DNA of 64,000 bases from assembly GCA_003242085.1 (NCBI GenBank), contig QBML01000014.1:184941-248940 (forward strand), written 5' to 3'. The DNA is from Pseudanabaena frigida (GTDB taxonomy: Bacteria > Cyanobacteriota > Cyanobacteriia > Pseudanabaenales > Pseudanabaenaceae). The notes below the pieces were generated by a model. It made no database searches. It was not told the DNA's origin and saw only the letters and a list, made by a program, of their open reading frames with translations. The position numbers were made by a program, and so were the translations under genes. This document shows positions 1 to 64,000 of this stretch, piece after piece (position 1 is the first letter of the stretch; every line of letters begins with the position of its first letter).

Positions 1-19
1 AACTTGCATTGTTATAGCT
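1..19. repeat. Right end of a dispersed palindromic element, cut by the window edge
   Basis: The first bases read AACTTGCATTGTTATAGCT. Nearly the same string follows the hairpins at 1722-1786 (AACTTGCATGGCTATA) and 37206-37264 (AACTTGCATTGCTA). By analogy this is the outer end of another copy whose hairpin lies left of the window. Confidence 0.5.
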
Positions 20-38
20 TTAAAAATTAATTTTAAAA

Positions 39-620
39 ATGTCTCAATTTCAATTAACTGAAAAAGTTCGCGAACTGATCGAAAAAGCCAGAATCGTTAG
101 CTTTTCTACATGGCAGAATGTTTATGCTGCTGAGGTGATTCAGACTTTTCAAATGGCTGACGATCGACGGCACTATCTTACGGATGCAGAACTGCAAGAG
201 ATGCAGATCGTTGCCCCAGCGATCGCTAAATCCATACCAATTGTCCAGCTATTGCGCGATCGCGTTAGTGAGATCGTCGATGAGGCTAGGGCTGAGGTTT
301 TAAAAGTATTTCCAAATATCACGCAAGCTGGTGGTAGTCTCTATCCAGCAGAGCGCGCAAATGCCTGCTGGCGAGACTTTTGGCATTTTTTGCGCTGTAT
401 TACCTATGGCATTGCAGGGCAGCGTCCCGATTATTTAAGCACAGAAGGATTGCAGTATATGAATTTACTGTACCAAGAGTTGCAAGTACCTCTAGATGCA
501 ATGGTCGTAGGTTTGGAAGCGATCAAGACTGCTAGTTTGAAGCGTGTGGAAGTAGATCGCCGATCGGAGATTGCTCCATATTTCGATCGCCTAATTGAAC
601 AGCTAAAGCTATTCGCTTAA
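39..620 (+). CDS. Orphan phycobilisome-family (phycobiliprotein-like) protein
   Basis: A 193-residue soluble protein. The middle segment around residues 105-127 has the phycobiliprotein pattern of a Cys followed by x-R-D and an aromatic-rich helix (ANACWRDFWHFLR, Cys110), matching the Cys-82/84 bilin-attachment helix of phycocyanin and allophycocyanin subunits. Residues 1-60 resemble the N-terminal helices that pair subunits. It is longer than normal subunits (about 160-175 residues) and diverged, and no cpc, apc or cpe genes are nearby, so it is not an ordinary rod or core subunit. It converges on pcyA, which makes the bilin, with the hairpin at 662-712 between them. A bilin-binding or bilin-handling role is inference. 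The globin-like fold assignment is fairly safe; whether Cys110 carries a chromophore cannot be read from sequence. Confidence 0.7.
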   Translation: MSQFQLTEKVRELIEKARIVSFSTWQNVYAAEVIQTFQMADDRRHYLTDAELQEMQIVAPAIAKSIPIVQLLRDRVSEIVDEARAEVLKVFPNITQAGGSLYPAERANACWRDFWHFLRCITYGIAGQRPDYLSTEGLQYMNLLYQELQVPLDAMVVGLEAIKTASLKRVEVDRRSEIAPYFDRLIEQLKLFA

Positions 621-661
621 TCTATTCCGTGCAAAGCTCTGTTTAATATGAAATATGAAAT

Positions 662-712
662 AAATATTTTTTTTGAAAGTGTTGCAAAACAACGCTTTCA
701 AAAAAAATATTT
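662..712. terminator. Long hairpin between two convergent genes, likely bidirectional terminator
   Basis: A perfect 18-bp AT-rich stem (arms 662-679 and 695-712) is capped by an inner GTTG/CAAC pairing. It sits between the ends of the phycobilisome-family gene and pcyA. A and T runs flank both arms, as expected for termination in both directions. Confidence 0.65.
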
Positions 713-741
713 GGGTTTGCTTCAGATCAAAGTGCTGTAAA

Positions 742-1476
742 TCAAGCTACAGAGTCAAACAACATCGTGGTCATATAGCGATCTGCCCATTCTGCACCGA
801 AGGATTTCTCTAGGACTCGGCGGGTTTTATCGTTTTGTTGCTGTTTTTCGCAATAGTATTGTTGACCTGCAATCGCTTTCGCCACATCGCGATCGCTCGT
901 CAAAGCTTTTTCAGTATTAGCAATTTGGCAATGGATTGTCAAAAAATCACGGACTCGATGTAAAAATGCTTGTTCCTCTAGTTCGCCCATCGGACGTACA
1001 AATAAGCAAAACTCTGAGAAAATATCCGCCCATTCTGGTAAAGCGCGAGGTTGTGAAAAGTTCAACTGAGGCAATGCAGACAATGCTTGGTGATATTTGA
1101 TTGGTAGCGATCGTTCGGCATTTACAGGTGAAAGATCGGCGATCGCGGCACTAATTGCGCCACCGCGTCCACCGACAATATCAGAGCCAAATATTGGCAA
1201 TGCATATTCAGGATTGGGAAACATCACGCAGTGCAAAATATCTAGCCCATTACCAACTTGCGCTAGTTCGAGATGCAGCTTACGAAATTGCGGTGCTTGA
1301 TAACAGCGATTTTCGATCACCAGTTTTTCGCCTTCTAGGTGACCCTCGATATAGCCTAATCCCTCTGGGACGCTGTAGGGTGCTAGTTCTAAGTTGGTTT
1401 GCCAGATTTCTTCAATACAGTCTGCTAATTGGCAAATCAAAGTATGTTGGCGATTTCGCAATGGTGCTGGTGGCAT
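742..1476 (-). CDS. pcyA: Phycocyanobilin:ferredoxin oxidoreductase
   Basis: This enzyme makes phycocyanobilin, the phycobilisome and phytochrome chromophore, by four-electron reduction of biliverdin IXalpha with ferredoxin. At 244 residues it has the normal PcyA length. The family core is clear: an LHCVMFPNPEYALPIFGSDI stretch followed by VGGRGG. It holds the His and Asp spaced 17 residues apart that correspond to the catalytic His88/Asp105 pair of the Synechocystis enzyme. The C-terminal NDKTRRVLEKSFG segment is also typical. The ATG at 1476 gives a full-length N terminus. The gene is monocistronic, convergent with the phycobilisome-family gene, and has hairpins on both sides. Confidence 0.96.
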   Translation of the reverse strand: MPPAPLRNRQHTLICQLADCIEEIWQTNLELAPYSVPEGLGYIEGHLEGEKLVIENRCYQAPQFRKLHLELAQVGNGLDILHCVMFPNPEYALPIFGSDIVGGRGGAISAAIADLSPVNAERSLPIKYHQALSALPQLNFSQPRALPEWADIFSEFCLFVRPMGELEEQAFLHRVRDFLTIHCQIANTEKALTSDRDVAKAIAGQQYYCEKQQQNDKTRRVLEKSFGAEWADRYMTTMLFDSVA

Positions 1477-1559
1477 AGACTTCGATATACGTTTCTATTT
1501 GAGTATAGAACGGCGATCGTAAAAATTCTACAAACGCATCAATTCTTGAAATTAATCCT

Positions 1560-1612
1560 AAATCCCAAAAAGAAGATGAGATACTTCTTGCCCCATCCTC
1601 TTTTTGGGATTT
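1560..1612. repeat. Long imperfect hairpin upstream of pcyA
   Basis: Arms 1560-1573 and 1599-1612 pair over 14 bp, with further partial pairing inward (AGATG with CATC). It lies in the roughly 400-base gap between pcyA and the gene at 1887, next to two further hairpins. Confidence 0.6.
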
Positions 1613-1617
1613 TACAG

Positions 1618-1682
1618 TAATGCAAGTTTTGCTTACTCCAATAATTAGTAGTGCGAGGCTTCGCCGCGCACTACTAATTATT
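1618..1682. repeat. Palindromic element copy, family 1 left end with hairpin
   Basis: A 16-bp perfect stem (1640-1655 with 1667-1682) has the tip AGGCTTCGCC. It is preceded by TAATGCAAGTTTTGCTTA, which is the reverse complement of the right end seen at 1 and 37265. The tip resembles those of other copies although the stem body differs. Confidence 0.6.
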
Positions 1683-1721
1683 CAATTTATAATGCCTATT
1701 TTTTTAGTGAGAAGGGAGTAG

Positions 1722-1810
1722 GACATAAAACCCGAATAAATAGAGAAGGCTCTTCGCACCGCCTCTATTTATTTGGGTTTTATGTCTTAAGAAAAACTTG
1801 CATGGCTATA
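1722..1810. repeat. Palindromic element copy, family 1
   Basis: Arms 1722-1744 and 1764-1786 form a 23-bp stem with one mismatch, beginning GACATAAAACCC. It is followed by the conserved right end AACTTGCATGGCTATA at 1795-1810. The body matches the copies at 18790 and 52268. It lies just upstream of the M48-like gene. Confidence 0.7.
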
Positions 1811-1886
1811 TTTTGAATTCAAAATGCTATATCAGTTACGGGAGGTGTCAAAATAAATTTTAATGTTGCGAGATTGAGGCGAAACG

Positions 1887-3947
1887 ATGTCACTAAAAGC
1901 TGGCAAAGCAGCCTTGCTGCGTAAGCACTACACCGAAGCGATCGCCATCTTGACTGAATATAGCCAAGATAGTACTGACAAAACCGCCAAAGACTACGTT
2001 CAAGCCCAGATTTGGCTAGTTTCTGCGTATAAAAAAACGGGTCGAGCTGATAAAGCGATCGCTATTTGCGAACAATTAGAAAATTCATCCGATCCTCAGT
2101 TGCAAGAGTGGGCGCAAAAATCTTTACTCACACTTCGTGCTGTCCTTGATACCCCAGATGACGATCGCATCAAGCGCAACGAGGATGTCGCCTCAGTGAT
2201 TAAATCCAATCCTCGCCGCTATCGCAAAAAAAACGTTGCCCTAGATCTTCCTTCTCGCTATACATATTTTCTAATCGCGGCGATCGTGCTGACGATTCTC
2301 TTAGTTATTGGATTACAGTTCTTAATTGGTTTAGGCATTTCGCGGTTTTTTACGGACTATTTTTCCGAAGCTTGGTTAAAAACAACTGCCGTTGTTACGG
2401 CTGTATTCAGCATTTTGCTGTTTTTTATGTCGCCTTGGATTATCGACATTACCCAAAAGCAATACCATCGCATCCAATGGATTACTTTGGCTGATTTGGA
2501 CGAAAAAAGTCCTGAATCGGTGGAAATTATTGAGGATTTTTGCGAAAAGTACAATATATTTGTGCCGCGATTGGGATGGATTGAAGACGATGCACCCGTT
2601 GCTTTTACCTACGGTGTAATCTCTAACTCAGCGCGAATTGTGGTCAGTCGTGGTTTGTTCGATTGTCTAGATGACGATGAAATTGCGGCGGTTTATGCCT
2701 ATCAATTGGGACGGATTCGGAATAAGAGTTTTGCAGTTTTGACCTTTGTTTCTGCTCCCGTGCAAGTTCTTTACTACATTTACGTGTTACTGAGCCGCCA
2801 GAGTTATCGTGCTAAAAGTGCTAAGCAATTCTGGCAAATCGCGGCAACCTTTGCTAACGCGATCTATTCCATCAGTAACTATTTGCTGGTTTGGCTCTCC
2901 CATGCAAGTACGATTGTCAGCGATCGCTTTGCTTCCGAAATTACAGGCAATCCCAACGCCCTAGCAAGATCGCTACCCAAAATGGCTCGACAAATGTTGC
3001 CATACAATCAACCCGCTATGCCCACCAATCGGCTTTTAGAATCTACGAGAGCAATTGGTATTTGCGATCGCCAGACGATGACTGCGATCGGGCTAGCTAT
3101 GGAAATTGCCCATTCAGGACAAACCGATCTAGATCCCTATAGAGTGTTTCTATGGGAACTATTTAATCCTTGGCGACGTTGGTTGGAGGTACATTCCACT
3201 CATCCCTTAGTCGGTAAGCGACTAAGGTTTTTATCTACATATTCCAAACAATTGGGACTATTGACAGAATATGATTTTGCAGAATTACTGAAGGAAGAGA
3301 AAAAACTCAATCAAAAACGCCTATATCAAAACTTTTGGCGCGATTTATCGATCCAAATCTCGCCTGTTGTCGGTGTGCTGATCGCGATCGTTGCCGCCAT
3401 GCTTTTATCTCAACTATATAACCGATGGTTATGGCTGAGCTTCTCTTTGATTGGCTTAGGCTTAGGTTTTATGTTTCAGGGAAGCTTACGCTATCCTGAC
3501 TTTCGCCGTGTAGCTGATACCGATCTAGTTAGTCTTCTGATCGATCCCTACACCAGCTATGTCCAAGGTGTTCCAGTCCAAATTCCAGGTGAATTACTTG
3601 GATATGGAACTGATGAATTTTATATTGGCTATTCGTTACGCATAGAGGATCAAGGTGGTTTAGCCTTTCTCAACTACATTCCTAACTTCCGCCAATGGAT
3701 AATCGATCCTTCAAATACGATTAAAAATCTAGAAATGCTATGCGATCGCTCAGTAATTGCTTCAGGTTGGTTTCGACGTGGTAAATTCCCAATCATCGAC
3801 TTATCGACATTGCAACCAATCATGGAAGATCGCCCCAAACAAAGGGCTTCTCTCATTAGCTATCACCAGTTTTGGAATAATATTGGTAGTTCGATTCTAG
3901 TTTTACTAGGTTTAGCAATTTTACTCTTAACTTCGCGGGTATTCTAG
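1887..3947 (+). CDS. TPR and M48-like membrane protein, metal ligands lost
   Basis: A 686-residue membrane protein built like cyanobacterial Zn-dependent proteases with chaperone function. It has TPR-like helices (about 1-90), two membrane segments (about 126-150 and 163-188), an M48/HtpX-like domain (about 205-470), a further membrane pair near 495-530, a C-terminal domain, and a last membrane helix at 665-684. The M48 framework is recognisable (GVISNSARIVVSRGLFDCL, then EIAAVYAYQLGRIRN, later SDRFASEITGNP). However, the HExxH motif reads YQLGR (Tyr272 and Arg276 replace both His), and the third ligand, Glu in ExxAD, is Thr342. It therefore should not bind zinc as M48 enzymes do. A structural or chaperone-like role is inferred. 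A start at 1887 follows GAGG about 8 bases upstream. Confidence 0.8.
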   Translation: MSLKAGKAALLRKHYTEAIAILTEYSQDSTDKTAKDYVQAQIWLVSAYKKTGRADKAIAICEQLENSSDPQLQEWAQKSLLTLRAVLDTPDDDRIKRNEDVASVIKSNPRRYRKKNVALDLPSRYTYFLIAAIVLTILLVIGLQFLIGLGISRFFTDYFSEAWLKTTAVVTAVFSILLFFMSPWIIDITQKQYHRIQWITLADLDEKSPESVEIIEDFCEKYNIFVPRLGWIEDDAPVAFTYGVISNSARIVVSRGLFDCLDDDEIAAVYAYQLGRIRNKSFAVLTFVSAPVQVLYYIYVLLSRQSYRAKSAKQFWQIAATFANAIYSISNYLLVWLSHASTIVSDRFASEITGNPNALARSLPKMARQMLPYNQPAMPTNRLLESTRAIGICDRQTMTAIGLAMEIAHSGQTDLDPYRVFLWELFNPWRRWLEVHSTHPLVGKRLRFLSTYSKQLGLLTEYDFAELLKEEKKLNQKRLYQNFWRDLSIQISPVVGVLIAIVAAMLLSQLYNRWLWLSFSLIGLGLGFMFQGSLRYPDFRRVADTDLVSLLIDPYTSYVQGVPVQIPGELLGYGTDEFYIGYSLRIEDQGGLAFLNYIPNFRQWIIDPSNTIKNLEMLCDRSVIASGWFRRGKFPIIDLSTLQPIMEDRPKQRASLISYHQFWNNIGSSILVLLGLAILLLTSRVF

Positions 3948-4130
3948 GAATGTAACAAAGCAGCAGCAGTCGCCCAATGCAAATTTATTTACTTGGTTTG
4001 GTAGCGATCTAGAGATAGGGAGAACATGAGTTCGGGATGAGGACAAAAAAGGGAGAAACCGATAAGCTGAAAATAAGTAAAACAAGGTCGGCGTAGTAAC
4101 TCCTGTGACTAATAGTTTAGAAGCCCTATT

Positions 4131-4327
4131 TTGCTATGTCGATCTCGCAAGCGCTCAATCATTGAGACCATCATTGACCAACTCAAAAATATTTCACAAT
4201 TGAGCATTTTCGTCATCGCAGCCCCATCAATGACGCGATCGATGCTATTTACGGTCTGATTGCTTATTGTCATCAACCTAAGAAGCCCTCTTTTCAGATG
4301 GAGTGGGTTTTATCCTCTGCTCTTTAA
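4131..4327 (+). pseudogene. Relic of an IS982-type transposase (C-terminal end, frameshifted)
   Basis: One frame (from 4131) reads LLCRSRKRSIIETIIDQLKN then ISQ. After a one-base loss near 4199 the next frame continues IEHFRHRSPIND, then LIAYCHQPKKP, to a TAA at 4325-4327. These blocks match the C terminus of IS982-family transposases (K-R-x-IIET...DQLKN...Q-IEH-xRHRS...AYC). Stops lie just upstream of 4131, and the N-terminal part and terminal repeats are not recognisable. The remainder of the gap, 3948-4130, shows nothing else identifiable. Confidence 0.75.
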
Positions 4328-4377
4328 CCAGAACTCAGGTAAAGTAGGACTACTCAAAGCTAGTGATGCGGCAATCC

Positions 4378-6801
4378 CTATGACTCTAAATTGAGTGGCA
4401 GGGTAATAGTAAATTTTGTACCTATACCGACTTCACTTTCACAGAGGATAGTTCCTTTAAGATTTTGTGTCACGAGGTTATAGATAATATGTAGCCCTAG
4501 ACCACTACCGCCTCTTTCTCTCGCAGTCGTAAAAAAAGGCTCAAAAATTTTAGTTAAACTTTCCGCTGAAATGCCTTTGCCATCATCAGAGTAAGTAATT
4601 ACAACTTTGTCATTTTGCTGAGTAATTTCAAATTGCAACTTTCCAATTTTATCTAAACCATGATATGCATGAGTTAAGGAATTTATTACTAAATTTGTAA
4701 CAATCTGCGACAGTGCTCCTGGGTAACTCCACATGATAAGCGAATCATCACCTCGAACAATAACTTGATGATTCGTGTACTTGATTTGCGGAGCTAAGCT
4801 AATTAAAATTCTCTCTATATAATTTTTGACTGGAAAGCTGCGCTGCTCTAAGCTTGATTGATCGACAGCGACTTGTTTAAAGTTTTGGATGAGTTCGGCC
4901 GCATGTTGTAAATTAGTCAATAAAATTTCGCTGCTGCTTTTGGCTCTCTCTAGATATGACTGTAAGCTAGATTTTTTGAGTTCACCACGATCGAAAGATT
5001 CTTTAAACTTGTTTGTAGCGTTATCAAGAATAGAAGCTGCCATTAAGCTATTGCCGATAGGAGTATTCACTTCATGGGCAATACCTGCCACCATACCGCC
5101 AAGAGCAGCATATTTCTCTGCATCTATAAGCTGCTTCTGAGTGGTTTTTAGGGCATCTAAGGTACTAGCTAATTCGACATTTTTTTGATAGATCGCTGCT
5201 TCTGCTTGTTTGCGATCGCTAATATTACGAATCATAAATAGAACCTCATTGAGACCACTCACAACAATGCGAACCTCTTCATCCTGACAATTACCATCAA
5301 TACATACTTGCTGCTCATAAATCTGCATTTCCCCTGTAATAATCGCTTGGCGAATATGGAAAAGATTGCGATCGCTAACATCTGAAGGTAAAAATTTGGA
5401 AACATGCTTACCAATAATCTCAAAGTCAGGATAGATCATCTCGATCGTATTCTCATAATTAACCTGACCTAAATAAATTCCATCCCCACTAACATTGAAC
5501 ATCAAATCAGGAATAACCGAAATAATGGCACGTCTGCGGGCTTCGCTAGCACTTAGTGCTGTATAACCTGTGATTGCGATCGCCGAACTAAACAATGCAA
5601 GCAAAGAAGGCACAATAGGAACCCACCATCCCCATAAAAATACGATATAGCTTGCTGTAAATAGTCCTCCGCCTAAACTAGCAATCGCTAGAGTAGTCCA
5701 AGGTATACGGAAAGCGAATTTTGATAATGTAAGTGGTCTGACATGGCGGCTATTCCAACATAGTAATCCACTTACAAACGCCCATATAAAAATCCATAAA
5801 CATTCTATCTCTTTTGAACAAACTCGTAAGAGTGGTCTTCCGTCAATGGCATTAGCAATTAATTGGCTAGCAATATTCGCATGAAGAGTCACACCATTTG
5901 TAACTGGAAAAGAATTCCCTAAGACATTGCTGTTGTATGGGGTAATAAAGTAATCACTGCCACTTTCTGCTGTAATCCCGATTAAAACAAGGCGATCACG
6001 GAATATATGATTAGAAACATTCCCATTGATTACGTCAGTTAGTGAAACCGTACGAAAGCCATCCTGAAAATTACGGAAGTTCGATAAGATTTGATAGCCT
6101 CCCAATGATTGACGGACATAACCGCCAGCACTCTCTTCTAAGGGAGAAAATATCGCTTGACCTAATTTATATTTCGGTATTTTTGGATCGAGAACCTCAA
6201 CATTTATATTTTCCTTCTTAAGATATTGCAGGGCTAGTGCGGCACTCAAACTTGTAATAGTTTTACCTTGCTTATCTTTAAGTGATAGCAGCACACGGCG
6301 AATCTTACCATCGCCATCGGGAAGAAAATCATTTGCGGCAACTCGATTGAGTTTTTCAAGAGTTGGGGAGGCGGCAACTCCAGCACTATTTCGGATGCCA
6401 GTCACTTTCCGAATACCGATCAGATTTGGTGTAGATGTAAATACATTAACTAGCTCTTCATATTCGGAGCCATATTTTTTAGGCACTGGTAAATCGCGGT
6501 AGATATCAAGCCCGATCGCTCTGGGTTGTTGTTGCTTAATCAAATTGAGGAGTTTAGCTAAGGTTTCGTCATCAATGGGTAACCCGAATTTCTGGACATC
6601 CGATTCGTTGATTTCTACAATCACGATGCGCTCATCTACGGGTTCTAAAGGTCGCCATTGAAAAAACAGGTCATATAAAGCTAGTTCTAGAGGCTGGAAC
6701 ATACCAGCAAAGCGGAGCCCCAGCAAAATCCCCGTTGTCGCAGGTACAACGGCAAAGACCCCTCGCCATTTCCAAATTTGCTTTTTAAGATTGAGCCACA
6801 T
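4378..6801 (-). CDS. CHASE2 sensor histidine kinase
   Basis: An 807-residue membrane sensor kinase. A membrane helix near the N terminus (about 16-34) is followed by an extracytoplasmic CHASE2 domain (about 40-330, with ERIVIVEINESDVQKFG and the downstream DRLVLIGITA block). Then come three membrane helices (about 345-420), a PAS domain (about 430-540) and a short coiled coil. The HisKA domain has the phosphoacceptor in GIAHEVNTPIGN (His576). The HATPase domain has an N box (NLVINSL) and G boxes (DDGKGIS, GGSGLGLHI). It starts 55 bases after the REC-GGDEF gene on the same strand, so the two probably form an operon and a phosphorelay pair. The stimulus sensed by CHASE2 is unknown. Confidence 0.92.
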   Translation of the reverse strand: MWLNLKKQIWKWRGVFAVVPATTGILLGLRFAGMFQPLELALYDLFFQWRPLEPVDERIVIVEINESDVQKFGLPIDDETLAKLLNLIKQQQPRAIGLDIYRDLPVPKKYGSEYEELVNVFTSTPNLIGIRKVTGIRNSAGVAASPTLEKLNRVAANDFLPDGDGKIRRVLLSLKDKQGKTITSLSAALALQYLKKENINVEVLDPKIPKYKLGQAIFSPLEESAGGYVRQSLGGYQILSNFRNFQDGFRTVSLTDVINGNVSNHIFRDRLVLIGITAESGSDYFITPYNSNVLGNSFPVTNGVTLHANIASQLIANAIDGRPLLRVCSKEIECLWIFIWAFVSGLLCWNSRHVRPLTLSKFAFRIPWTTLAIASLGGGLFTASYIVFLWGWWVPIVPSLLALFSSAIAITGYTALSASEARRRAIISVIPDLMFNVSGDGIYLGQVNYENTIEMIYPDFEIIGKHVSKFLPSDVSDRNLFHIRQAIITGEMQIYEQQVCIDGNCQDEEVRIVVSGLNEVLFMIRNISDRKQAEAAIYQKNVELASTLDALKTTQKQLIDAEKYAALGGMVAGIAHEVNTPIGNSLMAASILDNATNKFKESFDRGELKKSSLQSYLERAKSSSEILLTNLQHAAELIQNFKQVAVDQSSLEQRSFPVKNYIERILISLAPQIKYTNHQVIVRGDDSLIMWSYPGALSQIVTNLVINSLTHAYHGLDKIGKLQFEITQQNDKVVITYSDDGKGISAESLTKIFEPFFTTARERGGSGLGLHIIYNLVTQNLKGTILCESEVGIGTKFTITLPLNLES

Positions 6802-6856
6802 ATTTATAGATTCTAACGCTAAGATGATCGCTCAAATGTTATGGACAAATAACATC

Positions 6857-8257
6857 TTACGGCTCGTGAGCAATCGCACGATTACGTCCTTGTTGTTTCG
6901 CAGCATACAGCGATCGATCGGCATACATAATCAGATTTTCGATACTTCGATCTACGCATGGAGTCAGACTAGCAATACCCATACTGAGTGTGATCAGATC
7001 GCTCACATCAGAATTCTCATGAGGAATAGCCAGAGATGCGATCGCTTTTTGAATAGCATCTGCAACCCTTAGCGCTCCTTCTGTATGAGTATTTCTCAAA
7101 ATCACGGCAAACTCTTCACCTCCATAACGAGCCACTAAATCGGTCGGTCGTTGTGGAACTTTAGCGATCGCTTGAGCCACTCGAATTATGCAATCATCGC
7201 CTCCTTGATGCCCGTTACTATCGTTGTAGCGTTTAAAATAGTCAATATCGATCAGAATTAGAGCAAGAGGATTTTGTTCGCGTTGGTGGCACTGCCATTC
7301 TTGAACTAAATAGTCATTAAAGCATCGGCGATTGGCAATCTGGGTCAAACCATCTAAATTCGCTAATAGTTGCAATTTTTGATTTGCTTCCTGCAATGCA
7401 ATTTCCATTTGTTTCCGTGCCGTAATATCTCGCACTGTAATCGCAAAGCCATCGTCCAACTTCACCGCCACATAGTGATACCAGCAAGAATTGCCCGCAG
7501 GATAATAGAAATCACCATCTAGGGGTTCTCCAGACTCAACAACTGCTACAAAGTCATCAAATAGATTGAGTAGATGATGATGCAAAAACTTTTTGAAGAC
7601 TAATTTACCAATTAGATCTTCACGATTTCGTTCTAAGATCTTTGCGATGACTGGATTAACTACTAAGCAGCGAAAATTTTCAATATTACCTGATTGCGGA
7701 TCTCGTACTGCTTGCATCGCGGCAATTCCATCTAGCGCACTATTTAAAACACTCGAAATTAATGCCCTAGATTGATACAAGACTCCCTCAATTTCTTTGC
7801 GTCTAGCAATTTCAGCTTGCAAGAGCTGCTGTTGCTTTTGAATGATTAATTGAGCTTCTAACCTCGCCACAACTTCTTCAATTTGAAATGGCTTGGTTAT
7901 ATAGTCTACCCCCCCCACCTCAAATGCTTTTAATTTGTCAAACGTATCATTTAATGCACTGATAAAGATAATCGGAATATCACAAAGATTAAAATCGGCT
8001 TTGAATGCTTGACAAACCTGATACCCATCCATTTCTGGCATTTTTACATCTAAAAGAACTATGTCTGGACGCTGCGATCGTGCAGTTTCGATCGCCTTAA
8101 TCCCATTTGTGACACTACGAGAGGTATAGCCAAGCATTGATAGCAAATCATGCAATAGTTGTAAGTTTTCTGGTAGATCGTCAACTAATAATATGTTCCC
8201 TTTCGTCTCGAGTTGAGAATCAAAATTCATCAAAGATTCATTGATCGGTTTATACAT
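6857..8257 (-). CDS. Response regulator diguanylate cyclase (REC-PAS-GGDEF)
   Basis: A 466-residue cytoplasmic regulator. The REC domain (about 18-135) has paired acidic residues in ILLVDDL, the phosphoacceptor Asp in IVLLDVKMPE, and a conserved Lys in YITKPF. A helical linker leads into a PAS-like domain (about 160-290). The GGDEF domain (about 300-465) carries GGEEF near residues 376-380, a functional active-site variant. No RxxD inhibitory site is obvious before it. It should make cyclic di-GMP when phosphorylated, presumably by the CHASE2 kinase encoded just downstream. Cyclic di-GMP commonly controls adhesion and motility, which fits the adhesin gene that starts divergently 320 bases away. 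Confidence 0.92.
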   Translation of the reverse strand: MYKPINESLMNFDSQLETKGNILLVDDLPENLQLLHDLLSMLGYTSRSVTNGIKAIETARSQRPDIVLLDVKMPEMDGYQVCQAFKADFNLCDIPIIFISALNDTFDKLKAFEVGGVDYITKPFQIEEVVARLEAQLIIQKQQQLLQAEIARRKEIEGVLYQSRALISSVLNSALDGIAAMQAVRDPQSGNIENFRCLVVNPVIAKILERNREDLIGKLVFKKFLHHHLLNLFDDFVAVVESGEPLDGDFYYPAGNSCWYHYVAVKLDDGFAITVRDITARKQMEIALQEANQKLQLLANLDGLTQIANRRCFNDYLVQEWQCHQREQNPLALILIDIDYFKRYNDSNGHQGGDDCIIRVAQAIAKVPQRPTDLVARYGGEEFAVILRNTHTEGALRVADAIQKAIASLAIPHENSDVSDLITLSMGIASLTPCVDRSIENLIMYADRSLYAAKQQGRNRAIAHEP

Positions 8258-8351
8258 TTCGGATCGGACTCAGCAATTAGTTGCATCTAGCAATTTTATA
8301 ATCTCATCAAATTCAAATTGGTGTGATATTTTATAAGATTTTCGATAGCAG

Positions 8352-8402
8352 TCTAGAAGTTAGGATAGGCGACTGAAATTACTGCCCATCCTAACCTCTA
8401 GA
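8352..8402. repeat. Hairpin in the divergent promoter region, TAGGATAGG family
   Basis: Arms 8352-8366 and 8388-8402 form a 15-bp stem with one wobble. The sequence resembles the imperfect hairpin at 38149-38184, which also has TAGGATAGG and CATCCT. It occupies the 321-base gap between the regulator at 6857-8257 and the haemagglutinin gene; nothing else is evident there apart from AT-rich promoter-like sequence. Confidence 0.6.
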
Positions 8403-8578
8403 TTCTGACATCCTTAGCACTATCAAATTTTCCCTATTAAAAAATTTACTATTTCTTTTTCTAATAAATCGGTATTATAGAGCTGGCGAATATTCTCAGG
8501 GTTAATATCTTTAATATTTCTTATACCTGTTTCATGTCCGCCTTTGATTTCTTAAATGGATTTTAAGCGGAATAAACC

Positions 8579-11500
8579 ATGAAAATCACTACTCACTATC
8601 TCTGTATTGCTGGTGTGTTCGCTGTAGGCTATTTCACTGCTTCACTCTCGGCAGTAGCACAGATCGTTCCAGATAAAACTCTACCTGTGAACTCCGCGGT
8701 AAACAAAAGTGGACTAATATATACGATTGATGGTGGAACTATTCGGGGCGTCAATCTCTACCACAGTTTTCAGGACTTCTCAGTTCCAACAAATAATACT
8801 GCTTATTTTAATAATAGTGCTAATATTCAGAATATTTTGACGCGCGTAACGGGAAACTCCATCTCTAATATTGACGGAATAATTAAAGCTAATGGAAGCA
8901 CTAATTTATTTCTGATCAATCCTAATGGGATTATATTTGGCGCAAATGCGAAGTTAGATATTGGCGGAACCTTTGCCAGCACCACAGCAAGTAGCCTCAA
9001 GTTTAACGATGGTAGCGAGTTTAGTGCCACCAATCCCCAAGCACCACCTTTGCTGACGACGAGCATTATACCTGGGTTGCAGTATGGAACGAGCAATGTA
9101 GGGGCAACGATCGCCAATCGAGGCAATCTCTATACGGGACAGGATTTAGTCTTAAATGCTGACAAACTAGACTTACAAGGACAATTGCTGGCAGGTAGAG
9201 ATCTAACATTGCAAGCTCAAGAAATTGTTGTTCGAGATACTGCTAGTAAAACCTTTGTGGCAGCGTCGGGGAGAGATATGCTAGTACAAGGAAATCAATC
9301 TATTGATATTTTTGCCTTAAACAATGTTAGTAGTGGGTTTTGGTCGGGGGGGGATATGGTAATGCGATCGCAAAATCCCGTGATTGGTGATGCTCATTTT
9401 TATGCTGGTGGAAATTTAAATATTGAGAAATTGGATGGAACTATTGGTAATTTAACTAGCCCCAACGATCCAGTTATTTTGGCGAGTGGCGATGTATCTT
9501 TGGGAAACTATATAGGAGCATCTCTGCATATTTTGGCAGGAGGTAGCGTAACGCTTGGGGATGTCACGATTAACAGCACAGGCGCAGTGAATACTACGAT
9601 CAACCCTAGTAATACAAATCTATTTAATGCCACAAAAAGCTATGCAGATCTGGCAACGTTTGATTTGACTGACTATCAAGCGATCAAAAATAGCGATGGA
9701 TCGGTTCAGGATGTAATACCAATAAAAACTGCAATTACAGTTGATGGAAGTATTCAGGCAACTTTGGATGTAAGAGCGGGTGTAGATTGGGCACAGTTAG
9801 GTGGATTGCCTACTAGTCCCATAGTTTCAGGTACTATTATCCCCACACCTACCTATGTAAACCCTCCTACTAGAGCTGATATAACGGTAAATGGTAATAT
9901 TCGCGTAAGTCAGCCTAGTGGCTTGGTGTTATTAACCAACCAGTTCGCTTCCAATACCTTACAAGGCAAAATTTCAACTCAAGAAATTAATACTGGTACC
10001 AATGTTGTTGGGTCTAATGCTGGTGATATTCGCGTCTATGGAAGAGGTGATATCACATTGAATGCTAACTTAATCGCTTACTCGGAGCCAACCATTGGTA
10101 ATGCAGGAAATGGCGGATCGGTTTCTATTTCATCTTATTCTGGCAATATTAAGATGAACAATGATTTATACACTGACTCTTTTACTCTTTCTGGTAATAC
10201 AAGCAATGGCGGTAAAATTTCCTTCTCTTCCTATTCAGGGGACATTATTCTAGATAACATGTACTTTGAGTCATCCTCCTTCGCTTACTCTGGAAATTCA
10301 GCGAATGCAGGGGCGGTTTCTCTTGTCTCTTATTCTGGTAATATCACGATTACTCGTCCAATTTGGAAATCTCCATCGGTTTCATTAGCACTAGGCTCTT
10401 CTGGTAATGGAGGAGCGGTTTCTTTTGCTACTTATTCTGGCAATATCACAATTAAAGATGTCAAAAGCTTCTTCGGAGATACTGGTACTTACTTAGACAC
10501 TGGTACTTATTCAGGAGCTAAATCCTCTGGTAATGGTGGAGCGTTTTCTTTGGCTTCCAATTCTGGCAATATTTCATTGATTAATGCCCCATTAAACTCC
10601 TCCACTGCTTCCTATTCACCGTCAAAACTAGAATACGCTGGGAATGGGGGGGATATTTCCTTAGTAACTTCTTCGGGCGATATTAATCTCAATGACTTAA
10701 CTTTATATTCCTACTCCTTTTCTCCATCGGCAAATGCTCAAAATGGAGGTGCAATTTATTTGTATGCTGGCTCTGGGAATATTAATCTGAACAATTCTAC
10801 ATTGTCAGCTTACTCATTCGCTTCATCTGCGGGTTCCCAGAATGGAGGAAAGGTATCGATCGCTACGCCCAAAGGTAATATTGCGAGTGCCTTAACCAGT
10901 TATATATTGTCGTTCTCAATTTCTAAAGCAGGTTCACAAAATGGTAATGGTGGTGAAGTTGACCTATCATCGAAAGATCGAATCAGTAATCTTTCTCTCT
11001 TTACCTCCTCGGCTTTTGGTCAAGCAGGAACGGTGAATATTAAGGGATTGGGTGATTTAGCGATCGCTAATCTTCAGGTGATTACCAGTAAAACCGTAAA
11101 TTTTCCTAAACGAGCCTACGATATTAACGATCCGAATACTTTCATTACGACGATTTTTGGATCTGGGCAAAATGGGCGATCGGGAGACGTAAAGATTACA
11201 GGATTGAGAAATCTCATCTTTGACAATACCCTGATCTTGAGTACAACCCAAGGAATCGATCCTGCTGGCAATATTTCTATCTCCAGCCCTAACTTCGTCA
11301 CCTTCCAAAACAACAGTCAAGTCCTTAGCAATACCGACAGTATCGGTAATGCCGGAAATATAAATATTGCCGCAGTTCAAGGCATAACCTTCAAAGATAA
11401 TAGTAAAGTTACCGCTCAAACTAGTAGCGATGGTAAAGCTGGTAATATCGATCTTAGATCGGGAAGTTCTATTCTCTTTACTGCGGGTACGGGCTTATTT

Positions 11501-12397
11501 GCCAACACAACGCAAGGCTCTAAAGGAGATGGTGGCAATATTACGATCGATCCTCAGTATCTAACTCTTCAAGATGGAGCGACAATCGCAGTTGGCAGTC
11601 TTGGCTCTGGAATCGGCGGTAACATTAGTATATTTGCCAATTATCTTTCCCTTCTTAATGGCTCTTCTATTACTGCCTCAACCGCCAGTACAAATGGAGG
11701 TAACATCACTTTAAACATCCCCTCGATCCTACTTCTACGTTACGCTAGCAATATCACTACAACTGCAGGAACTGCAAATGCAGGCGGCAACGGCGGTAAT
11801 ATTAATATCAATGCAGGTTTTATCGTTGGTCTTAAGAATGAGAATAGTGATATCTTTGCTAATGCTTTTACTGGTAATGGCGGCAATATTAACATCACCA
11901 CTAATGGCATCTATGGATTAGAATTTCGTCAGCAACTAACCTCCCTTAGCGATATTACAGCTAGCTCCCAGTTTGGTTTACAGGGAAATGTGCTCGTAAC
12001 TACCCCTGAAATCGATCCTAGTCGGGGACTAATCACTTTACCTCTCAATCTTGCTGACTCATCCAAGCAAGTTAGGGAAAGCTGCGCTGTTGGTGGTAAA
12101 TTATCTAATCGTGAAAATCGCTTTACGATTTCTGGAAGAGGTGGTTTGCCGAAAAGTCCTAATGATGAGCTTTCTAGTACTCAACCTCTAGTGGATTTAG
12201 CAGAACTCGTACCAATTAGCTCTAATCAAATCTCGGTAGTAGAACAGAAGCAGGAAGTAATAAAGGAAGATCTAAAAACTATTGTTGAAGCGAATTCGAT
12301 CGCCAGAGACAGCTTCGGCACAATAAGGCTAATAGCAGATTCTACACCTCTGAGTCCTGCCATACCGCAGCTTTCTTGTGCAAAAGAAATGAAATAG
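8579..12397 (+). CDS. Secreted filamentous haemagglutinin-type protein (two-partner secretion TpsA)
   Basis: A 1272-residue protein starting with a signal peptide (hydrophobic segment about 8-27, ending SAVAQ). The TPS domain follows (about 30-160), with the haemagglutinin N-terminal signature [13 protein letters not shown] and the [12 protein letters not shown] block. The rest is a Gly/Asn/Ser-rich beta-helix passenger. Between about residues 505 and 780 there are about eight units of roughly 30-40 residues built on (S/T)YSGNI or a variant, followed later by GNGGNI-type rungs. There is no membrane anchor or autotransporter barrel, so export should need a TpsB porin, which is not in this window. 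The next gene, a CHAT protease, starts 50 bases downstream. A role in adhesion or surface structure is inferred; the ligand is unknown. Confidence 0.9.
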
Positions 12398-12447
12398 CCT
12401 AAATAAAACCGCAAATCAAGCAAATTTAACGATCGCAGGTAAAATCG

Positions 12448-15066
12448 ATGTTCTTTTGGCAGCCTATCTTAAATCTAAAGTCCAAAAGCTCGTTGCTGCG
12501 CTATATCATCATTGGCACTTGTACGGCCATACTTACAGTCCTCTTGGGATGGAATACTCAACCTAGTACTGCCAATAACCTTTCGAAAGTCTCAAAGGTT
12601 CCAACCGATATAGTTCTTATACAATCTTTACCGAATAATCCTGTAACTCTTTTCCAGAAAGGCAAACAGCATTATCAAGCAGGACAATACGCTCAGGCGA
12701 TCGCTACTTGGCAACAAGCCTCTGAAATTTATGCTAAACAGGGGGATCGCCTCAATCAAGCGGTTGTGCTTAACAATCTTGCATTAGGGTATCAACAACT
12801 CGGTCAATGGCAAGAAGCAAATCAGGCGATCGACCTTAGTTTGCAAATTCTACAATCTGAGCCACAACAGAAAAAATTACTAGCTCAGACTCTTAACATC
12901 CAAGGCAGTATCCAACTCTCTCAGGGCAAAGCCCAAGAAGCATTAACGATCTGGCAAAAGGCAACAACAAATTACGAGCAAGCGGGGGACAAAGACGGAG
13001 CAATCCGTAGCATGATCAATCAAAGTCAGGCAATGCGATCGCTGGGTTTATACCCCAAAGCTAAAGCCATTCTTCAACAAGTACAAATAGAACTCAAAGA
13101 ACGCCCCGACTCATCTCTCAAGGCAGCTAGCCTGCTTAATCTCGGCGACACTCTAAGGCTGAGAGGCGAACTCCAAGAGTCCAAAATCGCTTTGCAAGAA
13201 AGTCTGGCAATCTCTAAGAAACTCAATAATGCGTCAGTTGTTGCTGAGGCGCTCCTAAGTTTAGGCAATACAACCTACAGCTTGAAACAAACCGATGAAG
13301 CCCTCAGCTACTATCAGCAAGCAGCAAACTCAACTACTTCACCACTCAAAAAAGTTCAAGCACAGATAAACCTATCACGCCTCCAAATCGAAACAAAACA
13401 GATCGACTCAGCGCGATTATTACTAACAGATATCCAAACTCAACTACCAAACCTTACTCCCAGTCAAGATTCAGTTTACGCAGGAGTAAAATTCGTCCAA
13501 AGTCTAGTTAAGCTTAACCCCACATCTGGCGATCGCCAAGCCTCCGCCAAAATACTCGCCACTGCTGCTCAACAAGCAAAAGAGATGAGCGATCCTAGAG
13601 CGGAGTCTTATGCGATCGGCTATCTGGGAGAACTCTACGAACAAAATCAGCAATTCTCAGAAGCCCAAAACCTAACCGAAAAGGCGCTAATTCTCGCTCA
13701 AACTAATAATGCTCCAGACATTACCTATCGCTGGCAGTGGCAACTCGGACGAGTTCTCAAATCTAAAGGTAACAATCTCCAAGCGATCGCTGCCTATAGT
13801 GAAGCCGTCAATACACTTGCCTCAATCCGTGGCGATCTGGTATCTAGTAATACTGATATCCAGTTTTCCTTCCGCGATAGTGTTGAACCTGTCTACAGAC
13901 AGCTAGTAGCACTACTTATGGCTCATGAGGACGGCAAATCAGTCAGTCAAGAAAATCTTAAAGCTGCGCGTAAAGTCATTGAATCCCTCCAACTAGCAGA
14001 ATTAGATAACTTTTTCAAAGAAGCCTGTCTTACAGGTCTTCCTACACAAGTTGATGAGGTCGATCCACAGGCTGCTGTAATCTATCCAATTGTTTTGGCT
14101 GATAGCCTAGAAGTTATTATTTCACTTCCAGATCGTTCCTTGCAGCACCGTACAACCAAAATTTCTCAAGACAAACTAGAAATCTTCTTGAGCGAACTGC
14201 GGCGATCGCTACGTCGTACATCTCTTGAGACAGAAATTCAAGAGGTTTCACAAAAAATCTACAATATGCTGATTGGGAAGGAGACAGAATCTATACTTGT
14301 CGCTAATAAAGTTAAAACCTTAGCCTTCGTTCTTGATGGTTCTCTAAGAAATTTGCCCATGGCAGTTCTCTATGATGGACAACAATACTTAATGGAGAAA
14401 TATAACCTTGCGATCGCACCTGGATTACAACTCCTCGATCCTCGTCCCCTCAAACGCCAACAACTAGAAGTATTTGTTGGAGGTTTGAGCAAGGAAACGC
14501 AAAATTTTAATGCCCTACCTAATGTCGAAAGAGAGATTCAGCAGATTTCCAAGGTTGTATCAACCCAAACACCATTACTAAATGAGGCTTTTATTAGCGA
14601 ATCTATTCAAAAACAAATTAGTAAGACCCCCTTTAGAGTGGTTCATTTAGCTACGCATGGTGAATTTAGTTCTGATGCTGAAAAAACCTTTGTTTTGACT
14701 TGGAATAACCGTCTAGGGGTCAAGCAGTTAGAAGAATTATTACAAACTAGAAATCAAGATAGTAGAACTCCCATTGAATTATTAGTACTCAGCGCTTGTA
14801 AAACCGCCAAAGGCGATAATCGTGCTGCATTAGGGTTAGCAGGAATGGCAGTGCGCTCAGGAGCGCGTAGTACGATCGCTAGTTTATGGTCAGTAGAAGA
14901 TAGTGCTACAGCCACATTTATGGAAGACTTTTATCAAGAGCTAGCAAAAAATGGAACGACAAAATCTGAAGCTTTGCGTAAGGCACAGATTAGCCTTCTA
15001 AAAAATCCACAATTTACTCACCCATTTTACTGGTCTCCGTTCGTTCTAGTTGGGAACTGGTTGTAG
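12448..15066 (+). CDS. TPR-CHAT protein (caspase-like protease), membrane-tethered or exported
   Basis: An 872-residue protein with an N-terminal hydrophobic segment (about 19-38). A TPR array follows (about 65-460, repeats such as ALGYQQLGQWQEANQAIDLS), then a C-terminal CHAT domain (about 600-872). The caspase-like dyad is present: His737 in VVHLATHGEF and Cys784 in LLVLSACKTA. The family end motif FYWSPFVLVGNW closes the protein. CHAT proteins are cysteine peptidases that act on a specific partner recognised through the repeats. Here the partner might be the adhesin encoded just upstream, with which it probably forms an operon. The N-terminal segment suggests a periplasmic or membrane-facing location. 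It could instead belong to a stress or cell-death pathway; the sequence does not decide. Confidence 0.9.
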   Translation: MFFWQPILNLKSKSSLLRYIIIGTCTAILTVLLGWNTQPSTANNLSKVSKVPTDIVLIQSLPNNPVTLFQKGKQHYQAGQYAQAIATWQQASEIYAKQGDRLNQAVVLNNLALGYQQLGQWQEANQAIDLSLQILQSEPQQKKLLAQTLNIQGSIQLSQGKAQEALTIWQKATTNYEQAGDKDGAIRSMINQSQAMRSLGLYPKAKAILQQVQIELKERPDSSLKAASLLNLGDTLRLRGELQESKIALQESLAISKKLNNASVVAEALLSLGNTTYSLKQTDEALSYYQQAANSTTSPLKKVQAQINLSRLQIETKQIDSARLLLTDIQTQLPNLTPSQDSVYAGVKFVQSLVKLNPTSGDRQASAKILATAAQQAKEMSDPRAESYAIGYLGELYEQNQQFSEAQNLTEKALILAQTNNAPDITYRWQWQLGRVLKSKGNNLQAIAAYSEAVNTLASIRGDLVSSNTDIQFSFRDSVEPVYRQLVALLMAHEDGKSVSQENLKAARKVIESLQLAELDNFFKEACLTGLPTQVDEVDPQAAVIYPIVLADSLEVIISLPDRSLQHRTTKISQDKLEIFLSELRRSLRRTSLETEIQEVSQKIYNMLIGKETESILVANKVKTLAFVLDGSLRNLPMAVLYDGQQYLMEKYNLAIAPGLQLLDPRPLKRQQLEVFVGGLSKETQNFNALPNVEREIQQISKVVSTQTPLLNEAFISESIQKQISKTPFRVVHLATHGEFSSDAEKTFVLTWNNRLGVKQLEELLQTRNQDSRTPIELLVLSACKTAKGDNRAALGLAGMAVRSGARSTIASLWSVEDSATATFMEDFYQELAKNGTTKSEALRKAQISLLKNPQFTHPFYWSPFVLVGNWL

Positions 15067-15552
15067 TAAAACTTTCACTGCTATAGCTTCATTTGATTAA
15101 AGATAATACTCACTAAAGTAGTAGAAATTCCAAAAATAGCCTTGATATTTTTAGGATTTCTATTACTTTACGAATTTTAAAAGAATCTCAAGCATTACAG
15201 TAGTTATAAGGTTCTTCAATTATGTTTAATGGTTTATCTATGATAGCTAAATACAGTCGAAAACTATATAAATCAACCACTTAATTAGGATTGTTATATA
15301 ATGTTTGATATAGTTTTCGTCATAGGAGTTAAGATAAAAAGTCCAGAACCCAAAGATATTGCAAAGAAAGGTTTTTAGCTTTTGAGTTGCAATTAGTCCT
15401 AATAGGATTACCTGTAACTATAAGTGCAAAAAAACGGTTAAAATGTCATTCAAACTTTATTAATTCTTCTTGCTTTACCACCTCCAATCCCGCATATTTT
15501 TGCTTATAGAAGGGACATTCTCTCGTCATTTACTGCTTCTAGGAATAAGGCT
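15067..15552. other. 486-base intergenic region with two hairpins
   Basis: It contains an imperfect stem at 15114-15170 (17 bp of outer pairing, plausible terminator of the CHAT gene). It also has a 12-bp stem with a 38-base loop at 15258-15319 (arms CGAAAACTATAT and its complement). No convincing gene or known RNA family was recognised. The last roughly 100 bases are presumably the promoter of the DUF928 gene. Confidence 0.5.
15114..15170. terminator. Hairpin after the CHAT gene
   Basis: Arms TAAAGTAGTAGAAATTCC (15114-15131) and AGGATTTCTATTACTTTA (15153-15170) pair with one or two mismatches, and an inner AAAAATA/TATTTTT extension adds to the stem. It begins 47 bases after the CHAT stop codon. 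Confidence 0.5.
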
Positions 15553-16302
15553 ATGTTCTACAAATATTCTTATCGATACTTTGCTCCCTTGGCGATCGCT
15601 ACACTTTTGGAAGTAATCACGTCTTCTATTTTTTTAGCAGATACCCGCGCTCAAACATTTGAGCCGCCTACTAGCAACCCCGCACCTACCACTACTATTG
15701 GCGGGGGGAGACGAGGTAGTGATGGACAATGCCTAAAAGATCGAGATCTTCAACCTAGAAATATCAAAATTAAACAGGCTTTGGGACAACAACTTATTCC
15801 CTTACTACCGCCTAACAAGTTCGGTCTTACCATTTCGGCTAATCCAACATTCTTTGCGTATATTCCCAAAACATCTGCGATCGCCGTAGAGTTTACCCTT
15901 GAAAATCAGCAAGGTAAGGGCATTACTCGCAAAAGAGTACAACTGACAAATACTCCAAGCATTGTCAATATCCAATTTGATACAGAACCCTTAGAAGTTG
16001 GCAAAGATTACAAGTGGCTGATCTCCGTAATATGTGAGACTGGAGATCCTGAAGATGCTTTTTCAGAGGGCATTATTCGTCGCATCAAGCCCGAACCAAA
16101 TTTGCTCAAGAAATTAGAAAAAGCTTCGGAGATCGAGAAAGTATTCATATATGCAAAGTTCGGAATTTGGCATGAAGCAATCTCCAAATTGGCAAATTTG
16201 AGACTTTCTCAGCCTGATAGCTCCGACTTAAAAATTAGTTGGCTAACCCTACTGAAGTCCTCTAGTCTAGAAACTTTAGCAAACACACCTCTCAAAAACT
16301 AA
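15553..16302 (+). CDS. DUF928 family exported protein
   Basis: A 249-residue protein with an N-terminal signal segment (hydrophobic about 12-30, ending DTRAQ). The DUF928 layout follows: a Pro-rich linker, GGGRRG, a beta-rich domain with [20 protein letters not shown] and FFAYIP, and a conserved WLISVIC segment. A helical tail about 185-245 contains [12 protein letters not shown]. The family is common in cyanobacteria near CHAT, CHASE2 and haemagglutinin genes, but its biochemical role is unknown to me. The kinase gene starts 25 bases after its stop, so the two are probably cotranscribed. A periplasmic accessory to the surface/CHAT cluster is a reasonable inference only. Confidence 0.82.
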
Positions 16303-16327
16303 GCTAAATCATTCATGCAAAAGAAAA

Positions 16328-18004
16328 ATGTCTACAGATGCTGATGAGCTAATTTTTATAGAAGAGGACGAAGAGCCTTCTTTTTTAGAGAACAAGTCAA
16401 TAAATTACTCTATTCTAGAAGAACAAAATCACGAATCTCAATTAATCTCTGAAATCACGCCACTGCAGAATAGAGCAGCGTGGCAAATCCTGATATGTGA
16501 TGACGATCTATCCGTTCATACAGTGACTAAACTTGCCCTAGAAGGATTTAAGTTTGCGGAAAAAGGGCTAGAGATAATTTCAGCTTTCTCAGGTGCAGAA
16601 GGAATCAAAATTATTGAGCAAAATCCTAACATTGCCATTATTCTTCAAGACGTAATTATGGAGACTAATGATGCAGGATTGCAAGCTATCAAATATATTC
16701 GTGAAGTCCTAAAAAATCAATTAGTAAGAATTATCCTTCGCACTGGTCAACCAGGAGATTTTCCAGAGTCTTCAGTAATTGTGAATTACGACATTAATGA
16801 CTATAAATCAAAAACAGAATTGACCGAGCAGAAATTATTTACGACTCTAGTTTCCAGTCTAAGAACCTATAACACTATGATTTGTCTTGCTGAAAGTCGC
16901 CAAAATTTGACCGCACTTAATGCACAACTTCAGCAATTTAATCAAAATTTAGAGAATCTTGTACAAGAACGTACAGCTGAACTTGCAATCGCGAAGGAAG
17001 CTGCAGATAGTGCGAATAGAGCTAAAAGTCAGTTTCTTGCAAATATGAGTCACGAACTGAGAACCCCTCTAAATGGAATTCTTGGTTATACTCAGGTCTT
17101 AAAACTAAGCGAAGACCCCGTCAAGTACCAAGATGGGCTAGATATGATCCAACGGAGTGGGAAGCACTTACTAACTCTGATTAATGATATTCTCGATCTT
17201 TCTAAAATCGAAGCAGGCAAACTAGATCTTCATTATAGCCTGTTCAATTTAGATGAGTTTCTCAAAGATCTAATCGATATCTTTAAGGTTCAGGCAACCA
17301 GTCAGGAAGTGGAAATTGTTTATGAGCCAATCGGAAAACTACCAAAGCTTGTTTATGGCGACTCCAAACGTCTTCGGCAAGTTTTATTCAACCTAGTAGG
17401 TAATGCTATCAAGTTTACAGACAAAGGTATTGTGACTGTTGTCGTTCAAATTCCGAGTAGTAATAAAATTCGCTTTGATATAATCGATAACGGAGTGGGA
17501 ATTGCATCGGAGGATTTGACTAAGATATTTCAATCCTTTGAACAAGTTGGCGATCGCGCAAAAATGCACTCAGGTACAGGCTTAGGATTAGCTATTAGCA
17601 AAAGGTTTGTGGAGATGATGGGAGGAAAGCTCAATGTAACCAGTACCCTAGGGAAAGGTACTACTTTCTGGCTAGAAATCGATCTGCTTTCTTACATCAA
17701 CCCAGTTCAAACTCATACAACAATAGAGAGAGCACAACATGTTTCCCCTCGCTCTGAGGCCGTCTCGCAGCAGTCTTTACCAAGTAAGGCGATCGCGAAT
17801 ACTGTACTACCCGATCGTCGAGTCATACTCGAGTTATTAGAACTTGCAGAAATGGGCGATCTAGAATCTCTGCAGGTACGTGTAAAACATCTAGAGGAGT
17901 CTGATACTGAATTAAAAACCTTTACTGGGGAAATTATAAAGTTGATAAAAGATTTTCAACTTCGCAAGATTTTAAACTATCTCAATACCCAGATGCAGGC
18001 ATAG
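16328..18004 (+). CDS. REC-histidine kinase (response regulator fused to HisKA-HATPase)
   Basis: A 558-residue soluble kinase. An acidic N-terminal tail (1-50) precedes a REC domain (about 55-185, Asp109 in ILQDVIM). A coiled-coil linker (about 190-225) leads to HisKA with the phosphoacceptor His242 in [12 protein letters not shown]. HATPase follows (about 345-455; [22 protein letters not shown]). A helical C-terminal domain (about 495-558) is of a type often found at the end of cyanobacterial kinases. With REC ahead of the kinase it would take input from another phosphorelay protein, perhaps the CHASE2 kinase of the same cluster (inference). It lies 25 bases after the DUF928 gene. Confidence 0.92.
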
Positions 18005-18078
18005 CAATATTTATAGGAGTATATGAGAACTTTACAGCTCGATTAATAAGAAGATCAAAGCATCACTAATCATCGAGT

Positions 18079-18705
18079 TTACCGAATTTTAATCATGGCT
18101 TCTAACTCTCGAAGACGACTTTCGGCTAGCCGATCGCGACATTGTTTTGCTGTTTGCGACTGCTCTGTGAAACGTAATGATTCAAACTGGCAGTGCTGCG
18201 CTTGGTAGCGTTGCCATTGACGTTGACCAGAAGAATTTCTTAGTTCTTCTTGACTTAGGACTTTAGCCAGACGTTGAGTAGTTGCGTCTGGTGTAATTTT
18301 AGAGTTGCTTTTTCCTTGTAAATCGGCGATGCGATCGTTGGTAACTCTAGCTCTACAACTGTTATAAAGTAATGGATAAATTGAACCTTGTCGAAACGGA
18401 GCACTCAACTCTTTACAATGAGTATCTCGATAAGAATTCCAATTTTGTTCGATCTGTTTGAGGTAGACTTGCCTTGCTTCGGGTATTTGCCTATAAATAT
18501 CTTCATAAATCAGCGATCGCAAAAAATCAGCAGTTTTTGCCCATCGCGAAGCACAAATATTAAGTGCAAGTTGGGTTTGTTCTTCACAAGCTGGAGGTGC
18601 AACTCCAAATATTTGAGACTGGGCAATTGTTTCGGCAAAGATGGTAGAGCTTGCCATGCAGGATAGTCCTAGTGAGATTACAAGGGATTTTAAAATCATT
18701 TTCAT
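18079..18705 (-). CDS. Exported protein with two LprI-like (DUF1311) repeats
   Basis: A 208-residue protein with a signal peptide (about 1-24, ending IFA). Two similar Cys-rich domains follow. The first (about 38-130) has C..........C and NWNSYRDTHC...GSIYPLLYNSCR. The second (about 140-208) has RQWQRYQAQHC...TAKQCRDRL. These are the hallmarks of the lysozyme-inhibitor LprI / DUF1311 family, in which four Cys form disulfides. The function in cyanobacteria is unknown, and lysozyme inhibition is only known for the mycobacterial member. The gene stands alone and converges on the kinase gene at 16328. Confidence 0.75.
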   Translation of the reverse strand: MKMILKSLVISLGLSCMASSTIFAETIAQSQIFGVAPPACEEQTQLALNICASRWAKTADFLRSLIYEDIYRQIPEARQVYLKQIEQNWNSYRDTHCKELSAPFRQGSIYPLLYNSCRARVTNDRIADLQGKSNSKITPDATTQRLAKVLSQEELRNSSGQRQWQRYQAQHCQFESLRFTEQSQTAKQCRDRLAESRLRELEAMIKIR

Positions 18706-18789
18706 ACTCTGGACTTTGATTAAAAACTATGTTCTGCTTCAAATCTATACCAATAACAACTATAACAATGAAAGCTTTGCTTAGGACAT

Positions 18790-18844
18790 AAAGCCCAAAT
18801 AAATAGGGGCGGCGCAAAGCGCCGCCCCTATTTATTTGGGCTTT
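18790..18844. repeat. Palindromic element copy, family 1 (26-bp perfect stem, 3-nt loop)
   Basis: Arms 18790-18815 and 18819-18844 are perfectly complementary, with the loop AAA and tip GCGGCGCAAAGCGCCGC. The outer flank TTGCTTAGGACATA matches other family 1 copies. It lies upstream of the LprI-like gene. Confidence 0.8.
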
Positions 18845-19004
18845 GATTTATCCTAGCTATCTCTTTCATTGCTATAAACTCAATCTTAAAGTTCTTAAAA
18901 AAGCTAAGATTTTGTAATGGAGTAACCTAAAAACTTAGAGAGATAGCGATCGCCATCAACGTTTAGTCGCCGATTTTAACAAAACAATTCGCCATGAATT
19001 CGCC

Positions 19005-19814
19005 ATGAAAAAATTTCACCTAATTCTCCTCACGACCTTAAATATGTTCTGGCTCGATGGACAAACAACGTCGGCGATCGCTGCACCAAAGTCTAGTAAA
19101 GAAAGCGATATCGTCACTATTACCGATATTGAGCAGAAACATCTAATCGGTCATTTGGGACAGCCCCTCGGAAAAATTATCGTAATATCGGGTGTCGTTC
19201 GCCAAGAGCAATCAGGCGCAAAATCTAGTCCAAGAGATGTGTTAAGCGTCGAATCTGTAAACGATCGACCGCTCGCGCAACCCGTAACAATTGAATTTAA
19301 TCTATTTATGACCGCTCAAGTTGCCAAACCTATTTTAGGTCAATCCTTTAAATATATTGGCTACGAAACAGGAGGATTTACAGGAATACCTCAAGACGCA
19401 TTCAAATTTGTACCTGCCGTAGCGACTACTGGTCATCGCTTTAATACTTTTTTTCAAGTGCTGCAAGAAGAATTAGATGTTGTTAAAACAAAATCGGATT
19501 TGATTCAGTTTAACAATCGTCGAGTCCAAATCATAGGCAGATATGTATCTGGCACTAAACCAGCCCCTGCAATCACAGGGGATATAGAATTTAAGGGGAA
19601 CTATATAACTGCAAAGATCGTGCTAGAGGATGGCACAGAAATCCCCATTTTCCCCACGTATAATAAGCAGTCATTGCGATCACCTGAAGAAGCTGAAGCT
19701 TATAATGGAAAAATTGTTAAAGTGGTCGGGAAGATTAGTAGCGATCGGTTAAACTCCGAAAAAATTACTTTAAATACCTTTGATGGAATCTGGCAATACC
19801 AAGCAGGATTCTAG
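19005..19814 (+). CDS. Exported protein of unknown function
   Basis: A 269-residue protein with a likely signal peptide (hydrophobic about 5-26, ending AIAAP). The rest is predicted beta-rich and resembles repeated OB-like units: residues 40-130 (GKIIVISGVVRQEQ), 160-210 (RRVQIIGRYVSG) and 230-265 (GKIVKVVGKISSD). I do not recognise the family. The start region holds a tandem 11-bp duplication (AATTCGCCATG twice, 18986-19007). This produces two ATGs: the first opens only MNSP and stops at a TGA overlapping the second, which is the start used here. The gene has no close same-strand neighbour. Confidence 0.6.
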   Translation: MKKFHLILLTTLNMFWLDGQTTSAIAAPKSSKESDIVTITDIEQKHLIGHLGQPLGKIIVISGVVRQEQSGAKSSPRDVLSVESVNDRPLAQPVTIEFNLFMTAQVAKPILGQSFKYIGYETGGFTGIPQDAFKFVPAVATTGHRFNTFFQVLQEELDVVKTKSDLIQFNNRRVQIIGRYVSGTKPAPAITGDIEFKGNYITAKIVLEDGTEIPIFPTYNKQSLRSPEEAEAYNGKIVKVVGKISSDRLNSEKITLNTFDGIWQYQAGF

Positions 19815-19927
19815 ATATTACAAAGTAACACTTAGAATCTTGCTTTTAGTTTCTTTGACAGTAAATTGTTATAAGTATATTGAATTTGAGTGCCGAAATC
19901 TGTAGCGATCGAGAAGTTTAAAAGGTT

Positions 19928-20464
19928 TTAACCCCATTGACACATTTGTGATGGAGAGGGCATGAGTGGTTTTAGGTATCGATAAAAACCTCCAGTATCA
20001 AGCCTTGCCTGACGAAACAAAATCAAGTTACTGCTACCATCTTTTTTATTAATGGCAGGCCTCCTAATGACCTTATGATTGTTGAGGTTTAAATGCCCTT
20101 CTTCATCCCACTTAAATTCTATCTTAGGAATATCAATCCATTCGCTACCACTCCAAGACAAAGCTAGTGCCTCTCCAGAAACTATACTGCTACTAATTTT
20201 ACCGCGTAAGCAGATTAAGTCATCTGTATGTGGATATGCATAATATCCATCAACGCGATCGCCGATTTTAGTAAAGTTAAAACATACGCCTGCTCCGCTA
20301 CGCCAATCACGTGGTTCGGGTTGACTGCAAAATTGATAGTTACCGTCTGCTAACTTTGCAATCTCATTTTTAGCATTAGCTGAATCACTGTTGAGGGTTG
20401 CGCCAATTGAGATAGCTATAAATATTAAGCTAAAGAATTTTAGTAGCTTATTTTTACCCAACAC
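19928..20464 (-). CDS. Small exported protein of unknown function
   Basis: A 178-residue protein with a signal peptide (about 8-31, ending ANA). The mature part has four Cys and a compact beta-rich look (DGNYQFCSQPEPRDWRSGAG, CLRGKI, ALALSWSGSEW) and ends with CQW. The start is a GTG at 20464, supported by a strong AGGAGG at 20475-20480, ten bases upstream. No family was recognised. The neighbouring gene on the other strand is likewise an unknown exported protein, but the two converge and need not be related. Confidence 0.6.
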   Translation of the reverse strand: MLGKNKLLKFFSLIFIAISIGATLNSDSANAKNEIAKLADGNYQFCSQPEPRDWRSGAGVCFNFTKIGDRVDGYYAYPHTDDLICLRGKISSSIVSGEALALSWSGSEWIDIPKIEFKWDEEGHLNLNNHKVIRRPAINKKDGSSNLILFRQARLDTGGFYRYLKPLMPSPSQMCQWG

Positions 20465-20727
20465 AACTTCATCACCTCCTTATTTAGGAAGTCACTACTT
20501 CTTCAGTTCGGGTTTCTTGATAACAGAATTTTAGGTACTGAATCTATACCCCTATTTTACTCCTTTTTAGAAATAGCTGGCGTACACCTCACTTGCGCTG
20601 AAGGTGCAAGTCTATGGTCTAAATGCCTGAAACCGCAAATAACCTAGAGTCATATTTAGTAAAGATCGGTACTTTTAGAATGGACAACAATCAAGCTATA
20701 TGGTGAGTGAGATTTGGCATAACGAAT

Positions 20728-20752
20728 ATACCCGACTAAAATAGTCGGGTAT
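20728..20752. promoter_or_regulatory. Perfect 10-bp palindrome upstream of thrC
   Basis: ATACCCGACT (20728-20737) and AGTCGGGTAT (20743-20752) are exact complements around AAAAT. It lies about 90 bases before the thrC start. It could be an operator or an attenuator-like hairpin in the leader; there is no T run after it, so simple termination is less likely. The rest of the 376-base gap upstream of thrC shows nothing recognisable. Confidence 0.45.
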
Positions 20753-20841
20753 ATTTGACGACAATAAATGCTTGTGTTAATGTTCATTTCAATAAAGAAA
20801 TTGAACAAAAACTTTTAGCAACTAAAAGGGCTACCAAGAAC

Positions 20842-22149
20842 ATGACTGCAACCATTGTTTCTCCTTACACCAGCGATCGCGTTGATACATTTAGTAATCT
20901 CAAGTGCAAAGAGTGTGGTGCAGAGTATGAAGCCAAGGCGATGCACGTTTGCGAACTGTGCTTTGGTCCCTTGGAAGTTGCCTACAACTACGACGCTATC
21001 GCTGCTAGAGTCAGCCGTGAAACGATTCAAGCTGGACCCCTCTCAATCTGGCGCTATCGCGATTTTCTCCCTGTCAAGACTGACAACTATATTGACGTAT
21101 CCACAGGCATGACTCCTTTGATCAAGGCAAATCGCCTTGCTAAGCGTCTCGGCATCAAAAATCTCTACATTAAAAATGATGCCGTAAACATGCCCACCTT
21201 GAGCTTCAAGGATCGCGTTGTTTCCGTAGCCCTCAGCCGTGCTCGCGAACTAGGTTTCACGACAGTTGCCTGTGCCAGCACTGGTAACCTGGCAAACTCT
21301 ACTGCCGCGATCGCAGCCCATGCTGGTCTAGAGTGTTGTGTCTTTATTCCCTCTGACTTAGAGGCAGGTAAAGTTCTCGGTACAACCATTTACAATCCCA
21401 AGGTTTTCTCAGTTCACGGTAACTACGATCAAGTAAACCGTCTCTGCTCAGAAGTCGCCAATACTCACGGTTGGGGATTTGTAAATATCAACTTACGTCC
21501 TTACTACTCTGAAGGTTCCAAGACCCTCGGGTATGAAGTGATCGAACAACTCGGCTGGAAGCTTCCCGATCACATCGTCGCCCCTCTTGCTTCTGGTTCC
21601 CTCTTCACCAAGATTTACAAGGGCTTCAATGAATTTGTAAAGGTAGGCTTAGTTGAAGGCAAACCCGTTCGTTTCAGTGGCGCACAAGCAGAAGGTTGTT
21701 CTCCCATAGCTTCTGCTTATAAAGAAGGTCGCGATTTCATCACTCCTGTTAAGCCCAAAACTATTGCTAAGAGCTTGGCGATCGGTAATCCTGCGGATGG
21801 TATCTATGCGATCGATATCGCTCACAAGACCAACGGCAATATTGAATCCGTCAATGATGACGAAATCATCCAAGCGATGAAGCTTCTTGCTGAAACCGAA
21901 GGCATCTTCACTGAAACGGCTGGCGGCACGACGATCGCAGTTCTGAAAAAGCTAGTGGAAGCTGGCAAAATCGATCCTGAAGAAACAACGGTTGTTTACA
22001 TTACTGGCAATGGATTGAAGACTCAGGAAGCAATTCAAGGCTATGTCGGTGAACCTTTCTTGATTGAACCAAAACTTGATAGCTTCGAGCGCGCTCTAGA
22101 GCGCTCTCATACATTAGAGAACCTAGAATGGCAAACTGTTTCCGTCTAG
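20842..22149 (+). CDS. thrC: Threonine synthase
   Basis: A pyridoxal-phosphate enzyme that converts O-phosphohomoserine to threonine. From the ATG at 20842 it has 435 residues. Features are an N-terminal zinc-ribbon-like CKECGAEYEA...CELC segment, the PLP Lys in PTLSFKDRV, the ACASTGNLANSTAA phosphate-binding loop, and GGTTIAVLKKL near the C terminus. The frame stays open upstream to a TTG at 20755, but that extension is non-conserved-looking and would overlap the leader palindrome region, so the ATG is preferred. It is monocistronic, followed by a strong terminator. Confidence 0.95.
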   Translation: MTATIVSPYTSDRVDTFSNLKCKECGAEYEAKAMHVCELCFGPLEVAYNYDAIAARVSRETIQAGPLSIWRYRDFLPVKTDNYIDVSTGMTPLIKANRLAKRLGIKNLYIKNDAVNMPTLSFKDRVVSVALSRARELGFTTVACASTGNLANSTAAIAAHAGLECCVFIPSDLEAGKVLGTTIYNPKVFSVHGNYDQVNRLCSEVANTHGWGFVNINLRPYYSEGSKTLGYEVIEQLGWKLPDHIVAPLASGSLFTKIYKGFNEFVKVGLVEGKPVRFSGAQAEGCSPIASAYKEGRDFITPVKPKTIAKSLAIGNPADGIYAIDIAHKTNGNIESVNDDEIIQAMKLLAETEGIFTETAGGTTIAVLKKLVEAGKIDPEETTVVYITGNGLKTQEAIQGYVGEPFLIEPKLDSFERALERSHTLENLEWQTVSV

Positions 22150-22170
22150 TAGCATCTGTTTCCTAACAAC

Positions 22171-22195
22171 AAAAGCAGCGCATTGCGCTGCTTTT
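22171..22195 (+). terminator. Rho-independent terminator of thrC
   Basis: AAAAGCAGCGC pairs with GCGCTGCTTTT (11 bp, loop ATT), followed by GTTTT, starting 22 bases after the stop codon. Confidence 0.85.
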
Positions 22196-22284
22196 GTTTT
22201 GTATGAAGAGATTTACAATGATTATGAAAAAATGAGAATATATAGCACTGCTAAGTCATTTATGGAAATAGTACAGTTTCCGAC

Positions 22285-22319
22285 TTCGCTCAGCCAAAAA
22301 TTCACTCTGGCTGAGCGAA
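22285..22319. repeat. Palindromic repeat, family 2 (TTCGCTCAGCC)
   Basis: Arms TTCGCTCAGCC (22285-22295) and GGCTGAGCGAA (22309-22319) are complementary. The same core forms the hairpins at 35582-35635 and 59527-59570. Confidence 0.7.
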
Positions 22320-22377
22320 TTTGACTAACTTAAAACAAAGATTTAGTAATTGATTAGTTAAAGTCCAAGTAAATGCG

Positions 22378-22863
22378 ATGAAAAGATCTCATGGATTTGA
22401 ATTTAGCATTGCCATGTGTATTGCTTGTTTGATTGTTGTTACCTCTAATATGTTTTTTACTAAAGACGGTGAATTAGATTGTCGGCGAAGTACTGATATA
22501 TCTTTGCCAAGCTGTTCTTTGGTGCAAACCTCGATGGTAAGTCGTAAAGTCATACATATTAATCTTCTTAAAGCTGCCTATATAAATGTAACTAAAAATA
22601 AAAGCCGTAAAGGAGAAATTACGAGCAACCATTCTGTCACACTATTGACTGACTCGGGGGAAATAGAATTAAGTGAATCCTATAGTGAACTTGCCCAGCA
22701 GGAGGTAGATCGCATAAATTATTTTATTAATTCTTCACAGCCATCTTTGTATATCAGAGAGGAGCATCTTAAAGATGCTCGGAACATATTTAAAATATTT
22801 GGAATTATAGGTTTAGTATTTGGGACTTTAAGTTGGTTAGCCTATATAAATGTAATTAGTTAA
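22378..22863 (+). CDS. Small membrane protein of unknown function
   Basis: A 161-residue protein with a membrane helix at each end (about 9-27 and 136-157). A roughly 110-residue soluble loop between them has two Cys near the first helix (LDC, LPSC) and a beta-rich stretch (SVTLLTDSGEIELSESYS) reminiscent of small PH-like or plug-like membrane proteins. No family was recognised. It lies 52 bases upstream of the NurA gene on the same strand and could be cotranscribed. It has low GC and no HIP1 site. Confidence 0.6.
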   Translation: MKRSHGFEFSIAMCIACLIVVTSNMFFTKDGELDCRRSTDISLPSCSLVQTSMVSRKVIHINLLKAAYINVTKNKSRKGEITSNHSVTLLTDSGEIELSESYSELAQQEVDRINYFINSSQPSLYIREEHLKDARNIFKIFGIIGLVFGTLSWLAYINVIS

Positions 22864-22915
22864 TGTGATTAGTTAATGACGATTTTCCTGTTATTGCAAA
22901 CTATGAAAGACAACT

Positions 22916-24103
22916 ATGCTTGATTTACAGAAATTGATGGGACAGATGCAAGGAATGTCTGAACAATTGCAGAAGGAAGCTCAGCAATTGACAGTCAAAC
23001 TCGATCGCGCTCAAACCATATTTCATGAAGCAGCTATAAATCAAGACATTCTGAATCAAAAAAACGAACAGTGGCGCGATCGCCTAATTTTTAATTGTGC
23101 TGAACCAGTGGAATCCCTATCACAAATTCATGCGATCGCACCCATTACTTCGCAGCACATAGTCTTAGCCACCGATGGCTCACAAATTGCGCCCAGCCGC
23201 CATGAGATCGCCTATTGCTATTTGATTAATATTGGCAGAGTTGCGATTTACTATAACTCTGGTATCTATCCATTACTCGATAACGTTCCTGAAGTATTTT
23301 ATAAAACCGAAGATCTTTATAAAGCTCGTCAATGGGGAATCCAAACTGAGCAATGGATGACGTTGCGGCGAACAGTTGCTGAAAATGTTGCCTTAGCCAA
23401 TTTAGCCATAGAGACGATCGCCGTTTCTCCTGAATTACCGATACTCGCCTTCACTGATGGTGCATTAATTCATTGGGAATTTGATGAAATTCCTGCTGAT
23501 GCGCGATCGCAACTTTTGCCAGATATCCTCGCTGCTTGGGGCGATCTGAAAGCGCAAGGCATTCCCCTAGCTGGTTATATCAGTGCTCCCCGTGCTGCGG
23601 AAGCCACTAACTTTTTACGATTACAACTCTGTCCTTTCGAGCAGCCTGATTGCAATACCAATTGTTCTGCTAAGCCGCTTGATTCAGCACCTTGTAGTCA
23701 AATTCAACCATTACGCGATGGCACTTTATGGAGTCGCTTGTTGAATGTGGGCGAATGCAGTCCTCTCTGGAAAAGCCATGCAAGGATTATGGAAGAATAT
23801 GACGAATATCAGATTTATTTTTGCTATCTCCATGTCGGTACGGAAATCGCCAGAATTGAGATGCCAGCTTGGACTGCTCTTGATGTGAATTTGCGATCGC
23901 AAGCTTTGCAAATCATTCTCGCGCAAGTCCAGAAGGGTTATGGCTATCCAGTTGCCCTAGCGGAAGCACATAATCAAGCAGTGGTCACGGGTAGCGATCG
24001 TCGCCGCTTTTTTGCAATTTTAGAGCAGCAAATGGTGAAGTCGGGCTTAAGGAATGTGACGACCTCTTACAAGGAGTCTCGCAAGCGCAGCAGCATTGCC
24101 TAA
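22916..24103 (+). CDS. NurA-domain nuclease
   Basis: A 395-residue protein. After an N-terminal coiled coil (about 1-60) the NurA domain begins at VLATDGSQIAPSRHE (about 83-97), which carries the first metal-binding Asp. A second acidic motif lies in ILAFTDGALIHWEFDE (about 177-192), and a late GYPVALAEAHNQAVV segment (about 342-356) is typical. NurA is a 5'-3' nuclease of DNA-end resection; in archaea it works with the HerA ATPase, which is not encoded here. Cyanobacteria carry such stand-alone members. There is a Cys-rich insertion near residues 240-262 (CPFEQPDCNTNC, then CSQ). Either a repair or a defence role is possible; the accessory genes that follow make the latter worth testing. Confidence 0.8.
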   Translation: MLDLQKLMGQMQGMSEQLQKEAQQLTVKLDRAQTIFHEAAINQDILNQKNEQWRDRLIFNCAEPVESLSQIHAIAPITSQHIVLATDGSQIAPSRHEIAYCYLINIGRVAIYYNSGIYPLLDNVPEVFYKTEDLYKARQWGIQTEQWMTLRRTVAENVALANLAIETIAVSPELPILAFTDGALIHWEFDEIPADARSQLLPDILAAWGDLKAQGIPLAGYISAPRAAEATNFLRLQLCPFEQPDCNTNCSAKPLDSAPCSQIQPLRDGTLWSRLLNVGECSPLWKSHARIMEEYDEYQIYFCYLHVGTEIARIEMPAWTALDVNLRSQALQIILAQVQKGYGYPVALAEAHNQAVVTGSDRRRFFAILEQQMVKSGLRNVTTSYKESRKRSSIA

Positions 24104-24111
24104 TTCTTCAA

Positions 24112-24128
24112 CATCAAACAGCGATCGC
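24112..24128. repeat. Short spacer repeat, copy 1
   Basis: CATCAAACAGCGATCGC. The same core occurs between each pair of accessory modules, at 24784-24800 and with one mismatch at 25552-25568. Confidence 0.6.
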
Positions 24129-24176
24129 TAAATATTATTTATAATTATAATCAACATAAAATTGTTGGCAAAATGT

Positions 24177-24770
24177 ATGATTGCTACTATTTCATCGCCT
24201 AGCCTATCACCTACAGAATATCTAGATTGGGAAGTCAAGCAAGAAGGTAGATATGAGTATGAGTATGGCGAGGTTATCGAGGTGACAGGTGGGAAGCTTG
24301 AAAACAATGAAATTGCCCTTAATTTGATTGTACTGCTCCGAAGTCATTTACGTGGTAGAGGTTGCCGTATCCTTGGTGGTGATGCAAAACTCATGACTAT
24401 TCCGAGTAATGTTTATTACTTTCCTGATGTTGTTGTTAGTTGCGATCCTCTCGATCGCAGTGCTAGTGAGTTTTTACAATATCCTTGCTTAATTGCTGAA
24501 GTCTTATCCCCTGCTACGGAAAGTCGCGATCGCGGGATTAAGTTACGCAATTATCTCAAAATCGACTCATTACAAGAATATATGCCCATCAACTCAGATT
24601 CTCCGAGCATTGAGTTCTATCGTCGTAGCGATCGCGCAGAGATTTGGGAATATCTAACAATCAATAGTTCGGATTTAATCGTTAACGATCCTGAAGTTCA
24701 ACTAACTAGCATAGATCTTAGTCTTCCACTATCACTCATCTATGAAAACGTTGACTTTCGGAAATCCTAA
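24177..24770 (+). CDS. Uma2-family (DUF820) putative endonuclease
   Basis: A 197-residue protein from the ATG at 24177 (an in-frame TTG at 24162 is less likely). The family pattern is clear: SPTEYLDWE at the N terminus, RYEYEYGEVIEVTGG, the acidic/hydrophobic core VYYFPDVVVSCDP, and LIAEVLSPATESRDRGIKLRNY carrying the PD-(D/E)xK-like E and K positions, then SLQEYMPI. Uma2 genes are highly amplified in cyanobacteria; they have a restriction-endonuclease-like fold but unknown biological function. It is flanked on both sides by the CATCAAACAGCGATCGC spacer repeat. Confidence 0.88.
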   Translation: MIATISSPSLSPTEYLDWEVKQEGRYEYEYGEVIEVTGGKLENNEIALNLIVLLRSHLRGRGCRILGGDAKLMTIPSNVYYFPDVVVSCDPLDRSASEFLQYPCLIAEVLSPATESRDRGIKLRNYLKIDSLQEYMPINSDSPSIEFYRRSDRAEIWEYLTINSSDLIVNDPEVQLTSIDLSLPLSLIYENVDFRKS

Positions 24771-24783
24771 TCGCCTATTTAAC

Positions 24784-24800
24784 CATCAAACAGCGATCGC
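24784..24800. repeat. Short spacer repeat, copy 2
   Basis: CATCAAACAGCGATCGC followed by TTTTCC, identical in its 17-base core to 24112-24128. It sits between the convergent Uma2 and PIN genes. Confidence 0.6.
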
Positions 24801-24807
24801 TTTTCCT

Positions 24808-25245
24808 TTAAAAAGAATTGGGTTCAAGTTTAAATCCTAAGCCAATTTGAGTAAAATGAGCATCTTCTGTCAGGATGCGCTGGATGTTGAACTCCTGCAT
24901 AACTAACGCTGAGGTTAAGTCAGTGAAAGAAATTTGTGGCTTATCAAGATATTTCAAACGCAACAGTTGAGTTTGACTGAAGCGAAATTCATCAATTTGG
25001 ATTAACTGAAATTGCTCGCTGGAGAATGCTTCAGATAATTGGAGCATTGCTTGTTTAGCTTGGAAGGAATTGAGGCGTTTAAAGAATAGTGTGAATGTCT
25101 CATCTAGAACAAATGTGGAAGTGTAAATGATTGTTCTGTCTGCGATTAAGGTGCGATATAAACTAGCAACTTCGTTATGTCTGCGTTCTCCTGCGTCGTT
25201 TAGTGTCAGCCAACCCCAAGTATCGATAAATATGGCGTTACTCAT
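24808..25245 (-). CDS. PIN-domain toxin (VapC-like)
   Basis: A 145-residue predicted RNase from the ATG at 25245. PIN-domain acidic residues are visible: Asp in IFIDTWGWL at the N terminus, Glu in VLDETFTL, and Asp in ISFTDLTSALV with a further Asp in ILTEDAHF near the C terminus. It overlaps the upstream antitoxin gene by 8 bases (ATGAGTAA), the usual translational coupling of toxin-antitoxin pairs. The RNA target is unknown. Confidence 0.85.
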   Translation of the reverse strand: MSNAIFIDTWGWLTLNDAGERRHNEVASLYRTLIADRTIIYTSTFVLDETFTLFFKRLNSFQAKQAMLQLSEAFSSEQFQLIQIDEFRFSQTQLLRLKYLDKPQISFTDLTSALVMQEFNIQRILTEDAHFTQIGLGFKLEPNSF

Positions 25246-25450
25246 AGAGGTCTTGGTCAATCTGTTGGGCGAGATTACCGTGATTTATGGCTCCGACAAA
25301 GTTGGCTAGTGGATCGAAGGTTGTGGAGTTTTGGTTAGAAATTTTTTTAGGCTGTAGGGTCTGAATAAATTGCAAGACAATTTGAATCTGCTGTTCGCTG
25401 AGCTTGCCGATCGCTTCTAGGACTTGTTGGTTTGAATTCGTGGAGTACAT
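25238..25450 (-). CDS. Antitoxin partner of the PIN toxin
   Basis: A 70-residue protein from the ATG at 25450. The N-terminal half is helical (QQVLEAIGKLSEQQIQIVLQ). The C-terminal half is Asn/Gln-rich, acidic and probably disordered (DPLANFVGAI...QIDQDLYE), suited to wrapping the toxin. Its stop overlaps the toxin start. No DNA-binding fold is obvious; it resembles small cyanobacterial antitoxins with a LSEQQ helix rather than VapB. Function is assigned from context. Confidence 0.72.
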   Translation of the reverse strand: MYSTNSNQQVLEAIGKLSEQQIQIVLQFIQTLQPKKISNQNSTTFDPLANFVGAINHGNLAQQIDQDLYE

Positions 25451-25551
25451 AATAATCAATGTATCTATTCTTTTCAGTTTAGCAAATTTTTATTGAACAA
25501 CAATGCGCGATCGCCCCTCATCACTCATACAACTGATCGCCTAAATCTCAA

Positions 25552-25568
25552 CATCAAACAGCGATAGC
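25552..25568. repeat. Short spacer repeat, copy 3 (diverged)
   Basis: CATCAAACAGCGATAGC, one base from the HIP1-containing copies. It is followed at about 25577 by a second degenerate unit (AATCAGACAGCGATCTCCC). It separates the toxin-antitoxin pair from the restriction-modification gene. Confidence 0.55.
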
Positions 25569-25669
25569 CTTTTCCCTCAAATCAGACAGCGATCTCCCTT
25601 AACCAAACGTCAATCTTAATGACAACTTTAGATCTAGTTTGGTTATCTAAACAGCCTAAAATATTAGTT

Positions 25670-27643
25670 TTAAAATCGCAGTTGCAAGTTTAATTTAAAA
25701 TATAGCTTATTACCTTTTTCTTGGTATAAACTACCATACCGATGGCGAGTTGTTGAAGGAGTATCTAATTTAATATTTTTGTACAGATAATTTTTGAGTG
25801 TTTCCAAATCGATAATATGAAATGCGACACAATCGCCATTGTTTTTTAGGACAATACTACCGTTTGCTTCATACACTCCATTCCATTTACTGCCCGCAAA
25901 AAAGCCCAACAAGACATCAACTAATAATTTTTGAATTTTGTTTTTTAAGGCGGCTTTATCACCATAATTAATTTGCTGATTAAGTAATGCTTGTTCATCA
26001 ACAAAATCTACTATTTTAGAAATGGAACTAATTCTATTTCTATAAAAAGCTAATAAAACATAGGCAATGATCTCAGGCATCAGAGAATCCACCATTTTTA
26101 AATTGTATGTCATGGTATCTTTTTCAGCGCCAATATACTTGAATTTTCCACCACAATTTTCAATGGCTACTATTCTATCTTTTACCTTTGTAGCTGTATT
26201 AATGGCATTAATTTCATCAATTCTGGAGTTGTCTAAGTTTTCAATCTGGAAAATAAAATTAGTGTTTCCTGATGCATTTAATAGTGTTGGCTTTGCTCCT
26301 AAATAAGATTTTACACCAAAACCTTCGTTTGCTTTAGTAATAGTTTTATTAGAGATATCTAATAAAATATCTGATTTTTGTAAACTATGACCTCCTTTTA
26401 CAATATTAAATCCCAAATCATTTTGAATAACCGTAAATCCATCTATTTTGAATGTTTTTTCACCTTCTTTTATGTCGTCTATAAGTTTTTTTAATATTTG
26501 AGGAGTGATAATACTAGAAATATCAATAAGACGTTTATTGCCAGTGTTTTTGTCAACTACTTCAATGCTTGATTTATCTACAATCAAAAAATCTAAGTCT
26601 AAGTTATGGGTGGTAACTTTGTGAATATTAAAAAAATCAACTTTAGCATTTAAGTCAGAATCAGCTAAAAATAATTGTTGTTCACATAATAATTTAACAA
26701 AAAGCAATAATTCACTCCATTCACCTTTATTATGAGTTGTTTTCATTTTTATCTCCTTTGTGTTTAATATGTTCATGTAATCAATGACATTGCGTCCAAT
26801 TTCTTCAATAGTATCTACTGCCACACTATTTCCCAACTGCTTAATAGCTTGTGTATCAGAAACAGGAAAATGAAAATCATCTGGAAACCCTTGCATCTTT
26901 CTTGCTTCTACATAAGACAATCTCCGAATTTGATTGTCAACCATATAGGCATCCCAATTTCGGCGATCATCGATCTGGGAACCTCGACCACCAACTCGAA
27001 TTGTAAAACCAATATCACGGGTGCATTTTCCTTTCCATACATCACTCATTGTAAATTTCAATGATTTAGGTGATGGGAAATTAAAACCTCGCATAAATCC
27101 TTCATCTCTAAACCCAACTATAAAGACACGCGGTCGTAGTTGAGGTAAGCCATAATCTGAAGCCTTTACTATTTTGAAATAAAATGAATAGCCCAATTCA
27201 TTTTCTAATATTTCTCGAATAACTTTAAATGTTTTTCCTGAATCATGACTTACTAAACCGCGTACATTTTCTAAAAAGATAGCCTTAGGTTTTTTTGCTT
27301 CGATAATATCAACAATATTAAAAAATAAATTTCCGCGTTCAGAATTGTGATTATCATTAAAGCCTCTTTTATAGCCAGCCTGACTAAATGGCTGACAGGG
27401 AAAACCAGCACATAACAAATCAAAATCAGGAATGTCATGTGGCATAACATTACGAATATCATCATTAAATAGCCCGTTCAAAAATAATTCAGGAGATATT
27501 TGTTCGTAGTTGTGTTTATAAGTTTTCCTAGCATCAGCATCTATTTCTGATGCAAATATGCATTTACCACCCAATCTGTGCATAGCCAGATGAAAACCAC
27601 CAATACCCGCAAATAAATCAATAAAGGTGAATTTGCCACTCAT
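25670..27643 (-). CDS. Cytosine-5 DNA methyltransferase fused in frame to an HpaII-like restriction endonuclease
   Basis: A single 657-residue frame from the ATG at 27643. Residues 1-297 are a C5 methyltransferase: motif I FTFIDLFAGIGGF, motif IV GFPCQPFSQAG with the catalytic Cys, motif VI FLENVRGL, motif VIII RPRVFIVGF, and motif X QLGNSVAVDT. Residues from about 300 (MKTTHNKGEWSELLLF) look like an HpaII-family type II endonuclease, with the NKGEWSE start, the KSDILLD and GFGVKSYLG nuclease core, and the KPTLLNASGNTNFIF block. The enzyme and methylase would normally be separate genes. Here there is no stop between them, and a start codon with GGAG remains at the junction. The gene is AT-rich, has no HIP1 site and is probably acquired. 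Open frame continues upstream to a TTG at 27730. Target sequence is not readable; CCGG is a guess from the family name. Confidence 0.82.
   Translation of the reverse strand: MSGKFTFIDLFAGIGGFHLAMHRLGGKCIFASEIDADARKTYKHNYEQISPELFLNGLFNDDIRNVMPHDIPDFDLLCAGFPCQPFSQAGYKRGFNDNHNSERGNLFFNIVDIIEAKKPKAIFLENVRGLVSHDSGKTFKVIREILENELGYSFYFKIVKASDYGLPQLRPRVFIVGFRDEGFMRGFNFPSPKSLKFTMSDVWKGKCTRDIGFTIRVGGRGSQIDDRRNWDAYMVDNQIRRLSYVEARKMQGFPDDFHFPVSDTQAIKQLGNSVAVDTIEEIGRNVIDYMNILNTKEIKMKTTHNKGEWSELLLFVKLLCEQQLFLADSDLNAKVDFFNIHKVTTHNLDLDFLIVDKSSIEVVDKNTGNKRLIDISSIITPQILKKLIDDIKEGEKTFKIDGFTVIQNDLGFNIVKGGHSLQKSDILLDISNKTITKANEGFGVKSYLGAKPTLLNASGNTNFIFQIENLDNSRIDEINAINTATKVKDRIVAIENCGGKFKYIGAEKDTMTYNLKMVDSLMPEIIAYVLLAFYRNRISSISKIVDFVDEQALLNQQINYGDKAALKNKIQKLLVDVLLGFFAGSKWNGVYEANGSIVLKNNGDCVAFHIIDLETLKNYLYKNIKLDTPSTTRHRYGSLYQEKGNKLYFKLNLQLRF
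26744..26756 (-). promoter_or_regulatory. Internal ribosome binding site and start codon inside the fusion gene
   Basis: GGAG at 26753-26756 is followed after six bases by ATG at 26744-26746, exactly where the endonuclease domain begins (MKTTHNKGEW). It may still allow separate production of the nuclease, about 358 residues. Confidence 0.6.
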
Positions 27644-27780
27644 GAATTGTTCAAAACTATCAAGATAATATTTAACGTATTTTTTAATTAAAGTTTCTAA
27701 TTCTGTTGCTAAGTTAGCATAGAATAGCAATCCTTTTTTGACTTTATTATCCTACGCTCTACTCACTGTAGGTCTTAGGC

Positions 27781-27930
27781 ATGAGCGCCACACCCGTCAT
27801 CAACAACCTCTACGAAGCCAAGGCACTGCTGGAAATGACAAGGGGCGCAAAATTTGACGAATTGAAAAACTTTAGCACGATCGCCGATGCCCTTGCCATG
27901 CACGAAAAACTTATGCCTTATGGCATCTGA
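27781..27930 (+). CDS. Small ORF, 49 residues, unknown
   Basis: It starts MSATPVINNLYEAKALLEMT and ends HEKLMPYGI. It is predicted helical, and its codon use looks like normal coding sequence and unlike the AT-rich restriction gene next door. It is divergent from that gene. It could be a real small protein or the remnant of a larger gene damaged when the restriction module arrived. No clear ribosome binding site was seen and no family is recognised. Confidence 0.35.
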   Translation: MSATPVINNLYEAKALLEMTRGAKFDELKNFSTIADALAMHEKLMPYGI

Positions 27931-27977
27931 AGATCGTCCCAATTGCAAAATTGCGATCGCCTAATGATTTTTAGCAC

Positions 27978-28008
27978 AAAAAAAGCGGCGCTTTGCGCCG
28001 CCTTTTTT
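27978..28008 (-). terminator. Terminator of ppsA with family 1-type tip
   Basis: GCGGCGC pairs with GCGCCGC around TTT, flanked by runs of A and T that extend the stem. It lies directly after the ppsA stop codon on the minus strand. The tip equals that of the dispersed family 1 hairpins. Confidence 0.8.
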
Positions 28009-28010
28009 AT

Positions 28011-30449
28011 TTACATTTTGGCAAGTTCCAGCATTGTCTTCAAGACAGAATCAGGATTGAGACTAATCGAATCAATGCCTTGCTCAACAAGGAACTTGGC
28101 AAACTCAGGATAATCGCTAGGAGCTTGACCACAGATACCAATCTTGCGATGGTTGGCTTTAGCCTTTTGAATGATCGTGCGAACCATTGACTTAACCGCT
28201 TCATTGCGTTCATCAAAGATATGGGCAACGAGGGAAGAATCGCGATCTAAGCCGAGGGTTAACTGGGTGAGGTCATTGGAGCCAATCGAGAAGCCGTCAA
28301 AGACTTGGGAGAACTCATCCGCCAAGATGACATTACTGGGGATTTCGCACATCACATAGACTTCCAAACCATTTTCGCCACGTTTCAAGCCATGTTTTTC
28401 CATTTCTGCAAGCACCTTGCGACCTTCTTCGGGAGTACGACAGAAAGGAATCATCGGAATGACGTTGGTTAAGCCCATGTCATCGCGGACACGTTTGAGG
28501 GCTTGACATTCCAAACCGTAGGCTTCGCGGTATTTAGGATCGTAGTAGCGGGATGCTCCACGCCAGCCGATCATCGGGTTTTCTTCGGTAGGTTCAAAGG
28601 CGCGACCACCGAGTAAGTTAGCGTACTCGTTGCTCTTGAAGTCGGACATCCTCACGACGACTGGTTTGGGATAAAAGGCTGCTGCGATCGTGCCAATACC
28701 ATGAGCTAGTTTATCTACAAAGAAATCAGCCTTGTTTTCGTACCTTGCTGTCAGTTTAGAAATCGCCCGTTTCGCAGCTTTATCTTCGAGAGTATCAAAA
28801 TTCATTAGGGCGAGGGGATGGGCTTTAATGTGGTTAGCGATGATGAATTCCATCCGTGCCAAACCAACACCATCACAGGGAATAGAGGACAAACCGAATG
28901 CTTCTTCAGGATTACCTACATTCATCAAGATCTTAGTGGAGAGTTTAGGCAGATTATCGAGGGAAGTCTCGACAATTTCAAAGGGAACTAGACCTTCATA
29001 TACCTTACCTTCTTCACCTTCGGCACAAGAAATCGTCACTTCCTGTCCAGACTTGATCATCCCTGTGGCGTTACCACAACCAACGATCGCAGGGATACCC
29101 ATTTCTCGCGCAATGATGGCGGCGTGGCAGGTGCGTCCGCCTTGATTAGTGACGATCGCACTCGCCTTTTTCATGATTGGTTCCCAGTCGGGGTCAGTCT
29201 TGTTAGTGACTAGCACTTGTCCTGCTTGGAAATCTTCGATGTTATGGACTTCCAAAATTACATTTGCCTTGCCTTGACCGATCATCTCGCCCACGGCACG
29301 ACCTGTAATCAGCACATCACTCGAACCATTCAGTTTGTAGTTTCTGAGAATGTTGCCTGACTTTTGCGACTGGACAGTTTCAGGACGAGCTTGAACGATG
29401 AACAATTCCCCTGTGCGTCCATCCTTTGCCCATTCAATATCCATCGGTGAGAGTTTGCCCCGTACTTCTGAATAGTGATCTTCGATGATGCAAGCCCATT
29501 CTGCGAGTTTGAGAATTTCATCATCGGTAATTGCGAACTTTACCCGTTCAGAAATTGGTACGGAAATATTCTTGGTCAGCTTTCCGCCGCCAATGTCATA
29601 GACCATCTTGATTTCTTTTGTACCGAGGCGTTTTTCGAGAATCGGACGAAATCCTTGTTTGAGAGTTGGTTTGAAAACAAAATACTCATCGGGATTGACT
29701 GCACCCTGAACTACATTTTCACCTAAGCCATAGGCGGCGGTGATTAACGCTGCATTTTTAAAGCCTGTTTCTGTATCAATAGAGAACATGACACCAGAAG
29801 CGGCGAGGTCGGAACGTACCATTTTTTGTACGCCGACGGAGAGCGCCACATCAAAATGATCGAAGCCGTTGATGGTGCGGTAGGAAATTGCGCGATCGGT
29901 AAATAGTGAGGCAAAGCATCGGTGACAAGCATCGACAACTTCGTTTGCTCCATAGACATTGAGATAGGTTTCCTGCTGTCCTGCAAAGCTAGCATCGGGC
30001 AAGTCCTCAGCCGTAGCGCTAGAACGCACTGCTACATCAGCTTCCTTACCACAGACCAACTCGCAGTCGCATAGCCTTTGATAGGTCATAGCGATCGCCA
30101 TTTGCAAATCCTCAGGAAAAGGCGTGTTGAGCACCAAGGCTCTCGCCTGCCGACCGCGATCGCGCAAGTTATTCATATCCTCTATGTCCAGATCGGCAAA
30201 GAGTTCGCGCAATTTTGCTTCTAATCCTGCCTTCTCAATGAAATGACGGAAAGCATAGGCAGTGGTTGCAAATCCATTAGGAACATTTACCCCCTTGGGC
30301 TGAAGCTGACGAATCATTTCCCCTAGAGATGCATTTTTTCCACCCACAAGCGGAATATCGACAATTCCCACTTCTTCAAACCAAAGGACTAATGCTTGTT
30401 CTTTGGGAATATTTCTAGATGTTTCTGAGGCGAAAGTCGAGCTAGTCAT
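28011..30449 (-). CDS. ppsA: Phosphoenolpyruvate synthase
   Basis: An 812-residue enzyme that makes phosphoenolpyruvate, AMP and phosphate from pyruvate, ATP and water (gluconeogenic). The N-terminal ATP-grasp domain starts LVGGKNASLGEMIRQL and has AVRSSATAEDLPDASFAGQQ. The central phosphohistidine domain has the catalytic His in GGRTCHAAIIAREMGIPA. The C-terminal PEP-binding barrel has RMEFI, the SNDLTQLTLGLDRDS block and the catalytic Cys in IGICGQAPSDYP. Length is normal. It is monocistronic, with a 442-base upstream region that carries two hairpins. Confidence 0.97.
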   Translation of the reverse strand: MTSSTFASETSRNIPKEQALVLWFEEVGIVDIPLVGGKNASLGEMIRQLQPKGVNVPNGFATTAYAFRHFIEKAGLEAKLRELFADLDIEDMNNLRDRGRQARALVLNTPFPEDLQMAIAMTYQRLCDCELVCGKEADVAVRSSATAEDLPDASFAGQQETYLNVYGANEVVDACHRCFASLFTDRAISYRTINGFDHFDVALSVGVQKMVRSDLAASGVMFSIDTETGFKNAALITAAYGLGENVVQGAVNPDEYFVFKPTLKQGFRPILEKRLGTKEIKMVYDIGGGKLTKNISVPISERVKFAITDDEILKLAEWACIIEDHYSEVRGKLSPMDIEWAKDGRTGELFIVQARPETVQSQKSGNILRNYKLNGSSDVLITGRAVGEMIGQGKANVILEVHNIEDFQAGQVLVTNKTDPDWEPIMKKASAIVTNQGGRTCHAAIIAREMGIPAIVGCGNATGMIKSGQEVTISCAEGEEGKVYEGLVPFEIVETSLDNLPKLSTKILMNVGNPEEAFGLSSIPCDGVGLARMEFIIANHIKAHPLALMNFDTLEDKAAKRAISKLTARYENKADFFVDKLAHGIGTIAAAFYPKPVVVRMSDFKSNEYANLLGGRAFEPTEENPMIGWRGASRYYDPKYREAYGLECQALKRVRDDMGLTNVIPMIPFCRTPEEGRKVLAEMEKHGLKRGENGLEVYVMCEIPSNVILADEFSQVFDGFSIGSNDLTQLTLGLDRDSSLVAHIFDERNEAVKSMVRTIIQKAKANHRKIGICGQAPSDYPEFAKFLVEQGIDSISLNPDSVLKTMLELAKM

Positions 30450-30787
30450 GATGATTTAACTCCCTAATCAAATTAATGATTAGATCGATTCTTGTATCAA
30501 TAATGATTAAGCTTGAAGCCTTAAATATTAGTTAAGAAACTTAATCAAGAAACTTTTAACAAACAACTCATTGGTCAATTTCTACGATAGAACCTTATAC
30601 TCGATATAGATACTGCTGAAGCCTTTGACACTTTCTAATTATATCTACTACAGAAGTGCCAAATATACTCGTCATTACATTTGTTCACCAAGCTTCGCAA
30701 AGATTGACATTAGTTAGTAGATCTAGAATAAGTAGCGATTAATTATTGATTTTTCTGGTTTTTTCTAATAACTTAGCTCGTTTTTTT

Positions 30788-30830
30788 AACTAACGAGAAT
30801 TGAAATATTTATAGCTAATTCTCATTAGTT
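30788..30830. repeat. Imperfect hairpin upstream of ppsA
   Basis: Arms AACTAACGAGAATT (30788-30801) and AATTCTCATTAGTT (30817-30830) pair with one mismatch. The rest of 30450-30857 is AT-rich and shows no recognisable gene or RNA. Confidence 0.4.
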
Positions 30831-30857
30831 GTATTTATAGTAATTCAAAACCCAAAC

Positions 30858-30890
30858 ACAGAAAGACGGCGCGAAGCGCCGTCTTTCTGT
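30858..30890. repeat. Hairpin with family 1 tip, at the end of the gene at 30892
   Basis: A perfect 15-bp stem (30858-30872 with 30876-30890), loop GAA, tip GGCGCGAAGCGCC. It begins two bases beyond the stop of the next gene on the minus strand. The sequence after it (CTAAGCTAAATTTACATTGCTATAG) resembles the family right end, so the last codons of that gene may come from the element. Confidence 0.65.
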
Positions 30891-30891
30891 T

Positions 30892-31275
30892 CTAAGCTAA
30901 ATTTACATTGCTATAGTTGCGAAATCCATATTCGAGGACAAAAAACTGGGCATTGAAAGGGGCTAATGGTTCTCGGAGCTTGGCTAGCTCGGCTTCACAT
31001 CCATGAATCTCTAAACGAAAAAGCTCCGCAACTTGAAGAGCTTCCTTCAAAATACTATCTACATTTTGCAGATGAAACAGTAGAGCCTCAGCATCTACAT
31101 AGGCTTCGCGGCAATGAGCGATATTTTCATAAAAGCTAAAACCATAATAAAGACATTTTGGTTCGGTTTTGGTCTGCGCCGTAAAGCGATCGCAGATTGA
31201 CTTAAACTCTTCTAGCTTACCTTCAGGAATCTTGAAATAGGGCGCAATGGAGCAACCTGTATCTTGAGTTGACAT
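30892..31275 (-). CDS. Small protein, putative dimeric alpha-beta barrel (ABM-like)
   Basis: A 127-residue soluble protein. The pattern APYFKIPEGKLEEFKSICDR...KCLYYGFSFYEN...CREAYVDAEALLFHLQN is that of small antibiotic-biosynthesis-monooxygenase-like or stress-response dimeric barrels, with strand-helix-strand units. Substrate and role cannot be read. The C-terminal residues (NYSNVNLA) lie in sequence that looks like the end of a palindromic element. The flavodiiron gene is divergent, 277 bases away. Confidence 0.6.
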   Translation of the reverse strand: MSTQDTGCSIAPYFKIPEGKLEEFKSICDRFTAQTKTEPKCLYYGFSFYENIAHCREAYVDAEALLFHLQNVDSILKEALQVAELFRLEIHGCEAELAKLREPLAPFNAQFFVLEYGFRNYSNVNLA

Positions 31276-31398
31276 GGTTGATTTTTCCTAAGCAATTTTA
31301 AGAGATTTTATAAATAGATCTTGCCTAATCTGGAGACCAAAGACTGTAACGATTTGTGGCAAAGCCTTATGGCAACGATGATTAGGGACAAAAAATGA

Positions 31399-31446
31399 GG
31401 AACCAAATATTTTGTGGCTTTGCCACGCCACAAAATATTTGGTTCC
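31399..31446. repeat. Long hairpin (20-bp perfect stem) between divergent genes
   Basis: Arms 31399-31418 and 31427-31446 are perfect complements containing TTTGTGGC/GCCACAAA. The tip can re-pair as GTGGCTTTGCCAC. The GTGGCAC-type core recurs at 47543 and 50536. It lies between two divergent genes, so simple 3' termination is not its role. Confidence 0.7.
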
Positions 31447-31552
31447 TTACCATCAATAAGGTTTATTGAAACAATTGAGTTTTGTAATGCTTGGTAGTTC
31501 CCAACAGTCAGTAAACTAGAAACAACAGTCTAGAATTTTGGAGACCGCGATC

Positions 31553-33253
31553 GTGATTAAAAGTAAACCCCGCGATGTACAGGTAATTTATATTGCTGAC
31601 GATACATTTGCTCTGCGATCGCGTAGTTGGAATCGCTTGCGCTTTGAAATTGAATATGCACTCGAAAAGGGAACTACGGCCAACTCGTTCTTAATTCAAG
31701 GAAAGTTGCAAGCACTGATCGATCCTCCCGGCGGAACTTTTAAAGATATTTACATACAGGAATTGCGAAAGCGGATCAATATTCTCGATATCAGTTATGT
31801 AATTCTCGGTCATGTCAACCAAAACCGCATCGAAACCCTCAAAGCGCTGCTAGAAATTAATAGCCGCCTTACATTTGTCTGCACTAATCCGGGGGCGATC
31901 GCCTTACGTCAAAGTTTAGGTGAGAATCTCAAAATTCAAGTCGTGCGAGGGGAAGAAGTCCTCGATCTCGGTAAAGGACATATTCTCAAATTTATTCCTA
32001 CCTCTACTCCACGCCATCCCGACGAACTTTGCACTTACGACCCAAAGACCCAGATTTTATATACTGACAAGTTTTTTGGTGCTCATGTCTGCGGTAATCA
32101 GGTATTCGATGAAGGTTGGAGTCAAATGCTAGGCGATCGCCGATACTACTTCGATAGCACGATGGCAAACCAAGTCCGTCAAGTCGAAGCTGCCCTCGAC
32201 AAAATCGCCGACATACCTGTTACTTTTTACGCCCCCGGACATGGACCGATGTTGCGCTATGGCTTGCACGAATTAGTCAATCTCTATCAGCAATGGAGCG
32301 AAGCCCAAAAGCAACAAAATATTTCTGTCGCCTTACTGTTTGCCTCGGCATATGGCAACACCACAACGATCGCTAATGCTCTAGCACGCGGTATTACTAA
32401 AGCAGGCGTTGCCGTTGAGTTAATTAATTGCGAAAGTGCCGAACCAGAGGAAATCAAGGCAGCGATCGAAAAGTCATCAGGCTTTTTAATTGGTTCGCCA
32501 ACTCTAGGCGGACATTTGCCGACACAAGTACAGACTGCTCTAGGCATAGTTCTATCTACTGCTACGAAAAGCTATCAAGCTGGTGTGTTTGGTTCCTATG
32601 GCTGGAGTGGAGAAGCGGTGGATATCATCGCAGGCAAGCTCAAGGATGCAGGCTATACCCTTGCCTTTGAGCCAATTCGCATCAAATTTACGCCGACCGA
32701 GGCAACTTTACAGATTTGTGAAGAAACAGGTACAGATTTTGCTCAAAACCTGAAACGCGCCAAAAAAGTTCGCACAACCTTAAATCCCGGTAGTACAGTC
32801 GAGCAAGCAGTAGGTCGCATTGTTGGTTCTCTCTGTGTTTTGACAGTAAAGCGTGGTGAAATTTCCACGGCAATGCTTGCCTCATGGGTATCACAAGCAA
32901 CTTTTAATCCTCCAGGTTTAACGATCGCTGTGGCTAAGGATCGGGCGATCGAGTCCTATTTGTATGAAGGCGATCGCTTTGTTTTGAATATCCTTGAGCA
33001 GGGAAAACAACTCCGCAAGCACTTTATGAAAAAATTTGCGCCTGGGGAAGATCGCTTTACTGATGTACAGGTAGAACCAACGGAGGGTGGGTTAATTTTG
33101 CCTGACGGTTTAGCATATCTAGAATGCCGCGTTGCTCAACGGATGGAATGTGGCGATCACTGGATTGTCTATGCGATCGTCGAGAATGGCAGACTACTGC
33201 AATCTAACGGCTTAACAGCAATTCACCATCGCAAGACCGCCAGTAACTATTAG
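31553..33253 (+). CDS. Flavodiiron protein of the Flv1/Flv2 type (altered metal ligands)
   Basis: A 566-residue three-domain flavodiiron protein: metallo-beta-lactamase-like domain (about 30-250), flavodoxin (about 257-395, FASAYGNTTTIANAL), and a C-terminal flavin reductase (about 415-560). The canonical diiron motif HxExDH reads HVNQNR (from His87), and the next ligand His is replaced in TPRHPDEL. The Asp in LYTDKFFG and the His in YAPGHGPM remain. Such substitutions mark Flv1/Flv2, which act with Flv3/Flv4 in light-dependent oxygen photoreduction and electron-sink activity. No partner gene is in this window. GTG at 31553 has GGAG nine bases upstream; an in-frame TTG at 31538 is less likely. 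Confidence 0.9.
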   Translation: MIKSKPRDVQVIYIADDTFALRSRSWNRLRFEIEYALEKGTTANSFLIQGKLQALIDPPGGTFKDIYIQELRKRINILDISYVILGHVNQNRIETLKALLEINSRLTFVCTNPGAIALRQSLGENLKIQVVRGEEVLDLGKGHILKFIPTSTPRHPDELCTYDPKTQILYTDKFFGAHVCGNQVFDEGWSQMLGDRRYYFDSTMANQVRQVEAALDKIADIPVTFYAPGHGPMLRYGLHELVNLYQQWSEAQKQQNISVALLFASAYGNTTTIANALARGITKAGVAVELINCESAEPEEIKAAIEKSSGFLIGSPTLGGHLPTQVQTALGIVLSTATKSYQAGVFGSYGWSGEAVDIIAGKLKDAGYTLAFEPIRIKFTPTEATLQICEETGTDFAQNLKRAKKVRTTLNPGSTVEQAVGRIVGSLCVLTVKRGEISTAMLASWVSQATFNPPGLTIAVAKDRAIESYLYEGDRFVLNILEQGKQLRKHFMKKFAPGEDRFTDVQVEPTEGGLILPDGLAYLECRVAQRMECGDHWIVYAIVENGRLLQSNGLTAIHHRKTASNY

Positions 33254-33290
33254 AAATTGATTTCCCGCCTTAGGCGGGAAATCAATTTCT
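33252..33290. terminator. Terminator hairpin overlapping the flavodiiron stop codon
   Basis: A perfect 18-bp stem (33252-33269 with 33273-33290), loop TTA. The first arm starts inside the TAG stop codon at 33251-33253. Confidence 0.75.
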
Positions 33291-33330
33291 TAGTTAACGT
33301 CAGTTCGGATTAAACTTGCAAATTTTACAG

Positions 33331-33416
33331 GCGCAGGAGTAAAAGCCTTGCTAAGCAAGGCTTTTACTCCTGCGCTTTGAGAGATGGTTTGCTACGCAAA
33401 CCATCTCTCAAAGCGC
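33331..33416. repeat. Two overlapping long hairpins forming a branched palindrome
   Basis: Hairpin A has 20-bp arms (33331-33350 with 33356-33375), and hairpin B has 21-bp arms (33372-33392 with 33396-33416). They share GCGC at 33372-33375. Flanking GTTCGGATTA (from 33303) and TTATCCCGAAC (to about 33435) are roughly complementary, so the whole can fold as a three-arm structure. It lies between convergent genes. Confidence 0.75.
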
Positions 33417-33440
33417 ATTTCAAATTATCCCGAACTCGCG

Positions 33441-35480
33441 TTAGTTAATTGGTAATAGCACTTCAAACTCAGTACCAATAGTCACATCACCGTGATTATT
33501 GAGATAAGGCGATCGAAGTACAAGTTTACCTTTGTGTTGTTGCGTAACAATTTGATAGCAAATTGCTAAACCTAAACCAGTACCTTTGCCTTGACCTTTA
33601 GTGGTAAAGAAATTATCAAAAATACGATCTTGAATCTCCTTAGGAATTCCCAAACCATTGTCCGCAACTTTCACCGATATCCAATTGCGATTATCTATTT
33701 CAGCGATCGCTGATGAAATCACAAGCAAAGGCTGCCACGTGATTTCTGTTTGTGTTTGGAGATTGCCGCGTTCGGGAATAACTTCTTCTTTAAGAATCAA
33801 GTTTTCGCGCTGCCTTATTAACTCAGGATGTGCCTTCAAATCTGCTAACGCATCAAGAGCATTACCAAGCAAATTCATAAATACTTGAATTAGGCGATCA
33901 GTATATCCATTGATTTTAGGCAAATCAATGTAGCTTTTCACGATCTGGACATCCCTAATCCTACCACTGAGAATTGTAAGGCTACTTTCTATACATTCAT
34001 GCAGATCGATAGACTCTGGCGTAGCATGATCTTGCATGTGAGAGAGACTTTGTAAGGTGTCAACCAATCGACGCAGATATCGCGATCCAGATTGAATACT
34101 GCGTACAACCTGTGGTAAATCTGAACGAACAAAATCCCAATCAACTTCTTCAAGAGTTTCACTAACGGTAGTTGCAGAAGTTCCATATTCCTTTTCATAA
34201 GCACGCAGAATTTTCATTACCCCTTCGATATAAGTTAAGAGGCATTCTGTATTGCCATAAATTGCAGATACGGGATTACGAATATCATGAGAAACTTCAG
34301 CGACAACTTGTCCGAGACTAGCCATCTTTTCGGTCTGAAACATCGTAGTCTGAGTTTGCTCTCGCAATAGCTTCGTGGCAAGCTCATGAATATAAGACTG
34401 GGCTTGTAGTAGATCGTGTACGTCTAATACTAAATAAATATCTCCATCTAGATGAACTACCACAGGTTCGTATATTTCATCATTGGTACGTCCTAAAGCT
34501 AGCTGAGATGCCGACACAATCGGCATAGTTCCTTGCAACTTTAGAATGTCTGATTGAACTTGTTCGTACAAAACTCTTAAAGGTCTTTTCGTAAATAGCT
34601 CTAGTGCGTATGGACGGCTCAAACATTCCAAAAACCTACGCCGAGATAGCATTCCCACGTAATTATCTTTCTCGTACAGCACAAGTCCTGGTAGGAGAGG
34701 ATTATCTTTAAAAAGCTGGCTTGCAAATGCTCCTGTTTGCTCCAAATCAATCTTGGTATCGTAAAGATTTAGTTCCGATATCGTAGCATCTAGTGCTAAT
34801 TGACGTTTTGGACTATGAGATGACTCCTCGTTACTTGATGATTCTATTTCTGGCTCATTTGCCATTACCATCAAAGGAATCATAGCCATTTTACGGGCTA
34901 ATTCTTCAGTTGCAGTTTGCCTTATATTTCTACCCTTTATTGCCCCTCTTTCAGATTGAGCCTGTTGGCGTTTGAGATTATTAATAACTGTTGACAAAGC
35001 TTCCGATCTAACTTCTAGATCTAATGCCTGCGCTGCAACTGCAAACGCTGAGCTTAGATTGTCAACAGATATCTTTGGTAATAGATCTATAGCTCCTCGG
35101 CGAGTTGCCCAACGCTTTTCAACTTCTTTGATCTGCGTTTGGCGAGGATTAACTAATAAAACTTTTAATTCAGGTGCATTATCCACACACCATTTACAGA
35201 GTTCTGTTGCTAAGAGTGATGTTCCACCACCATATCTAATACCAATGTCAGAGATGATTAAATCAGGGAGAGACTGTTGAGAATGACGCTTTTGATCGAG
35301 CAACTTAAGTAAATCTTCGGATTCAGGCGCTGCCCATACTTCCGTTTGATGCGATGACAGCGCATTATGCCACATGAGGGACTGTTCCTCAGACAACTGA
35401 GCTAACAAAACAGATTTAGCCACACAACCCCCAAACAATAAAAAATCGATAAAATTTATAGGATCTACATTATCGGACAT
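33441..35480 (-). CDS. Sensor histidine kinase with N-terminal REC-like and CBS-like regions
   Basis: A 679-residue soluble kinase. Residues about 1-165 resemble a receiver (DLIISDIGI, then LKVLLVN). Residues about 240-375 look like a pair of CBS-type repeats (GLVLYEKDNYVGMLSRRRFL; later EPVVVHLDGDIYLVLDVHDLL). A coiled coil leads to HisKA with the phosphoacceptor His in VVAEVSHDIRNPVSAIYGN (about 405). The HATPase follows ([28 protein letters not shown]). The output partner is not encoded nearby. It converges on the flavodiiron gene, and linkage to redox control is only suggested by that neighbour. Confidence 0.88.
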   Translation of the reverse strand: MSDNVDPINFIDFLLFGGCVAKSVLLAQLSEEQSLMWHNALSSHQTEVWAAPESEDLLKLLDQKRHSQQSLPDLIISDIGIRYGGGTSLLATELCKWCVDNAPELKVLLVNPRQTQIKEVEKRWATRRGAIDLLPKISVDNLSSAFAVAAQALDLEVRSEALSTVINNLKRQQAQSERGAIKGRNIRQTATEELARKMAMIPLMVMANEPEIESSSNEESSHSPKRQLALDATISELNLYDTKIDLEQTGAFASQLFKDNPLLPGLVLYEKDNYVGMLSRRRFLECLSRPYALELFTKRPLRVLYEQVQSDILKLQGTMPIVSASQLALGRTNDEIYEPVVVHLDGDIYLVLDVHDLLQAQSYIHELATKLLREQTQTTMFQTEKMASLGQVVAEVSHDIRNPVSAIYGNTECLLTYIEGVMKILRAYEKEYGTSATTVSETLEEVDWDFVRSDLPQVVRSIQSGSRYLRRLVDTLQSLSHMQDHATPESIDLHECIESSLTILSGRIRDVQIVKSYIDLPKINGYTDRLIQVFMNLLGNALDALADLKAHPELIRQRENLILKEEVIPERGNLQTQTEITWQPLLVISSAIAEIDNRNWISVKVADNGLGIPKEIQDRIFDNFFTTKGQGKGTGLGLAICYQIVTQQHKGKLVLRSPYLNNHGDVTIGTEFEVLLPIN

Positions 35481-35581
35481 TTATAAGTAAGAGCAAGAGA
35501 AGACGGATAACCAAAGGTTAACCTAAAGTTAATTTTCATAGACGCATATATAGCTGTCCAAAAAAATTATAATAATCGTTG

Positions 35582-35635
35582 GCTTCGACTTCGCTCAGCC
35601 AACAATAATAATCGTTGGCTGAGCGAAGTCGAAGC
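35582..35635. repeat. Palindromic repeat, family 2, longest copy
   Basis: A perfect 22-bp stem (35582-35603 with 35614-35635) containing TTCGACTTCGCTCAGCC. ATAATCGTTGG is repeated directly on either side of the first arm. The copy at 59527 shares 17 of the 18 bases in each of its arms with this one. Confidence 0.8.
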
Positions 35636-35671
35636 TTCTCGCATTTCGTTTACAACAATTATGAATCATAC

Positions 35672-35730
35672 AAACCAATAAAAAGTTTAAAAGCTCTGCG
35701 AAGCAAAGCTTTTAAACTTTTTATTGGTTT
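35672..35730. repeat. Long hairpin (24-bp perfect stem)
   Basis: Arms 35672-35695 and 35707-35730 are perfect complements; the loop CTGCGAAGCAA carries a GCGAAGC-type tip. It is followed by GCTTTAGGATTGCTATA, resembling an element end. It lies between the divergent kinase and NDH-2 genes; the rest of that 456-base gap holds only the promoter-like AT-rich end. Confidence 0.75.
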
Positions 35731-35936
35731 TGGTTTGAGCACAAAGCGCTTTAGGATTGCTATATAGCACCCCCATTGCACATATACATCTCTTCAGCCA
35801 TTGATAATCGGAATCTATTGCGAACCTGAGCTTTTTTGTATCTAGATTTAACATCGAGATCTAAATTTAGAATACGATAGCAATACATCCATCAGCTTTA
35901 TTGCTATAAAATGGAAAAGACGAACTGGATTTTTTC

Positions 35937-37127
35937 ATGACACGAATTTGTATTCTTGGTGGTGGTTTTGGCGGTTTGTATACTGCACTTAATCTCGCGC
36001 GCCTGCCTTGGTCTGTCATGCCAGAAATTATTCTTGTTGATAAAAGCGATCGCTTTTTATTTACACCATTCCTCTATGAATTAGTGACCGCAGAAATGCA
36101 GGAATGGGAAATCGCACCAACATTTGCAGAATTGTTAGTTGATACTGGTATTCAGTTTGTTCAAGGCTTAGTCACAAATATTGATTTTGAAACTAAGCAA
36201 GTAGAAGTCAATATCGGTCAACGAAATACTATCGAATACGATCGCCTTATTTTAGCGATCGGTGGTGAGACCCCAATGAATCTTGTCAAAGGGGCTTCTG
36301 AATATGCAATTCCATTTCGCAATCTCAATGATTTCTACCGACTCAACAGTAAGTTGGAATTATTAGAAGCCTCAAACCGTGACAAAATACGAGTATGTAT
36401 CGCAGGTGGCGGCAGTAGTGGCGTAGAACTTGCCTGCAAAATCGCCGATCGCTTAAAAGATCGCGGTCGAGTTCGCCTGATTGACCGTAATGACAAAATT
36501 TTAGCGAACTCTACAGAAGCAAATCGCTCCATTGCTGAACTAGCACTTTCACAACGCGGTGTATGGACTGACCTCAACACTAGAGTTTCTCAAGTAACCG
36601 ATGAGGAAGTGATTTTAGAATATGCTGATGGCAGTGATACATTGCCCGTAGATATAATCTTATGGACAGTGGGCAGCACCTTCTCTAAGTTGCTCCAAAA
36701 CTTACCAGTTTCCCATAATCATCGAGGGACGATCGCTACTGAGTCAACTTTGCAAGTTAAGGGATATCCTGATGTCTTCGCGATCGGAGATTTAGCAGGT
36801 TGTACTGACGCAAATGGTTATCTTTTACCTGCCACTGCACAGGTTGCTTTCCAACAATCTCAATATTGTGCTTGGAATATCTGGGCAAGTCTCAATCAAA
36901 AACCATTAGTAAGCTTTAGCTATATTCCGCTCGGTGAATTTATCAGTTTAGGTATAGATGGTGCTACTGCCTCGATCTTTGGGAAATTTAGCATTGATGG
37001 ATTACCTGCTAGCTTTATGCGTAAATTCGCTTATTTACTCAGAATGCCAACCTTCCAACATCAATGGAAAATTGGCGTTCATTGGCTAACTAAGCCTTTA
37101 GTTGAGCTATTAAGAAAATCAGTTTAA
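35937..37127 (+). CDS. Type 2 NAD(P)H dehydrogenase (NDH-2)
   Basis: A 396-residue flavoprotein. The FAD-binding dinucleotide fold is at the N terminus (ICILGGGFGGLYTAL). A second Rossmann motif for NAD(P)H is at about residues 144-175 (VCIAGGGSSGVELACKIAD). The family motif DVFAIGDLAGC is near 280, and ATAQVAFQQSQY follows. It oxidises NAD(P)H and reduces quinone without pumping protons. The C-terminal part is predicted amphipathic for membrane association. No operon partners. Confidence 0.92.
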   Translation: MTRICILGGGFGGLYTALNLARLPWSVMPEIILVDKSDRFLFTPFLYELVTAEMQEWEIAPTFAELLVDTGIQFVQGLVTNIDFETKQVEVNIGQRNTIEYDRLILAIGGETPMNLVKGASEYAIPFRNLNDFYRLNSKLELLEASNRDKIRVCIAGGGSSGVELACKIADRLKDRGRVRLIDRNDKILANSTEANRSIAELALSQRGVWTDLNTRVSQVTDEEVILEYADGSDTLPVDIILWTVGSTFSKLLQNLPVSHNHRGTIATESTLQVKGYPDVFAIGDLAGCTDANGYLLPATAQVAFQQSQYCAWNIWASLNQKPLVSFSYIPLGEFISLGIDGATASIFGKFSIDGLPASFMRKFAYLLRMPTFQHQWKIGVHWLTKPLVELLRKSV

Positions 37128-37133
37128 GTAGAC

Positions 37134-37179
37134 CCAAAAGCTTGTAGCGCACGCGCAACGTGCGCTACAGAGCTTTTGG
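37134..37179. terminator. Hairpin after the NDH-2 gene
   Basis: Arms CCAAAAGCT...TAGCGCACG (37134-37153) and CGTGCGCTA...AGCTTTTGG (37159-37179) pair over about 20 bp with one bulge. It starts 6 bases after the stop codon. Confidence 0.7.
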
Positions 37180-37205
37180 TTTTGCGTCCAGAAAAGAGAT
37201 AGCTA

Positions 37206-37285
37206 GGACATAAAAGATAAGTAGAGGTGGCGCTTCGCGCCGCCTCTACTTATCTTTTATGTCCAAAGCAAAACTTGCATTGCTA
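37206..37285. repeat. Palindromic element copy, family 1 (28-bp stem plus right end)
   Basis: Arms 37206-37233 and 37237-37264 pair over 28 bp with one wobble, loop TTC, outer sequence TAGGACATAAAA. It is followed by AAAGCAAAACTTGCATTGCTA, the conserved right end. It lies between the convergent NDH-2 and HpsJ-like genes. Confidence 0.8.
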
Positions 37286-37296
37286 GATTTAGATTT

Positions 37297-38100
37297 TTAC
37301 AAATCTTCCGATTTAGATTCGGAAGTTTCAGTATCAAATGTAGGAGTACTGGCAATATCAGACAGGTTGGTCGGTACTTTAGATATTTTTTTCTTGCGTC
37401 GTGAGTTCGTTCGTGCCCATTTAGTCTGATGCCAAATACCGAACAGCACAAAAGCCGAAACTATTGCCTCAAAATACCATTTAGCGGCTTGCTTAATAAG
37501 CTGGCGAGACGCTCTAGCTTGACCTTCTTCTACCTTTGCTTTGATATCATTTTCGTTTTTTACAATCTCACTATTTAGCTGATTTCTAAGTTCAGTGGGA
37601 TTATTTTTATTTAATTTGATATTTGGTGATCGCTTTTCGATGAATTCCGCAGCCCTCACCAAATTGACATCATTGGTGTTTTTTAAATTTTCCTTTGCTG
37701 TTTTAAACTGCTCTAGTTGTTGGGACATGGCAAAACTAGCCTTGGCTGCATTTTCACTATTAATACGAATAACAGCACTAATTCCAATTAGCAGCATTAC
37801 CGCAAACAAAATACTTAGCAATAATGATAGCCATGATAAAAATTTAAGAATATTTTTACCTAAAGCCGAACGATATGTAGATTCTCCATAAAATACTAAT
37901 ATCAAACCAATAATAGGTACTGGTGAAATTCCTACCAACTTACCTAATGTGCTGAATTCCCATGTCGCATCTTGCCCGAATTTAGATGGAATTAGCGCAT
38001 CAGCAAAGTTAGAAAATGCTAGTAGTAGAAGTCCATAACCAGCAAAACGGAGTAGATTAGCGGTAATTACCTCAGTAGAATTTGAATTAGTATTACTCAT
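37297..38100 (-). CDS. HpsJ-like membrane protein (exosortase/polysaccharide-associated)
   Basis: A 267-residue membrane protein. The N-terminal part has helices at about 15-35, 55-72 and 85-110 with the family block LRFAGYGLLLLAFSNFADAL, ATWEFSTLGKLVGISPVPII and GLILVFYGE. A roughly 95-residue coiled coil follows, then a helix at about 207-225 and a basic, then acidic tail. This matches HpsJ-like proteins of cyanobacterial hormogonium polysaccharide and cyanoexosortase systems, which support extracellular polysaccharide for gliding. It follows the exosortase-associated gene on the same strand with a 177-base gap that holds a weak hairpin. Confidence 0.75.
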   Translation of the reverse strand: MSNTNSNSTEVITANLLRFAGYGLLLLAFSNFADALIPSKFGQDATWEFSTLGKLVGISPVPIIGLILVFYGESTYRSALGKNILKFLSWLSLLLSILFAVMLLIGISAVIRINSENAAKASFAMSQQLEQFKTAKENLKNTNDVNLVRAAEFIEKRSPNIKLNKNNPTELRNQLNSEIVKNENDIKAKVEEGQARASRQLIKQAAKWYFEAIVSAFVLFGIWHQTKWARTNSRRKKKISKVPTNLSDIASTPTFDTETSESKSEDL

Positions 38101-38148
38101 GCTTGTGAAAGTAAAAATAGTAGTGCTAACGATGGCAGGATTTTAGAG

Positions 38149-38184
38149 CTAGGATAGGTGGCGCTAAGTACCGCTCATCCTTAC
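38149..38184. repeat. Imperfect hairpin, TAGGATAGG family
   Basis: AGGATAGGTGG and CCGCTCATCCT pair imperfectly; similar in sequence to 8352-8402. It lies between the exosortase-associated gene and the HpsJ-like gene. Confidence 0.45.
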
Positions 38185-38277
38185 TTCTCGATCGGTACAG
38201 TAAATGTTATTCAAATGTTCTTAAGTGAAGTTATTAATTCATCTAAACTTAATCTCTGGATTAAGAAAAAGATATCT

Positions 38278-39036
38278 TTAGGGTGATGGGAACCGAGGTT
38301 GCCACCATTCGTACCATGAAATCCAAATTTTCTCTAATTTTCGATCGGTAGCATCACGATCGCTCTCCGATCTTAAAGGTGTGGACATAAGAGTCCAAAG
38401 GCATCGGCGATCGCGTAAATCCTTTTGCCCGAGTAACCAAGCAATTACAACATCACGATCCATGGCGCGATCGCTAGCATTATCATCAAACTGTTCCTTA
38501 GTGACAGTAGAGATCCCGCGTGGATTAATACAAGCTGTCAAATAAGCCCGATTTTGATAATTAAAAATGGCATAGTAACCTATTGCATCTTTTCGAGCAG
38601 TTTTTTGGTATAGTTCATCTTCACTAATCTCAATATTAGTTAGTCCTTTCAACAACAAGAAAATATCGCCCTCTGTTCCAACTGCATATCTTATATAGAT
38701 CTCTACTACAGACATGTCATCTAGAAGATACTTATAGCTCTTTCCCGATAAGTATTTAGGTTTACCAAAGAAGTCATTAGTATCAACCAAATCTTCTAAT
38801 TCTGTAGCTTCAGAAGGTTTAGTTGATGTTTGAGCCAATTCAATCTGACTAGGAAATATAAAAGGTGTGGGTTTACCAAGACTAATATCGACAAGCGATC
38901 GCCCCAAGATTAACAAACTACTCCCAATCAAAATAGCTAGCAATCCAAAGCGCAATTTATGACTTTGAGAGTTTTGAGGATTTATGTTTTTTAATTTGTT
39001 ATCGTTTGAATCTAGTTTATCTGCTTCATTTTCCAT
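38278..39036 (-). CDS. Cyanoexosortase A system-associated protein
   Basis: A 252-residue protein with one membrane helix (about 28-48) and a large extracytoplasmic domain. The C-terminal block is distinctive: GYYAIFNYQNRAYLTACINP, GISTVTKEQF, VVIAWLLGQKDLRDRRCLW and the terminal WYEWWQPRFP. It is recognised as the family that accompanies cyanoexosortase A. Such proteins probably assist sorting or export of a surface substrate, but the mechanism is not known. The exosortase itself and PEP-CTERM-type substrates are not in this window. It forms a likely operon with the HpsJ-like gene. Confidence 0.75.
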   Translation of the reverse strand: MENEADKLDSNDNKLKNINPQNSQSHKLRFGLLAILIGSSLLILGRSLVDISLGKPTPFIFPSQIELAQTSTKPSEATELEDLVDTNDFFGKPKYLSGKSYKYLLDDMSVVEIYIRYAVGTEGDIFLLLKGLTNIEISEDELYQKTARKDAIGYYAIFNYQNRAYLTACINPRGISTVTKEQFDDNASDRAMDRDVVIAWLLGQKDLRDRRCLWTLMSTPLRSESDRDATDRKLEKIWISWYEWWQPRFPSP

Positions 39037-39140
39037 GTTTATGTTCTAATTATTTAGACTTGAATATAAACCGTATAAAACATCGCCCATCATAAAATCT
39101 AATCATGTCTGATTGCGATCGCGATCTCTTAAAATGACTT

Positions 39141-40748
39141 ATGAATAATTCCCCACTAAATTCCCCAAAATCAATCTCTTGGCAGGATCGCATTGGCAAC
39201 TGGAATCCACAATTATTAAGAGAAATTCGTGGCAAACTTAAGCTCCGCAACCTAGTTGTCGCGATTGGACTGTCTTTGCTATTTCAGCTTCTTTTACTCT
39301 TGTTTTACAGTCAGAGAGTCCCCAATGAAGACTGTTATATCCAAGCACGTGGATTTGGTTGTGTAGCATCTTGGCAAGATTGGTGGCTAGAACAGTTTCG
39401 CGTTGTTACTTGGACTGAGCCATTTATTTTGTTTTTAGCAGGTGTTTATGGCTTGATCGCCGATCTTGCGCTCGAAGACTACAAGGGAACTCTTAACTTT
39501 ATTCGCATTAGTCCGCGATCGAGCGTCAATATCCTTATGGGCAAGATTATGGGAGTGCCATTACTTGCCTATATTAGTGTCGGTTTAACTATCCCATATC
39601 ACCTAGTATGCGCACTCAATGCAAAAGTTCCGCTCGCATTTTTACTAAGCTTTTACACCTTGCTAATCGGCACTGCTTTTTTCTTATTTAGTGCTTCAAT
39701 TCTCATAGCTTTATTAAGCGGCTGGCAAGCGAAATTAGGCAGTCAGGTATCTGCAGGAGCATTAATATTTTCGTTCGTAACCTTTGTCTGGGTAGCTCCT
39801 TCATTCATGTGGTGGAATATTTTCACAGTATGGAGTTCATTTAGTAAGGTCTTAGTTGGTGGACGGATCAGTCCTATTAAAGTCGAATGGTGGTATTTAC
39901 CGATTACAACTAATATTTGGACTTCACATATTTTTACAATTGTCAATTTGGCGATTTTTAGTTTTGCAATTTGGCGCATCTTGCAACGACGCTTTCACAA
40001 TCCAACTTCAACCTTGGTTAGCAAAGGACAAAGCTACGCAATTACCGCATATTTAGAAATCGCAATGCTGGGATTCTGTATGCAGTCTAGCTTTGCGAAT
40101 ATGGAATTTGCGAATTCCTCAGAATTTCAATTGATAATGTTGCTTTTGCTTTACATTGCTAACTGTTTTATGTTCTTTGCCGCGATCGCAGCTCTGACGC
40201 CCACAAGGCAAGCGTTATTAGATTGGGTAAGATTTGGTGCACTATCAACTACCGAAGAACATCCATCAGGCTTTGGCTATGTCGTGCGCGATCTGATTTG
40301 GTCAGATAAAAGTCCTGTACTGATTGCGATCGCTCTAAATCTCTTATTTACACAATTACCAATTCTAATTTGGGTAAATTCATGGACTAGTCCCGAGATT
40401 CGCGGAAAAGCCCTGATAGTTACCGCTTCTTTCACAATCTCAATCCTTTTAATTGCTTTAATTGCTCAATTAATTTTGTTTCTCAAAACCCGTAACCCGA
40501 CTGCATGGGCAACAGGAACTATTTCGGCATTAATTTTTTTGCCAGTTTCGATCATGCTTACCCTATCAATTAGCCCCGATCGCTATGCTGGAGTCTGGCT
40601 ATTTTTTGGATTTCCTTGGTTAGTTGTGTCAAACATCAAACTTTCCGATATCATTTTGGCATTCGCAGGACAAATTTCCGTAATAATTGCTTTAATATTG
40701 CAACTCATTTATCAGCTACAACGCGCTAAAATGCGAGATACCTTGTGA
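39141..40748 (+). CDS. ABC-2-like multispanning permease, orphan
   Basis: A 535-residue protein with about a dozen hydrophobic segments (first at about 37-56) and a basic cytoplasmic N terminus (NPQLLREIRGKLKLRN). The pattern TLNFIRISPRSSVNILMGKIMGVPLLAY resembles ABC-2 type export permeases. No cognate ATPase is attached: the next gene is the PotA ATPase 82 bases downstream, which belongs to an import system. The substrate is unknown. It is divergent from the exosortase-associated gene (104 bases), so polysaccharide export is a possible but unproven link. Confidence 0.65.
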   Translation: MNNSPLNSPKSISWQDRIGNWNPQLLREIRGKLKLRNLVVAIGLSLLFQLLLLLFYSQRVPNEDCYIQARGFGCVASWQDWWLEQFRVVTWTEPFILFLAGVYGLIADLALEDYKGTLNFIRISPRSSVNILMGKIMGVPLLAYISVGLTIPYHLVCALNAKVPLAFLLSFYTLLIGTAFFLFSASILIALLSGWQAKLGSQVSAGALIFSFVTFVWVAPSFMWWNIFTVWSSFSKVLVGGRISPIKVEWWYLPITTNIWTSHIFTIVNLAIFSFAIWRILQRRFHNPTSTLVSKGQSYAITAYLEIAMLGFCMQSSFANMEFANSSEFQLIMLLLLYIANCFMFFAAIAALTPTRQALLDWVRFGALSTTEEHPSGFGYVVRDLIWSDKSPVLIAIALNLLFTQLPILIWVNSWTSPEIRGKALIVTASFTISILLIALIAQLILFLKTRNPTAWATGTISALIFLPVSIMLTLSISPDRYAGVWLFFGFPWLVVSNIKLSDIILAFAGQISVIIALILQLIYQLQRAKMRDTL

Positions 40749-40830
40749 CATCAGGACAAAAACAAAGGATCAAATGGGCTTCAGCTCATTGTCACCAAAT
40801 CATTATTAGTAGACGTTTGAGCATTACAAC

Positions 40831-41988
40831 ATGGCACAGTCAACCACTGCTAAGCAAAGCGCCACCTCAACAGGGACAGTTCCTGATGTGGAGCTTCAAA
40901 GAGTATTTAAAATGTTTGGGGCAAATACTGTTGTCCAAGGTGTCGATCTGCAAGTCCAAAGAGGCGAGCTTTTCAGTATCTTAGGACCATCAGGTTGTGG
41001 TAAAACCACCTTGCTAAGACTAGTAGCTGGCTTTGAAGAGCCATCAGCAGGTGAAGTGCTCATCCAAGGTCAGCCAATGACCTATATTCCTGCCTATCAA
41101 AGACCTGTAAATACAGTTTTCCAAAGCTATGCCCTATTTGGGCACATGACCATTTTCGACAATGTTGCCTTTGGCCTATCAGTTAAACGGGTAGCAAAGC
41201 CAGAAATCCAGCAACGGGTAAAAGATGCGCTTAAGCAGGTACGCCTCAGCCATTTAAGCGATCGCTATCCTAGCCAAATATCAGGTGGTCAGCAGCAACG
41301 AGTTGCCCTTGCTCGTGCGCTTGTCAATCGACCTAAAGTTATTTTGCTCGATGAACCACTGGCAGCATTGGACTTCAAACTCCGCAAGGAACTGCAAGTA
41401 GAACTATCTAATTTGCAATATGAGTTAGGGATCTCTTTCATCATGGTGACCCACGATCAGGGAGAAGCGCTAGCGATTTCTTCCAGAATCGCGGTCATGA
41501 ACCAAGGACGGATCGAGCAGATCGGCTCACCTGCGGAAGTTTACGATCGTCCTGCTTCAGCATTTGTCGCAGATTTTGTTGGTGAAACTAACTTGTTTGA
41601 GTGTCGTGTGATCGAGCAAGATGGCGCATTTGTAGAGTTACGGTCGTCAACTGGTTTAGCGATCGTTGCCGCCAAACCTAGAAATTGGCTACCCATCCCC
41701 GAAGCTGTAGTTAGCGTTCGTCCTGAAAAAATTAAACTCTCTACCGAATATCCTAACCAGCCTTATAATACCTACCGCGGTATTCTCAATAACGTGCTGT
41801 ACTTAGGCGATCACTCACAATTTGTCGTGGATTTACATGCTAGCGAAAATGTACCACCTGTCAGGGTCATGCTAGTGCGTTCTAATCACCAAGGCGAAAA
41901 AACCCCTCCTTTTGATAGTCAGGTATATGTTTCATGGATGCCTGAAGATTGTGTTGCTCTACCGAAAACTGCAATTGCTAACGCATAA
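40831..41988 (+). CDS. potA: Spermidine/putrescine ABC transporter ATPase
   Basis: A 385-residue importer ATPase. Walker A is GPSGCGKTTLLR (about 52-63), the Q loop lies in NTVFQSYALF, the signature is ISGGQQQR, Walker B is VILLDEPLAALD, and the H-loop His is in MVTHDQGEA. A C-terminal TOBE-type regulatory region (about 270-375) fits the PotA/CUT1 class. It energises polyamine uptake. PotD follows after 84 bases. No PotB or PotC permease is found in this window. Confidence 0.9.
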   Translation: MAQSTTAKQSATSTGTVPDVELQRVFKMFGANTVVQGVDLQVQRGELFSILGPSGCGKTTLLRLVAGFEEPSAGEVLIQGQPMTYIPAYQRPVNTVFQSYALFGHMTIFDNVAFGLSVKRVAKPEIQQRVKDALKQVRLSHLSDRYPSQISGGQQQRVALARALVNRPKVILLDEPLAALDFKLRKELQVELSNLQYELGISFIMVTHDQGEALAISSRIAVMNQGRIEQIGSPAEVYDRPASAFVADFVGETNLFECRVIEQDGAFVELRSSTGLAIVAAKPRNWLPIPEAVVSVRPEKIKLSTEYPNQPYNTYRGILNNVLYLGDHSQFVVDLHASENVPPVRVMLVRSNHQGEKTPPFDSQVYVSWMPEDCVALPKTAIANA

Positions 41989-42072
41989 GTTACTAACAAC
42001 AAAGAGCTTAAGCTCCTTGTTTCTAAATCATATAAAAGCGATCGACAAGGCGATTTATCAGAACAAGTATCT

Positions 42073-43221
42073 ATGAGTATCTCAAGGCGCAAATTCCTCA
42101 GACAAACTGCCTATGCCACATCGGCTCTTGCTAGTGCATCCACACTCGCTGCTTGTGGCATTTTCGATACCAATCCACAGGGATCTGAGTCGGGCAAAGA
42201 TGATGTATCGCGACCTGTCACTCAAGATAAACAAACTTTATATATTTACGGTTGGGCTACCTACGTCAACAACCAAGAGGTTTTAGACGGATTCACCAAA
42301 GAGACAGGTATCAAGGTTGTTGGCGACGCTTATGACTCTAACGAAGTCATGTTGGCAAAACTAGAGGCATCGGGGGGGCGCTCAGGCTATAGCATTATTT
42401 ATCCAAGTGACTATATGGTTACGCAGATGCGAGATCTGAAACTTCTTGCACCACTTAATAAAAAACTATTACCTAACCTGAGCAATATCGATCGCAATTT
42501 TTTAGAATTACCCCACGATCGCGGTGCAGTATTTAGCATTCCAGTCAGTTTAGGGACTACAGGAATTGCCTATAACGTCAAAGCTGTTAACTCAATTATT
42601 GGCGAAGAGCCAACTGATTGGAGTTATTTATGGGAACACAAAAATAAACTGCGAATTACGCTCGTCAACGATCCTCGTGAAGTAATGGGTATGGCTTTAC
42701 ATACCCTTGGCAGCTCTTACAATACTAAAGAGCCAGAAACGATCGAGCAAGCCTTTAAAAAGTTACGGGAATTGCTGCCTGCGATCGCTAATTTTACTAC
42801 TGATGCGTGGCGCGATCCACTAGCTTCGGGCGATCTGATGATGTGTATGGCTTTTTCAGGAGATGCGATTAGCCTAGCCAGACAAGATCCGAATATTAAA
42901 TATATTTTGCCCAATAGTGGCACATCAATCTGGACTGATACCTTAGCTATCCCCAGAGGCGCATCAAATCTTGAAGGTGCTCATGCATGGATAAATTATG
43001 TAATGAAACCTGAAGTTGCTGCCAAAATCAGCGATTCTAATAGCTTTGGTACGACAAATAAGTTAGCAAAATCGATGATTCCTGACGATCTTAAGGCGAT
43101 CAAGGCTTTAGAGCCAACGGAGTTTATGGTTGCCAAGAGCGATCGCATTACCAAACTCGATCCCGCCGTTCTGCAAATTTATGAAGGTTTTTGGACACGC
43201 TTAATCACAGGTTTAGGATAA
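42073..43221 (+). CDS. potD: Spermidine/putrescine-binding lipoprotein
   Basis: A 382-residue substrate-binding protein. The N terminus combines a twin-arginine-type start (SRRKFLRQ) with a lipobox (LAAC, Cys28), so a lipid-anchored Tat substrate is likely. The mature part has the PotD pattern: LYIYGWATYVNNQEVLDGFTKETGI, DSNEVMLAKLEA, YSIIYPSDYMV and the late DTLAIPRGASNLEGAHAWIN. It follows potA and ends 4 bases before the start of the acidic-tail membrane protein gene. Confidence 0.9.
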   Translation: MSISRRKFLRQTAYATSALASASTLAACGIFDTNPQGSESGKDDVSRPVTQDKQTLYIYGWATYVNNQEVLDGFTKETGIKVVGDAYDSNEVMLAKLEASGGRSGYSIIYPSDYMVTQMRDLKLLAPLNKKLLPNLSNIDRNFLELPHDRGAVFSIPVSLGTTGIAYNVKAVNSIIGEEPTDWSYLWEHKNKLRITLVNDPREVMGMALHTLGSSYNTKEPETIEQAFKKLRELLPAIANFTTDAWRDPLASGDLMMCMAFSGDAISLARQDPNIKYILPNSGTSIWTDTLAIPRGASNLEGAHAWINYVMKPEVAAKISDSNSFGTTNKLAKSMIPDDLKAIKALEPTEFMVAKSDRITKLDPAVLQIYEGFWTRLITGLG

Positions 43222-43225
43222 TTTT

Positions 43226-45715
43226 ATGGACACACATAAGCTCAATGCCCCAAGCGACAATATTTCTCTAAGTAAGAATCCCTTTATCTGGGGACATATT
43301 GTCCTACTTGCCGCCATACCTTGGTTGTTAGTATTGAGCATGGCTGGATTAGCTGTGGGCGATCCTGTATTTCCTAGTTGGTTTGAAATATTTTTGTTAG
43401 GGTTACCCGCGATCGCATTTGTGGCTTGGCTTCAGTGGCAACAACCTTTCTCGCCATTTAGTTTATGGGTTGTAGCTAAGCCAATCGAGAGTCTGAGCGA
43501 TCGAGAGCGTCGTGTTCTCACGTTGATTAAGCAACAAAGTAATGGTTGGTATGTAACGGGTTGGATCGCGATCTCCGTAGCAGTCCTAATGAGCGCGATT
43601 TTCTGCAAGATCTATGTAGCTGCACCATTAGCGCAATTAATTGCACCATTTCCCGATTGGTTAAGATTGTTTGGAATTTTATGGGCTGAGGTTTTCTTTT
43701 TATTAAGTAATGTCGTACTACAGTCTGGAGCTTCGGCTTTGCGAATCAAGTTAACACCTGATTCGGAGTTAACGAGCTTACAACCCTTTGCGATCGAAAA
43801 AATTAAAAACAACTTTACAGATATTGCTTGGCGATCGACTCTGCTATTAAAGTTTTTTGAAGATTCTCCAGTTTTTGAAGATGCCAATGATCCTGAAAGT
43901 CAAAAATCAGAAGTTAGCAAGCCTGAGGTTACTCCTCCAGAAGCACCAGAAGCAATAGAGGGTATTTCAGAAACTATTACGCACGATACTTCCGATGAGA
44001 TTTCAGAAGCCGATCGATCTCCAGATTCTGAAGAAGTAGAAACTAATAATCTAATTTCAGAAGTTGAAGCTGATAACACCTTAGAAATTAGTGATTTTAG
44101 TCAGTCCGAGCAATTAGAGACTAATGCTCTTGGAGCAGAAGAGTCTCAAGAAGAAATTTCTCCAGAACTAGATATAGCTGCAATTTCAGAAGAAACTGAC
44201 GAATTAAAGATTGATGAGATTGTTGAAGATCATGAATTTGAGGCGCTTTTACCTTCGTCTGGTACTATTTCAGAAACTAATTCTCCAGAAGAAAATATTA
44301 GTTTGTCTGAACAATTAGAGTCTAATGATATTGAAGAAGAAGCTCAAGAAGAAATTATTTCGGAACTTACTTTAGATGATATCTCAGAACCAAATTTAGC
44401 TGTGACTGATGCGATCATAGGATCTGAGTCGGAGGAGTCAGCACAAGCTGAACTAGAAGCAATTGCAGAAATCTCTGATACTAATCTCGAATCCGAAGTT
44501 AAAGAATTAGAAGCTCAAGAGCAAGAACCAGTTGAAGAGGCTGAGGAGGTTTTAGATATTGAGGATGCAATCTCAGAATCAAATACTGAAGACATCGTTC
44601 ATCAAGTCGATACTGACAGTCCAGAGATTATAGAAATTTCAGAATTGGCTATTGAAAGCTCTAGGCAATTTGAAACTGAGTTGATTTTTGAGATTAATGA
44701 TGACGATCTTGAGGATGCTATTACCGAAGAAGATGAAGAAGATGTTAGCGAGAGTATTGTAGAGCTTGAAATTGAAGTTGTTTTAGACCTTGCTGATGCA
44801 AGCTCAGAATCAATAACTGAAAATGACAATGAAGTTGAGGTAGTTGTTGATTTAATGATCGTTGTACCTGAAGAATCTGAGTTTGAAACAATGTCAGAAG
44901 ATTCTAGCAATGATGAAGAAACAAAAGTATCAGAGATCAGCGAGGAGATTTGCTTAGAAGAATCTGTAGTTGAAGCAGTTGCAAATCGCATTCAAAAAGC
45001 TAGCGATCGCGCTACAAATTTTTCAAAAAAGTCCCGCAAGAGCGGATTTGCCCATAAGATTTACGGTTTTGGTAAATCTGTAAAAGAGAACGCCGAAACT
45101 AGTATTTCATCGTCTGAAATTGATGCTCCTACGGAGCAAGATGTTTCTGACATCAAACTTCAAGATTTAGATAACAAGTTGGAAGAGCAGGCTACTTTTA
45201 ATACTTATGTTGAAAAAGTCATTCAAGAATATCTCGAAGATCCCATAGAACAGGTTGAAGAAGTCGAAGATATTATCGAGATTGCGGCAGTATCAGAACA
45301 AGCCACTGAAATAGCTGAAGAAGTTTTAACGGCTGAAGAAAGTCTAACAACATCAACTCCAGAGGAAATTGCTACTCCATCAATTTTGGATCTAGAATCT
45401 ACAGCCGAGGCAAACATAGCGCCTAATGTAGAAACCATTGCCGATAATATATTGGCAATAAAAACTGAAGTCGAAGAAGCTTCCGAGTCCCTATCTACAA
45501 TCGAGACTGAGGAAGACGACAAAAGCCATCAAAATCTAGTTGAAGAGTTACTAGTAGACAAGTTTCTCGCGAGGATTGAAGAGCTTAATATTGCAGATAA
45601 AGCAAACAAAGTTGCTGCAGAAGATCAAATTAAAGAAGCTAATCTTAAAAATGATGAATTTGCCGATCTAGAGGCACTTATTGATGGAAAACCTCTACCT
45701 GAGAATTTAGAGTAG
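43226..45715 (+). CDS. Low-complexity-tail membrane protein
   Basis: An 829-residue protein. The first roughly 210 residues are a conserved membrane domain (helices about 22-44, 49-66, 110-130, 140-165) starting NPFIWGHIVLLAAIPWLLV. The remaining about 600 residues are an extremely acidic, Ser/Glu/Asp/Ile-rich disordered tail with irregular repeats such as EISE, SEEIS and ISETN. A short basic island lies near residues 590-620 (NRIQKASDRATNFSKKSRKS). It matches the cyanobacterial family named for its low-complexity tail; the function is unknown. Its start is 4 bases after potD, so it is probably translated with it, in the place where Pot permeases would be expected. Tail length varies in the family, and this one looks very long. 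Confidence 0.75.
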   Translation: MDTHKLNAPSDNISLSKNPFIWGHIVLLAAIPWLLVLSMAGLAVGDPVFPSWFEIFLLGLPAIAFVAWLQWQQPFSPFSLWVVAKPIESLSDRERRVLTLIKQQSNGWYVTGWIAISVAVLMSAIFCKIYVAAPLAQLIAPFPDWLRLFGILWAEVFFLLSNVVLQSGASALRIKLTPDSELTSLQPFAIEKIKNNFTDIAWRSTLLLKFFEDSPVFEDANDPESQKSEVSKPEVTPPEAPEAIEGISETITHDTSDEISEADRSPDSEEVETNNLISEVEADNTLEISDFSQSEQLETNALGAEESQEEISPELDIAAISEETDELKIDEIVEDHEFEALLPSSGTISETNSPEENISLSEQLESNDIEEEAQEEIISELTLDDISEPNLAVTDAIIGSESEESAQAELEAIAEISDTNLESEVKELEAQEQEPVEEAEEVLDIEDAISESNTEDIVHQVDTDSPEIIEISELAIESSRQFETELIFEINDDDLEDAITEEDEEDVSESIVELEIEVVLDLADASSESITENDNEVEVVVDLMIVVPEESEFETMSEDSSNDEETKVSEISEEICLEESVVEAVANRIQKASDRATNFSKKSRKSGFAHKIYGFGKSVKENAETSISSSEIDAPTEQDVSDIKLQDLDNKLEEQATFNTYVEKVIQEYLEDPIEQVEEVEDIIEIAAVSEQATEIAEEVLTAEESLTTSTPEEIATPSILDLESTAEANIAPNVETIADNILAIKTEVEEASESLSTIETEEDDKSHQNLVEELLVDKFLARIEELNIADKANKVAAEDQIKEANLKNDEFADLEALIDGKPLPENLE

Positions 45716-45720
45716 ATACT

Positions 45721-46482
45721 CTAAGCGATCGCAATGCCTGACCACTGGACTTGTGGGGCTCTCGGCTGAGGATTGGCAGCATTAAGAAAATAGCGACGGT
45801 AGGAAAAGAATATTTCCTCATTTTGCAGCGTACAGTAAGGTGCGATCGCTACATTCTCGGAAGGCATTCCTAATTCCTGAAGCTGTTGCCATTGTACTTG
45901 GCGCAAATCTAATTTGACCTTTTCAGGATGATCGTCAGGATGTAAACCAACTGGTTGCTTTATCGTAGCCGTAACCTGCTGAGCAACATCCTGCGACACC
46001 TGATAAACCTTACCTGAGATCGCGGGACCAAGTGCCACTCTTAAATTTTTTAGCTCACTTCCGCGATCGCGCAATATTGAGACTGTCTTAGTCACAATCC
46101 CCGCAGCCGTACCACGCCAACCTGCATGGACGGCCGCAACTGCGCCTAATTTGCGATCGCCGATTAAAACGGGAACACAATCCGCCGTACAAACCCAGAC
46201 TGAATGATTGCCATGATTATTTTGGGCAATCTCGCGAGTTGCCCAAACACCATCAGCTTCAGGTAATGGTTGATTTGAGTCTATTTCAATTTCGTTGGCA
46301 TTAATTAGTCGATTGCCATGCACTTGTTTCGCCCGATAAGCTTTCCCTGATGAGGCTAAATGATGATGCAGATCGGGAGGTAATTTTGGAGCGTGCGATC
46401 GGGTAAAAAATCCATGCTGCCAGTCAGCTAGTAAATCGCAAGTTAATACGCCATCTCGCCATTGCCATTGATTTGCGTTCAT
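45721..46482 (-). CDS. pgeF: Peptidoglycan editing factor / YfiH-type polyphenol oxidase family protein
   Basis: A 253-residue soluble protein with the family zinc/copper-site motifs: CTADCVPVLIGD with the ligand Cys, AAVHAGWRGTAAGI with the ligand His, and the upstream KQVHGNRLI. LRVALGPAISGKVYQVS is also typical. Homologues act as peptidoglycan-editing amidases or as purine nucleoside-metabolising enzymes; which activity applies here is unknown. It converges on the acidic-tail gene with only five bases between them and no terminator. Confidence 0.88.
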   Translation of the reverse strand: MNANQWQWRDGVLTCDLLADWQHGFFTRSHAPKLPPDLHHHLASSGKAYRAKQVHGNRLINANEIEIDSNQPLPEADGVWATREIAQNNHGNHSVWVCTADCVPVLIGDRKLGAVAAVHAGWRGTAAGIVTKTVSILRDRGSELKNLRVALGPAISGKVYQVSQDVAQQVTATIKQPVGLHPDDHPEKVKLDLRQVQWQQLQELGMPSENVAIAPYCTLQNEEIFFSYRRYFLNAANPQPRAPQVQWSGIAIA

Positions 46483-46587
46483 TGATTTAGATTCACACTT
46501 TAAAAAGAATGATGCTTTATAGCGCTCATACTAACTCAAACATGAGAAGAGATGGCAAGTGTCGCTTCTCATATTGAATAAATTGAT

Positions 46588-47364
46588 TTAGCGATGCAAT
46601 TGCACTACTCTGCCGTTAATTGGCTGAAGCGGACGAGCATCGACCTGATACATCTTCTCAAAAGCATCAATTTGCGCTTCAGATAAAGTTAATGGCTCTA
46701 CAAAAAGATTCCATTTAACACCTTCACTACATGGTGGAGTAGTTAGAGAACCCTCATAACTATAATAAGCTTTACTCTTGGGTAAAAGATCTGTAGCATT
46801 AACTAGGCGATCGCTGACTGTATTGGTTTCTCCAACAGCAGGAATATTTTTCCAAACATCTTCAATCAAAGAGTTTTCCTTACCTTTGTTAATCATTGCT
46901 CCAACTACAGCGAGTTGCCCTAACTCATTGCGATGAACTAGATGTAGCTCCATAGCAGCAGCTTTTTCATTAATGTTATGTTCGCTAGGAGTATGAAAAT
47001 GAAACTGGAGTAGTGAATATTTATCACCATTAATGTTAACAGTACTTCCAGGCGCATAGTTTACTTGGATTGTGTGACCGTTATTGACAACTTCTAATGG
47101 AGAAGGATTGTAATTAAAAGTTATTTTGGCAGGAGAACCGTCTACTGCATCTTGGATGTTAATCGGTGATTGATCTCTACCTAATTCACATAGTGCAAAA
47201 TCATTGCTAAGTTTTGCCCATTGAGTTGGATTTTCTGAGCCACCATATCCCCAATGAATAGTTGCAGCTGCTGAGACTGAGGTTGATAACAGCAACAACA
47301 TGCCTATGACGGTCATAAACAGCAGCAGCACCTTCTTGCCATAATTCTTATTGAGTAATTCCAT
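46588..47364 (-). CDS. Alpha-type carbonic anhydrase, exported
   Basis: A 258-residue protein from the ATG at 47364 with a clear signal peptide (hydrophobic about 11-28, ending VSA). It is an alpha carbonic anhydrase: WGYGGSENPTQWAKL, DQSPINIQ, zinc ligands in LQFHFHTPSEH (two His) and in MELHLVH (third His), and YYSYEGSLTTPPCSEGV plus the late LQPINGRVV. The two Cys at the N- and C-terminal parts (ALCELG and PPCSEG) would form the usual disulfide. It interconverts CO2 and bicarbonate in the periplasm. Alpha enzymes (EcaA type) are present in only some cyanobacteria. An upstream TTG at 47409 is in frame but unlikely. Confidence 0.95.
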   Translation of the reverse strand: MELLNKNYGKKVLLLFMTVIGMLLLLSTSVSAAATIHWGYGGSENPTQWAKLSNDFALCELGRDQSPINIQDAVDGSPAKITFNYNPSPLEVVNNGHTIQVNYAPGSTVNINGDKYSLLQFHFHTPSEHNINEKAAAMELHLVHRNELGQLAVVGAMINKGKENSLIEDVWKNIPAVGETNTVSDRLVNATDLLPKSKAYYSYEGSLTTPPCSEGVKWNLFVEPLTLSEAQIDAFEKMYQVDARPLQPINGRVVQLHR

Positions 47365-47542
47365 TGGATTATTATCTCTTTCCCTAAAGTAAAAACAAAT
47401 ATATAACAATAATCAAGATTTAAGCCGTGCTTTGCACTGCGCAAATCTTAGCTATTTATCTTGGCTTTATTTGGTTTGCAGTACAAGCCGCTATAAAATG
47501 AACTTAGTAGTTAAGTATCTGGTTGCAATTAAATATAAAACC

Positions 47543-47585
47543 CCAAAACCTGTGGCACACGCTGCGCGTGCGCCACAGGTTTTGG
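47543..47585. repeat. Hairpin (20 bp), GTGGCAC type
   Basis: Arms 47543-47562 and 47566-47585 pair with one wobble around TGC. The GTGGCAC core and TGC loop recur at 50536-50572. It lies between the divergent carbonic anhydrase and ycf51 genes. Confidence 0.7.
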
Positions 47586-47641
47586 CTCTGGTTCTTAATC
47601 ATGCCCAGCTACTTATTTAATAATTCACAATAAATTAATTT

Positions 47642-48169
47642 ATGTCGCTAACGCCTGCTTTATTTGGTCAACTTGCACAAGGAATGGGCATATTTGTATT
47701 AGCCTGTGCCTTGGTTACAGGATTAGCTGTTGCTAGAGGGTGGAGTTGGCGCTATCGAATGGTTGGCGCAACCTTATTTTCAGTGGTATTAGTTGTGGGA
47801 CTTTTTTCCCTCAGCTTTGAACCCATTACTCGCTCATCCATCGAAGGCTCTGTACCTTTTAAACTTGTTTACGATCGCTTTGGTCCCCAAGCAACAATTG
47901 TCGTTGCCCCAACAGTTACACCTGAAGAGCTTGAATCAACCTTAAAACAAGCCAGCAGTAACTTATTTTCATCTGGACGTAATGGACAAGGCAAAAGTCA
48001 ATTAACAATTTATGCCAGAACCGTTGTCCATCCACGCGAAGGAGTTTCTGAACCATTATATCTAGGGCGAGTAAAGCGATCGCTTAGCTTGCGAAACGAT
48101 CCTAATATTGAGATTGAAGTTTTTAGCGATCGCTTTGCTGCACTTCCAAAAGATATAGCTTCAAATTAA
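47642..48169 (+). CDS. ycf51: Ycf51 family protein
   Basis: A 175-residue protein with two N-terminal membrane helices (about 12-30 and 40-58), then a soluble domain with the family block FGPQATIVVAPTVTPEELE, LKQASSNLFSSGRNGQG, TIYARTVVHPREGVSEPLYL and GRVKRSL. Ycf51 occurs in cyanobacteria and some red-lineage plastids; the function is not established. It is monocistronic, and its stop codon lies inside a hairpin. Confidence 0.88.
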   Translation: MSLTPALFGQLAQGMGIFVLACALVTGLAVARGWSWRYRMVGATLFSVVLVVGLFSLSFEPITRSSIEGSVPFKLVYDRFGPQATIVVAPTVTPEELESTLKQASSNLFSSGRNGQGKSQLTIYARTVVHPREGVSEPLYLGRVKRSLSLRNDPNIEIEVFSDRFAALPKDIASN

Positions 48170-48213
48170 GAATTATTTTTTGAGCTAAAAAGATCTAAAA
48201 AATAATTCTTAAT
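48165..48213. terminator. Hairpin overlapping the ycf51 stop codon
   Basis: A perfect 17-bp AT-rich stem (48165-48181 with 48197-48213). The stop codon at 48167-48169 is inside the first arm. Confidence 0.65.
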
Positions 48214-48268
48214 CCTACTTTTTAATGGCGACTGAGGTATATCTAAGCGGTTTTTTAAACACATTAGA

Positions 48269-48327
48269 TATAAAATCTTAAAAAAGAAAAGGGTCTTGTC
48301 AGATTTTTTCTTTTTTAAGATTTTATA
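48269..48327. repeat. Long AT-rich hairpin
   Basis: A perfect 22-bp stem (48269-48290 with 48306-48327). It is the second hairpin in the 268-base gap between ycf51 and the EAL gene; no gene is seen there. Confidence 0.65.
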
Positions 48328-48437
48328 CGAAATTTTTTAGGGTTGAAAAATAAACTTTGTTTCAGACAAGACTACATTTTTCATAATCTATATGGTTTAA
48401 TCCTAAAAATTATTTAGTAATTATCCTTTTTGAGACT

Positions 48438-50525
48438 ATGCGAAAACAGTTTTCTGACACATTATCATCTTTGCTTGAATGTGCAAATCGCATAAGCGAA
48501 TCCGATACATTGACCAGACAACAACAAAGCGATCTGCAAAATATTAAATCTCTAGGAGAAACGCTAGCTAATTATTTTGAGAACACGGAAAGAGAGATTA
48601 TTAGTTTAAAACAGCGAATAAAACAGCTTTATCAGGCTAATCAATATATAGATTCGCGAAATGAAGATGAAATCTATACTTTACTAGCATTGATGGCTGC
48701 AAGGTTACGACAGTCAATAAACTTAGATGAATTATTAGATGCAGTTGCTTTAGAGACAAATCAACTATTGCAAAGCGATCAAGTCATCGTCCATCAATTA
48801 GATGATCGGATAGACAATCTAATTCAATATGAAACTGTCATCGATCCTAGCCGATCACTTTTAGGACAAAGTATCCCATCATTTTATACTGAGTCCGAAT
48901 GGCTCGATAGCTATCAGACTTGCCTTAGCAAAGTTATTAATGATGTTTCTTCGCCCGATCTTGACCCAAAAATTTCCGAAGCTCTTACATTATTGGGAAT
49001 ACATTCAGCGATCGCCGTAGCCATCCCTAGTGGTAAAAACTTGTGGGGACTACTAATAGTTCATCAATACGATAGTGTTCGTTATTGGCAGGATTGGGAA
49101 ATCGAACTACTCGAAAGGCTAGGAACGCAGTTAGCTATTTCGATTCATCAAATGCACTTACTTGTTAAGTCAGATACTATCAGAATAGAACGAGATCAAA
49201 TAATTGCAGAATTACAACACAGCCAATTACATGATTCGCTAACAGGGTTGCCAAATCGCAACTCATTTATGGAGTCGCTTGATTTGGCGTTTATGAGACT
49301 GCAAGCCGATCCGAATCGGAACTTTGCAGTTCTATTTATAGATTGCGATCGCTTTAAAGCGATTAACGATAACTTTGGTATATCCGTTAGTGATCAGCTA
49401 CTCCAAAAGATCGGTCAACGCCTAAATGCTTATCGAAAGCTAAATATAACTATTGCCAGAATTGATAGTGATGAATTTGCAATTTTAGTTGAAAATATCG
49501 GCGATGAAAATGATGCAATTCAATTATTAGCCGAACAAATTTCAGAAAGTATTAAACAACCATTTTTAATCGACGAGCATAGCATCTATACAACAGTTAG
49601 TATTGGCATTGCTATTAGCGATACAGAATATATCTATGCTAACGAAGTCTTAAGAGACGCTAATATTGCTATGCATAATGCTCGAAAGCTTGGAAGGGGG
49701 AAACTAGCAATATTTAGTAATGATATGAATCAAAGTGCAAAGGTGCGTTGGCAGCTAGAAACTGATATGCACCAAGCTCTTGAGCGTCAGGAGTTTCATC
49801 TAGTTTATCAGCCAATAGTTTCACTACATGAACATAAACTAACAGGTTTTGAAGTTTTACTACGCTGGTTTCATCCTTTACAGGGTTTGATTTCTCCACA
49901 AGAATTCCTACCGATCGCAGAGGAAACAGGAGCAATTGTTCAGATTGGATATTGGATTTTGGATACTGCTTGCAGTCAGTTATATAAGTGGCAACAAGAT
50001 TTCCCTAATATCCCTTCGCTTACTTTATCTATTAATATCTCGACATTACAAGTTATTCAACCAGACTTTGTTGAAAGTATTCATAGAATCATCTTAGACA
50101 AACAAATTATTCCAAACTTAATCAAGCTAGAAATAACTGAGACGGTTTTGATGGATAACATCGAAGTTTCTTCGAGCAAACTCGAACAGCTTCGAGAAAT
50201 TGGCGTGCAAGTATATATTGATGATTTTGGTACTGGCTTTTCTTCCTTTAGCTATCTGCAAAACTTACCAATAGATGTTTTAAAGATAGATCGAAGTTTT
50301 ACTAATAAAATCTCTACTGATGTCAAAAGCCAAAGAATTATTCAATCTATTTTGCGTTTAGCTAATAATCTTGGTATGGGAATTGTGGTCGAAGGAGTCG
50401 AGACGGTAGAAGAGTTAGATTATTTTGAAGGTTTAGGGGGCAGCACTATTGAAATCCAAGGCTATTTTATTTCGCGTCCGCTAGATAGCGATAAAGCGAC
50501 TCAATGGATTCAATCAACTATTTAG
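48438..50525 (+). CDS. GAF-GGDEF-EAL protein, probable cyclic di-GMP phosphodiesterase
   Basis: A 695-residue cytoplasmic protein. A helical N terminus (1-75) precedes a GAF domain (about 78-240, with the NLWGLLIVHQYDSVRYW end). A GGDEF domain (about 262-420) has DSDEF (343-347) in place of GGDEF, so cyclase activity is unlikely. The EAL domain (about 435-690) looks active: EVLLRW at about 472, INIS, ITETVLMDN, IDDFGTGFSSF near 594, and KIDRSF. It is likely a cyclic di-GMP hydrolase tuned by its GAF domain and perhaps by GTP binding to the dead GGDEF. It could oppose the diguanylate cyclase at 6857-8257. Monocistronic. Confidence 0.9.
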   Translation: MRKQFSDTLSSLLECANRISESDTLTRQQQSDLQNIKSLGETLANYFENTEREIISLKQRIKQLYQANQYIDSRNEDEIYTLLALMAARLRQSINLDELLDAVALETNQLLQSDQVIVHQLDDRIDNLIQYETVIDPSRSLLGQSIPSFYTESEWLDSYQTCLSKVINDVSSPDLDPKISEALTLLGIHSAIAVAIPSGKNLWGLLIVHQYDSVRYWQDWEIELLERLGTQLAISIHQMHLLVKSDTIRIERDQIIAELQHSQLHDSLTGLPNRNSFMESLDLAFMRLQADPNRNFAVLFIDCDRFKAINDNFGISVSDQLLQKIGQRLNAYRKLNITIARIDSDEFAILVENIGDENDAIQLLAEQISESIKQPFLIDEHSIYTTVSIGIAISDTEYIYANEVLRDANIAMHNARKLGRGKLAIFSNDMNQSAKVRWQLETDMHQALERQEFHLVYQPIVSLHEHKLTGFEVLLRWFHPLQGLISPQEFLPIAEETGAIVQIGYWILDTACSQLYKWQQDFPNIPSLTLSINISTLQVIQPDFVESIHRIILDKQIIPNLIKLEITETVLMDNIEVSSSKLEQLREIGVQVYIDDFGTGFSSFSYLQNLPIDVLKIDRSFTNKISTDVKSQRIIQSILRLANNLGMGIVVEGVETVEELDYFEGLGGSTIEIQGYFISRPLDSDKATQWIQSTI

Positions 50526-50535
50526 TGATGTGCAA

Positions 50536-50572
50536 CTTTTTTGTGGCACGGCTGCGCCGTGCCACAAAAAAG
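50536..50572. terminator. Hairpin between convergent EAL and kinase genes
   Basis: A perfect 17-bp stem around TGC (50536-50552 with 50556-50572), with T and A runs at the base. Probable bidirectional terminator; GTGGCAC type. Confidence 0.75.
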
Positions 50573-50598
50573 CTGATTCTTTTGGGCTTTCAAGCATT

Positions 50599-51948
50599 TT
50601 ACTGAGCATTTTTTAACCAGTCTTGAATTTCTTGAGCTAGCCAAGCAGTTTCTAACTCAGTCAGTTTATTGTCGCCAAGCATAATCCTTGAGTTATTGGT
50701 TTGAATTGCAACCGAGCCATTCGTTTTATTTGACATACTGGCATAAATGTATTCAAGTTGATATATTCCAAATTTTTGAACATAATGTTGCCAGCCAAAT
50801 GCTTTCTTGTTAAGTCTGCAAATACGATCGGACAGATCGATTGAGAAAAATATAGTTGTAAAACTTTTAAGAACTTGAAAATAGGCAAAATAGATAGCGA
50901 ATAAACATATAGCGATCGCAGTCAATATATTTACTTTTGACACGACAAATGCTAAGGGAATAATTGCCAATAATACCGATATTGCTATTAACAACGAAAC
51001 AAGTTTTCCACTTATTACAGAGCTTGGAATGGTAACTACAAACTTTTTTGGAAATCGCCAAATTTCAACTCTGCTAGTAGATGGTTGAGGAATTTTAATT
51101 TGATGGTTACTAGCTTTTGGCAAAGATTTTGATTTAGCAACTTGCACATCATCTTCATATAGAGCATCGATCGCTTCTCGTGCTGAAGTAAAACGTCGTT
51201 TGACCGATGGAGCTGTCATTTTTTGCACCCAATCTAAAAGTTGGGGGCTAGCACCGCAGCGATCGCGAAATTGAATATTTAACTCATCATCTTGGGGTAA
51301 CTCTGCAGGTGAAATACCTGTAAGTAAATGAATGGCGGTTGCTCCCAGACCATAGAGATCGGAAGCAGGCACTGACCGACCACCATACTGCTCCATCGGG
51401 GCATAGCCATAAGTCCCGACCACCGTAAAAGTCTTGCCTTCAGCAGATGCTTTATCTTGCACTGCGCCAAAATCAACCAGATAAATTTCTTGGCGATCGC
51501 TCCAGATCAAATTACTAGGCTTAATATCGCGATGTAGGACAGGCGGATTCAGTCCATGCAGGTAAATCAAAATTTCTAGAGTCTCAATAACAATATCTTC
51601 AACCTGTGGTTCGGTAAATTTTTGTCCTTGTACTAGTAAGTCCTTGAGCGATGCACCTTGAATATGTTCTTGGACTAGCCCAAACCAAAGAGATCGGTCA
51701 TTGATCGCAAAGTAATCGCGGTATTTAGGAATGCGGGAATGGTTTAGTTGTTTGAGGACTTGTGCTTCACGCTCAAATAGCTTGAGATCTTCCCACTGCA
51801 CGTCACCGCCAAAGGTGAGCAATTTAACGACAACCAATTCACCATTGGCTTCTAAATCCTTTGCTAACCAAGTTTGTCGTCCAGAGTTAAGTCCTAACTG
51901 ACTTTGCAATTGATAGCGCTCTTTAAGGATTTCTTGCGACTTTGGCAT
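50599..51948 (-). CDS. Membrane-anchored Ser/Thr protein kinase (Hanks type)
   Basis: A 449-residue kinase. The catalytic domain (about 12-270) has the ATP-binding Lys in LVVVKLL, the catalytic loop HRDIKPSNLIW, DFGAVQDK and the activation segment GTYGYAPMEQYGG. Two membrane helices follow (about 312-333 and 337-357), and a C-terminal domain of about 85 residues of unknown type ends LAQEIQDWLKNAQ. HRDIKPSN with a plain Lys is typical of cyanobacterial kinases with a membrane tail. Substrates are unknown. It lies downstream of tRNA-Asn on the same strand, but a terminator separates them. Confidence 0.92.
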   Translation of the reverse strand: MPKSQEILKERYQLQSQLGLNSGRQTWLAKDLEANGELVVVKLLTFGGDVQWEDLKLFEREAQVLKQLNHSRIPKYRDYFAINDRSLWFGLVQEHIQGASLKDLLVQGQKFTEPQVEDIVIETLEILIYLHGLNPPVLHRDIKPSNLIWSDRQEIYLVDFGAVQDKASAEGKTFTVVGTYGYAPMEQYGGRSVPASDLYGLGATAIHLLTGISPAELPQDDELNIQFRDRCGASPQLLDWVQKMTAPSVKRRFTSAREAIDALYEDDVQVAKSKSLPKASNHQIKIPQPSTSRVEIWRFPKKFVVTIPSSVISGKLVSLLIAISVLLAIIPLAFVVSKVNILTAIAICLFAIYFAYFQVLKSFTTIFFSIDLSDRICRLNKKAFGWQHYVQKFGIYQLEYIYASMSNKTNGSVAIQTNNSRIMLGDNKLTELETAWLAQEIQDWLKNAQ

Positions 51949-51987
51949 AGATACTTACAGCTTTTTGCCCAATTTTAGCGCGATCGA

Positions 51988-52024
51988 AAAAAAAGAAGGT
52001 ATGTATTGCATACCTTCTTTTTTT
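51988..52024 (-). terminator. Terminator after tRNA-Asn
   Basis: A perfect 16-bp stem (51988-52003 with 52009-52024) ends in A/T runs, placed 6 bases beyond the 3' end of the tRNA on the minus strand. Confidence 0.8.
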
Positions 52025-52030
52025 ATAGAA

Positions 52031-52102
52031 CTCCCCAGGCGGGATTCGAACCTGCGACCGATCGGTTAACAGCCGATTGCTCTACCACTGAGCTACTGAG
52101 GA
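52031..52102 (-). tRNA. tRNA-Asn (anticodon GUU)
   Basis: A 72-base cloverleaf read on the minus strand. The 7-bp acceptor is TCCTCAG/CTGGGGA, the D arm is GCTC...GAGC, and the anticodon stem ATCGG/CCGAT has the loop CTGTTAA (anticodon GTT). The T arm is GCAGG TTCGAAT CCCGC, followed by discriminator G. The 3' CCA is not encoded. It stands alone between the kinase and the DMT exporter genes. Confidence 0.97.
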
Positions 52103-52241
52103 ATGTAGCTGTTTTGCTGCGTCAATGACTTCAGCGTTAATAACTATAGCGTATAAATAGCGCAATCGCGCAACCCTTTTTGAATATTTTTTGGATTTTT
52201 TTTAAAATAGGTTTAAAACCCTCTCCAAGCATACATCTCAG

Positions 52242-52318
52242 TATTTATAGCAATATAAGTTTTGCTTAGCCCAAATAAAGAAATGCGGCGCTTTGCGCCG
52301 TATTTCTTTATTTGGGCT
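52242..52318. repeat. Palindromic element copy, family 1, with left end
   Basis: Arms 52268-52291 and 52295-52318 pair over 24 bp with one wobble, loop TTT, tip GCGGCGCTTTGCGCCG. The preceding TATTTATAGCAATATAAG and TTTTGCTTA match the family left end. It lies after the DMT exporter gene on the minus strand. Confidence 0.75.
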
Positions 52319-52347
52319 TTGATGCGCCAGATATTTCTTGCATTAAT

Positions 52348-53277
52348 CTATGAGCGCAGTTTCGAGCTTAAAGAAGTCATTAAAGAGCCACATACTACTG
52401 CGATCGCCCCGAACCAGCTCAGAAGACTTAAGGATGAAGGCGGCAATAAATGTGGGGCAAAAACTGGTAAAAGCGCCGATGCTCCCAATGTAACTAGGGG
52501 CGTAAGCGTAAGTATGGCACTGACACGAGAGGCTTCCCAATGTTCGAGGGCAGAAGCAAATGCGCCGTAAGCAATCAAAGTATTAAAAGCGCAAAATATC
52601 AAGATTGCCATATGCGATCCTGAAAGCGAAAGCAATTTAATAGGGTGTGCCATTGGCACAAATAAAGTTGCCGCACTGAGATACAAGCACAGCATTACTG
52701 AAGTTGACGGCAAATTGAGCAGTAATTGTTTTTGGGCGAGTCCATAAAATGCCCAGACAATCGAGCCAAAGACTAGTAAAACATTGCCCCACATATAACT
52801 ATCAAGGGCAGACACTAACGATCGAATCTGCTCGTGCGAAAACAGCACTAGTCCGAAAATCAGAACGGCAACACCAACCCATTGTTTATAGGTATATTTT
52901 TCTTTGAAAATTATTAATGAGGCCAGTCCCATGATCACAGGAGACAACTGAGCTAAGACTTGAGCATTATTAGCAGAAGTTTTCCCTAAGCCAGTTAAAA
53001 ACAAAATATAGTTTGCTGACAGTCCTACAACTGCAGTTAGAAAAATTGGCAATGGAATTTTTTGTAACTGTTGCCATGTGGGTAACTGTTGTCGCAACGC
53101 AAGGTAAAAACCAAGGACAATCCCTGCAATCGTAAAGCGAAACCAAGTAACAGTGAAGGGATCTAACTCTTGGAGTACTATTTTTAGGGCGATCGCTAGA
53201 AAGCCCCAAAGTAAAACTGTAAGTAGCGACAGCGCCAGACCTAAACGCGATCGCCCTGAAACTTGATGAAGAAGCAT
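52348..53277 (-). CDS. EamA/DMT-family transporter
   Basis: A 309-residue protein with ten predicted membrane helices in two EamA repeats. The first begins TVLLWGFLAIALKIVLQELDPFTVTWFRF, shown here as the typical start (LLWGFLAIALK) and the DPFTVTWFRF loop. The second begins MWGNVLLVFGSIVWAFYGLAQ. The late pattern LTPLVTLGASALLPV is also typical. Members export amino acids or other small metabolites; the substrate is unknown. The 87-residue gene lies 65 bases upstream on the same strand. Confidence 0.9.
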   Translation of the reverse strand: MLLHQVSGRSRLGLALSLLTVLLWGFLAIALKIVLQELDPFTVTWFRFTIAGIVLGFYLALRQQLPTWQQLQKIPLPIFLTAVVGLSANYILFLTGLGKTSANNAQVLAQLSPVIMGLASLIIFKEKYTYKQWVGVAVLIFGLVLFSHEQIRSLVSALDSYMWGNVLLVFGSIVWAFYGLAQKQLLLNLPSTSVMLCLYLSAATLFVPMAHPIKLLSLSGSHMAILIFCAFNTLIAYGAFASALEHWEASRVSAILTLTPLVTLGASALLPVFAPHLLPPSSLSLLSWFGAIAVVCGSLMTSLSSKLRS

Positions 53278-53342
53278 TTAGGATTTTTATATTTATAGCG
53301 TTATAGCGAAGGGAGAAGGGGCACTTTGCCCCCCTTCAACTT

Positions 53343-53606
53343 TTACGAAAACATCTCAACGCTAGAAGAATAAATCGGCTCAACATGAATAGCAATAACA
53401 CGCTTAGGACGAACTAACAAAATTTCATTCAATTCAGCCCTTACGGGGATAGGCATGAGATCGTCTTCACTTGCTTTTGCCTTGAATTGTGATGCATACC
53501 AAGTTTTTACTTCTTCAATGGTCATAAATTTTGTTGTGACTTCTTGCCCACCTTCTAGCTTTAAATGCACGATATATTCATTAGGCTTTTTGGGTTCTCT
53601 CGGCAT
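53343..53606 (-). CDS. Small conserved-looking protein of unknown function
   Basis: An 87-residue soluble protein (MPREPKKPNEYIVHLKLEGG..., TIEEVKTWY, then VRPKRVIAIHVEP). A strand-helix-strand layout is likely. I do not recognise a named family, although such short proteins are widespread in cyanobacteria. It precedes the DMT exporter gene by 65 bases and may be cotranscribed. Confidence 0.6.
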   Translation of the reverse strand: MPREPKKPNEYIVHLKLEGGQEVTTKFMTIEEVKTWYASQFKAKASEDDLMPIPVRAELNEILLVRPKRVIAIHVEPIYSSSVEMFS

Positions 53607-53648
53607 CTCGATCTACTCCGTCTAAATTTCGCGTTATCATGCCGAATT

Positions 53649-53760
53649 ATAGCAACCGTCAAGACGGTTGAGACATGAAACCCAAAAAGTAGAAGTCATA
53701 ATACAAAGCACCTTATTTACTTTTTAAACTCAAAAGCTAGAAGCTTTACTTTACGCCACC
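53649..53760. repeat. Degenerate palindromic element
   Basis: A small hairpin CAACCGTC AA GACGGTTG (53653-53670) is followed by GACATGAAACCCAAAAAG, which resembles the GACATAAAACCC body of family 1, then AAGTCATA and AT-rich remnants. It looks like a decayed copy in the gap before the GT39 gene. Confidence 0.4.
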
Positions 53761-53827
53761 TTCAGCTTTTGGGTCGTTAATTTGCCGCTACTGTGATTTG
53801 CATTGAGATAATATTGATTGTTGAAAC

Positions 53828-53878
53828 CAAATAAGTTTTTAAAAGCCTTGTAAAGTAAGGCTTTTAAAAACTTATTTG
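53828..53878. repeat. Long hairpin (22-bp perfect stem) upstream of the GT39 gene
   Basis: Arms 53828-53849 and 53857-53878 are perfect complements, loop GTAAAGT. It ends 25 bases before the GTG start at 53904. Confidence 0.7.
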
Positions 53879-53903
53879 TACATTTATACCTAAGGAATTT
53901 AGA

Positions 53904-55538
53904 GTGAAAATTCATAAGTGGGCGATCGCCATATTGTTGTGGGGTTTCCTCTTTCGGGCTACTTGCGCTACATACCTCAACATCGGCTTTGATGAAGCTT
54001 ACTACTATCTCTACACCCAAAATCTCAACTTAAGTTATTTCGATCATCCACCACTTGTCGCCTTTACTGCGGGGATTGGGATCTGGCTTACAGGTGTGGT
54101 AAACCCTTTTACAATTCGGATTGGTGGGGTTTTGCTCTATACGGGGACATTAATCTTTTCCTATTTGGCTAGTAAAAAGTTATTTGGCGATCGCACTGCC
54201 ACACTAACATTAGGAATCTTAACGACTATTCCGATCTTTCAGATTGCCTTTGGCATTCTCGCGTTGCCAGATAACGCTTTAATGTTTTTCTGGGCAGCTT
54301 GTTTATATGTTTCTGCTACTGAATTTTTTCCGTCTGGAGAAATTTATGACAATAAACCATATAAACCCACCTATCGACTAGCAATTATTGGCTTATTAGT
54401 AGGGTTAGCCTTTCTGGGTAAATATCATGGAGTTTTGCTAGGAGGTGGGCTAGTCTTATTTTGCTTGCTAAGTCAACGCCATCGAAGTGCTTTATTTTCA
54501 ATCTGGACATTAGCAGCGATCGCCTTATTTTTGATTTCTATTTCTCCCGTTCTATTTTGGAATTCTCAACACGAATGGGCTTCATTCAGATTTCAAAGTG
54601 GTCGAGCTGTTCCTTCACAGGGATATAACCTAGAGCGCTTGTTAGTGACGATTTTAGTGGCACTAGGTTATCTATTCCCAACTTTTGGATTTCCACTATG
54701 GTGGACGAGCTTCCGCACCTTTGGCGAATTACTATCATTCAGCAATCGTAAATCTAAGGCCGAGAAAGAAGAACTACAGGAAGAAGCGATCGCCCAAGAT
54801 TTGCTCTATCAAAAGCGGCTACTAATTCTTTGCGTATCAGCACCAATTTTCTTTGGTTTCACTTTTATGGGGGGATTTATTCAAATCCTGCCCTCATGGC
54901 ATATGCCAGGATTTTTTGGAGCGACACTATTGTTAGGCGAACGGGCTGCCCAAGTACAGGTAAAACGTCCGAAATTTATTCGTAATTGGCTTTGGGGATC
55001 GGGCATGATGATTTTGCCACTGCTAATGATTGGCTTGCTGCATGTACATTTAGGGATCGCTCAAAAAGGTGGCGATGCTGCGATCGCTGGTGGTTTCTGG
55101 GAAGCTAAGGACGATCCATCTACGCAAATGATTGACATTGAGCAGTTACGCCAAGCCTTTGTCGATTCGCCTCAACTCAAAGCAGAATTGCAAAAAGCTG
55201 ATTTTGTATTTAGCAATAATTTCTTTGTAGCGGGACAACTGGGTATGGCGATCGAGCCACTGGGTAAAAAAGTGACTTGTTTTGACGAAGACCTGAGAGG
55301 TTTTGCCTATTGGAGTAAAGCTCAAGATTTCGTCGGTAAAACTGCTCTTTACATTACCTCGGAACTGTTTTTAAAAGATGAACGGTTCCCCCAACCCTTG
55401 GATAAGTACAAAGGTTACTTCCAAACCATTGAAAAAATTGCGGATATTCCCATAAAGCGCGGTGGACAAGCGGTACAGATTTTCCCTGTTTATCGAGTTT
55501 CTCCGATGTTGAAGCCATACCCACGTCCTTATGGTTAA
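53904..55538 (+). CDS. ArnT-like glycosyltransferase family 39 membrane protein
   Basis: A 544-residue multispanning protein. The N-terminal extracytoplasmic loop has the catalytic acidic residue in IGFDEAYYYLYTQNLNLSYF followed by DHPPLV, the hallmark of the dolichyl-phosphate-mannose-type (PMT/ArnT) superfamily. About ten hydrophobic segments follow, then a soluble C-terminal domain of about 170 residues. It transfers a sugar from a polyprenyl-phosphate donor to a lipid or protein acceptor at the outer face of the membrane. The GTG at 53904 has AAGGAA ten bases upstream. A second GT39 gene lies at 56984-58459. Confidence 0.9.
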   Translation: MKIHKWAIAILLWGFLFRATCATYLNIGFDEAYYYLYTQNLNLSYFDHPPLVAFTAGIGIWLTGVVNPFTIRIGGVLLYTGTLIFSYLASKKLFGDRTATLTLGILTTIPIFQIAFGILALPDNALMFFWAACLYVSATEFFPSGEIYDNKPYKPTYRLAIIGLLVGLAFLGKYHGVLLGGGLVLFCLLSQRHRSALFSIWTLAAIALFLISISPVLFWNSQHEWASFRFQSGRAVPSQGYNLERLLVTILVALGYLFPTFGFPLWWTSFRTFGELLSFSNRKSKAEKEELQEEAIAQDLLYQKRLLILCVSAPIFFGFTFMGGFIQILPSWHMPGFFGATLLLGERAAQVQVKRPKFIRNWLWGSGMMILPLLMIGLLHVHLGIAQKGGDAAIAGGFWEAKDDPSTQMIDIEQLRQAFVDSPQLKAELQKADFVFSNNFFVAGQLGMAIEPLGKKVTCFDEDLRGFAYWSKAQDFVGKTALYITSELFLKDERFPQPLDKYKGYFQTIEKIADIPIKRGGQAVQIFPVYRVSPMLKPYPRPYG

Positions 55539-55569
55539 TAAAATGCGGCGTAAAGCGCCGCATTTTATT
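55537..55569. terminator. Shared terminator of two convergent glycosyltransferase genes
   Basis: A 14-bp perfect stem (55537-55550 with 55556-55569) with the family tip GCGGCGTAAAGCGCCGC. It overlaps the stop codons of both genes (55536-55538 and 55569-55571). Confidence 0.8.
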
Positions 55570-56843
55570 TATTTGCGTAATACAGGTTTTCCCGTAGCGA
55601 TCGCCTCTTCGACAATATCCGCCGCCATCTTCACCCCACCAGACTTTTGCATCGCTGCTTGCATTTTTTTGGCATTATCTCGATATTTTGATTCTGACAA
55701 AACAGTTTGAATAGCATTACGCAATTTGGGAACGGTAAGCTTTTTGACAGGAATTACTACACCCGTCCCCGTCCAAGCAATCCGCGCCGCAGTCCCTGGT
55801 TGATCGTTAGCGATCGGGATCGCAACCATTGGCACTCCATAGCTCAGGGATTCCAACGTAGTATTTAGTCCTGCATGAGTAATAGTGAGCTTTGCTTTTT
55901 GAAGAAGCTCTAATTGTGGTGCGTATTTAACAATTATGGGTTCAGCTTTAAAGGATGGCAAAGTTGCTGGATCGGCAGAATCACCAAGAGAAATTACTAA
56001 TTGCACATCTAAATCTTGACAAGCTTCTGCAATTTGGCTGAAGACTCCTAACAGGCGGTTTTGGATAGTTCCCATTGAAGCGTAAATTAGAGGCTTACCA
56101 TTCAATTTGTCATAGGGAAAATCAACATGAGCTCGGCTAGTGGGACTATGAAAAGAACCTGTAAAATGAAAATAATTTGGTAATTCCTGTCGGGGAAATT
56201 CAAATTCCACAGGTTGACGACAAATTTGAGCAATTTGAGAATTTGTATCGTTATAGTCTGTAAAAAGAGGCAAATTCCATGACTGACGATAACCATTGAT
56301 AGTCTCAGCAAGTGGTTTGACTAGGATATTCAGTAATTTATAGCCTAGTTTATTTCGTAGCCTAGCCCAAGGACTAAGTGAATAATTCCATCCAAAATTA
56401 AAGGGAGGAATAGATTCCTCTCGATTTAACATTAGAGTGCTGGTGACAGTAATAAATGGAATTCCTAAGAGTTCAGCTATACTAGAAGCACCGAAGGAAG
56501 CTTGATCGATAAGTAGAAAGTTAACTTTAGACCCTTGGACTACCTCTAAACATTCTTGCATCATAACCGCTATATCCTGTTGATAGAGATTGATCGCATA
56601 CCTCAATGCATTTATGCCACTTAATTCACCAAGTTGCACCAGAGATTTGGGTGTAAATCCTAAAGGACAAGTCTTTTCTGCATAAGCCCTAAAAGTCAAT
56701 CCTGCGGCTTCTGTTTTTGCCTTAGCATCCAAAAGACCAATTAAAGTTACTTGATGACCTCGCTTTTTTAGCTCACAACCAAGAGGTGTCATGGTGTTTA
56801 AATGACCTGTAGCAGGCACACAGATAATACCGATATGAGCCAT
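55569..56843 (-). CDS. GT1 glycosyltransferase (UDP-glycosyltransferase type)
   Basis: A 424-residue two-Rossmann-domain enzyme from the ATG at 56843. The N-terminal acceptor domain starts IGIICVPATGHLNTMTPLG. The C-terminal donor domain has IYASMGTIQN, VKYAPQLELLQKAKLTITHA, GLNTTLESLSYGVPMVAIP and NDQPGTAARI, the plant-like donor-binding signature in variant form. It resembles zeaxanthin or sterol glucosyltransferases; the acceptor is unknown, and a carotenoid is a plausible guess. The GT39 gene precedes it by 140 bases with a hairpin between. Confidence 0.85.
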   Translation of the reverse strand: MAHIGIICVPATGHLNTMTPLGCELKKRGHQVTLIGLLDAKAKTEAAGLTFRAYAEKTCPLGFTPKSLVQLGELSGINALRYAINLYQQDIAVMMQECLEVVQGSKVNFLLIDQASFGASSIAELLGIPFITVTSTLMLNREESIPPFNFGWNYSLSPWARLRNKLGYKLLNILVKPLAETINGYRQSWNLPLFTDYNDTNSQIAQICRQPVEFEFPRQELPNYFHFTGSFHSPTSRAHVDFPYDKLNGKPLIYASMGTIQNRLLGVFSQIAEACQDLDVQLVISLGDSADPATLPSFKAEPIIVKYAPQLELLQKAKLTITHAGLNTTLESLSYGVPMVAIPIANDQPGTAARIAWTGTGVVIPVKKLTVPKLRNAIQTVLSESKYRDNAKKMQAAMQKSGGVKMAADIVEEAIATGKPVLRK

Positions 56844-56883
56844 AAGTGTATTCAATTAATAACAAAACAAGCATAATATAGCG

Positions 56884-56915
56884 GTTTTCAAAGGAGTGCA
56901 TACTCCTTTGAAAAC
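56884..56915. repeat. Hairpin between GT39 and GT1 genes
   Basis: A perfect 14-bp stem GTTTTCAAAGGAGT with ACTCCTTTGAAAAC, loop GCAT. Confidence 0.65.
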
Positions 56916-56983
56916 AAAAAATCAATCTCAGTAAGGCTTTTGGGGTTTCATTTGCCGTAGATAAATAAAAACCGCTATTGCTT

Positions 56984-58459
56984 TTAGGGTTGGTAGTTTT
57001 TTCCGATCGCTATTTCATAGGTCTTTAAATACACCCCAAATCTAGCGATCGCCACTTTGCTGACTGGTTGCACCTGCTCAAAATGAGCGATCGCCTCATC
57101 AGTCAATGGATACCATAGATCGGAAATCAAGATTGCATTTTTACCTTGCTGTTTTGCCGCATTCTTCAAGTTCCAAATAGTAAATTGACTAATCCGTTTA
57201 GAAATTGCCGTCACATCAGGATTATGCATCCCATAGGCAAGGGCTGCCGCCGAGCGATAATCAGAAGTAATTATCAGTGGCTTTTCTGGCAAAGTATTAG
57301 CGATTTTTTGTACTTCTGCTGTAACTTCTTTCCATCCAAAAAGCATCTTACCATCTCGATCGGAATCTTGGCTAAAGAGAGCACTCACAGGAAATATACA
57401 AGAATTCCAAACAAATAGAGTAGTGAATAATAAACCAGCAACTTGTGCTCCATAGAAGATCTGTATACTTCTTCCCGAAAAATGAAAACGAGATTCGATA
57501 GCTAATGGCAATAATGGAAACAACAACAAGTAAGCATGAATATTCCAATAATAAAGGGCTGTGGAAACCAGAGAAATTACCATTAGCACAACTGTAGGAA
57601 CGGCAAATGTCCAAAATGCCACATGCCTATAAATAGTTTCCTGATGTGCTAGTTTCCCTTTAAAACCTCGCCATAGTAACCAAGCTACAAAGGGAGAAAG
57701 CATTAATAAAGAAATGCCTATAAAGCCTAAAGGCTCTAGTAACCGCATGATTAGTGTGCCACTATCAACACTGCGGTTTGCATAGAAACGGAAGGAGAGA
57801 AAATCGTTGCTATAGTTCCAATAGATCACAGGCAGAAAACAGATCGCTCCAATCCCCATACATATCCATAAGCGTATATCTCTAAATAGCTTTCTTAATT
57901 GCGAATGTGTAGCGATCGCCACTAGCAAACTCAAGGTCATCAAAAGAGAATTATATTTAGTAATATGGGCGAGGGACAAGGCGATCGCACTTCCATATAG
58001 TCGCCAGCTTGCACCTTTTCCATTAGCAAGATATTCATCGAAAAAGTGAATGCATAAATATGCACCGACAAGACTCAGAGCGATCGCTAAATGGTCATGC
58101 CATGCCAAGGACAACATAATGCTATACAAGGGCGATGCGAGAACTGCGAGAACCACCCACCAGATATAATGCTTGGCGCGATCGCCATAGAGATATTTGA
58201 GAATGGAGTAATAGGTATAGAAAAAGATGCCACTAGTAAATAGATTTAGCGATCGCAGCGTCAACAAAGATTTTCCAAACGAAGTGGTAATCCATCCCTG
58301 AAGCCAAGCCAGCAAAGGAGGATGGTCGTAATAAGAAAAATCTAAGTGTTGCCCCCATAACCAGTAATAAGCTTCATCAGGATTCGGTGGTGCGAAAAAC
58401 CAGAAACCACACCGCAATAGAATAAATAAAACCAAGCATACTGATAAATAAATAGACAT
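56984..58459 (-). CDS. ArnT-like glycosyltransferase family 39 membrane protein
   Basis: A 491-residue membrane protein from the ATG at 58459. The catalytic loop reads PPNPDEAYYWLWGQHLDFSYYDHPPLLA near residues 25-52, with its key acidic residues in PDEAYY and YYDHPP. About ten membrane segments follow, then a short soluble tail of about 120 residues. It is related to the GT39 protein at 53904 but diverged, so the two probably have different acceptors. The open frame extends to a TTG at 58489 inside a hairpin, which is not a credible start. It lies downstream of the RibD-like gene, 63 bases away on the same strand. Confidence 0.9.
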   Translation of the reverse strand: MSIYLSVCLVLFILLRCGFWFFAPPNPDEAYYWLWGQHLDFSYYDHPPLLAWLQGWITTSFGKSLLTLRSLNLFTSGIFFYTYYSILKYLYGDRAKHYIWWVVLAVLASPLYSIMLSLAWHDHLAIALSLVGAYLCIHFFDEYLANGKGASWRLYGSAIALSLAHITKYNSLLMTLSLLVAIATHSQLRKLFRDIRLWICMGIGAICFLPVIYWNYSNDFLSFRFYANRSVDSGTLIMRLLEPLGFIGISLLMLSPFVAWLLWRGFKGKLAHQETIYRHVAFWTFAVPTVVLMVISLVSTALYYWNIHAYLLLFPLLPLAIESRFHFSGRSIQIFYGAQVAGLLFTTLFVWNSCIFPVSALFSQDSDRDGKMLFGWKEVTAEVQKIANTLPEKPLIITSDYRSAAALAYGMHNPDVTAISKRISQFTIWNLKNAAKQQGKNAILISDLWYPLTDEAIAHFEQVQPVSKVAIARFGVYLKTYEIAIGKNYQP

Positions 58460-58465
58460 AACTAG

Positions 58466-58545
58466 TATGGCGCTTTGCGCTCTTACCAAAACCAGAATTA
58501 AGAGCGTTGCTTTGTAAAGCTATTATTCTGGTTTTGCATCAAATT
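58466..58545. repeat. Branched palindrome overlapping the end of the RibD-like gene
   Basis: CAAAACCAGAAT (58487-58498) pairs with ATTCTGGTTTTG (58525-58536), while the adjoining GCGCTCTTA and TAAGAGCG can pair across the first arm. The RibD-like stop codon at 58523-58525 and its last two or three codons lie within the structure. Confidence 0.6.
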
Positions 58546-59323
58546 GATAACGCAAAAACAATTCGGACTCGTGATGATATAGCGATCGCAATTTTAACTT
58601 GGATAAATCACCGCTACCCAAACCGTATCCTGCACCTGCGACAACAGTCATATTATCTATACCGCCGACTATATTTGGCGATAGCGTCAGAAACAATTCA
58701 TCAGCTAAGCCTTGCGAGATCAATGAATAATTAACGGCGGGACCACCTTCAACTAGGAGGCGCTTGACACCAAGCTGCTCAAATAGCATTTGGAGAACTT
58801 GTTTTAAATCAATTTGCCGATCCTGAGTGGGGAATCGAAAAATTTGGGCTTTCTCACTCAGCCAAGACTCAACTGAAGCATCTTCTCCAATTAACGCGAT
58901 GCGTAAATCTCTACCAGCATCCCAAAAACGATGTTCACTTGGCAAATTTCCAGAATTACTGATAACGATGCCAAGAGGCTGGGGCTTTGAAAAATTTTTT
59001 TGCCGTTCTGCTAATAACTCTGGTGGTACGGTCGGAATAAATTGATCTTGTCGCAAAGTTGTCCCACCAGCTATGACTGCATCAACTTGCGAGCGTAACC
59101 GTTTCATGAGTAGGCGATCGGGTAGCGAGCCAAAACCCTTAAGTTTGCCCTCATAGGTTGTGGCTTTACCGTCAACACTAGAGACCATATTGAAGAGAAT
59201 ATAAGGGCGTTTAGCTGTGCGCTCACCTAAATCATCTAGGTTAAATTCGACACCTTCGGTAGGAAAAGCTAGCTCTTCAAAGTTATAAATGCGATCGTGT
59301 GACGAAAAAAAGCTGTTATACAT
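58523..59323 (-). CDS. RibD C-terminal/dihydrofolate-reductase-family reductase
   Basis: A 266-residue soluble reductase. The family pattern includes RPYILFNMVSSVDGKATTYE, VDAVIAGGTTLRQD, a GIVISNSGNLP strand, and KRLLVEGGPAVNYSLISQGLADELFLTLSPNIVGG, whose LLVEGGP motif binds NADPH. Relatives reduce the riboflavin precursor pyrimidine (RibD type) or other heterocycles. No deaminase domain is attached, so it may be a stand-alone second-step enzyme or act on another substrate. GT39 follows on the same strand. Confidence 0.85.
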   Translation of the reverse strand: MYNSFFSSHDRIYNFEELAFPTEGVEFNLDDLGERTAKRPYILFNMVSSVDGKATTYEGKLKGFGSLPDRLLMKRLRSQVDAVIAGGTTLRQDQFIPTVPPELLAERQKNFSKPQPLGIVISNSGNLPSEHRFWDAGRDLRIALIGEDASVESWLSEKAQIFRFPTQDRQIDLKQVLQMLFEQLGVKRLLVEGGPAVNYSLISQGLADELFLTLSPNIVGGIDNMTVVAGAGYGLGSGDLSKLKLRSLYHHESELFLRYQFDAKPE

Positions 59324-59342
59324 AAGAATTAAGCCATTAATG

Positions 59343-59399
59343 AACCAAGAAAATTTTTGAGAGTGTTACTTAGCAACACTCTCAAAAATTTTCTTGGTT
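59343..59399. repeat. Long hairpin (25-bp perfect stem)
   Basis: Arms 59343-59367 and 59375-59399 are perfect complements, loop ACTTAGC. It lies 19 bases upstream of the RibD-like start. Confidence 0.75.
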
Positions 59400-59526
59400 A
59401 TAGTTTGAGCGTAAAGCATTGCAAAAACCAAATTTGAGTCGGATGGCAATACCTAAAGTTTCAAATTTGGGGATTTTAAGCAAAATCACTTTACTTAGTG
59501 AATTGCGCCTAATTTAAATACCTTTG

Positions 59527-59570
59527 GCTTCGACTTCGCTCAGTCAACTTTAACTGAGCGAAGTCGAAGC
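59527..59570. repeat. Palindromic repeat, family 2
   Basis: A perfect 18-bp stem GCTTCGACTTCGCTCAGT (59527-59544) with its complement at 59553-59570. Its arms match the copy at 35582 except for the base next to the loop. The rest of the 321-base gap holds nothing recognisable. Confidence 0.75.
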
Positions 59571-59644
59571 TATACAATTTGATGGTACATTTTTTCTCGG
59601 CAAGTGCCTGATTGACTTCACTTCTGGGAAAAATGCCTAAAGTA

Positions 59645-60211
59645 TTATTGTTTAACCAACTTTACAGGCTGACCATCAGCTTGTAATTCCTTGCCATCTG
59701 CGGACAAAGTATAGGGTTGTTTAGGAGGAGCTTGAGCTGGTTTATCACCATTAACTGACTCGACCTGAGAAACAACTTTGCCATCTTCAATCGTAATCTT
59801 TCCAGCAGTCTTAATTTCCTGCACTTCATCTTTTGTCGAAACTGCTTTGAGAGTGGCTTCAAAGGTACCTTCGGGTTTAATTGTCCATTTACCTGTAACA
59901 GACTTGACACCTTCTTTTTCAGCATCAGCTAAAACTTTAGGATCTAAAACAACTTTATATTCTCCAGCAACCTTATCAAGGCTAGCTGTGCTGGTACCTT
60001 TATCAGGAGCGGTGGATTCAGTAGGCTTTGCGGAAGGGGATGCAGAGGGAGATGCTGAGGCGGCAGTGGTAGGCTTGGCTGTTGCTGAGGGAGTTGCTGA
60101 GGTTTCAGGTGGTGCAGGTGGTTGCTGACAAGCTGATACGACTGACACGCAACTAACAGCGATCGCGACAAGAATACTCCGCTTTAGGGAATGGTTTAGT
60201 GATTTTTTCAC
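59645..60211 (-). CDS. Lipoprotein of unknown function
   Basis: A 188-residue lipoprotein with a lipobox VSAC (Cys28). A Pro/Ala/Ser/Thr-rich flexible linker (about 29-75) leads to a beta-rich domain of about 110 residues (GEYKVVLDPKVL, GKWTIKPEGTFEATLKAV, GKITIEDGKVVSQVES, YTLSADGKELQADG). The start is GTG at 60211. No named family is recognised. It is divergent from ycf4, 259 bases away; that gap has no obvious gene. Confidence 0.65.
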   Translation of the reverse strand: MKKSLNHSLKRSILVAIAVSCVSVVSACQQPPAPPETSATPSATAKPTTAASASPSASPSAKPTESTAPDKGTSTASLDKVAGEYKVVLDPKVLADAEKEGVKSVTGKWTIKPEGTFEATLKAVSTKDEVQEIKTAGKITIEDGKVVSQVESVNGDKPAQAPPKQPYTLSADGKELQADGQPVKLVKQ

Positions 60212-60470
60212 GATTAATTTGGAGATATAAGTAACAATAAGTAACAGGCTAGGGTTAAGCCTTGATGGGCTTGTATATGCAAGATGCTCTGCGAATTATT
60301 TCTTTGCAAATCCATTGCATCATAGCTTAGAACCTGTCGGATGTTGCGATCGCCAAATATCCTAGTAGGACAAAGTGCTGCGAGTGCTTCACTACTATTT
60401 GGCTAGAGGCTGCAAGCCGCTATATACTGTTTTTTCCACTTAGTAATTTTTTCAATATTAATTTCAACCG

Positions 60471-61028
60471 ATGGTAACTACAAAATCTCAATCCAATGTG
60501 CTGCGATATGACATTATCGGGTCACGACGCTTTAGTAACTATTGCTTTGCGGTTATTGTTGCCATAGGTGCATTAGGCTTCTCATTGGCAGGTCTATCCA
60601 GCTTCCTCAAAATCGACTTGTTACCACTTTCTGAGCCACTGCAACTAGAATTTTTACCTCAGGGATTAGCACTTTCTTTTTACGGCGTTGCAGGTACTTT
60701 ACTAGAAATATATCTGCTATACGTAATCGCAATCGATTACGGCAGTGGCTACAACGAGTTCGATCGCAACAGTGGCAAAGTGACGATTTTTCGACGCGGT
60801 CGCAGCAAGAACAAAAATATCGAGCTGACTTATAAGATCGCTGATGTGCAAGCGGTGCGTGTGGAAATTCGCAATGGTCTAAACCCAAAGCGAGCTTTAT
60901 ACTTGCGCGTAAAAGGTAAAGGCGATCTGCCGCTATCTGAAGTTGGACAACCAATCTCATTAACTTTACTTGAAGATCGAGCTGCAGAAATTGCGAAATT
61001 TTTGACCGTTCCACTCGAAGGTTTATAA
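60471..61028 (+). CDS. ycf4: Photosystem I assembly protein Ycf4
   Basis: A 185-residue thylakoid membrane protein with two helices (about 25-45 and 67-88), then a soluble domain with YNEFDRNSGKVTIFRRGRSKNKN and ALYLRVKGKGDLPL. Ycf4 is a scaffold in photosystem I assembly; length and motifs are standard. The cyclophilin gene follows 71 bases downstream and may be cotranscribed. Confidence 0.95.
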   Translation: MVTTKSQSNVLRYDIIGSRRFSNYCFAVIVAIGALGFSLAGLSSFLKIDLLPLSEPLQLEFLPQGLALSFYGVAGTLLEIYLLYVIAIDYGSGYNEFDRNSGKVTIFRRGRSKNKNIELTYKIADVQAVRVEIRNGLNPKRALYLRVKGKGDLPLSEVGQPISLTLLEDRAAEIAKFLTVPLEGL

Positions 61029-61099
61029 ATGAATTATGGGCGGCGCGTTGAGCCGCCTATAATTTTGAGAATAGAAATAGAAATCGTTAAGGAAAAAGA

Positions 61100-61855
61100 A
61101 TGTTGCGTTGGATTCTTAGTTGTTTTTTAGCAGTTAGCGTTTTGCTGACTAGTTGTTCAAATGGTGGCAGTGTTTCGGCAAGTTCTTCGCCCTCAACCAC
61201 CAGTCAATCACCTACAGCGATCGCTACTAAAGTTGCTGATGCAACACCTAAGCCTAGCTCTACCCCACAAGATCCTTTGCAAGCCGCTCTTGCCAAATTC
61301 GTCCAACTCAAAGGAACGGCAACCGTCGAATTAAAACTTAAATCTGGCACAGTCAAGATCGAGCTTGATGGCAACAATGCACCTGTAACCGCAGGCAATT
61401 TTGCTGATTTAGTCAAACGTGGACTCTATAACGGTTTGACTTTCCACCGAGTTGTTAAAGAACCAACTCCTTTTGTCGCTCAAGGCGGCGATCCACTCGG
61501 TAATGGTACGGGCAACTTTACCGATCCTGTAACATCACAGCCTCGATATATTCCTCTTGAAATTCTGCCCGATGGCGAAAAGCAGCCTGTTTATAGCGAA
61601 ATTTTACCGCCTACCCAAAAGCCTAAATTGCGTCATAACAAGGGGGCGATCGCAATGGCGAGGTCGCAGTCCCCAAATTCTGCTTCTTGTCAGTTTTATC
61701 TTGCCCTCGATGATATTTACTTTCTTGATGGTTCCTATGCCGTATTTGGCTATGTGACCGAAGGAATGGAGTTAGTCGAAAAAATCCAAGTCGGCGATCG
61801 GATTGAGTCAATCACGATTACTAAAGGCGAAGAAAATCTGAAGCAACCTGTATAA
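61100..61855 (+). CDS. Cyclophilin-type peptidyl-prolyl isomerase lipoprotein
   Basis: A 251-residue protein with a lipobox LLTSC (Cys19) and a Ser/Thr/Pro-rich linker (about 20-65). The cyclophilin domain (about 75-245) has VTAGNFADLVKRGLYNGLTF then HRVVKEPTPFVAQGGDP, IAMARSQSPNSASCQFYLAL and DGSYAVFGYV. The catalytic Arg in FHRVV and the QFYL residues are present. It acts in the periplasm or thylakoid lumen as a folding helper. AAGGAAAAAGA precedes the start. Confidence 0.93.
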   Translation: MLRWILSCFLAVSVLLTSCSNGGSVSASSSPSTTSQSPTAIATKVADATPKPSSTPQDPLQAALAKFVQLKGTATVELKLKSGTVKIELDGNNAPVTAGNFADLVKRGLYNGLTFHRVVKEPTPFVAQGGDPLGNGTGNFTDPVTSQPRYIPLEILPDGEKQPVYSEILPPTQKPKLRHNKGAIAMARSQSPNSASCQFYLALDDIYFLDGSYAVFGYVTEGMELVEKIQVGDRIESITITKGEENLKQPV

Positions 61856-61862
61856 CCTCAAT

Positions 61863-61894
61863 AAAAAAGAGCCTGCGTAAGCAGGCTCTTTTTT
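61863..61894. terminator. Bidirectional terminator between cyclophilin and small exported protein genes
   Basis: A perfect 14-bp stem AAAAAAGAGCCTGC with GCAGGCTCTTTTTT, loop GTAA. It starts 8 bases after the cyclophilin stop and reaches the stop of the opposite gene. Confidence 0.88.
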
Positions 61895-62264
61895 ATCTAA
61901 CGCGAATGATGCGTTGTTCGACAATGAAGCGATTACCTGAATTGTTATATGGATTATTGATGAAGCGATTACCTAAATCCACGTTATAGGGATTGTAGAC
62001 AGTAGATCGACGATTCCAATAATTGCCATAGTAAGAAGATGAGGGGTATGCCTCACGCACTATAACTGTGGAATTGACATTACGATTATAGCGATCGTAA
62101 TTATTTGGATAGACTTGCCGATAGACGTTAGAGCGATAGTAATCGTAATTTCTATAGGTTGGAGTCGAGCCAAATCTAAGATTGATCGATACATCAGCCA
62201 TCGCCGATCCCACAAACGAACTCATTGCTCCAAGTGCCGCGATCGCAGCAATTATCGCTTTCAT
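61893..62264 (-). CDS. Small exported Tyr/Asn/Arg-rich protein
   Basis: A 123-residue protein with a signal peptide (about 1-23, ending AMA). The mature part is very rich in Tyr, Asn and Arg (YRNYDYYRSNVYRQVYPNNY, NPYNVDLGNRFINNPYNNSG) and ends FIVEQRIIRVR. The segment GNRFI occurs twice. No family is recognised; a structural or surface role is possible. It is the next gene downstream of coaD on the same strand, 74 bases away. Confidence 0.65.
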   Translation of the reverse strand: MKAIIAAIAALGAMSSFVGSAMADVSINLRFGSTPTYRNYDYYRSNVYRQVYPNNYDRYNRNVNSTVIVREAYPSSSYYGNYWNRRSTVYNPYNVDLGNRFINNPYNNSGNRFIVEQRIIRVR

Positions 62265-62338
62265 AGGTTTAATTCTCCTTGAGGTTTACAAACACAACAT
62301 AGAGCCGTCTACCTTTACTTTAGCTCAATCAAAAAAAC

Positions 62339-62827
62339 TTAGGATTGTTGGAATTTTTGTCTCAAAGCGATCGCTACTTCTGCGGTGACAAGATGCTCGA
62401 TCTCTCCACCAAAACGAGAGATTTCCCGCACTACGCTACTACTCAAAAAACTATACTCATTGGATGTAGACAAAAAAACTGTCTCAATATCATTTGCCAA
62501 AGTTTTATTAGTATGTGCCATCTGCAATTCCATTTCAAAATCTGAAACAGCTCTAAGTCCTCGAATTAGAACTTTAGCTTGCTTGAGATGAGCATAAGTA
62601 ACAGTTAACCCTGTAAACGTATCAACATCAACGTTATCCAAGTGATTAGTTGCTTCGCGGATATGGTGCATCCGCTCTTCCATCGTAAATAGAGGCGTTT
62701 TGTTTGGATTTCGTAAGACAGCCACGATCACGCGATCGAATAGATGACTGCCACGTTTAATAATATCAAGATGTCCGAAGGTAATGGGATCGAAACTACC
62801 TGGATAAATGGCAATCAATGCGGTCAC
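62339..62827 (-). CDS. coaD: Pantetheine-phosphate adenylyltransferase
   Basis: A 162-residue enzyme of coenzyme A synthesis (4'-phosphopantetheine plus ATP to dephospho-CoA). The nucleotidyltransferase motif [19 protein letters not shown] has the T/HxGH-type residues, followed by [27 protein letters not shown] and [13 protein letters not shown]. The GTG at 62827 gives the normal length. The open frame runs up to an ATG at 62905, but that 26-residue extension is not expected for CoaD. Confidence 0.95.
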
Positions 62828-62917
62828 CAACTCGCTACAAGTAGCGATTATATAGCGCCCTGCACTTAACCCCCAAATAAAAACGCGCACAGCAGCAGTG
62901 CCCATGATGAAAACAAC

Positions 62918-62970
62918 AAAAACGATTTATTGAAAGCCAGCCTAAAGCTGGCTTTCAATAAATCGTTTTT
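62918..62970. terminator. Long hairpin (24-bp perfect stem) between chorismate lyase and coaD
   Basis: Arms 62918-62941 and 62947-62970 are perfect complements, loop CTAAA. It follows the chorismate lyase gene on the minus strand by 27 bases and ends in an A/T run. Confidence 0.75.
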
Positions 62971-62997
62971 TGTAACATAAGCAGCGTGTTTTTATCT

Positions 62998-63639
62998 TTA
63001 TAAGCTACTTGAACCTAGATACTTGCCGATCGCAGGTGAATAAATTTCGTAGAGCATCGTAATTGGTTCGCCACCATGCCATAGCAAATAGTGTCGTCCC
63101 CAGTAAGTGTCAATCTCAGGATAGCCAAAGGCTTCAGCTAATTTAGGACAAGCCCCCTTATAAATGCCTTTGAGATCGCGATAAAGCTCGGTGTACTTTT
63201 GATTGAGACTGACCCAGATTGGCAAAGACGGATCTTTTAAATATTTTTGCATTGCTGCTTCTGACCACCAAGATGTTGCATGGGAAAAAATTTCGCCCGT
63301 TTGCTGCGATCGCAAAAAGATTTGGCGACGGATTCGTGGGGCGGCAATTAACGAAATATCCGATGGGGCATTATCATCATCGTCCCCAATATTAGTCATA
63401 GCAAGCACTTCAACTGAGATATCAGATTGGGTCAACAGTTGTAAATGTCTGGTTGGCGCTCCATCGCCCATCAAAAACATTTGCCAAGTAGGAGACAGTA
63501 GATTAAATGGTAAACCTTTACGGATATCATCTTCGCTACCTTGCCACATGGGTTCTTCGATGCGATTCCAAGCAGAAATTTTGCTCTTAGCAAGAGTTGA
63601 AGTAGGAATTTGAATGCTTTGAGGTGATGTGAGGGTCAT
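62998..63639 (-). CDS. Chorismate pyruvate-lyase family protein
   Basis: A 213-residue soluble protein of the UbiC-like family of cyanobacteria: LSPTWQMFLMGDGAPTRHLQ with the conserved GDGAPTRHL segment, RRQIFLRSQQTG with a substrate-binding Arg, and the late YWGRHYLLWHGGEPITMLYE then IYSP. It cleaves chorismate to 4-hydroxybenzoate and pyruvate, the first step of plastoquinone synthesis in cyanobacteria. coaD lies downstream beyond a hairpin. Confidence 0.9.
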   Translation of the reverse strand: MTLTSPQSIQIPTSTLAKSKISAWNRIEEPMWQGSEDDIRKGLPFNLLSPTWQMFLMGDGAPTRHLQLLTQSDISVEVLAMTNIGDDDDNAPSDISLIAAPRIRRQIFLRSQQTGEIFSHATSWWSEAAMQKYLKDPSLPIWVSLNQKYTELYRDLKGIYKGACPKLAEAFGYPEIDTYWGRHYLLWHGGEPITMLYEIYSPAIGKYLGSSSL

Positions 63640-63681
63640 ACAGGATTTCTCTTAACAATCCGTAATATATCCTCTATTGTA

Positions 63682-63730
63682 GTCTTAAACAAAAAGAAAC
63701 GCGTGTAGTGCATTTCTTTTTGTTTAAGAC
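63682..63730. terminator. Hairpin overlapping the stop codon of the partial gene
   Basis: A perfect 18-bp stem (63682-63699 with 63713-63730), loop of 13 bases. The stop codon of the gene at the right edge (63724-63726) lies within the second arm. Confidence 0.7.
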
Positions 63731-64000
63731 ATTCGTAATAGTCTTATCTGGGCAACGATGAAAATTGCGGGAATGATGCGTCCGTAATTAGTGGCGATCG
63801 CTCGCCAGCCTAAATCTGCAAAAAACAACCCCCAGAGCGCTGGTGTAATTACCGAAAACACAGTCCGCGCCGCCGTATATTGCGTAGCCGCAACAGCCAT
63901 CCCCCGTTTTGCAAGATAGGTAGATACATATGCATTCAAGCGCGTAGCGATCGCCGTACCTCCGGCCTTAATGACTTCATAACCCACTTGATAAGAAGCA
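63724..64000 (-). CDS. C-terminal part of a membrane protein, possibly YaaW-like (partial)
   Basis: The frame is open to the window edge, so the N terminus is missing; 91 residues are visible (ASYQVGYEVI at the edge, LLRMS at the end). They contain two hydrophobic stretches (about VFSVITPALWGLFFADLGW and RIIPAIFIVAQIRLL). The DLGWRAIATNYGRIIPAIF pattern recalls the C terminus of YaaW-type proteins, of unknown function. The last codons and stop overlap a hairpin. Confidence 0.5.
   Translation of the reverse strand, partial: ASYQVGYEVIKAGGTAIATRLNAYVSTYLAKRGMAVAATQYTAARTVFSVITPALWGLFFADLGWRAIATNYGRIIPAIFIVAQIRLLRMS

Follow-up and report, generated by a model that had tools for sequence, protein, structure and literature searches.

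A probable IS982-lineage MITE with two overlapping hairpins, and loop inversion in long perfect hairpins of Pseudanabaena

Between two convergent genes of Pseudanabaena frigida, two long hairpins with perfect stems overlap by a few bases and are enclosed by complementary outer arms, which raises the question of what this structure is and whether it matters as RNA or as DNA. A sequence-only reading of the locus had described a clover-like palindrome larger than a terminator needs, able to switch between stems or to form a cruciform. We analyzed the locus and its counterparts in related genomes. The term "window" refers to the whole stretch of 64,000 nucleotides under analysis (contig QBML01000014.1, positions 184,941 to 248,940 of the forward strand), and coordinates are counted from its first base. 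Very probably, the locus carries a non-autonomous MITE of the IS982 lineage, whose hairpins have since served as DNA substrates for loop inversion. The earlier interpretation stands in part; the ends of the element, its target duplication, and the parent insertion sequence had been missed.

Hairpin A (33331-33375) is a perfect inverted repeat with 22-nt arms and 1 nt between them. With its central T-A pair opened, it corresponds to a stem of 21 bp with an effective 3-nt loop (TAA), and its arms co-vary among copies. Hairpin B (33372-33416, with one more pair at 33371/33417) is a perfect inverted repeat spanning 33371-33417, with 22-nt arms and the 3-nt loop TAC between them; the orientation of this loop varies among copies and is inverted between orthologues. 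As described earlier, the two perfect stems share four bases, GCGC at 33372-33375. Both hairpins lie within a 147-bp unit on the plus strand (33296-33442), which we assign to a repeat family of the own genome and the genus as a MITE with IS982-type ends and two internal hairpins. Directly outside the unit, AGTT occurs at 33292-33295 and again at 33443-33446, and is taken from the sequence as the left and right copy of a target-site duplication. The left terminal inverted repeat (33296-33313, plus strand) reads AACGTCAGTTCGGATTAA, where several family copies carry AACGTGAGTTCGGGTTAA. Its right counterpart (33425-33442, minus strand) reads AACGCGAGTTCGGGATAA on the minus strand, where several family copies carry AACGTGAGTTCGGGATAA. 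The complementary arms proposed around the hairpins are therefore real and longer than had been noted: the outer arms of the element, AACGTCAGTTCGGATTAA on the left and TTATCCCGAACTCGCGTT on the right, match imperfectly, at 14 of 20 end positions. The predicted fold of the plus strand is a three-arm clover, as RNA and as DNA, which agrees with the clover-like shape suggested before. The RNA fold reached −86 kcal/mol (z = −15.4) and the DNA fold −54.4 kcal/mol (z = −15.1), and 0 of 200 shuffles were as stable in either case.

The convergent arrangement of the neighbors was confirmed, with open reading frames (ORFs) ending at 33253 (plus strand) and 33441 (minus strand). Judging by their translations, the upstream ORF is read as a putative flavodiiron-type protein and the downstream ORF as a putative histidine kinase. 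The kinase stop codon (33441-33443) includes the two terminal bases of the MITE and is completed by the first base of the right AGTT; according to the sequence, this stop would also have read TAA at the empty site. The ORF list of the window contains none within the 147-bp MITE, and a unit of this length is too short for a transposase, so the MITE has no transposase gene. A separate 19-bp perfect hairpin lies beside the MITE at 33252-33290, directly after the upstream gene, and is probably the 3′-end hairpin of that gene itself.

The sequence-only reading had proposed a search for the same branched unit elsewhere in the genome, and further copies were indeed found. Searched with the stretch, the own genome yielded eight near-full copies, including that of the window, together with one contig-end copy, one half copy, and one 66-bp deletion derivative (L011); palindromic self-matches and solo hairpins with the inner core only were also obtained. 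Alignment revealed a sharp unit of 147 bp, most copies of which begin with AACGT(G/C)AGTTCGG and end with CCGAACTC(A/G)CGTT, and the 18-bp terminal ends are carried by other copies as well. Copies for analysis were chosen as best-scoring matches to the element of the window, so that closely similar copies are over-represented. The counts of flanks and pairing refer to 101 oriented copies, all 147 bp long and including orthologous pairs. Of these 101 copies, 76 had flanks that match exactly over 4 bp or more, compared to 5.7% with shuffled flanks. The duplication measured 4 bp in 49 copies, 5 bp in 15, 6 bp in 11, and 7 bp in 1, while a flank match of 3 bp was seen in one further copy and none of at least 3 bp in 24. 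The base before the element was T in 96 and the base after it A in 86 of the 101 copies.

Related strains with a single hairpin and drift in both of its arms had been named as evidence that would speak against the earlier interpretation. Full-length copies keep both hairpins, and their arms change together; shorter derivatives do exist, namely the 66-bp copy in L011 and an 84-bp copy with one hairpin in L037.

For the parent insertion sequence, we searched with the curated IS982 model NF033520 (cut-off 130 bits). Matches above the cut-off occurred in 17 of the 38 genomes of the same family, and the own genome had none. Intact IS982 copies in genomes G027 (L055) and G025 (L057) scored 270.1 and 264.7 bits, respectively. 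Both are 985 bp long, and their left end (AACGTGAGTTCGGGTTAA) and right end (AACGTGAGTTCGGGATAA) are identical to the versions read in several MITE copies. L055 and L057 thus have the same 18-bp ends as the MITE, with the same asymmetry (GGGTTAA on the left, GGGATAA on the right); the MITE differs in having no transposase gene and an unrelated interior. As only the ends of about 18-20 bp are common to both, the MITE is not a simple deletion derivative of the insertion sequence. Other IS982 copies of the genus (L059, L060, L062, L063, and L065) carry a different end, AACGTGAGTTCGACG. Within the window, a sequence match at 4023-4340 (minus orientation relative to L055) marks a decayed, internally deleted insertion sequence of IS982 type. 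This remnant matches L055 at bases 2-198 (80%) and 878-985 (86%), with the middle deleted, the frames broken, and ends similar to those of the MITE. It is the only match to the L055-type insertion sequence in the own genome, in two pieces, and an intact IS982 copy with MITE-type ends was not found there. It follows that either transposition in the strain is not current or the source is missing from the assembly; the sequence suggests that the strain seems to have lost its intact IS982 source, at least in the present assembly.

MITE matches were present in 26 of the 38 family genomes, all of them of one genus, Pseudanabaena. In 14 of these 26 genomes, the match was at E < 1e-20, and some of the 12 weaker genome matches may represent hairpin cores only. 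For genomes G012 and G013, the best 40 of 151 and of 146 candidates, respectively, were scored, and nearly all of them were full length. A sample of the phylum gave matches in 4 of 194 genomes (best four candidates or fewer scored per genome); two of these, G000 and G026, belong to the genus, and the other two matched over only 27-32 bases of the hairpin core. With regard to the locus itself, we identified 22 loci with the kinase in relatives. The flavodiiron gene is adjacent in six of them (G017, G009, G023, G015, G019, and G024), and in the remaining 16 the upstream neighbor differs or the contig ends. The MITE is absent from all six loci with the same gene pair, where other hairpins are present and a search for an end-like site found none. 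We therefore conclude that the MITE is an insertion in the lineage of the window, based on a comparison of empty sites that is not base-exact because the spacers of the six loci differ. In G008, another MITE copy lies near the kinase, at a different place (L206).

Several further elements resemble the one described. A second MITE type of 149 bp occurs in the own genome at C5:290422-290570 (L022) and C64:39411-39559 (L026); it has similar ends and an unrelated core, in which two hairpins share AGCT(A), with AGCTA in L026. L098 and L177 carry the third type, which is 113 bp long, and L197 has a similar element (genomes G011 and G021). The ends of this type are those of the other IS982 lineage, and its two hairpins meet over GC; in L177, a copy of the 147-bp element lies immediately next to it. 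Finally, L043 (G000:C52:15364-15570) spans 207 bp; its ends are similar, it lacks a matching double-hairpin core, and it may have an AATCT duplication.

In the 101 copies, 2087 of 2121 cells of hairpin A and 2039 of 2121 cells of hairpin B were Watson-Crick pairs, whereas the best of 500 shuffles reached 1980 and 1953, respectively. The 17 interior pairs per hairpin, taken together for A and B, comprised 63 doubly changed Watson-Crick cells as well as 16 G-T, 17 A-C, and 5 other mismatches. Equal counts of G-T and A-C speak for correction of the arms at the DNA level and against pairing of RNA from one strand, although transcription of both strands could blur this comparison. Over all 21 pairs of hairpin B, 35 G-T and 24 A-C mismatches were counted, with the excess mostly at the outer four pairs. 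Loop states were scored in an 86-copy set, which leaves out 21 of the 107 full-length copies (other length or motif). Loop B read TAC in 37 copies and GTA in 37, followed by ATA (4), TAT (4), TTA (2), TCC (1), and AAC (1); the 101 copies including orthologues gave TAC in 47 and GTA in 39. In loop A, we counted TAA 34 and TTA 8, TAC 23 and GTA 8, TAT 4 and ATA 2, and others 7, i.e., uneven orientations, unlike loop B.

Insertions common to G012 and G013 allowed a comparison of loops in place. Eleven such orthologous pairs were found, with flanks matching at 96-100%, and in seven of them loop B is exactly inverted between unchanged arms. Loop A differs as TTA/TAA in three of the eleven pairs, which fits either inversion or a single substitution; otherwise, the pairs contain one substitution in loop B and four substitutions outside the loops. 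An exact 3-nt inversion through independent substitutions is very unlikely at the divergence of these two genomes. The earlier suggestion that the hairpins form at the DNA level thus finds its marks in the loop inversions between orthologues.

We extended the comparison to all perfect hairpins with a stem of at least 12 bp and a loop of 3-8 nt in about 200 kb of G012 versus G013, whose long alignments are 95.5-99.7% identical. Among 62 hairpins compared, 53 have non-palindromic loops that are either the same or inverted; the other nine comprise three without a match, three with palindromic loops, two changed hairpins, and one loop substitution. For stems of at least 14 bp, 23 loops were inverted and 25 the same (48 comparable), while stems of 12-13 bp gave 0 inverted and 5 the same. 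Most of these hairpins lie outside the MITE, as judged by similarity to MITE copies (20 of the 23 inverted and 23 of the 25 unchanged), so that the inverted fraction is 20/43 outside the MITE and 3/5 for MITE-like hairpins. A stricter comparison with exact anchors, covering 45 non-MITE hairpins, gave 17 exact inversions, 26 identical loops, and 2 other cases; in this comparison, the greater length of inverted hairpins reached only p = 0.056. Two findings argue against a simple clock: inversion did not correlate with local divergence (p = 0.71), and where the flanks are less than 98% identical, none of the five comparable hairpins was flipped. The inversions are spread unevenly between two contigs of G012 (C90 and C35), with 18/28 in one and 5/20 in the other (Fisher p = 0.0095). 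G029 and G032, which are further apart (87% identity across 47 kb), lend the effect weak support, as most of the 54 hairpins were unmatched: 2 were inverted and 2 the same, next to 44 without a match, 5 changed, and 1 loop substitution.

A bidirectional transcription terminator or 3′-end RNA element, kept for its RNA structure and dispersed only secondarily, would be another way to account for the locus. The very stable fold of the tested strand fits this explanation, as does the title of a published study, "Clusters of hairpins induce intrinsic transcription termination in bacteria" (PMC8355165). So does the genomic context: among 86 copies with two ORF neighbors, 39 lie in convergent, 37 in tandem, and 10 in divergent arrangement, compared to 19%, 51%, and 30% for a random intergenic background of 2541 points with two neighbors from four stretches of the genus (p = 4e-8 for convergent). 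This count leaves out 15 of the 101 copies (7 without two neighbors, 6 with short flanks, and 2 duplicates), and its ORFs were obtained with a simple longest-ORF rule in place of a gene finder. Context was usable for 93 copies, and ORFs with at least 100 codons contain none of them. Such a placement also fits the MITE reading. The enrichment at convergent ends and the avoidance of ORFs make a role at gene ends plausible, be it by tolerance of insertion at these places or by a useful effect; an effect of the MITE on 3′ ends or in blocking transcription is plausible as well. However, the discrete terminal repeats and the target duplications identify the element as mobile, as many as 37 of the 86 copies lie in tandem and 10 in divergent arrangement, and the interior pairs lack the excess of G-U that selection for RNA pairing would suggest. 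The stems also lack a T-rich tail, and a classical intrinsic terminator was rejected for this reason; 0 terminator-like sites were predicted in 32900-33800, where shuffles gave 1.1 on average. An Rfam search of 32800-34000 at E up to 1 returned 15 matches, all below their gathering scores, 11 of them to microRNA models. The MITE does share perfect hairpins with 3-nt loops with the intrinsic terminators of the host, and the inner core of hairpin A recurs in solo hairpins of the own genome, but it differs from these terminators in the missing T-rich tail and in its terminal repeats and target duplication. Taken together, we regard a primary role as terminator or RNA element as rather unlikely, and the earlier view that the structure is more than a simple terminator holds. 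The proposed switch, in which the four shared bases decide which hairpin is complete, fares worse. An overlap of 2-5 bases does recur in three element types with unrelated cores, and the triple agreement (X-X′-X) on both sides is kept in 53 of 101 copies. Yet competition is limited to 4 of about 21 pairs, the predicted minimum-energy folds contain both hairpins, and agreement is lost on one or both sides in 48 of the 101 copies (left only 36, right only 7, neither 5), so that a regulatory switch is highly improbable.

The loop inversions themselves might be technical, if polymerases or assemblers read perfect hairpins randomly in either orientation. A fraction near one half that is unrelated to local divergence would be in line with such a process. 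Against it, hairpins of about 45 bp should fit within single reads, the inversions differ between the two contigs, and none of the five hairpins with stems of 12-13 bp was inverted; moreover, published work on yeast genes and on rRNA hairpins describes loops or spacers inverted through template switching (PMC8604942, PMC8794818). We thus consider a technical origin improbable, although some technical randomization of loop orientation may contribute. Finally, dispersed palindromic repeats in intergenic DNA would also fit REP or REPIN-type elements moved by a RAYT transposase, but with ends that match an IS982 insertion sequence and with target duplications, such an origin is hardly credible for the element studied here.

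Two observations on gene ends and solo hairpins stand beside these comparisons. The stop codon of a neighboring ORF uses the two terminal bases of the element in 13 of 86 copies, including the kinase, and targets with A as their first and T as their last base favor this. In L012-L019 of the own genome, solo hairpins with differing outer stems have the same inner core as hairpin A (AAGCCTTGC...GCAAGGCTT); this may be a common terminator core or the source of the MITE hairpin.

The preferred reading, an IS982-lineage MITE with hairpins acting as DNA substrates, can be put as a series of steps. Shared ends and duplications suggest that an IS982 transposase recognized the MITE ends in trans, and that insertion would occur into a target of the A-NN-T type with a duplication of mostly 4-6 bp. 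The core consists of two perfect hairpins joined by the 4-base overlap. In the window, the element went in where two convergent genes meet at their 3′ ends; its insertion point is precisely the kinase stop codon, and the sequence shows that the insertion regenerates this codon. Template switching between the arms may then repair arm mismatches and invert loops, a scheme in which the pattern is observed and the enzymology is proposed. RNA made from either strand would have two highly stable stem-loops at the end of the gene, and these may stop read-through or give protection to 3′ ends. The loop inversions are likely to stem from template switching during replication. Loss of a hairpin nuclease was rejected as a cause, since models for SbcD and XseA scored above cut-off in 25 of 25 genus genomes (a set that does not include G012). 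The SbcC model matched in the same 25 of 25 genomes and exceeded its cut-off in 0 of 25; this cut-off was passed by only 1 of 14 control genomes, and the result is thus no sign of SbcC loss.

It is known that MITEs occur in cyanobacteria, Nezha being an example of a bacterial MITE in this group. The element of the window resembles bacterial MITEs as reviewed in PMC10969869, which are short and gene-free, have terminal inverted repeats and direct repeats at the target, occupy AT-rich intergenic sites, and fold stably. It differs from them in its IS982-lineage ends and its core of two perfect overlapping hairpins. That review cites cyanobacterial MITE examples, and its main text names IS982 0 times. 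Among the matches listed in our literature search, the combination of IS982, MITE, and cyanobacteria returned general insertion-sequence work only, and nothing on this MITE appeared. MITEs with stable folds are already well known, and the existence of this one is fairly ordinary; what appears to be new is the double-hairpin build combined with frequent loop inversion.

For inversion of loops or spacers, the matches listed comprised work on yeast, primates, rRNA, and chloroplasts as well as a general hairpin survey, and none of them described loop inversion across the genome of a cyanobacterium (most subscription journals lay outside the search). The spacer inversions described at inverted repeats of yeast genes and rRNA hairpins (PMC8604942, PMC8794818) are exact inversions of short loops between unchanged and similar arms, as observed here, and the same applies to small hairpin inversions in chloroplasts (PMC12928735). 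Work cited in the latter describes hairpin-bounded small inversions as widespread in chloroplast DNA. We infer that the process in Pseudanabaena is of the same kind. A difference lies in the frequency: the template-switch studies report ten events in coding sequences of S. cerevisiae and, for rRNA, 69 loop-only events (PMC8604942, PMC8794818), whereas about half of the comparable long hairpins (23/48) differ between two close genomes here. A survey from 2026 (PMC13155455) reports a raised substitution burden in the spacers of inverted repeats, above all near terminators, and mentions template switching 0 times in its main text.

These results bear on how hairpins in bacterial genomes are read. 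Apparent substitutions in the loops of bacterial hairpins may partly be single inversion events, and template switching would account for the persistence of perfect arms in the absence of selection on RNA. Pseudanabaena offers many equivalent hairpin substrates at known genomic places for measuring inversion. As a tentative and possible extension, the genus might invert the loops of long perfect hairpins, in terminators and MITEs alike, so often that their orientation is nearly random between two strains with alignments of 95.5-99.7% identity, either because template switching is unusually active or because hairpins pass through a dedicated processing step, and double-hairpin MITEs would then represent amplified substrates of this process.
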